Shown here: in pieces, positions 1-26,399 of the stretch
How the letters are laid out: each line of letters opens with the position of its first letter
Numbering within the stretch: the stretch's first letter is position 1
Notes under the pieces: generated by a model
Database searches by the model: none
What the model was told of the DNA's origin: nothing
The model's input: only the letters and a program-made list of their open reading frames with translations
Virus record (IMG/VR): IMGVR_UViG_3300005841_000609
Coordinates: 1-26,399 of that record
Reading direction: 5' to 3' (one strand)
From: a virus
Length of the DNA stretch: 26,399 nucleotides
Made by a program: the position numbers and the translations under genes

Positions 1-1573
1 TTGCCCACATGTAGCGGGTTGTTTGCTGGAGTGAATCTTTTGGATCAAGTTTGGTTGCGACAGATGCAGCCTGCGGAAACTCTCTTTTACCAATCCGAAC
101 CGAATTCGGTCCTTGTACGAAATCTGTCCCTCTTTTGACAAGATCAGCCCCGACAACAGGCGCATTTGGAGTGATACTTCCGCTTTCCAAATCGAGAAAA
201 TACTTGTTTGACAGTGCGAAATCTGGCGTCTTACTGATAACTTGACTTTTGGGATTAATCGCAATCTTTCCGCTCTTCGTGAAGACCGCGTCGTATCCAT
301 CCGCGAACGCTTCCGTTGCATCATCATATCCAAGTCTCGCTACAGAACCAAATTTAATTTTGGTGGGATCATCAGTACGAAGATAGTAAGCTTGTTTACC
401 TGTGTTAGCTCCCCTAGTTTCTGAAAACAGCTCATCTAGTTTTGTAGGCTTCTCATTGATGAAGAATTGTTTTGGTGCAACAGAAGTTGCAGCTTCTTCA
501 GTGAGATTAGAGATTTTCTTGGTTCCTTGCAGATAGCCTCGAACAGTGTCAGAAATAGTATCTGCATCCTGCCCAAGATCACGTCCTGCTTTCACCTGCC
601 GCTTGATGAATTCAAACATCGCTTGCCCGGTGACTTCCCCACCTTCTGCAAGATCATTGAATTTCAGCGCAAGAGTATCAAAGGCAGTTTTTTCTGCACG
701 GGTTTTGATGGATTTGAAAGCGTCGCTGGTGTCCAATACTACGGTCCGCAGCTTACCATCCTGACGATATTGGAAGTTTGTATTCCAGAAATCATCAGGT
801 AGTTTAAGAATGTTCTCCGTAAATGTCAGAGTCTCATCTGCTTTAGTGAGTCCCAGATTTTGTGGATCAAATACTGTATCGTATAACCTACGATTAGACT
901 CAATCTTACTTTGCGCTTGCTTGAGAATACCACGACTTGCTCCTGCTTCTAGAAGTCCACCAACAACTCCACCAAACGCAGCACCAGTTGCAATGTTGAT
1001 CAAGAAATCTTTGTAATCCTGGCCTTCGAAAATGGGAGAATCATTCATGCTTGCAGCAATTGCAAGTTCTGCCGCTGCACTGGTTAGCGTATTGTCGGCA
1101 ATACTCCAGGCCATTTGTGCACGTTTGGCGCTTGTAATCGAACTAGTAATAGTTCCGCCAGTTCGGCCGAGCTCCGCCATTGCTTTTTCAAAATAGGCAT
1201 TTTTCCTACTTGCGGCAAAGTTAAGTCCTCTACCAATCGCACCGAGGGCCTCACCGCTCTGAGCAAGTTTAAGAGCTTTAACTCCAATTCCGCCGGGGAT
1301 GAAACTTGTGCCAACAAATCCAGCAAAATCAATTGCTTCCTTGTTATCGTCATAGTAATCTCCCCAAGAAGAATCATATCGACGAATGACATCAGCCGTA
1401 TCTACAGCTTCTTTCCCGTTGTAGTCAAGGAAAGTGTTGTAGATTGATAATCCACCAGAGATTGCTGCGTCTGGAATACCTTTAGTCAACGCATCAGTAA
1501 TACGGGAAAATGTTCCCGTCTGCGCATCAATAGTATCCGACCCAAGAACAACTGGAGAGGAATAATCAGGCAT
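1..1573 (-). CDS. Large internal virion protein, N-terminal part (runs off left edge)
   Basis: This reading frame opens with ATG at 1573 and stays open for 524 codons to the window edge, so the C-terminus is missing. The visible part is Ala/Gly-rich and mostly helical. Two glycine-rich hydrophobic stretches stand out: one near residues 75-105 (FAGFVGTSFIPGGIG...) and one near residues 180-205 (FLINIATGAAFGGVVGGLL). Such stretches are common in podoviral internal or ejection proteins that insert into the host membrane. It follows the 571-aa helical protein by 11 bases at the downstream end of the late operon, where podoviruses usually place their largest ejection protein. The ribosome-binding site is weak (AAGAAAG). 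No catalytic motif is visible in this part. The role is inferred from position and composition; it could be any large virion protein. Confidence 0.75.
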   Translation of the reverse strand, partial: MPDYSSPVVLGSDTIDAQTGTFSRITDALTKGIPDAAISGGLSIYNTFLDYNGKEAVDTADVIRRYDSSWGDYYDDNKEAIDFAGFVGTSFIPGGIGVKALKLAQSGEALGAIGRGLNFAASRKNAYFEKAMAELGRTGGTITSSITSAKRAQMAWSIADNTLTSAAAELAIAASMNDSPIFEGQDYKDFLINIATGAAFGGVVGGLLEAGASRGILKQAQSKIESNRRLYDTVFDPQNLGLTKADETLTFTENILKLPDDFWNTNFQYRQDGKLRTVVLDTSDAFKSIKTRAEKTAFDTLALKFNDLAEGGEVTGQAMFEFIKRQVKAGRDLGQDADTISDTVRGYLQGTKKISNLTEEAATSVAPKQFFINEKPTKLDELFSETRGANTGKQAYYLRTDDPTKIKFGSVARLGYDDATEAFADGYDAVFTKSGKIAINPKSQVISKTPDFALSNKYFLDLESGSITPNAPVVGADLVKRGTDFVQGPNSVRIGKREFPQAASVATKLDPKDSLQQTTRYMWA

Positions 1574-1584
1574 TTATTTCTTTC

Positions 1585-3300
1585 TTATCGCATACCAAAC
1601 GGAGTGTCACCAAACGGCGGATTCACTTTCCGTGCTTCAATTGCACGCTTCATCAGAGCGTTTTCTAATGCTGAAGGATTCATGAGGTCAACCTTTCTAC
1701 GATTGACTTCTCCATCCATAGTGTAGATATACGATTCTTGCACTGGCAAAGAGAACAGAGTGTATCCATTCATCTGGCGATTCCATGCAGAAGCTGCGGA
1801 AATAAAGACAGAAATATCAGCGGCCGCCTTCTGTGGCGTAACTTGCTTGGTTTCTACTTGCTTTGCAATAGCACCGAAAATCTGCTGTTGTTGCTCTGCA
1901 GTAAGATTCTCACCTTTGACTGAGTCGGTAGAAAGAAGTGCTTGAATGTTTTGTGTGACAAGATTATTCTTCAATCCTGCAAGTTCAGGACGAACGTTGA
2001 TTGCTCCAGTAAAGGCTTTCATTGGAGCGACATAAGGATTGTAGACCTTATCCCACTGTGAAGAAGAAAGATCAGTCTTGTCTGTTGGACTCCGCATGGA
2101 ATCAATGACGGAGTTCTCATAAAGAGAATATCCTGCAGCTTTTGATTCTGCAGAATTCATCTTCTTTCCTTGAGCCATCGCAGCTTTTTCTACTGTGCCT
2201 TGATAGCCGGCCCCAGCCTCTGCAAGTTTCTGAGCAGTAAGATAGGTTGAAGCACCACCAGTGGCAGTAATACCATTCCTGCTTCCGTTGCCAAGATAGA
2301 AACCTAACGATTTCTGCAAATCTTCGCCCATTTGGCCGGTGGTTGCAGCAGTCAGCCAGACATCTTGATCTTTCTTATTCTGCAGAGTTCTAAGTCTACG
2401 AACTGTCATTGGCTCCTGCATTCCTAAGGAATCAGAAACCATCTTGAGTCGTGCATCTAACCTAGCAGTATCTTCCGCTTCTAAGGCCTTTGCATCAGAT
2501 TGAGCTTTCTTTGCAAGATTACGAAGTTGAGCATTTTCTTCTCGATCTTGCAGAGTAATGATCGTGCCAATCGTAGACCTAGCATTGTCTCCCATCTTAT
2601 CGGTGAGAGCAATAAGCTGCAATCTCTGACTTGCATTGGCAGAAAGATTTCTAGCTTCCTCTTCAGAAAGCTTGGCTTGTGCCATAGTGGCATTGTTCTT
2701 CGCAGTGTCGAGTTCAACACTCTTCATCTGGTCTGCAGTGTTGGCAACTAAAGTGTTCTTAGCTGCTGCAAGCATTGCAGTCTTTGTAGAAACATTCTGG
2801 AGTGCTGTGTCTTCTGCATCTGCAAGAGCGTTATTCTTTGCAGCAAGCTGTGGAAGTTTGATTTGGTTGACCAGATATTGCAGAGGATCATCAAGGAGGC
2901 CAACTGAATTGGCTTGGTCAAATTCGGCCCGGGCTGAAACTCTAGCATTCTTTGCAGCTTGTGCAGTTGCTAGAGAAGTTTCAATCTCATTTCCTGTGAC
3001 AGAAGGATCGAGATTAAAAGACTTTTGCAGTTGCTCCCCAAGGACCCGTTGCTGATATGAAATCTCTGCAGTTCGAGCTGCAATATCCGCTGCTCCCTGG
3101 ACGGCAACTTGTTGCCCAACAATTCCTGCTGCTCGCTTTGTAGCGGCATCTTTTTGAACGGCACTTACTTCGTTCGCACCTTGTTGAATGTTTGCATTTT
3201 GCTGTTGGTTATTTCCAAGAAGCATTCCTAGAAGGGTTCTAGAATCGAACAAGCCCCCATTAGGAATTCCAGTTCCAACATTACCTGCATCATCAGCCAT
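1585..3300 (-). CDS. Helical internal/ejection-type virion protein, 571 aa
   Basis: A long Ala-, Gln- and Asn-rich protein. Residues 30 to about 330 look almost wholly alpha-helical, with heptad-like runs of A, L, K and E, consistent with coiled coil. The C-terminal part is less repetitive and ends in a short Pro/Gly-rich tail (NPPFGDTPFGMR). There is no signal peptide or clear enzyme motif. It sits between the lytic transglycosylase and the very large virion protein, the usual place for core or ejection proteins of short-tailed phages. The start is supported by AGGAG upstream of ATG 3300. The spacing to its neighbours is 8 and 11 bases, so it is cotranscribed with them. The ejection role is inferred from composition and order; no specific homolog is recognised. 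Confidence 0.75.
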   Translation of the reverse strand: MADDAGNVGTGIPNGGLFDSRTLLGMLLGNNQQQNANIQQGANEVSAVQKDAATKRAAGIVGQQVAVQGAADIAARTAEISYQQRVLGEQLQKSFNLDPSVTGNEIETSLATAQAAKNARVSARAEFDQANSVGLLDDPLQYLVNQIKLPQLAAKNNALADAEDTALQNVSTKTAMLAAAKNTLVANTADQMKSVELDTAKNNATMAQAKLSEEEARNLSANASQRLQLIALTDKMGDNARSTIGTIITLQDREENAQLRNLAKKAQSDAKALEAEDTARLDARLKMVSDSLGMQEPMTVRRLRTLQNKKDQDVWLTAATTGQMGEDLQKSLGFYLGNGSRNGITATGGASTYLTAQKLAEAGAGYQGTVEKAAMAQGKKMNSAESKAAGYSLYENSVIDSMRSPTDKTDLSSSQWDKVYNPYVAPMKAFTGAINVRPELAGLKNNLVTQNIQALLSTDSVKGENLTAEQQQQIFGAIAKQVETKQVTPQKAAADISVFISAASAWNRQMNGYTLFSLPVQESYIYTMDGEVNRRKVDLMNPSALENALMKRAIEARKVNPPFGDTPFGMR

Positions 3301-3308
3301 GGTTTCTC

Positions 3309-3788
3309 CTAACGACCCGTCGGGATAACTGCTGCCGTTTTTTTTAGATAATCCCTAGTTTCCTTTGGAAGGTTGTCCATTTGGAACCGAGCTTTCGGCC
3401 CAAAATTATACATTGCATCTTCAACTGCAGGATCAGTCGAATAGTTGCGCAACCTCTTAATGTATGCTGCACCCACTCGAATCTGATCTTGAGGTTGCAA
3501 ACCTTCCAACTTTGTATTCTCAGGAATCAAACCAGCTTCAATCACATCCTGCAATGCGATTGGAGTAACTTGCATGATTCCTCGAGCGTTCTTAGGACTG
3601 ATTGCATCCACCTTTACTTTGGTAAGATTTGCAGCACCTTCAGGACTTCCTGAATTCTCAGCCCTAATCTTTCTCCAAAGAGAATCTTCAGGAATGCCAA
3701 ATTCGGCTGCTGCATCAGCAACCATGGGCTTCATTTCTTCGATAGAAATGAATTTGCTAGAAGAGCCAGGAATAGGATTACTTGCCAT
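3309..3788 (-). CDS. Soluble lytic transglycosylase (SLT) domain virion protein
   Basis: A compact 159-aa lytic transglycosylase of the SLT family, which cleaves the glycan strand of peptidoglycan. The order of motifs fits the family: the catalytic glutamate is probably E44 in IRAENSGS, followed by ARGIMQVTP at residues 68-76 and YNFGP at 127-131, then a helix with LPKETRDYLKK at 140-150. The protein is almost only the domain, with no signal peptide or membrane segment. Lying among virion genes rather than in a lysis cassette, it more likely opens the cell wall during DNA entry than at lysis. Its start overlaps the end of the upstream 650-aa gene by 11 bases and has only a weak ribosome-binding site, so translation coupling is likely. 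Confidence 0.85.
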   Translation of the reverse strand: MASNPIPGSSSKFISIEEMKPMVADAAAEFGIPEDSLWRKIRAENSGSPEGAANLTKVKVDAISPKNARGIMQVTPIALQDVIEAGLIPENTKLEGLQPQDQIRVGAAYIKRLRNYSTDPAVEDAMYNFGPKARFQMDNLPKETRDYLKKTAAVIPTGR

Positions 3789-5730
3789 TTTGCACCGCCG
3801 CAGGAGTATGGAAGTGATTCTTCAATTCATCAAAGAATCGAACACCCAAAGATTGCACAACATCAGCTGGAATCACATATTCACCTTGTGAAAGCCTAGC
3901 AGGGATTGAATCACTCGTGCCAGTTCCAGGACCTGCTACTTGTCCTCCACGAGAATAACCCGTCCCAGAATCCCCCACTCCAACCCCACCTGCTCCAGAA
4001 TCTCCAGGTCCTGAAGTTCCAGTAGAAGTAGAGTCTCCACTTTCTCCAACTGCTCCCATTCCAGTAGATGTTCCAGGAGCACCAATAGCTTCTGCCATTC
4101 CAGAACTACCTTGTGGACCTTGATCGCCAACTGCTTGCGAAGCTGTTCCATTGTCAGTTCCAGACAATCCAAGAGCTTGAGAGATTGCAGCGATCGCTTG
4201 GGCTAATGCAGATTGTGGAGGAGTAACTCCAGTGATTGACTGAGTAGCATTAATTGCTGCCATTCCAATTGGACCAACAACTGCACTCATCGTTGCATTT
4301 CCAACTGCATTACCAATAGCATTCCCAACTGCTACGGATTGTGCAGGATCGATGGAATTGATTGCTGAAGTATTTGATTCTTGACCAGGACCAGAATCAA
4401 GAGTGAGAGGACCAAAAGTTAATTCATCCTGTCTACGACCAGGATTTAATGCTGCACGAGGAGATTGAACTGCTTGATTTTGCTGTGGCTGTAAAGGATC
4501 GTACGTGGGAGCAGAACTTCTACGACCACCACCAGAACGAATAATGCCACCATCAGCATATGTACCAGCTTTATCTTCACGAAGTGCATTAGTTTTTCTG
4601 GGATTAACGCCAGAGTCTAAATCTTTTGGATCAATCACAAGAACAACTGCAGCTTGGTTTCCTGAACTGGAACCTTTTACTGCATCAGAACTTAAACCAC
4701 CACCAGTTCCACCAGATTTAACTGGACCTTTAGTTCCAACTTTCGGTTCAACCCTGCCACCATCCGCATAAGCTTGTGGAGTTCCAGGAGCATTAACTGG
4801 ACCTTTAACCACTCCACCCATTGGATAGTCCCGGTTATCATCCATTTCCCAGGATGCATCAAGTGGATCATCGGGAAAATCACCATCATTAGATAATTTC
4901 TTCTCATCACGACCAACTAAACCACCATCTGCCATTCCAAAGAAGCCAGAAATGTCATCAAGAGGAATATCTCCTGCAACATTTCCGCCAACATCCCCAA
5001 CAATGTTACTTCCTACATCACCAAGCAAATCTCCTGCTGAGCCGCCAGCATCTAAGAAACTTCCAAAGCCACCACCAATATCAGAAGCAGAGCCAAAGTT
5101 GAAGCCTGCATCAGTAAATTGAGCCGGGGCCCCAGTATCAAAACCTACTCCAGGATTGAAGTCAGGTCCAATAATCGGAGCGGCTGCATCACCTGTTCCA
5201 AACACTGAATCCAGAGCAGATTTTCCTTTGTTCAGAATTCCTTTCCCCGTATCAGAACCTAGCAATTTTGAACCGAGTTGAAGAATGGCAAGATTCTGCG
5301 CTGCCTTTCCAGTGTTCGTGCCACTAGTTTGATCAGTACGTTTATTTCCACCTGCAATTCCTTGTGCTGCTTGGAGTTGCATCTGTTGATTATTCTGCTG
5401 CAGTTGAGCAGTCCGATCTGCCGCTTTCATCACGGTAGATTCAAGTAACTTACCAAGAGCAGTAGAAACTGCAGAATTGTTACCAGTCCTAGCACCGATA
5501 GAATTACTAAGCCCAGCAGTGAGACCTGGAATTTGCCCACCAGCTTGTGTAAAAATGCTCTTAAGCACGTCATTATAGTTAGTTCCTTGAAGATTGCCAA
5601 GGATACCAGATAATGCACTGGTGTCAGAAGTGGTAGTGCTGGAAGATTTCTGACCCCCAAGTAAATCAAGCAAGGCTGAAACACCTTGCAATCCACTATT
5701 ATCAACTCCAACACGTTTTGGATCAGCCAT
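3778..5730 (-). CDS. Gly/Ser-rich virion protein with DGG repeats and GTSDSIPA C-terminal motif
   Basis: A 650-aa low-complexity protein rich in Gly, Ser, Ala and Gln. Residues 1-170 carry helical Gln-rich stretches. The middle has repeated ADGG elements at about 267-270, 322-325 and 392-395, each followed by V, I or L and a basic or polar segment. Residues 440-590 are Gly/Thr/Pro-rich. The last ~59 residues hold SRGGQVAGPGTGTSDSIPA followed by RLSQGEYVIPADVVQSLG. The DGG and GTSDSIPA-LS-GEYVIPA signatures are known from tape-measure and internal virion proteins of many tailed phages. AGGAG precedes the ATG. It overlaps the transglycosylase gene downstream by 11 bases. A virion role is likely; the exact function is unknown. 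Confidence 0.75.
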   Translation of the reverse strand: MADPKRVGVDNSGLQGVSALLDLLGGQKSSSTTTSDTSALSGILGNLQGTNYNDVLKSIFTQAGGQIPGLTAGLSNSIGARTGNNSAVSTALGKLLESTVMKAADRTAQLQQNNQQMQLQAAQGIAGGNKRTDQTSGTNTGKAAQNLAILQLGSKLLGSDTGKGILNKGKSALDSVFGTGDAAAPIIGPDFNPGVGFDTGAPAQFTDAGFNFGSASDIGGGFGSFLDAGGSAGDLLGDVGSNIVGDVGGNVAGDIPLDDISGFFGMADGGLVGRDEKKLSNDGDFPDDPLDASWEMDDNRDYPMGGVVKGPVNAPGTPQAYADGGRVEPKVGTKGPVKSGGTGGGLSSDAVKGSSSGNQAAVVLVIDPKDLDSGVNPRKTNALREDKAGTYADGGIIRSGGGRRSSAPTYDPLQPQQNQAVQSPRAALNPGRRQDELTFGPLTLDSGPGQESNTSAINSIDPAQSVAVGNAIGNAVGNATMSAVVGPIGMAAINATQSITGVTPPQSALAQAIAAISQALGLSGTDNGTASQAVGDQGPQGSSGMAEAIGAPGTSTGMGAVGESGDSTSTGTSGPGDSGAGGVGVGDSGTGYSRGGQVAGPGTGTSDSIPARLSQGEYVIPADVVQSLGVRFFDELKNHFHTPAAVQNGK

Positions 5731-5748
5731 GTTAACTCCTGAATTTCA

Positions 5749-6315
5749 TCAATTTTGAAGGAATAACGGGGAAATGTGCATGTAGAATCCCCCAGTCCCT
5801 AATCCAAATCCTGTTGCTTGGATGATAGTTCCAGCAGCAGCAGGTCTTCCAAACTGAACATCTCCATTCGTAGAGAGATAGTAATAGTGCCCGAATGTAG
5901 TTCCACCAATTCCTGCAGAATACCCTTCAACTAGCACTACTTCTCCAAAGTCTCCAGCATTGATGCCAAGTGGATTGTTTACAATTCCGTGCGCAGGCTT
6001 TGTATTGTCTGTAGAATCCGCATATCTTCCTGCAATTTTTCCACTGCTGAGATAGAGATTGATCATCTTGCCATAAGCAAGCGTCACTCCATCTGCAAGA
6101 ACATAAATCTTTCTGTGATTCTGAGTGAGCAATGTGGAGAGTTGATTCTGTGCAGACATTTCTGCCTGATCAAAACTCACATTCCCTGTTTGAACAGAAA
6201 CGCCCTTTGCTAGGGCATTCATGGAAAGATAAAGTGGCTTGACTAATTCAAAGTCCTTATTCGGGAGGCCGGAGGGTAACTGAGGTAGCCCTGTAGTTAT
6301 ATTGAAGTCTGGCAT
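5749..6315 (-). CDS. Small fiber/decoration-like virion protein, 188 aa
   Basis: The first ~95 residues include a polar, helical segment (FDQAEMSAQNQLSTLLTQNHRKIYVLADG). The rest is beta-rich and glycine-rich: short strands alternate with Gly/Asn turns (GKIAGRYADS, HGIVNNPLGINAGDFGEVVLVEGYSAG, YYYLSTNGDVQFG). That pattern resembles the small trimeric beta folds of phage fibers and DUF2190-type decoration proteins, but the resemblance is only of pattern. The gene lies between the nozzle-like gene and the Gly-rich virion gene with gaps of 8 and 18 bases. AGGTGA precedes the ATG. A structural role is likely; the fiber assignment is tentative. Confidence 0.6.
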   Translation of the reverse strand: MPDFNITTGLPQLPSGLPNKDFELVKPLYLSMNALAKGVSVQTGNVSFDQAEMSAQNQLSTLLTQNHRKIYVLADGVTLAYGKMINLYLSSGKIAGRYADSTDNTKPAHGIVNNPLGINAGDFGEVVLVEGYSAGIGGTTFGHYYYLSTNGDVQFGRPAAAGTIIQATGFGLGTGGFYMHISPLFLQN

Positions 6316-6323
6316 GGCTTCAC

Positions 6324-8108
6324 CTAGTAACTTCCATCATTACTAATGTATGCAATGAGAGTAGTTAAAGCAAACTGCCCTTGTACATAGAACGTATGAT
6401 TTTTTCCCGTTGGAAGATCGAATCCGAATTCTGAATAAGGAAATGCTGTCTCTCTATTATATCCAACAACAGCAGTATCTAAAGTAGCCCCGTTGACACT
6501 TCTCCAGTTTGCAACTTTGGATCGCTCATCAACTGTAAGACCTTCAAGCTCGAGTGTATGAAGAGTGGCAAGTCTCGCTCGAGTGAATTGATTCTTTCCG
6601 ATTGCAACCCATGAAACTGAATCATCATCTGGTGCTCGATAATCCATCACAGCGAGTTTCACTTCTCCTGTATTTAACAAGAAAGCTACACTCTGCCTCG
6701 GGTAGGTTAATGCTCCACCTTGAATGATTGTGCTATCATAAGGGGTAGTGCCCAAATCATCGTAGGATACATCCAAAAGCATATCGTAAGTGAGAGGAGC
6801 ATCTTCAGTCCCGTATGAATAACTAAATGCGTCAACGTGTTTAATCCTACACTTTCCCCAACGTTGGAGAGAAGCATCATAGATTAACGCAAACGAATAG
6901 ATTCCAGGGTAGCTACCATAAGAAACCACCAGAAATCGCTGCCCACAATAAGTGACTTTTGTGAAGAACTCCAAAGACACTGCGCCTGCAGAGAACTCCA
7001 TACTATCTGGGTTGAACGTTTCAAGATATCTTCCACCGAGAAGATCGGTAACATCTGGGAAGACTGATTCTGCTGCATTAAGCGTGAGACGTTGCATACC
7101 ACCTGTTGTGTACGCGTAGAGTCCGCCAAGGTTGCCCTCAACTGCAGCTTGTTCATACCCTTCAATTCCTCCAGCATTTGAGATTGCTTTGAAAATCCAA
7201 GGTGATGCAAAATTGTTTGCATTGTAGAAAGCAGCAATTGCATTCTTCGTAGTGAAGATAATGAAGCCGCCTGACATCGGAATGATAGCTGTAATTGGTC
7301 CTTGAATGTCTTCTGGAATTTGATTCCCTGCACCAGTTACTTCACCATTGGCATACGGCTGAAAATCAAATGCCGTACCAGAAAATGGTGCCCAGTAAAC
7401 GGTGAGGCCGGACCAAACGAGAAGATATCCATTAGAAGAGCTAACTCCACCAACCTTTCCAACTGCCGTGATTCGAGCAGGATCAATTAAGTTCTGAATC
7501 AATCCTGCAGCAGGTACTTCAATCTTTACTCGTTCCAGCTGAGGAACAGCAGAATTCCAGAAGTAAATACTCCCATCCGCAGTTTGAGTTGGACCAGGAA
7601 CATTAGTGAGTGCTAGATTTGAGTACGCAACGAATGTTTTCCCGTCAACATACGCACGTGAAACTTTCGCCGTTGCTGGAGTGTCAGTTGATGTTGTAGA
7701 GAGGGTGAGACTTGGGACTTCTGCTGCCCACATTGTTGCGAGTTGCTGGTCGTTCCAAAGTCCGGCAAGTTTGTCGTAGCGGTAGTTCTTTCCTTTGCTA
7801 GGAGAAAACAAGACTGTGTTCTCGTCTGCGTCTCGGAGTGGGAAGATTTGATCGAAATCGTCGTTGACAGTAGGATTGATGATTCGATGGTAGCTGACAC
7901 TTTTCACTCCGTTTGCAACAGGAACGAAATTTTCTCCAGCAAGGATTTGCGGGATGTCATAATCCAGATTTTCTTCACTGCCTTGATAAGCACGAAAAGT
8001 TCTAGTCGTCAGATCGGCTGCAGGAATAATTACAGCTCTCTGAGCCCACTGAGAAACTAGAGGGAATCGTGCATTTCCAAGAGCAATCTTATATCGCTGG
8101 ATGGCCAT
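6324..8108 (-). CDS. Probable tail nozzle / DNA-stabilisation protein (T7 gp12 / P22 gp10-like)
   Basis: A 594-aa almost wholly beta-strand protein. It carries repeated blade-like segments, for example YLLVWSGLTVYWAPFSG, GGFIIFTTKNAIAAFYNAN, NLGGLYAYTTGGMQRLTLN and YCGQRFLVVSYGSYPGIYSF, ending in a jelly-roll-like C-terminus. This is the pattern of the beta-propeller nozzle proteins that close the short tail (T7 gp12, P22 gp10). The length is close to P22 gp10 and shorter than T7 gp12. It follows the tailspike gene by 8 bases and sits within the tail block. The start is supported by AGGA upstream of ATG. The family call rests on fold pattern and gene order, not on a single diagnostic motif. 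Confidence 0.6.
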   Translation of the reverse strand: MAIQRYKIALGNARFPLVSQWAQRAVIIPAADLTTRTFRAYQGSEENLDYDIPQILAGENFVPVANGVKSVSYHRIINPTVNDDFDQIFPLRDADENTVLFSPSKGKNYRYDKLAGLWNDQQLATMWAAEVPSLTLSTTSTDTPATAKVSRAYVDGKTFVAYSNLALTNVPGPTQTADGSIYFWNSAVPQLERVKIEVPAAGLIQNLIDPARITAVGKVGGVSSSNGYLLVWSGLTVYWAPFSGTAFDFQPYANGEVTGAGNQIPEDIQGPITAIIPMSGGFIIFTTKNAIAAFYNANNFASPWIFKAISNAGGIEGYEQAAVEGNLGGLYAYTTGGMQRLTLNAAESVFPDVTDLLGGRYLETFNPDSMEFSAGAVSLEFFTKVTYCGQRFLVVSYGSYPGIYSFALIYDASLQRWGKCRIKHVDAFSYSYGTEDAPLTYDMLLDVSYDDLGTTPYDSTIIQGGALTYPRQSVAFLLNTGEVKLAVMDYRAPDDDSVSWVAIGKNQFTRARLATLHTLELEGLTVDERSKVANWRSVNGATLDTAVVGYNRETAFPYSEFGFDLPTGKNHTFYVQGQFALTTLIAYISNDGSY

Positions 8109-8116
8109 TGCAATTC

Positions 8117-9640
8117 CTACATTGGGAGGCGGACCATTTCCGGCAGGACAGAATAAGTTACTTTCAACTGGTCTCCTGGCATGAGAGTGAAAATGTTCGC
8201 TACAGGAAGATTATTGGCTGCACCGATATTAGTAGTTGCAGCCCCGCGTTTGAATTCAATGAGTGAAATAGTTCCAGAACGTACAATGATCTGCTCAAGG
8301 AAATCAGTAGCATTTGTGTACGTGTACGGGCTTGCACCTACCGTAATTGGGGCCGGAGCCACAACAGGATTTGCCCATTCACGAGGAGCAAAATTCCCGA
8401 AGGTTGCAAGATTTACATTATACTTCCGCTTGATTGTATTCTGATTCGTTCCTGCACCGGCATCCGTAATTGCTCCACCTGCTGCAAATGCTGAATATTC
8501 AATATCTTCTGCCAAGCATTGAGTACTAGTTGCATCAAAGACTAAATCTTGACAACGAACGTTCCTAATCCGTGCACGCTTTGCACCAACGTTATTAATT
8601 TTCTTAGAGAAATACCCACCCTCAATGATCGTTCCAACACCCTGATTCAACACATCTTCTGTAGTGTTGACTTCACAAGCAATGCCAATGATTCTTGTTC
8701 CTTTTGCAAGAGTTCCAATTGCTACGCCACGAACTGCATTTCCTTCAGAGGTTCCACCAATCACAGTGTTGAAATCAGCTTCAACAAAACTCAATCCATT
8801 CCCCAATACACCTTCCATGATTGGATTGAAGAGGATATTTGCAGTCGATGCCAGGCCACCAAGAGAATCAAAAACGATTCCATTCACTGGCTTCGTTACC
8901 ATCCCAGGATCAGAATTAACAGAACATTCTGGCTTATCAAACTCGCAGCAAACTAAGAGTTTGCATTCAATCGCTGCAGTAATTGATTCACGTCCACGAA
9001 TGGGACCAAACTTTGCATGAGAAACTTTAGTGAAGGTAGCATTGAAGTTTGCAGCTGCATTTCCAGTGAGAATCCAAGAACCCTGCATTTCAAAACCGTA
9101 CACCCACGCTGCAGTGCCATCAACATTAATGGAAGGACCAACTCCAGTGCAAGCAATTTCAACTTGTCCAACTGCACTCAGAACAAGGTGACTAACATTC
9201 CAGTTCGGAGACGCAGAGATTGTATATTTCGGCTTAGTGAAAAGAATTTCTGCAGGCTTTCCTAAAGCTGCTGCCCAAGCTGCTGCATTTGCAAATGGTG
9301 TAGTGTCGTCATTAATTCCACCAAGAGCACCAAAATCTTCAATAGAACGCCGTTCACGTCCTTTAGATTGATTGGTCCGCGGAACTGCACCAGTAACGTC
9401 AGAAATGAATCCAACGATATTACTACCACCAGAAGCAGCAAGAGCTGCAGCTAATGCAGCAGAATTATCTCCTGCTCCAATCCCGGCCAAAATTGCTGCA
9501 AGTTCCGCCTCGAACCCAGCTAATGCAACTTGCAAATCATTGGTGAAGGATTTGAGAGTTCGGAACTCGGGGGCCGCAGATGCAACTGCTTTATCCCCAG
9601 TTGGTTGTGAGATATCTTGAGCATTAGGAACGTAGGCCAT
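8117..9640 (-). CDS. Tailspike with right-handed beta-helix (pectate-lyase-like) domain
   Basis: A 507-aa receptor-binding protein, probably trimeric. Residues 1-95 form a short adaptor: an N-terminal polar part (NAQDISQPTGDKAVASAAPEF) and an Ala-rich helix. The beta-helix begins at about residue 99 with IEDFGALGGINDDTTPFANA, the standard opening of the pectate-lyase-3 fold (DFGA-G-DDT). Coils with N, G and V repeats follow to ~400 (GIVFDSLGG, VIGGTSEGNAVRGVAIG, IIEGGYFSKK), then a ~100-residue beta-sandwich-like end domain. Such spikes bind and often hydrolyse or deacetylate surface polysaccharide; the active-site residues cannot be assigned by eye. It lies between the adaptor-like and nozzle-like genes. 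AAGGA precedes the ATG at 9640. Confidence 0.8.
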   Translation of the reverse strand: MAYVPNAQDISQPTGDKAVASAAPEFRTLKSFTNDLQVALAGFEAELAAILAGIGAGDNSAALAAALAASGGSNIVGFISDVTGAVPRTNQSKGRERRSIEDFGALGGINDDTTPFANAAAWAAALGKPAEILFTKPKYTISASPNWNVSHLVLSAVGQVEIACTGVGPSINVDGTAAWVYGFEMQGSWILTGNAAANFNATFTKVSHAKFGPIRGRESITAAIECKLLVCCEFDKPECSVNSDPGMVTKPVNGIVFDSLGGLASTANILFNPIMEGVLGNGLSFVEADFNTVIGGTSEGNAVRGVAIGTLAKGTRIIGIACEVNTTEDVLNQGVGTIIEGGYFSKKINNVGAKRARIRNVRCQDLVFDATSTQCLAEDIEYSAFAAGGAITDAGAGTNQNTIKRKYNVNLATFGNFAPREWANPVVAPAPITVGASPYTYTNATDFLEQIIVRSGTISLIEFKRGAATTNIGAANNLPVANIFTLMPGDQLKVTYSVLPEMVRLPM

Positions 9641-9648
9641 ATTATTCC

Positions 9649-10260
9649 TTAGATTTTAACCGTCAAGTGAGACTCAACAAGCATTTGTTTAAACGCTTCG
9701 ATTTGAGTGATATTCACTTGTTGTGCAATTTCTTGGTATCCAGATCGCATCCAAACGATTGCTGCAGCCCACATTGCTAAATCTTCTTTGTATAAATCTG
9801 CAATCCAAGAAGCGTATGCAATAGGGCCAGCAACTACTGGATTCTGGAAATAGTAAAACTGGAGTTTTCCAGTGTTAGTAATGCTACGGATTCGGAGAGT
9901 GTTTCCAAGTAGAGTATAGACACTTCTCTTCAAACATCCTTCATTGTCCCAGAAATTTTTGTAGTCATCCACATACTCTAGAAACTCTACAGGAATCAAC
10001 GAAGTTGCATCTAGAGACTGCAATGAATTCGGAGTTCGAAGATTACTGGTGAGAGTGTAGATATTTGGGATGTCTACAAAAATTTGCCCACTTGTGTAGG
10101 GAGTATAAGTCAGTGGAATATTTGCTTGGTCACGGGAAAAGAAATCAACTTGGTGAGCACGAAGAGTAGCCATGCGAATTGCAGTGTTAGTCAATTCCAC
10201 CAGCTCAGGTCGCTTGGTGTAGATATTGACTTGCGCTTGCATATCTGCAAAAGTCGTCAT
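9649..10260 (-). CDS. Head-tail adaptor-like protein, 203 aa
   Basis: The N-terminus is helical with RPELVELTNTAIRMATLRAHQVDFFSRD at residues ~18-45; a beta-rich middle (YTSGQIFVDIPNIYTL) and a helical C-terminus (EDLAMWAAAIVWMRSGYQEIAQQVN) follow. That order (helical bundle, beta insert, C-terminal helix) and the size fit the adaptor ring between portal and nozzle in short-tailed phages (T7 gp11 or P22 gp4 type). It is placed between capsid genes and tail genes, as expected. GAGAAG precedes the ATG at a normal distance. The family is inferred; it could be another connector protein. Confidence 0.6.
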   Translation of the reverse strand: MTTFADMQAQVNIYTKRPELVELTNTAIRMATLRAHQVDFFSRDQANIPLTYTPYTSGQIFVDIPNIYTLTSNLRTPNSLQSLDATSLIPVEFLEYVDDYKNFWDNEGCLKRSVYTLLGNTLRIRSITNTGKLQFYYFQNPVVAGPIAYASWIADLYKEDLAMWAAAIVWMRSGYQEIAQQVNITQIEAFKQMLVESHLTVKI

Positions 10261-10275
10261 GGCTACTTCTCTCTT

Positions 10276-10767
10276 TTACTGCTTAGCCGAGTTTCCTGCT
10301 GCAACTTCAACTTCAGTTGCTACAACAGGTTTCTCTTTCTGATGTGCAGCAACTTGAGCAAGTAATGCTGCAGCCGCCGGCGATTTAGTATTTTGGGTAT
10401 TCAAGTTTGCAGCGTTTCCTGCAGGTTGTGCAACTTCTAAAGCTGCTTCAACTGCTTCAGTGTGAATTGGGCTTCCTGGCCGGCGAGAGTAAACTAGCGA
10501 CCCAGGACGATCTACGATGGCGTTCAGAAATTCTAGAATCGCCGGATTCTTGGTAGAATACTGGCCGCCAACATACCTGATTTCTGCACCATCAGGAAGG
10601 TAACTTACAGCACCTGCAACCTGATGATAGAACACCTTTACATCAGGATCTTTCAGATTTGCATCTGCAGCTACAACTTCACCAGAACGGATTACTTTCT
10701 CGTCCCGAGTGTAATTCATCGAATTGAGCATCGCGTCTTCTCCAAAAGTTTCTAGAAACGAGACCAT
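10276..10767 (-). CDS. Unknown virion-region protein, 163 aa
   Basis: The first ~100 residues form a small globular part with a beta pattern (VKVFYHQVAGAVSYLPDGAE followed by IRYVGGQYST) and a helix with AILEFLNAIVDRPGS. The last ~60 residues are Ala/Asn/Gln-rich and probably disordered. The phrase DG-EIR-VGGQYSTKNPAILEFLN resembles small proteins found beside capsid genes in several phages, but no function is known to me. Its ATG directly follows the TAA of the 113-aa gene (zero spacing) with AAGG inside the upstream end, so the two are translationally coupled. A structural or head-completion role is likely from position only. Confidence 0.6.
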   Translation of the reverse strand: MVSFLETFGEDAMLNSMNYTRDEKVIRSGEVVAADANLKDPDVKVFYHQVAGAVSYLPDGAEIRYVGGQYSTKNPAILEFLNAIVDRPGSLVYSRRPGSPIHTEAVEAALEVAQPAGNAANLNTQNTKSPAAAALLAQVAAHQKEKPVVATEVEVAAGNSAKQ

Positions 10768-11109
10768 TTAACCTTGCACAAGCAAGAACAACCCGGTCCG
10801 ATAGGTTGCAAGTTGACCAAAGATTGTAGCATCCGCAGGGGGAACTGCAGAAATTACACCAGCAGTCACTGGATAAACGTTTCCGTTAATCGTGATGCTA
10901 GTAATACTCAGAGGGAGTTGAAAGTCAGTATTTCCGTTTGCAAGATTGGTTTTTACAACTCCATCAGGATTGGGTCCTTTGGAGTAAGGTGAAACTAAAT
11001 CAGTCGCTTCCGCAGCGGTGCAAGTAATAAGGCCACTAGCAGGAGCCAAAACCCCACTAGTGACCAAAGTGATTGAACCAACATTGGAAGGACAACGAAC
11101 GGTTGCCAT
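10768..11109 (-). CDS. Unknown small beta-rich virion-region protein, 113 aa
   Basis: A small protein of beta strands and Gly/Pro/Ala turns (SITLVTSGVLAPASG, SITSITINGNVYPVTAGVIS). It lacks signal peptide, membrane segment or metal ligands. The start at ATG 11109 has AGGA upstream. It lies three genes after portal and scaffold and two after the capsid protein, where decoration or head-completion proteins are usual. No family is recognised; decoration or minor head protein is a guess from location. Confidence 0.6.
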   Translation of the reverse strand: MATVRCPSNVGSITLVTSGVLAPASGLITCTAAEATDLVSPYSKGPNPDGVVKTNLANGNTDFQLPLSITSITINGNVYPVTAGVISAVPPADATIFGQLATYRTGLFLLVQG

Positions 11110-11123
11110 TGTCCTATCCTTTC

Positions 11124-11297
11124 TTACAACGGTTGAACTTCTTTCACCGTGACTTCACGTTGACCGTAAACAGTGAAGAATTCAGACTCCCCCTTTTTCA
11201 AGACATGATGCTGAACTTCTACACCGTCATCCGTCACAACAACATCAACTTCCCAGCTTGCGTGTTCCGGACAATCAACTTTTACCGTAGTAGTCAT
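11124..11297 (-). CDS. Very small protein after capsid gene, 57 aa
   Basis: A 57-codon gene starting with MTTTVKVDCPEHASWEVDVV and ending in EVTVKEVQPL. It has a strong AAGGAGAGG ribosome-binding site and fills the gap between the capsid gene (11 bases upstream) and the 113-aa gene (14 bases downstream). The content is a compact run of beta strands with one Cys and three His residues. The compact spacing and strong ribosome-binding site support a real gene. No function is recognised. Confidence 0.7.
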   Translation of the reverse strand: MTTTVKVDCPEHASWEVDVVVTDDGVEVQHHVLKKGESEFFTVYGQREVTVKEVQPL

Positions 11298-11308
11298 TCA
11301 ACCTCTCC

Positions 11309-12511
11309 TTAACCAGCCGCAGCCGCAGTGAAATTGTAGATCACTGAAAATGCAAACGGGTTCTTGATGAGATTGGTAAGTTCCGTAGTAAGAGTGCCAC
11401 CTTGTGCATCAACACCGTTATCGACCCGTGCACCATCTTCATTGTATTCAACGTTGCTAGTGCGACGCAGATACGCAAGAGAGAATGCATTCAGATCAAC
11501 AACAACTGCCATCTTTGCCCAGGTGCTCGTGTTTCCATAAGCATTGAACAGCGGATGTGCAATCATTTCAAACACACCACGAGGAGTGCGAATGGTATTG
11601 ATTTGCAGGCCCCATGAAGTTGTCGTGGTTTCAATCATGTACGTGGAATTCAACCGTGCAATATTGGTAATCACACGTTGAGCAACACCACCAACAAACA
11701 TGGTGCGAATATTTCCACTCTTCGGATCAGTCACAGTCTGCAGAGTCGGATCAAGTGCAGCTTCAAATTGAGTCCAATTGGTGGTTGCACCAAGAGTAAC
11801 AATCTGAGTAGGAGCAGTTGCAGTCACACGTGCAATGATACCTTCCTGAGTATGGAAAGGTTGACCATTGCGAGTTCCGATGAACTTCTGACCGAAGAAC
11901 AGGGACTTCTCAATTGCGAGAGCGTGTAAAGAAGCACAATCACTGCGCGACTCTGCAACCATTCCATCACCAGCAATCATCGGCATTGCAGCAAGAGTTT
12001 TGCTAACTGCCCAAGAATTGCGGAAGATTTGAGTGTAGTTCACATAACGTACTGCAATGATTGCAACTGCTTGCGGACGGATCGAACCTTCTTCAAACGC
12101 ATTACCGATTGAATAGAGTGAGACCGTATCTGCAATCGCAGCCGCTGCAACAGTACCAACTCCACGCTGAACAACTAATTGAGTCGAACTCGGAACCGAA
12201 GTAACGAGAACAACTTCACCAGTTGAATCTGCACGAAGCAGGTCACCAATTACAAGATCAGCAGTAGATTGAACAGTGAAAACAGTGACAGTACCGTCAG
12301 CAATTGCACCGTTGATAACGGCTAACGGGAAAATCATCGTCTTCGTGAAATACCCGTGTTCAATATTCAGTGCAGTTTCATCTTTCAGAAGTGCAGTGAG
12401 TGCGAACAGAGGGGCGGAGCCATTAGGCATCAGTCGAGTAATCATTGCAGAGAATGATTTACGCGCCAAATCCTGTGGCAGGTTTGCAGTAGAGATAAGA
12501 CCGACAGCCAT
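11309..12511 (-). CDS. Major capsid protein (SU10/DUF5309-like, HK97 fold)
   Basis: A 400-aa protein forming the head shell. The N-terminal arm (residues 1-60) is followed by a beta-rich insertion at about 64-138 (TVTVFTVQSTADLVIGDLL...VVQRGVGTVAAA). Then comes the conserved NYTQIFRNSWAVSKT region at 158-172, and a long helix with AIEKSLFFGQKF at 199-210. This set of phrases is typical of the DUF5309 / SU10-type capsid proteins, which have the HK97 fold. Size and position directly after the scaffold-like gene fit. The start at ATG 12511 has a good AAGGAG. No protease gene is visible, so the head is probably matured without a dedicated protease, although one outside the window is possible. Confidence 0.85.
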   Translation of the reverse strand: MAVGLISTANLPQDLARKSFSAMITRLMPNGSAPLFALTALLKDETALNIEHGYFTKTMIFPLAVINGAIADGTVTVFTVQSTADLVIGDLLRADSTGEVVLVTSVPSSTQLVVQRGVGTVAAAAIADTVSLYSIGNAFEEGSIRPQAVAIIAVRYVNYTQIFRNSWAVSKTLAAMPMIAGDGMVAESRSDCASLHALAIEKSLFFGQKFIGTRNGQPFHTQEGIIARVTATAPTQIVTLGATTNWTQFEAALDPTLQTVTDPKSGNIRTMFVGGVAQRVITNIARLNSTYMIETTTTSWGLQINTIRTPRGVFEMIAHPLFNAYGNTSTWAKMAVVVDLNAFSLAYLRRTSNVEYNEDGARVDNGVDAQGGTLTTELTNLIKNPFAFSVIYNFTAAAAG

Positions 12512-12545
12512 TTTGGCTCCTTAAGTTTAAAAAGAGAAAAGAAAA

Positions 12546-13361
12546 CTAGTGTGCAGCTTGTTGATCACCATCAGCAAACATCATCCAATCCATTTCTGCA
12601 GGAACATTCTTGTTTTGTTCTTGTTTCTGTCCAGAACTCATGAGACCAGTGAACTGAGTAAACATTTCAACTGCCTTGGAATGAACTTCATCTGCTGACA
12701 TTTTCGGATTTGCTTCTGCAATTTGGCGAGAAACAGTAGAAAGAAGTGCCTTTCCAACTGGGTGCTTTAATGCAGGATTGTCAACATTCTGATTCCGAAG
12801 CGAGTAATCACGCAGTCGCGAATCCATATCACCACTAAAACGTTCGATTCCAGTTGAGAATCCTTTTTCAACCATGCCATGACTCATTTGAACAGAAGAG
12901 CTCACAGCATTGCGAGTTACTGCATTCAAGAGTTCAAAGAGAGATGCTTGATCGCCAGCAAGTGCTTTGGATGCCAACTCCGGATTCACTCCTTGCGTGA
13001 AATCAATCCCGCCAACAGCTTTGGAAACTGCATCAGGCGTGAAAGCATCACCAAAGAGGCCCTTGGATTGAGTTGCTTGTTTATTTTGGCGGGATTCCAG
13101 AACTTCCTTGCTAGGAGTCATCAATGCCATGAATGGGTCAAGCGGATTGGTGACATCCACTTGAGAGTTCTGATTGCGATCTTGCTGACCTTGAGCAGGA
13201 CCCCCAGAACCATTTCCATTGTTTGGTTGTTGATTATTTTGATTATTCTGCGGTGCACCTTGTTGAGAATTTTGATTGTTCTGTGGTTGCTGTTGATTTT
13301 GATTATTCTGTGGAGCTTGACCAAAACCGAGGGAATTGAAAACACCAGGGAGGAATGCCAT
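12546..13361 (-). CDS. Scaffold-like protein with Q/N-rich N-terminus, 271 aa
   Basis: The N-terminus up to about residue 68 is a low-complexity run of Gln and Asn with Pro/Gly. After that the protein is polar and helical (GKALLSTVSRQIAEANPKMSADEVHSKAVEMFTQF) with an acidic end. Composition and place, directly upstream of the capsid gene and downstream of portal, match head scaffolding proteins. GGAG precedes the ATG at 13361; the upstream 89-aa gene ends only 3 bases before it. The DNA for the Q/N run is itself a set of imperfect direct repeats, so the length may vary among relatives. Scaffold function is inferred. Confidence 0.7.
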   Translation of the reverse strand: MAFLPGVFNSLGFGQAPQNNQNQQQPQNNQNSQQGAPQNNQNNQQPNNGNGSGGPAQGQQDRNQNSQVDVTNPLDPFMALMTPSKEVLESRQNKQATQSKGLFGDAFTPDAVSKAVGGIDFTQGVNPELASKALAGDQASLFELLNAVTRNAVSSSVQMSHGMVEKGFSTGIERFSGDMDSRLRDYSLRNQNVDNPALKHPVGKALLSTVSRQIAEANPKMSADEVHSKAVEMFTQFTGLMSSGQKQEQNKNVPAEMDWMMFADGDQQAAH

Positions 13362-13364
13362 GAT

Positions 13365-13634
13365 TTATTCTCCAGTAAGTTCAGATTGAGGAATAACAAG
13401 TTCGTCCATGAGTTCTTCAAGGACTACGAGCTTAGCTTTGACTCTCTCCAGATTGAGGAAATTCACCTCATAACTAACTTCTGGATCGAACTCAAAACTC
13501 ACTACCATTTCTGCATAGTCTGCAACTTTATTTTGCAGGTACGCTTGATTGTAAATATTAATACACCTACCTGCGTTAAGCTCTCCTTGTTCTAGATGAA
13601 GTTTTGAAAATCTACTACCCATTGGTCTCGGCAT
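13365..13634 (-). CDS. Unknown 89-aa protein between portal and scaffold
   Basis: Acidic, helical C-terminal half (NLERVKAKLVVLEELMDELVIPQSELTGE) with a beta-like middle (EMVVSFEFDPEVSYEVNFL). The ATG at 13634 overlaps the portal stop by one base (TAATG) and has GGAG upstream, so it is translated with portal. An in-frame Met at residue 5 is possible but has a worse site. Family unknown; a small head-assembly factor is the obvious guess from position. Confidence 0.65.
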   Translation of the reverse strand: MPRPMGSRFSKLHLEQGELNAGRCINIYNQAYLQNKVADYAEMVVSFEFDPEVSYEVNFLNLERVKAKLVVLEELMDELVIPQSELTGE

Positions 13635-15673
13635 TATTGTACTCCGGGTCCTGCATCACCACCAGGTTCTGGAGGAGTTGCATTTTGTGCCATTGATGTT
13701 GCTTGGAATTGTTGAAGGAACTGTTGTTGCTGTTGGGGGTTGCGTTTGAAGTCTTTGAGCCAGCTTCCTCCTTTGAGTTGTGTCCAGTAAATAAACATTC
13801 CAACAATATCGTACTCAGTCATGAGAACTGGCATTGCTTGCGCGGTTTGCAAAAACACTGTCATCAGGTCCGGACTGAGGATTTTATCCATAGGCAACAT
13901 TCCATCTGTCACCTTGAAATTCAACATCGAATCTCGAAGTTTGACAGGGTCAACATTGACTACAGTTTCATTGCCTCGATTGAAAATCGGACCAGGTTGT
14001 TGATTGAGTAAGACATTAGTCTTCAGAATTTCCTTCACAGGAGTCATGAATTGGTGCTCAATCGTAATGCTCGAGAGCTGTTGCCTAGCAGAACTATTCT
14101 GCATCGTAGTATCAAATTCTGTCTTGGTTTTATTGCCCTTCTGGAACTGACCACGATCAACTTTGTTCTGCCCAGATGCTACATCTGCCATCCCAGAAAT
14201 CATTTCTGACATCTGGAGATTGGTTCCCATGTTGTCTTCACGGTAAGGAATTTGATACAGCGCTTTGCCAATGTCTTCTCCCTTGAATTGTGAAGCATTA
14301 CGGAGAGGAATGCGAGCTACTGCTGCTGCAGGATCGATATCTTCCTTGTTGATGAACTTTGCATTGTAAACAAGCCGGTCAAAGACCAACCTGCGCTTCG
14401 ATTCCAAAGAAATATTCCAAAGTGCACTGGACATATCTTGGAAGGGAAGAGATGTATCCAGCATTGACTGCGTTTGATATCCTAACCCATCTTCATTTGG
14501 CTGCATGATCAAGACAGGGAGATAATCATTTGCGGTGATGATTTCTTCTACATAGATTACATACGTCCAATTGACAATGATACCAAAGTACATTGTTGGA
14601 ATGTTTGCACCTGACCCACCCTTTCCAAAGTCTGCAGGACAGGCCCGGCAAACAAAATAGGTGACCAAGTAATAGTTTTTGTAATCAATTGCGTTGTTCG
14701 GGTTGTCTGCTCCACCAGAAATCCCAGCCCATTGCAACCAGTTCATTCCAAAGTAGGCAAATCTACCTTGTTGCATGAATGGGTTAATCATTGGAACGTA
14801 ATAGTCTGTGGCAGAATAGCCATTTCCATTAATGCCGGCCCAACCAGATTCGTAAGCTTCTTTGAGATTGGTTGTTTTACTTGGATCAAGAGATTGCACA
14901 AACCGTTTGAAGGTCATGCGATTCATGATCTTGTTCCAACCGAATGCTTCCCCCTCTTCGTGATACTTGCTTGGATCGATAGAAAGATCCATAAAGCAAT
15001 TGTATGGATCGAGAGATTCAATACAGTTGCCACCAACTGTTTGATTCTTTAACTGAGCGACTCCTGCAGTGTTTGGTGAGGTTGAAGTTGTCACCTTTTG
15101 CACTTGCTGTTTCTTCCAATGTACAAAAGCGGGGCCCCAGTTGTACTTGAACCCATTACGGAAGACTTTGATTAACTCACGAGCCCAACCGTAACGGATT
15201 GAATGTTCTCCAAACACTGCCTCGAATTGAATTGCAGCTTCCTCGTTTGCAGGATCAGCAAAGATTCCAAAGATTGGGAAAGAAGTAAGATAGACACCAG
15301 CCTGATAAGCGACTGCAGATTCAACCTGCGGCATTACAACAGGAACTGTGATGTCTTGGATTTTCCGCTTGGCGCTTCCAGCAATGAATTTTTGATAGTC
15401 TCGCAACTTTGCTGCAGTTTGATCTAGCTGCATTTGATAAGCACGATCACGAAACTCGAGCAGAGAACGAAAATCTCCAATAACTTGTTGCGAATTTTCT
15501 GCAAATCTACGAGCATATTGGAGGAAAGTAGTTCTCTGTGCAATAGTGAGAGTAGAAACTAGGGGAGAAGAAACATCTGGTGAACTCCTAGAGGGTGTAA
15601 AAGGCTGGGCCGGAGCTTTACCACCTTGCACCCAAGAAAGAGTTCCACGAGCTGAAGCAGGATTAGTAGCCAT
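13634..15673 (-). CDS. Portal protein, 679 aa
   Basis: This protein forms the ring at one head vertex through which DNA enters and leaves. It has the usual layout: a helical N-terminal part (residues 40-130), a wing/stem part with DPYNCFMDLSIDPSKY near 220-235, a long region around the central channel (SALWNISLESKRRLVFDRLVYN), and a Gln-rich helical C-terminal barrel ending in a Gly/Pro tail. The length is within the 500-750 aa range of short-tailed phage portals. It follows large terminase by 34 bases. There is almost no ribosome-binding site before ATG 15673, which is unusual for such an essential gene. The 89-aa gene overlaps its stop. Confidence 0.8.
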   Translation of the reverse strand: MATNPASARGTLSWVQGGKAPAQPFTPSRSSPDVSSPLVSTLTIAQRTTFLQYARRFAENSQQVIGDFRSLLEFRDRAYQMQLDQTAAKLRDYQKFIAGSAKRKIQDITVPVVMPQVESAVAYQAGVYLTSFPIFGIFADPANEEAAIQFEAVFGEHSIRYGWARELIKVFRNGFKYNWGPAFVHWKKQQVQKVTTSTSPNTAGVAQLKNQTVGGNCIESLDPYNCFMDLSIDPSKYHEEGEAFGWNKIMNRMTFKRFVQSLDPSKTTNLKEAYESGWAGINGNGYSATDYYVPMINPFMQQGRFAYFGMNWLQWAGISGGADNPNNAIDYKNYYLVTYFVCRACPADFGKGGSGANIPTMYFGIIVNWTYVIYVEEIITANDYLPVLIMQPNEDGLGYQTQSMLDTSLPFQDMSSALWNISLESKRRLVFDRLVYNAKFINKEDIDPAAAVARIPLRNASQFKGEDIGKALYQIPYREDNMGTNLQMSEMISGMADVASGQNKVDRGQFQKGNKTKTEFDTTMQNSSARQQLSSITIEHQFMTPVKEILKTNVLLNQQPGPIFNRGNETVVNVDPVKLRDSMLNFKVTDGMLPMDKILSPDLMTVFLQTAQAMPVLMTEYDIVGMFIYWTQLKGGSWLKDFKRNPQQQQQFLQQFQATSMAQNATPPEPGGDAGPGVQ

Positions 15674-15707
15674 TTGGGATTAATTTGGGAGTTGAGGGCT
15701 TGGGAAG

Positions 15708-17195
15708 TTAGAAAGACATTTCAATTTCGTCAGAGTGGGCTGCTTTGACTGTGTTTGAATCGTCAATATTAAACAGGTCTCGGATTAAAGTTTCTCCGTG
15801 GTGTTGAATGATTTCTTCGACATAACCAATTGGATCGATGATATCATCTGTATTGTTCACCTTTAGTGGATTCCAGTCTACGATTTGACTAATGACTAGT
15901 GAACGCACATTGGGGTGGAGATAGATTTCACCAGCTAGAACTTTCACTAAGCCTTTTTTGATACGATTATTTTTAGCTTGTCCTTTTGGACTAAGTTCGA
16001 CAAAATTGAAACCGCTAATTCCTTCGTCTTCACAGTATTTATCGAACCAGAAGAGAAGGGTACTTTGGTAAGCCACTCCCTCAACTGCGATGGTTCTAGT
16101 GTTTCTACGTAAACCGAGACTGATCGCATTCTTAATTGTTTCAAGAGGTGTGAAGGTACCATAGATGAGCTCATCAAATACCGCCTTTCCATCCATTAGT
16201 TCGTAGTGAGAGATGGTACAATCATCCCCAGATTTCTTACCGCTTGAAGGATCGATCACAATGAAACTACCTTCTCCAGCATCAACCGAAAGAAGATATT
16301 CTGGCATGTCTGGGATTTTCGTTATATCAATCCCACTAGCAAGAGCAACATCTGTAGAATTCAGTACTTCAGCAATGAAAACCTCAGGGTGCCCCATGTT
16401 TGTGTCAGACTCATACTCGTCTAAGAGTTCTTGAACTGGTCTGAGCTCTTCCCAAAGTGATTCACCCTCTGCAGTAATCCCACCAACAATGAGAGAAGTC
16501 CACTGGTTGTTATTCTTTAGCTTCTCGAGGATCGAATTCTGTGGATACATGTTGCCAACAAAGATATAAGTACAACCAAATGGGCTTCGCGCCTTCATCA
16601 GCGTGGAGAGCATCCAAGTCAGCAATGCATCAGCAAGTTCTTTATTCGGTGCATCTTCTCTTTCCTGTACGTCATCCATGATGATGACATCAGGGCGCTT
16701 ATTCTTTCTATTAATTCCTCGAACGGAAGTGCCAGCACCTGCGGCCCAAAGAATAATCTCCCTACCGCGAAAATGGAAGACCTTCGTTACTTGATTGTTC
16801 TCATCAATGTTTGCATCCCAATGACCAAAAACTCTCCGGATTCCACTTCCAGAGAGCATGTCACAGATGTCAGAGAGAATGTTTACTGCTTTCTTTTCAC
16901 TGGCTCCGATGATAAGGATGAATTGTTTGTGAGAAAAGAGGATGTACCAGACGCATGTAATTTTAATAAATGTAGTTTTAGCAAATCCCCGTGGAATGCC
17001 AATAGCAAACCTTTCAACTTTCTCTTTAAATGATGTGAGCAGCGTGAACAGTACAAGGTAGAATGCAGGGAAGTTGAACAAGAAGTCTCCTGGCATGCTA
17101 AGCATTGCCAAGAAATTGAAATCTCGTTTTGCGACTTCAGAGACTTGTTCAGTCTTGAAGGCAACTTCTTCTTGTGTGACACTCATTGTGCTCAC
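15708..17195 (-). CDS. terL: Large terminase subunit (packaging ATPase/nuclease)
   Basis: This is the DNA-packaging motor, with an N-terminal ATPase and a C-terminal RNase H-like nuclease that cuts the concatemer. The Walker A variant is PRGFAKTT at residues 68-75; Walker B is VIIMDD at 170-175. The nuclease part begins near D305 in LLSVDAGEG; GDDCTISHYELMDG and IAVEGVAYQSTLLFWFDKYC follow as further acidic sites. The length (495 aa) is usual. The first codon is GTG at 17195, which overlaps the TGA of the small terminase gene. A nearby in-frame ATG at 17186 is the alternative start, and neither has a strong ribosome-binding site. Confidence in the family is high. Confidence 0.92.
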   Translation of the reverse strand: MSTMSVTQEEVAFKTEQVSEVAKRDFNFLAMLSMPGDFLFNFPAFYLVLFTLLTSFKEKVERFAIGIPRGFAKTTFIKITCVWYILFSHKQFILIIGASEKKAVNILSDICDMLSGSGIRRVFGHWDANIDENNQVTKVFHFRGREIILWAAGAGTSVRGINRKNKRPDVIIMDDVQEREDAPNKELADALLTWMLSTLMKARSPFGCTYIFVGNMYPQNSILEKLKNNNQWTSLIVGGITAEGESLWEELRPVQELLDEYESDTNMGHPEVFIAEVLNSTDVALASGIDITKIPDMPEYLLSVDAGEGSFIVIDPSSGKKSGDDCTISHYELMDGKAVFDELIYGTFTPLETIKNAISLGLRRNTRTIAVEGVAYQSTLLFWFDKYCEDEGISGFNFVELSPKGQAKNNRIKKGLVKVLAGEIYLHPNVRSLVISQIVDWNPLKVNNTDDIIDPIGYVEEIIQHHGETLIRDLFNIDDSNTVKAAHSDEIEMSF

Positions 17196-17815
17196 AGAAT
17201 GTTAGAAACATCCATGTCTTGCCGGATGAGTTTGGGAAGTTTCCGCACCGGCTTATTTTCTAGAACCTCCAAGACTCCTGCAGCTCGTTCAACTTTCGTG
17301 ATTCCTGGAAGTTGCATGGATTTCCGGCCGGAAGTTTCTCCCCTGCGTGCTGCAAGGATTTCATCCAGTTTCGTAGCAGTAGCAGAAACCATACTCTTTC
17401 CTTCCACTTCCACAATCTCCTGTTTTCCATTCACAAGATACTGAGGAATAAGATTCACATTCAACTGGAGATTCACAACAGTCCCAATCTGTGCAGCTCC
17501 ACGATTGACACTAGTATCCTTCCTACGCTTTGCTTTGTTCAGAACTGCGAAAGCTTGCAAAGATTGCTGCAAATTTGCCAGAGGAGCTTTAGCTTCAATC
17601 CTCTCCAGAAAAGTTGCTTCTACTGCATCAATCTTATGATCGAACTCTATGTCCTCTGCAGCTTGCTGAACTTTCTTCCCTTCAAGTTCGCTTGCAAAGT
17701 CTTCGTTACTCAAAAGCTGGCTGACATATGAATCGGACACTCCAAGAGCGCTCGCCACTTGGGTGCTGTTTAATCCTTGCGCTAGCATTTCCAAAATCTG
17801 GTCTCGGGCGGCCAT
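17192..17815 (-). CDS. terS: Small terminase subunit, HTH DNA-binding
   Basis: A 207-aa protein that recognises the packaging site and brings in the large subunit. Residues ~17-35 are a clear helix-turn-helix (STQVASALGVSDSYVSQLL). A helical oligomerisation part follows (residues 50-110), then a C-terminal tail that would contact the large subunit. The start is taken as ATG 17815, with AAGGAG 5 bases upstream on the minus strand, rather than the GTG ten codons further up. It directly precedes and overlaps the large terminase gene, which is the main support for the family. It borders the origin-like divergent region. Confidence 0.85.
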   Translation of the reverse strand: MAARDQILEMLAQGLNSTQVASALGVSDSYVSQLLSNEDFASELEGKKVQQAAEDIEFDHKIDAVEATFLERIEAKAPLANLQQSLQAFAVLNKAKRRKDTSVNRGAAQIGTVVNLQLNVNLIPQYLVNGKQEIVEVEGKSMVSATATKLDEILAARRGETSGRKSMQLPGITKVERAAGVLEVLENKPVRKLPKLIRQDMDVSNIL

Positions 17816-17848
17816 GCGTGCTCCTTCACTTTCTAATTCACTCACTCT

Positions 17849-17854
17849 ATAATA
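17849..17854 (-). promoter_or_regulatory. Possible -10 element for the late operon
   Basis: TATTAT on the minus strand, at a fitting distance for a start about 27 bases before the terS ATG. No convincing -35 hexamer lies at 16-18 bases (the best is ATTTCT), so a phage activator or another promoter may be needed. Weak call. Confidence 0.25.
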
Positions 17855-17896
17855 GACTCTAGTAGGAAATTAGAAATATCACGAATTCACTGGCAT

Positions 17897-18038
17897 GAAA
17901 AAATTTTAGATTTTTTGGGGAGATGTCATATAGGATTTCCGCTTTCCTCCCCCTAAAAAGGCCCCTCCCCCACTTCGTAGTTTGTTTTGCTGAGTGAGAG
18001 TAAGTGTCATATGGTGAGTGTGGATAACGTGTGGATAA
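17897..18038. other. Candidate replication origin (DnaA boxes, G-run block, AT-rich element)
   Basis: Read on the minus strand from right to left, this holds: two perfect DnaA boxes TTATCCACA (plus-strand TGTGGATAA at 18019-18027 and 18030-18038) exactly 11 bases apart; then a block with G5, G4 and G5 runs (17949-17971); then an AT-rich stretch at 17897-17916, where 18 of 20 bases are A or T. The order box, GC cluster, AT-rich is that of bacterial origin unwinding elements. TGTCATAT also occurs twice (17924-17931 and 18005-18012). The region lies between divergent gene blocks. Origin function is inference; the boxes could instead serve gene regulation by DnaA. Confidence 0.5.
18019..18038 (-). 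promoter_or_regulatory. Tandem perfect DnaA boxes
   Basis: Two copies of TGTGGATAA (TTATCCACA on the minus strand) at 18019 and 18030, separated by CG, in the same direction and one helical turn apart. A third, degenerate unit (TGTGAGTGC) begins another 11 bases on at 18041. This is the strict consensus for DnaA, conserved across bacteria. Two exact tandem copies within 20 bases are unlikely by chance. Confidence 0.8.
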
Positions 18039-18077
18039 TGTGTGAGTGCTGTTACATTGTAAAGATGTAGATAGCAC

Positions 18078-18105
18078 TTGCAAGATTGAATGGGTGTGCT
18101 ATAGT
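18078..18105 (+). promoter_or_regulatory. Sigma70-like promoter with extended -10
   Basis: TTGCAA at 18078-18083, 16-base spacer, TATAGT at 18100-18105 preceded by TGC (extended -10). Predicted start near 18112, reading into the 36-aa leader ORF and the rightward gene block. It lies 40 bases right of the DnaA boxes. Confidence 0.55.
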
Positions 18106-18137
18106 TGAGTCATTGATAACTACTGAGTGAGTGCAGC

Positions 18138-18248
18138 ATGGTTTCTATCTGGCATATCGACTTCCCTGACTACGAATTGCGACTTGCAATGATGTCACAA
18201 CAGGCAATGGTATGGATGCATTTTGGTTGCGATTTACACCTTGTGTGA
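18138..18248 (+). CDS. Possible 36-aa leader peptide
   Basis: An ATG 33 bases after the -10 element opens a 36-codon frame (MVSIWHIDFPDYELRLAMMS...) that ends at TGA 18248. A GAGTGAG stretch upstream could serve as ribosome-binding site but is not strong. It has no recognised motif. A hairpin and a second promoter follow it, so it may be a leader ORF rather than a functional protein. Low confidence. Confidence 0.3.
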   Translation: MVSIWHIDFPDYELRLAMMSQQAMVWMHFGCDLHLV

Positions 18249-18271
18249 GTAAAGAATAGAGAATACATACC

Positions 18272-18294
18272 TAGGGCACTATATTGGTGCCTTA
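18272..18294 (+). other. Hairpin after the leader ORF
   Basis: TAGGGCAC and GTGCCTTA pair over 8 bp (one G-T) around a 7-base loop. No T-run follows directly, only AAAATGTATTTT, so this is a weak terminator at best. It could be an operator or a leader attenuator hairpin upstream of the next promoter. Confidence 0.35.
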
Positions 18295-18312
18295 AAATGT
18301 ATTTTCCCGCAT

Positions 18313-18333
18313 GTGTGATACAATAAATCACAC
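18313..18333 (+). promoter_or_regulatory. Extended -10 promoter inside a perfect inverted repeat (operator-like)
   Basis: GTGTGAT (18313-18319) and ATCACAC (18327-18333) form a perfect 7-bp inverted repeat around a 7-base centre. TGATACAAT (18316-18324) inside it is an extended -10 element. There is no good -35. A protein bound to the repeat would block this promoter directly. The repeat looks like a CRP half-site pair, but the spacing between TGTGA and TCACA is 9, not 6, so another dimeric regulator is more likely. Confidence 0.45.
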
Positions 18334-18367
18334 GATCTTTTGTTCCCTCAACTCTTTGGAGATTACA

Positions 18368-18979
18368 ATGGCTATTCGTGTTCACACTTCTATCATTTCC
18401 GCCGCCGCGATTGTTGCGGTTGGGGAAAAGCTGGTTTCCGCAAAGTGGAATGAAACAACGAAGCAATCGAAGAGAGAAGTTGCTGTTGTTCTTCCGATGG
18501 AAAATCTCGTTGCACCAGAAGTTCCTGAGAGTTTCCGCGCTTTGGTGGAATCTGCTCTCTTGTCTCAAGCTGAAGCAACTCTCAAGACTTTCTGCGCTGA
18601 AAATCCCAACAGTTTCGAGATCGATGAAACGATGTTCGATCGGCCGAATTTGGTCGAGAGTTTCATGAATCGCGGTTCGTTGTGGCTCGGCAAGAAAGAT
18701 TTGGAGATTGCATTTACCAGTTCGGCGACTTGGAAGCGAATTGCTTCTCGGCCGGAATTCAGTTCAAACAAAACATATCAAATGGTTGCAAATCGATTCA
18801 AGGAAACAATTCTCAAATTGTCTGGAAAAGCAACTGTGATTTCTCCTGATGATTGCGATGCGATTCTGTCGAAGATCGAAGATTCCGATCTGGAAACTCA
18901 GTTCGGAGAATTCGTTGTCAGTCGACTGGAATCGATGAAGAACCGAAAACAAGAAAAGATTGACTTCGATTCTCTCTGA
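18368..18979 (+). CDS. Unknown early protein, 203 aa
   Basis: First sizeable gene of the rightward block. The start is ATG 18368 with GGAG 6 bases upstream; an in-frame ATG at 18311 lies inside the promoter palindrome and is not used. The N-terminus is hydrophobic/Ala-rich (ISAAAIVAVGEKLV) but too short and polar for a firm membrane call. The middle and end are helical and charged (RFKETILKLSGKATVISPDDCDAILSKIED), ending KIDFDSL. It may be a distant relative of the 232-aa protein at 24904: both have an aspartate-rich centre, a W-K helix, a polar helical end, and a D-x-x-x-L tail. No function is recognised. Directly behind a regulated promoter, it is probably made early and in quantity. Confidence 0.75.
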   Translation: MAIRVHTSIISAAAIVAVGEKLVSAKWNETTKQSKREVAVVLPMENLVAPEVPESFRALVESALLSQAEATLKTFCAENPNSFEIDETMFDRPNLVESFMNRGSLWLGKKDLEIAFTSSATWKRIASRPEFSSNKTYQMVANRFKETILKLSGKATVISPDDCDAILSKIEDSDLETQFGEFVVSRLESMKNRKQEKIDFDSL

Positions 18980-18993
18980 GATTCCACTATTCG

Positions 18994-19034
18994 AGCCAGT
19001 TTAATCGCTGGCTTTCTAGTGCAATTTCGCACTA
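18994..19034 (+). other. Two tandem hairpins between early genes
   Basis: AGCCAG/CTGGCT (18994-18999 and 19008-19013, 8-base loop) is followed 3 bases later by TAGTGC/GCACTA (19017-19022 and 19029-19034, 6-base loop). The first is followed by TTCT only. They fill the gap before the 58-aa gene and could act as a partial terminator, mRNA processing site or stability element. Confidence 0.45.
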
Positions 19035-19046
19035 ATTGGAGATTTT

Positions 19047-19223
19047 ATGTACGAAATCTATTTCGACAATTCTGAAATCATTGATGCTACTGGAATTCGT
19101 ATGTGTCTCTGTCCAGATTTTCAATCAGCCATTGCAGTTTACGATTCTCTCACTCGTCGATTCTGTTGTGTCAATCTCTACGATTCTAAAGGCGATTTGA
19201 TTCGTAAGCACACAAATTTGTAA
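19047..19223 (+). CDS. Unknown 58-aa protein
   Basis: ATG 19047 with GGAG 5 bases upstream, the same leader style (TTGGAGATT) as the 203-aa gene. The protein (MYEIYFDNSEIIDATGIRMC...) is a beta-rich small domain with four Cys residues in two clusters (MCLC and FCC), ending KHTNL. Metal binding is possible but not shown. No family recognised. Confidence 0.65.
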   Translation: MYEIYFDNSEIIDATGIRMCLCPDFQSAIAVYDSLTRRFCCVNLYDSKGDLIRKHTNL

Positions 19224-19602
19224 TTTCCAATTCCCTCCGACCCGTAACGTGTAACACGTACCAGATTCCCCCTCCCCTCCCTCTGGCCCTCTTAACCCCT
19301 CACCTATTCTTTCCTATCTATTCCCCTATCTCTCTATTAGTCTATCTATCCTCTACACTGATTTTAAAGAGTTTTAATTCTTTGTTTGTATGAATCTCTT
19401 TAAAATCAAAGTACCCCCTCAAAAAATCCAACGCACTATGAGGGATACCATCCTAATACAGAGAACACACATAGGAAGGATGGAATAGGGAAGAGGGGAA
19501 TAAGAACACAACAATACATGACAGGGAAGGGGAGGAGTAAGGAGCACACCCCCATTTCGGTACGTGTTCCGTGTTACAGGTCAATCAGTAAAGGAAACTA
19601 CA
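19224..19602. repeat. Gene-free region: imperfect long inverted repeat with pyrimidine/purine halves
   Basis: No gene is seen in this stretch. The left part (about 19261-19356) is strongly pyrimidine-rich (C and T runs); the right part (about 19470-19550) is purine-rich. The outer ends, 19244-19262 and 19559-19577, match as inverted repeats at 16 of 19 bases. An inner TATTCCCC (19319-19326) pairs with GGGGAATA (19495-19502) in the same ungapped register. Between these two matches the arms agree only about as well as composition alone would give. A perfect 13-bp stem (19359-19371 with 19396-19408, 24-base loop, TGATTTTAAAGAG) lies 27 bases left of the overall centre. The left outer end is itself a near-palindrome (ACGTGT-A-ACACGT). 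Function unknown. Confidence 0.7.
19359..19408. repeat. Perfect 13-bp inverted repeat, 24-base loop
   Basis: TGATTTTAAAGAG and CTCTTTAAAATCA are exact reverse complements. Neither side is followed by a T-run, so it is not a usual terminator. Each arm carries a -10-like TAAAAT on one strand. It is the strongest local symmetry in the gene-free region. Confidence 0.8.
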
Positions 19603-20049
19603 ATGAATGACACAGACATTAATGACTATGATTTTAATCCAGACTATTTTGTTCCGAAAATGGTTGATCGAAGTCTTGATATTTCCATCCTTCGTGACTT
19701 ACCTGAGATTGTGAAATCAACCTGCAAGAAACTTCATTCTGAAGGCTGGAGGTTCTACTTTGTCAAACAACAAAGAGGCAGATGCTATTATCGTGCCAAA
19801 GTAATCACATTGCCATCTTGGGCAATGAAAAGAGAAAGAACATATAAAGCCTGGTATGTAGCACATGAGTGTAGTCATGCATTGGTGGAAAGAGAAATCA
19901 GTAGAATTAGGCCGCATGGAATTGAATTCATGGAGCAACTGAAACTCATTTGCCCAAGTGAGTGCATCATTCACGAACTAGAATACAAACCACGTAATGC
20001 AGCAATGGCAGGAATCGGACAAAAGAAATACACATTCGATGATCTTTGA
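19603..20049 (+). CDS. SprT-like zinc metallopeptidase
   Basis: A 148-aa protein of the SprT/Spartan-like family. The zinc site is clear: HECSH at residues 88-92 (HExxH, with the catalytic E89) and the third ligand H105 in RPHGIEFMEQL, the family's HGxxF signature 13 residues on. Cellular Spartan degrades proteins crosslinked to DNA; the role of phage SprT-like proteins is not established. This copy ends soon after the active site and lacks its own C-terminal zinc ribbon. The start is ATG 19603 with AGGA upstream; a longer GTG frame reaches into the repeat region and is rejected. It is followed by a separate Cys-rich gene 29 bases on. Confidence 0.8.
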   Translation: MNDTDINDYDFNPDYFVPKMVDRSLDISILRDLPEIVKSTCKKLHSEGWRFYFVKQQRGRCYYRAKVITLPSWAMKRERTYKAWYVAHECSHALVEREISRIRPHGIEFMEQLKLICPSECIIHELEYKPRNAAMAGIGQKKYTFDDL

Positions 20050-20078
20050 ATGTTAATCAACTATAGGAGTAAAGAACC

Positions 20079-20270
20079 ATGAGAAATTATGACGATGATA
20101 ACGACGATTATTATCTGCCATATACCTGCCGTCATGGATTAGAAGAATGTGAAGAATGTGATGACATGGATATTGATAAGTGTCTCAATTGTGGGCGATA
20201 CAAAGCTAGTTCACAATTAGACAAGTATCAAGTTTGCAAATCTGGTTGCAGAAACCCAAACGAATACTAG
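20079..20270 (+). CDS. Small Cys-rich (zinc-ribbon-like) protein, 63 aa
   Basis: Seven cysteines: C17, C24-x2-C27, C35-x2-C38, and C53-x3-C57, with H19 nearby. This is a pattern for one or two bound zinc ions. The N-terminus is very acidic (DDDNDDYY). ATG 20079 has a strong TAGGAGT site. It follows the SprT-like gene, which lacks a zinc ribbon, so the pair may work together; that is inference. No exact family is recognised. Confidence 0.7.
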   Translation: MRNYDDDNDDYYLPYTCRHGLEECEECDDMDIDKCLNCGRYKASSQLDKYQVCKSGCRNPNEY

Positions 20271-20284
20271 TTAGTAATAGACTC

Positions 20285-20322
20285 CTAGCCCTATTGACAT
20301 GGGGCTAGTGTTCTGTTACTCT
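20285..20322 (+). promoter_or_regulatory. Possible promoter overlapping a hairpin
   Basis: A perfect TTGACA (20294-20299), 17-base spacer and TACTCT (20317-20322) preceded by TGT (extended -10). The -35 sits in the loop of a 7-bp hairpin (CTAGCCC 20285-20291 with GGGCTAG 20302-20308). It could drive the small-gene cluster beginning at 20412. The -10 matches the consensus poorly, so the call is tentative. Confidence 0.4.
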
Positions 20323-20361
20323 GGTACGATTTTTCTTGGTGTTTTACGTAATTTGGACATA

Positions 20362-20376
20362 GCCGGCCGGGCCGGC
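20362..20376. other. 15-base G/C-only near-palindrome
   Basis: GCCGGCCGGGCCGGC stands out in an AT-rich leader: two GCCGGC palindromes flank a CGG centre. It lies between the possible promoter and the membrane-peptide gene. It could be a protein-binding site or RNA hairpin; nothing more is visible. Confidence 0.4.
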
Positions 20377-20411
20377 GTGGCAAATGAACTTCTAAGATGA
20401 AAGGAACTACT

Positions 20412-20516
20412 ATGGAAACAACTTGGCTTGAATGGTTCGCACTGCTAGCATTGACTCTCATTGCATGCTGTGCGGTTTTGTGTGATGTTTATTTTAAGGA
20501 GAGAAAGAATGACTAG
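20412..20516 (+). CDS. Short membrane peptide, 34 aa
   Basis: METTWLEWFALLALTLIACC... has one hydrophobic segment (residues ~8-27) followed by charged YFKERKND, so the C-terminus is probably cytoplasmic. AAGGA precedes the ATG. It overlaps the next gene by 8 bases (ATGACTAG). Single-segment peptides of this size occur among phage early genes; a holin is possible but there is no lysis cassette here. Confidence 0.55.
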   Translation: METTWLEWFALLALTLIACCAVLCDVYFKERKND

Positions 20517-20727
20517 TCCTGTTCTCAATCCTGGTATTCTCCTAGAGAATGCAAGACTAGGAAACACCTACCAAGTCCACGATCTTACAAGCTACTGGCA
20601 TGGTAGCTTTGGAAAGTGTATCGCAATCCACGCAGATAGGAGGTTAATCACGTTACACGTAGATGGAGCACATCCGATTAACGTCAAGCCTGAAGAAATC
20701 AGATTCATTAACCAGACAGGAGAATAG
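20509..20727 (+). CDS. Unknown 72-aa protein
   Basis: The start is ATG 20509 with AAGGAG upstream, inside the end of the membrane-peptide gene; a longer frame from 20461 is rejected because it lacks a site. The protein is beta-rich (NTYQVHDLTSYWHGSFGKCI, RLITLHVDG) and could be an SH3-like small domain. No family recognised. The coupling with its neighbours suggests one transcript. Confidence 0.65.
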   Translation: MTSPVLNPGILLENARLGNTYQVHDLTSYWHGSFGKCIAIHADRRLITLHVDGAHPINVKPEEIRFINQTGE

Positions 20728-20729
20728 CT

Positions 20730-20948
20730 ATGATCGAAGCACCACAAATCACCACACAACAAATTCGTGATGCAATCATTGCACGACACAATGAAGAAAT
20801 GCAGGACTGCAACCCAGATTTCATAGATCACACAATCAACAAACAAGGACGAGAAGTGCATGTGAAATTCAAATACTTCAAAGCACTCGAATGGAATGGT
20901 GAATTCACATATAACTACAAAAACTTTGATGGAAGGATTTGGTCATGA
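20730..20948 (+). CDS. Unknown 72-aa protein
   Basis: AGGAG precedes ATG 20730, 2 bases after the previous stop. Helical N-terminus (TTQQIRDAIIARHNEEMQD), then a beta part with aromatic residues (VKFKYFKALEWNGEFTYNYK). The stop overlaps the next ATG (ATGA). No family recognised. Confidence 0.65.
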   Translation: MIEAPQITTQQIRDAIIARHNEEMQDCNPDFIDHTINKQGREVHVKFKYFKALEWNGEFTYNYKNFDGRIWS

Positions 20949-21079
20949 ATCGAATCATTCAATCCTACTTTCTCCTTCGTAAACAAGGACATCGACCAGT
21001 CGATGCATGGTTTTATGCAACACACTACACGATTAACGAGTTTGGTATTGGCAAGTATCATGATAGCAGGCTGTGCTAG
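20945..21079 (+). CDS. Unknown 44-aa protein overlapping a lipoprotein gene
   Basis: ATG 20945 overlaps the previous stop by 4 bases; AAGGA lies 8 bases upstream. MNRIIQSYFLLRKQGHRPVDAW... is basic at the N-terminus with aromatic residues and has no membrane segment. Its second half is read in another frame by the lipoprotein gene starting at 21003. No family recognised. Confidence 0.5.
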   Translation: MNRIIQSYFLLRKQGHRPVDAWFYATHYTINEFGIGKYHDSRLC

Positions 21080-21188
21080 CACAACTAACTTGCCGCCAAC
21101 AAATCAACAGCCTAAAAAGGAAATGGAAACTTCTAAGGCTGTTGCAGATGTGATTCAATCAATCATCTTAAAAGGACTAATCCGATGA
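21003..21188 (+). CDS. Small lipoprotein, out-of-frame overlap with the 44-aa gene
   Basis: The first 24 residues are a classical lipoprotein signal: a short polar start, h-region LTSLVLASIMIA, and a lipobox IAGC with the lipidated Cys at residue 24 (20 if the second ATG at 21015 is used). The mature part is 38 residues (ASTTNLPPTNQQPKKE...), with Ala rather than Asp after the Cys, which favours the outer membrane. 77 bases overlap the previous gene in another frame. It resembles an Rz1-type outer spanin in shape, but there is no inner partner. Neither start has a strong ribosome-binding site, so coupling is likely. Confidence 0.65.
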   Translation: MHGFMQHTTRLTSLVLASIMIAGCASTTNLPPTNQQPKKEMETSKAVADVIQSIILKGLIR

Positions 21189-21439
21189 AGTTTAGTATTG
21201 CTAGCTGGAATCCATTTGCTTGGTTGAAACAAGAACCAATGACAGCCAATCAAATTCGACTCTATGATATTGGTCAGGCTGTAGCTGATCTGGATGAAGA
21301 AATCATGGAGTCTGAACTGAATCGAATCGTTCTCGAACACGAAAGGGCAGGACTGATTGCACAGAAGAACTTCATCCTGGAAGGTGAACCTGATGAGTAT
21401 AAGAATCAAACGAACTTGAGAAAATTCATTCAATCCTAG
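21185..21439 (+). CDS. Unknown 84-aa protein
   Basis: ATG 21185 overlaps the lipoprotein stop (ATGA) and has AAGGA upstream. Helical and acidic (DIGQAVADLDEEIMESELNRIVLEHERAG) with an amphipathic N-terminus (SIASWNPFAWL). No transmembrane segment or catalytic motif is seen. Such small helical proteins are common in phage early regions. Confidence 0.65.
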   Translation: MKFSIASWNPFAWLKQEPMTANQIRLYDIGQAVADLDEEIMESELNRIVLEHERAGLIAQKNFILEGEPDEYKNQTNLRKFIQS

Positions 21440-21454
21440 AAATTCCTGCTACCT

Positions 21455-21501
21455 TGCCAGAAGAAATCACAATCTTCTGGTAATCAGCAGCAATTTTGCT
21501 G
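21455..21501 (+). other. Two hairpins ahead of the 369-aa gene
   Basis: CCAGAAGA/TCTTCTGG (21457-21464 and 21473-21480, 8-base loop, extendable by a G-T and a T-A pair) is followed by CAGCAA/TTGCTG (21488-21493 and 21496-21501, 2-base loop). No T-run follows either. They lie just before the ribosome-binding site of the next gene and may be operators or translational control hairpins. Confidence 0.5.
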
Positions 21502-21517
21502 TGAAAGTGAGGTGCTA

Positions 21518-22624
21518 ATGTCTGCACTAATCCACACATCACCACCATTCGATTCCATCATAAAAACAATCTACTGTCAGAACAGTGGAGTCGTTCTTGG
21601 AAATCTCGAATGTAAAATCTTCGAGGGTCAACTAGCCTACATGGAGGCACATTCAGATGCAGTTTATCTCCATCCTTTCTACAGACTTTCTTCAATCGTT
21701 CTCATCAAAAAATTAGAAGATTGTCTCCATTGGTTTCAAAATCAAGGTTGGGTTGGAACTAACGCAGAGCAACTACGCCTGCGGCTTCTCGTTTCAGCAA
21801 CCATGTTTCACCTAGACTCAATAAAACAAGATCGAGCAACTCTTCCAGCCTTTCCAATTGCAGCCGCTAGTGCAGGTCGATTGCTTGGCCTGACTAAGTG
21901 GTTTTTCTATCTCTCCAGTAAAAGGCTGCAATTTCCCCTCTATTCCATTTCCGGCTTGAATGAAAACATCCAATGGGAAAACTTCAAACATTGGATTGAT
22001 AGCGCATACGAAATTCGACATCTTTGGGCAACTAAATCCAAAGAGTACCAACGTGAAGCTGAACAACGTGCAATGGAGGAATCCCTCCGGGAGATCAAAT
22101 CAGAACACGTATTCAAAAGGATTGACACTAGGAAAGTATGGAATTGGATTAGCCTGCAATTGGAAGACAACGTGCCTCCGGGCAGGATTGAAACGTTTCG
22201 TAATCTCTTCCTCAATGGTGATACAGAGGCATCGGAATGGACCATTGATGACGTCGATGATCTACGGGAAGCGATTGTTAAATTCGTTGATCGCGGGAAC
22301 GAAATCATGTTCTTTATCTCGAAACGACTGGATGGCATTGCAGCTATCATTCGGGATTTCTATTCCTCTTTCACTATTGTGAGCAGAGTGAGTGGAGGAA
22401 ACTTCACGGATAGCCAGACACCAGAAGAAGCATTGTTCTACTCTGAATATGACAAAAAAGTGGAAGGACTAGTAGAACTACCGCCGGCCCCGAAACTGGA
22501 AAGTTTCCAAAGTCGCGTCCTTTTCTTGAAAGCGCAAGCACAATGGAACATTCTTGCGAAACGGTTCAAATATAAGCAAGATAGTCAGAATCAAGGAGGC
22601 CAAGATGGAATTGCCTCAGCTTGA
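21518..22624 (+). CDS. Unknown 368-369-aa protein upstream of the helicase
   Basis: Start taken as ATG 21518, with GAGG 5 bases upstream; a GTG at 21512 overlaps that site and is rejected. The protein is mostly helical. Notable features are an N-terminal half with many aromatic and His residues (AYMEAHSDAVYLHPFYRLSS), a hydrophobic patch near residues 120-140 (GRLLGLTKWFFYLSSKRLQFPL) and charged coiled helices after 170 (SKEYQREAEQRAMEESLREI). No known domain is evident. It directly precedes the overlapping 72-aa and helicase genes, so a replication or recombination partner role is possible, by context only. Confidence 0.7.
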   Translation: MSALIHTSPPFDSIIKTIYCQNSGVVLGNLECKIFEGQLAYMEAHSDAVYLHPFYRLSSIVLIKKLEDCLHWFQNQGWVGTNAEQLRLRLLVSATMFHLDSIKQDRATLPAFPIAAASAGRLLGLTKWFFYLSSKRLQFPLYSISGLNENIQWENFKHWIDSAYEIRHLWATKSKEYQREAEQRAMEESLREIKSEHVFKRIDTRKVWNWISLQLEDNVPPGRIETFRNLFLNGDTEASEWTIDDVDDLREAIVKFVDRGNEIMFFISKRLDGIAAIIRDFYSSFTIVSRVSGGNFTDSQTPEEALFYSEYDKKVEGLVELPPAPKLESFQSRVLFLKAQAQWNILAKRFKYKQDSQNQGGQDGIASA

Positions 22625-22823
22625 GATTGAGAAAGTAGTCGAACACATTCATGAAAAGCTGTACTGGTATTTTGATAACATGCCAGAAGCAAACAAAGAA
22701 CTTATTCGTAAAATCATCGAAGAACTCCTAACCTACTATGAACAAACTCAAACTCCAGGAACTCCTAGCCAAAGCGAAAGCAAACCACCAGCTGAGGAAC
22801 TCCGCAATCCCTACGACGAGTAA
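22605..22823 (+). CDS. Unknown 72-aa helical protein in a nested overlap
   Basis: ATG 22605 has a strong AAGGAGG upstream and overlaps the end of the 369-aa gene by 20 bases. The helical part (LEIEKVVEHIHEKLYWYFDN...LIRKIIEELLTYYEQ) is followed by a Pro/Ser-rich tail and an acidic end. Its last 86 bases are also read by the helicase gene in another frame. It could be a small helicase or polymerase partner, by position only. Confidence 0.65.
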   Translation: MELPQLEIEKVVEHIHEKLYWYFDNMPEANKELIRKIIEELLTYYEQTQTPGTPSQSESKPPAEELRNPYDE

Positions 22824-24531
22824 TTCTGGACTAAATGGCCACATTCCGGCCCCCGGTCTCACAACCCAAATAACTCGGCATGTTCTAACTGCTGATTCTT
22901 CATTCCACAAAACCATTCCAGGATTTGAATACAATGAACGGCAAATGGAAGCGATTGAACTCGCCATGCGTGCGAAGTCATTTAACCTTATCGGAGCGGC
23001 TGGTACAGGCAAGACAACGACAACTAGAGAAGTTATCGGGCAACTGGTTAAACTTCCACACATTAGTCCGCTCCAAGAATCCACGAAGTGGCTCAGTAAA
23101 GAATCACCTGGCATCGTTGTCATTAGCTTCACTAACAAAGCTGTTAACAATCTCAAAAAGTTCCTTCCAGAAGAACTAAAACGACACTGCCTCACATATC
23201 ACAAACTCCTCCAATACGAGCCAGTAATCTATGAACTCGAACCAGGAAATCCAGCAGGAAAGAAAACAATGCGCTTTGAACCATCGTTCACTGCGTCTAA
23301 CCCTTTACCTCATATTTCTTGTATCATTGTGGAAGAGTCCTCAATGGTCGCTTCTGAACTCCACGATGTTCTACTCGATGCTTTGCCTAATCCTGCTGCT
23401 ACTCAATTTATTTTCCTGGGTGATCTTAACCAACTTCCTCCAATTTTTGGCCCTAGCATTCTAGGATTCAAACTTCTTCAACTTCAAACGGTGGAACTTA
23501 CCCATGTGTATCGTCAAGCCCTTGAAAGTCCGATCATTACACTTGCCCACAAAATCAGGGAGGGTAGAGGTTTTTCTGACTCGCGTGGGAGAAATTCATT
23601 GTCGATTGAAGGTTTCGTCGACGATCGAGGAGAACATGGAAAGGTCACAATCCACCCATGGAAAAAGAAACAAGAAAGTGGCAATGCGTGCAAGGTAGCA
23701 CAGTTGTTTCTGATTAAGTTGATTCAATCAGGAAAATACAATGTCGACGAAGATATCATCCTTTGTCCGTTCAATAAATCCTTTGGAACTCTTGAACTCA
23801 ATAAATCAATTGCAGACTATCTCGGGAAGCAGCGAGATGCTGAAGTGTTTGAAGTTATTGCACGCTACCAAAAATCATATTGGGCGGTTGGAGACAGAGT
23901 GCTTGTTGATCGAATGGAGGCTAAAATCACGAAGATCGAAGCTACTCCAGGCTATTCTGGTCCGATACCAGAAAGATCTTCAAAGACTCTTGATCGCTGG
24001 GGCCGTGATGCAGAATCTTATAAACCAGGAGATGAACTGAGTGCAGTAGATGCACACAATATTCTGGATTCTCTAGTTGTAGGAGGAAATGGTGATGGAG
24101 AAGAACAAACTAGGAATAGTGCAAGTCACACCATTACGATTGAGTTTATTGACACTGGAGCTAGTCGGTCCTTTTCAGACGCGGGAAACATTAACCAGAT
24201 GCTTTTCTCGTATGTTCTCACAGTACATAAAGCTCAAGGCTCCGAGTGGAAGCGAGTATTCATACTTCTCCATTATTCACACAACTCAATGCTATCTCGC
24301 GAACTCCTTTATACTGCAGTTACCAGAGCGAGGCAAGAGCTATTCATCATTTGCGAGCCAGATAAGGGAGAAATCTATAATTCGATTACACGAGCAGCTA
24401 AAAGTCCTGAAATCCATGGAGTAACTTTGCAAGAGAAAGCACAATACTTCCTGAGAAAGAAGGAAACAATGGTCAAGAAAGGCCGAGTGAGTAAGTCTGA
24501 TCAAGAAGAACTGGAGTATGAAGATGCTTAA
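22738..24531 (+). CDS. SF1 DNA helicase, Dda/RecD2-like
   Basis: A 597-aa ATP-driven helicase of superfamily 1B. Motifs in order: Q-motif FEYNERQMEAIELAM (63-77), Walker A GAAGTGKTT (86-94), motif Ia IVVISFTNKAV, motif II IIVEESSMV (196-204), motif III FLGDLNQLPP (226-235), motif IV ELTHVYRQ, motif V LTVHKAQGSEW, motif VI LLYTAVTRAR. Motif II has Glu-Glu where most relatives have Asp-Glu. A ~150-residue insert between IV and V includes an SH3-like segment (YWAVGDRVLVDRMEAKI), as in RecD2/Dda. The first 60 residues, partly read over the previous gene, are polar and may be dispensable. Probable role: replication fork or recombination. It is cotranscribed with its neighbours; the ribosome-binding site is weak. 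Confidence 0.9.
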   Translation: MNKLKLQELLAKAKANHQLRNSAIPTTSNSGLNGHIPAPGLTTQITRHVLTADSSFHKTIPGFEYNERQMEAIELAMRAKSFNLIGAAGTGKTTTTREVIGQLVKLPHISPLQESTKWLSKESPGIVVISFTNKAVNNLKKFLPEELKRHCLTYHKLLQYEPVIYELEPGNPAGKKTMRFEPSFTASNPLPHISCIIVEESSMVASELHDVLLDALPNPAATQFIFLGDLNQLPPIFGPSILGFKLLQLQTVELTHVYRQALESPIITLAHKIREGRGFSDSRGRNSLSIEGFVDDRGEHGKVTIHPWKKKQESGNACKVAQLFLIKLIQSGKYNVDEDIILCPFNKSFGTLELNKSIADYLGKQRDAEVFEVIARYQKSYWAVGDRVLVDRMEAKITKIEATPGYSGPIPERSSKTLDRWGRDAESYKPGDELSAVDAHNILDSLVVGGNGDGEEQTRNSASHTITIEFIDTGASRSFSDAGNINQMLFSYVLTVHKAQGSEWKRVFILLHYSHNSMLSRELLYTAVTRARQELFIICEPDKGEIYNSITRAAKSPEIHGVTLQEKAQYFLRKKETMVKKGRVSKSDQEELEYEDA

Positions 24532-24625
24532 TAATGTGTGGAAATGGGTTGAAAAAGTCTTGGCTAGGTTTGATGACTACCAAATTCCAAGACCAATGCC
24601 ACTTGATGGAAAGGATAGAACATGA
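24524..24625 (+). CDS. Very small 33-aa protein
   Basis: ATG 24524 with GGAG 7 bases upstream; overlaps the helicase stop by 8 bases and ends in an ATGA overlap with the next gene. Amphipathic N-terminal helix (LNNVWKWVEKVLARF) then a Pro-rich tail. Coding status rests on tight coupling and the ribosome-binding site. No function recognised. Confidence 0.5.
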   Translation: MLNNVWKWVEKVLARFDDYQIPRPMPLDGKDRT

Positions 24626-24840
24626 CACTCCGAACTGATGAACCAAGTGAAACAGAACTACTAAGGATCGAAGCCATGGCCTACATTAATTCTGCCCCAA
24701 ATAATCGAGAGCGTGAATTGCGAAAGAGAGAAGCACACGGAATGCTCTACGGTTCTGGATATGATGTAAGTCTCTTTGACTATCTGAAAGCAGAAGCAGA
24801 AGGAAGAGCTAACCCCCTTGACACAGGCTCAAAGGCGTGA
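24622..24840 (+). CDS. Unknown 72-aa protein
   Basis: ATG 24622 with AAGGA upstream. Charged helical protein (ETELLRIEAMAYINSAPNNRERELRKREAHGM) with a small hydrophobic centre and a polar end. Small enough to be a host-directed early protein, but nothing in the sequence shows a partner. Confidence 0.65.
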   Translation: MTLRTDEPSETELLRIEAMAYINSAPNNRERELRKREAHGMLYGSGYDVSLFDYLKAEAEGRANPLDTGSKA

Positions 24841-24903
24841 GAGACTACACATTCCCTCAATTCAGAGGGCTTTGCAAAACCCTAACCCTTTACAGGCAAA
24901 AAC

Positions 24904-25602
24904 ATGACACAAGCGGTATCTACCAAGTTCAATTTCAAGGCACGCAAGATTGAAGAAGAAGGAAAGGAGATCGGCAAGACTAAGAAACAACCTCCTTTGA
25001 CCGTTGCACTTCCGCAACCAACTGTCGAAGAAATGGTTGCTTATCTTCAGCGTCCTGATCACACTGTCAAGGCAACGAAGAAGATTGAAGGCAAGGATGT
25101 AGAAGTTGATGAAGTTGTTGTTGACAAGGTCAAGCAACTCATTGTCGATGCAATTCAAGAAATCGTCCGAGACCAAGCCAAGGGCCAGCTGGATGAACTG
25201 ATTGATTCTTTCGGTGCAGACGAAACCAAAGTCCTCACTGCAGAATCGATTGACTATGACAAGCTGAGTCTTGAATTCATTGCCAATCTGCCGCCTGCTC
25301 AACGTGGCGCACGTGCAATTCCTGAAGAAGATTGGAAAGCATTCTTCCAGGATTACATGCAAGTCATGGTTGCAGCTACTGGTAAGCCTGAAATGAAGAT
25401 TAAGAACCATCTTGATCTGTTCCAAAAGCCCACGAAGGCAAAGCAAAACAAGGAAGCTCTGGCTGTTCTGGTCGATCAGTTGAATGTGTATATGACTGCG
25501 ACTCAGAATCTGGATGACACTGCAGAATGTGTGCAACGTTTGCAGAACAAATTCCAGAAGTGGATCGACGAAGATGCCAAGCTGGATGTGAGCGCTCTGT
25601 AA
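24904..25602 (+). CDS. Unknown acidic protein, 232 aa
   Basis: Lysine-rich N-terminus (FKARKIEEEGKEIGKTKKQPP) followed by helical acidic segments (VVVDKVKQLIVDAIQEIVRDQ, LDELIDSFGADETKVLT), a W-K-centred helix (PEEDWKAFFQDYMQVMV) and a coiled C-terminal helix ending DVSAL. Codon choice (AAG, CTG, GTC, GAC favoured) differs from neighbours and suggests high expression. Its ribosome-binding site is weak (CAGG). The pattern has parallels with the 203-aa gene at 18368 and may be a distant paralog. A DNA- or protein-binding role is possible. No family recognised with confidence. Confidence 0.75.
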   Translation: MTQAVSTKFNFKARKIEEEGKEIGKTKKQPPLTVALPQPTVEEMVAYLQRPDHTVKATKKIEGKDVEVDEVVVDKVKQLIVDAIQEIVRDQAKGQLDELIDSFGADETKVLTAESIDYDKLSLEFIANLPPAQRGARAIPEEDWKAFFQDYMQVMVAATGKPEMKIKNHLDLFQKPTKAKQNKEALAVLVDQLNVYMTATQNLDDTAECVQRLQNKFQKWIDEDAKLDVSAL

Positions 25603-25721
25603 TTGGGTTGTGCTTCAACCGTGAACAGTCGGTACGTTAAGACAGGTTAGCTGAACTGAGCTGCACAATCGAACTTCCTGAGCATGAAGTAAAAAGGCTC
25701 ACTAATTCCTAGGAGTAAACA

Positions 25722-25934
25722 ATGTCGGAAATCATGGGAAGTGCAGCTCGTATGGGTTGTGAAAATCAAGCTCAAACGAACAATCCTGATCTAACTCTTC
25801 GTGAGGAGCTTGCAAATGATCGGGAGAAGCTGATTCAAGGGCTGAAAGAGTACGATGCACTTTGTGCTAAGTTGAGCTCCGATATGCTAGACATGAAGAT
25901 GTCTGAGTGGCGTAAACTGAACCGATTCATCTAG
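25722..25934 (+). CDS. Unknown 70-aa protein
   Basis: AGGAG precedes ATG 25722 after a 119-base leader that holds only a short GGTTG/CAACC hairpin (25606-25620) and no clear tRNA. The protein is helical and charged (LREELANDREKLIQGLKEYDALCAKLSSDML). No domain recognised. Confidence 0.65.
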   Translation: MSEIMGSAARMGCENQAQTNNPDLTLREELANDREKLIQGLKEYDALCAKLSSDMLDMKMSEWRKLNRFI

Positions 25935-25944
25935 GAGTGAATAC

Positions 25945-26193
25945 ATGATTGAACCCACAGTTGGTCGAGTTGTTTGGTTCCAGGTTAGTTCAGATGCAAA
26001 GGAGCTTCCTGCAATGGTGGTTGTTGTTAAGGAACCAAATATTGTCGATCTGGTTGTCTTTGGTGAACAAGGACTGCCAGTGACATATGAACCAGATGTT
26101 CCTCTGATGCAAGAAGAAAGTGATCCAAGTCATTTTACGACGAGGTACTGTCGGTGGATGCCGTATCAGATTGAAGCGGCAAAGAAAGAATAG
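25945..26193 (+). CDS. Widespread small phage protein, 82 aa
   Basis: MIEPTVGRVVWFQ...LPAMVVVVKEPNIVDLVVFGEQG...VPLMQEE...RYCRWMPYQIEAAKKE matches a common small phage family of unknown function: the opening PTVGRVVWF, the hydrophobic beta core, and the closing WMPYQ. AGGAG upstream of ATG 25945 and an 11-base gap to the previous gene. The family has no known role. Confidence 0.8.
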   Translation: MIEPTVGRVVWFQVSSDAKELPAMVVVVKEPNIVDLVVFGEQGLPVTYEPDVPLMQEESDPSHFTTRYCRWMPYQIEAAKKE

Positions 26194-26204
26194 ATTTGGT
26201 CCCG

Positions 26205-26270
26205 CACTGCAGTGTAAGATGACCGACGTTCTGGTAGGCAGCGTTAAGTCTACCTAATTTTATTAAACTC
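26205..26270 (+). terminator. Probable terminator, with a small palindrome before it
   Basis: GGTAGGC (26233-26239) pairs with GTCTACC (26248-26254) over 7 bp with one G-T around an 8-base loop, and TAATTTTATT follows, so weak Rho-independent termination is plausible. CACTGCAGTG (26205-26214) is an exact 10-base palindrome just upstream. Together they separate the 82-aa gene from the HNH gene. Confidence 0.45.
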
Positions 26271-26399
26271 ATGACACCCTGTATAATCTCCCACTCTGGC
26301 AGAATTACGTATAAAACAGTAGACGGTGAAAGACACACCGCATACCGAGTTGTATATTGTGAGTTTAATAAAGTTTCGATTGAATCTATCAAAGGAAAA
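26271..26399 (+). CDS. HNH endonuclease, N-terminal part (cut by right edge)
   Basis: Open to the window end: 43 codons from ATG 26271. The segment GRITYKTVDGERHTAYRVVY followed by a polar stretch is the N-terminal beta-hairpin plus AHRVVYE-like helix common in small phage HNH homing-type nucleases; the catalytic His-Asn-His part should lie just beyond the edge. The ribosome-binding site is weak. It follows the probable terminator, as stand-alone HNH genes often do. The family call rests on this short segment only. Confidence 0.55.
   Translation, partial: MTPCIISHSGRITYKTVDGERHTAYRVVYCEFNKVSIESIKGK

Follow-up and report, generated by a model that had tools for sequence, protein, structure and literature searches.

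A gene-free region in the genome of an uncultivated phage folds into a single long hairpin, the position and plan of which recur in deeply diverged relatives. The window (the whole 26.4-kb stretch of DNA that was analysed, 26,399 nt, taken from an IMG/VR record) is a fragment of a tailed phage, an unclassified podovirus. We propose that the hairpin region is a cis-acting DNA element conserved in this clade and, tentatively, that its most likely role is that of a replication-origin or early-control region. It is probably a previously undescribed DNA signal; no description of such a hairpin element was found in the literature searched.

Late genes of the window are on the minus strand and early genes on the plus strand. 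The closest annotated relatives are the podoviruses Polaromonas phage Tiera, EBPR podovirus 3 and the PaP2 group, with a portal identity of only 24–31%; the podovirus clade to which the window belongs is thus a distant relation of Tiera and of Pseudomonas phage PaP2. The features of the window that bear on the hairpin are the following.

13634–15673, minus strand: portal gene, late module
15708–17195, minus strand: large terminase gene, late module
17192–17845, minus strand: gene for an HTH protein, small-terminase-like, marking the end of the late module
18019–18038, minus strand: pair of perfect DnaA boxes, TTATCCACA, that lie 11 bp apart within the gap between TerS and P222, 1.2 kb from the hairpin
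18371–18979, plus strand: P222, a conserved gene of ∼202–205 codons that adjoins the hairpin in relatives
19224–19602, no strand assigned: gene-free region of 379 nt with the long imperfect hairpin (ORF survey, folding and shuffles)
19240–19262, plus strand: left outer arm, tandem units CGTAAC-GTGTAAC-ACGTACC
19264–19350, plus strand: left strand of the long stem, rich in pyrimidines and including CCCCCTCCCCTCCCTC at 19268–19283
19359–19408, plus strand: central AT-rich hairpin with a perfect 13-bp stem inside
19412–19436, plus strand: TACCCCCTCAAAAAATCCAACGCAC, by eye the counterpart of a C-run/AACGCAC core in L007, L009, L024 and L081
19440–19540, plus strand: purine-rich right strand of the long stem, with AACAATA at 19510–19516
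19559–19581, plus strand: right outer arm, pairing with the left
22738–24531, plus strand: Dda/RecD2-like SF1 helicase gene, early module

No gene fits into 19224–19602, which bears out the preliminary description of some 380 bases without a gene. The gap is bounded by open reading frames at 19047–19223 (+) and 19603–20049 (+), and the longest stop-free run in six frames across 19151–19660 is 68 codons, part of which is a flanking gene. The second of these reading frames, right after the hairpin, encodes a homologue of SprT-like metallopeptidases (Pfam E value of 1e-4, under the curated cut-off). The gap folds into one imperfect hairpin of ∼350 nt. The inverted match of 16 out of 19 bases first reported for its outer ends is exact (19244 against 19559), and a longer register, 19240–19262 with 19559–19581, pairs at 19 of 23 positions compared with at most 18 in 100 block shuffles; the perfect 13-bp stem was found at 19359–19371/19396–19408. 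The reported pyrimidine-rich left and purine-rich right sides are likewise present (42% C and 34% T in the left half, 40% A and 26% G in the right part), and the most extreme pyrimidine and purine 100-nt blocks of the window both fall here.

Folding places the whole gap in one hairpin on either strand, with energies for the entire 379 nt well below those of shuffled sequences (RNA minimum free energy z = −8.4 on the plus and −7.8 on the minus strand; DNA z = −4.8). To allow for the opposite pyrimidine and purine bias of the two halves, a strand-neutral hairpin score was compared with shuffles within 30-nt blocks, which preserve local composition and with it this bias. The hairpin scored 67 against 36.7 ± 6.3, a value that none of 200 shuffles reached and that is the maximum in a scan of the window; a hairpin in coding sequence near 9.95 kb scored 59. 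The latter, the second-best of the window, is a 51-nt inverted repeat (73%, 31-nt loop) at 9953–10085 within a minus-strand structural gene. Scored without its outer arms, the window hairpin reached 45 against 36.0 ± 5.5 and was equalled in 12 of 200 shuffles; since this is only marginal with respect to composition, the inner complementarity is partly the pyrimidine/purine bias itself. The outer stem is thus certain, and the inner stem of this one genome rises only marginally above composition. What exceeds composition is not confined to the 13-bp stem, and the hairpin is present in relatives; the original observation is confirmed and had been understated.

In related loci, retrieved by portal similarity, a hairpin occupies the corresponding site beside P222, with the terminase module on one side and the early genes on the other, in contigs whose portal proteins are 57–68% identical to that of the window. 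The gene order of the window (P222, hairpin, early genes) is found in L009, L012, L007, L024, L081 and L070; in L031, L046, L073, L079, L050, L083, L084, L090 and L091 P222 is reversed yet still next to the hairpin. A contig from the same metagenome (L003, portal 89% identical) has the left arm with changes, GTAACACGTAGCACGTACC; a near-identical contig (L002) adds no comparison. The position and plan of the hairpin are kept in these genomes while its sequence has diverged almost completely, with a mean column identity of 39% and no convincing alignment. The hairpins are therefore too diverged for covariation counting and each sequence was scored singly. Among the 14 aligned loci, 13 score above their block shuffles, 12 of them with 0/200 and L007 with 1/200; the hairpin of L050 is cut by the contig end. 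Of two further loci, L090 gave 0/200 and L091 a weak 16/200. These loci are partly non-independent, L031, L046 and L073 being close to one another, as are L090 and L091.

The shared plan begins with tandem units of 6–9 nt in the outer stem, of which both the unit and the period (7, 8 or 9 nt) vary by lineage, both arms changing together: CGTAAC in the window, ATGTAGC in L009 and L024, ATGTATC in L012, TGTAACAT in L031, L046 and L073, CGTGACA in L070 and a TGGCAA-like unit in L084. The array is weaker in the window (three degenerate units) than in L031, L070 and L024. Inside it, a stem in which a C/T-rich strand often faces an A/G-rich one leads to an AT-rich centre flanked by C- or G-runs, often ATACCCCCCTAT or its complement. 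Scored alone, the inner stem rises clearly above composition in three loci only (L081, L024 and L046), and it falls short of significance against block shuffles in L009, L012, L079 and L084. The motif AACAATA/TATTGTT occurs in 14 of 24 arms, compared with 2.2 expected and a maximum of seven in 1000 shuffles. The close trio L031, L046 and L073 holds too few changes for a count of compensatory substitutions; by eye, repeat cores are kept and spacers vary without pairing. Conservation of the element in position and plan is well supported by these comparisons. Such an architecture, retained while the sequence turns over, is missed by homology searches.

Many contigs of these phages appear to end close to the hairpin. 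Those of L003 and L050 terminate within it, and P222 lies no more than 340 nt from a contig end in G004, G012, G013, G017, G020, G032, G034, G037 and G038, the hairpin side being inferred for some of them. Such ends would be expected of a hairpin that hampers sequencing or assembly or differs from strain to strain, and the hairpin may explain why many contigs stop here. Positions 1–45 of L050, where the contig ends inside the hairpin in a G-run/GCGC stretch, look like an assembly artefact.

The nearest cultured relatives, Tiera and PaP2 (Fredfastierviridae; portal identity of 27–31%), differ with respect to the hairpin. In Tiera (OQ067478) the equivalent gap, a gene-free stretch at 43391–44172 that is the largest early/terminase gap of this genome, contains at ∼43613–44085 an inverted repeat whose arms measure 23 nt (87%). 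The right part of the repeat contains a tandem duplication of ∼70 bp (Tiera 43929–44074, corresponding to L102 19930–20075). The fold of the whole element is weaker than elsewhere (RNA z = −3.3, DNA z = −1.1) and Tiera is therefore a probable, not a certain, member of the hairpin class. The words 'hairpin' and 'intergenic' are absent from the main text of the Tiera paper (PMC9959647). Over 24–43.8 kb of PaP2 the same hairpin score reached a maximum of 52, and no comparable element was found there. Neither phage has P222, which is also absent from EBPR podovirus 3.

The reading that we prefer, an origin or early-control region, is one that we infer, because it rests on position and architecture. 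The outer arms, as inverted arrays of short tandem repeats, resemble protein-binding sites of the iteron type. A phage-encoded initiator or loader, for which P222 is one candidate, joined in some members by host DnaA, might bind these arrays. The AT-rich centre would then melt, and during the loading of replication proteins the hairpin could arise either on the strands so exposed or as a cruciform. In this scheme the binding of proteins, the activity as an origin, the cruciform and a part for P222 are all conjectural. With respect to the features of an iteron-type origin, a tandem short-repeat array is present at one locus, and an AT-rich centre that could serve as the unwinding region is present in the window and its relatives. 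P222, found in 27 of 41 records, is a candidate for the initiator gene, although it shows no recognisable DNA-binding domain and gave no family, structure or fold match (Pfam, PHROGs, PDB sequences, and AlphaFold2 with Foldseek against PDB and BFVD); its AlphaFold2 model is mostly helical with a mean pLDDT of 85.

DnaA boxes are close by in some members: the window has three matches compared with 0.94 expected, and L090 and L091 each have a pair of boxes in inverted orientation on the P222 side of the hairpin, ∼200 nt from it and before P222 is reached. Pairs of strict boxes near the hairpin are present only in the window and these two loci, most other loci having none. GC skew showed no consistent flip at the hairpin between genomes and was dropped as evidence for an origin. 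The gap at 17846–18370, which holds the paired DnaA boxes of the window, is another large gene-free stretch (525 nt, upstream of the small-terminase-like gene), and its motif AAAAAGTTTAGAAA..GGGGA..TGTCATATAGGATTT..CCCTAAAAAGGCCCCTCCCCC is kept in relatives. The suggestion in the preliminary description of a second origin is thus the one that best fits the late/early junction, the tandem-repeat stems, the AT-rich centre and the nearby boxes of some members, but it is unproven.

Iteron-type origins such as phage lambda ori with its O protein and P1 oriR with RepA similarly have short tandem repeats by an AT-rich stretch in the early or replication region, and the DnaA boxes near some hairpins add to the likeness. 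Here, however, the units are 6–9 nt long and form two inverted arrays, ∼200–300 nt apart, that pair with one another, and no known initiator was identified. In the terminal hairpins of parvoviruses (AAV), tandem Rep-binding repeats sit within the stem of an extended foldback, a similar arrangement of short repeats; the present element differs in being internal to the genome of a double-stranded DNA tailed phage, and no HUH Rep was recognised among the proteins scanned. The mycobacteriophages Alma and LadyBird have RNA-based prophage origins, with a non-coding RNA expressed next to parABS (PMC7157519). These are also gene-free phage segments of a few hundred base pairs, required for replication or maintenance, whereas in the present case neither parABS nor an RNA signature was seen. 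A bolder version, rather unlikely as matters stand, is a phage origin of an undescribed kind: a foldback of 200–450 bp built on paired inverted arrays of short iterons, with hairpin- or cruciform-dependent loading and P222 as a new initiator or loader. If this were true, sequence would drift freely while fold and repeat architecture are kept. How DNA replication starts is known for few tailed phages beyond a small set of models; a conserved and easily recognised cis element makes the question testable, and Tiera is a cultured candidate with a version of it.

Control of early promoters without any origin is somewhat unlikely as the sole function. The inverted arrays would then be operators for a phage or host regulator of the flanking promoters, with the palindrome aiding looping or cruciform-dependent regulation. 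At L007, L081, L031, L046, L079, L083, L084, L090 and Tiera the best early-side σ70-like site begins with TTGACA and is directed away from the hairpin (TTGACA-16-TATAAT after the inverted repeat in Tiera). These nine sites score 9–12 of 12, the score-9 cases L007 and L090 not being significant alone (P of ∼0.1). In genomes of the L031 type P222 and the helicase are divergent around the hairpin, which the helicase gene directly adjoins in L031, and in L031 and L046 a TGTTACA unit overlaps, by eye, the −10 element of the helicase promoter. However, no such promoter is found in the scanned flank of the window, L009, L012 or L024, and operators leave the long inner palindrome, the C/T-rich strand and the conserved AT-rich centre unexplained.

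A structured non-coding RNA transcribed across the element (a regulatory or decoy RNA, a primer RNA or a substrate of RNase III) appears quite unlikely. Fold energies are far below those of shuffles on both strands (z of about −8 in the window; RNA z of −4.8 in L009, −6.6 in L012 and −4.4 in L007). P222 and the downstream gene are co-directional in the window group, and the lack of an outward promoter in the window, L009, L012 and L024 makes read-through from P222 possible in that group. The structural RNA suggested at the outset is possible to this extent, but other support for it is missing. Rfam gave no match at the gathering score and only chance matches for the region at E ≤ 5, and no promoter that could delimit such an RNA was seen; since nine loci have a TTGACA site beyond the hairpin, their early transcript would start outside it. 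An RNA under selection would over-represent G–U pairs; G–T mismatches are not above composition (52 observed, 64 expected from that of the arms) and A–C mismatches, the wobble pair of the other strand, are only slightly so (88 compared with 78), and there is therefore no clear RNA signature on either strand.

It is very doubtful that the complementarity is maintained by template switching or inversion between the arms and not by selection on structure. Quasi-palindromes are known to mutate by template-switch correction, and AACAATA/TATTGTT is flipped in L031, L046, L073, L050 and L084 relative to the other loci, as arm-mediated inversion could yield, but this leaves unexplained why the element recurs at one position and persists in genomes with few other gaps, and why it has tandem repeats and a conserved motif and centre. 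The remnant of an inserted MITE-like element, to which terminal inverted repeats around a non-coding core bear a superficial resemblance, is hardly credible and this early suggestion finds no support: the position is conserved across deeply diverged phages, not scattered, no relative with an empty site was found, the arm patterns match only the same two contigs with no copies elsewhere, and searches of 50,697 phage and 72,556 plasmid records gave no significant match at the DNA level.

A distant phage from a marine Rhodospirillaceae MAG (L116, portal 28%) carries ATAGGGGGGTATAGG and AATAGGGGGGTCTAT with inverted repeats at 5715–6100, ∼4 kb before its portal gene, which is possibly the same element.
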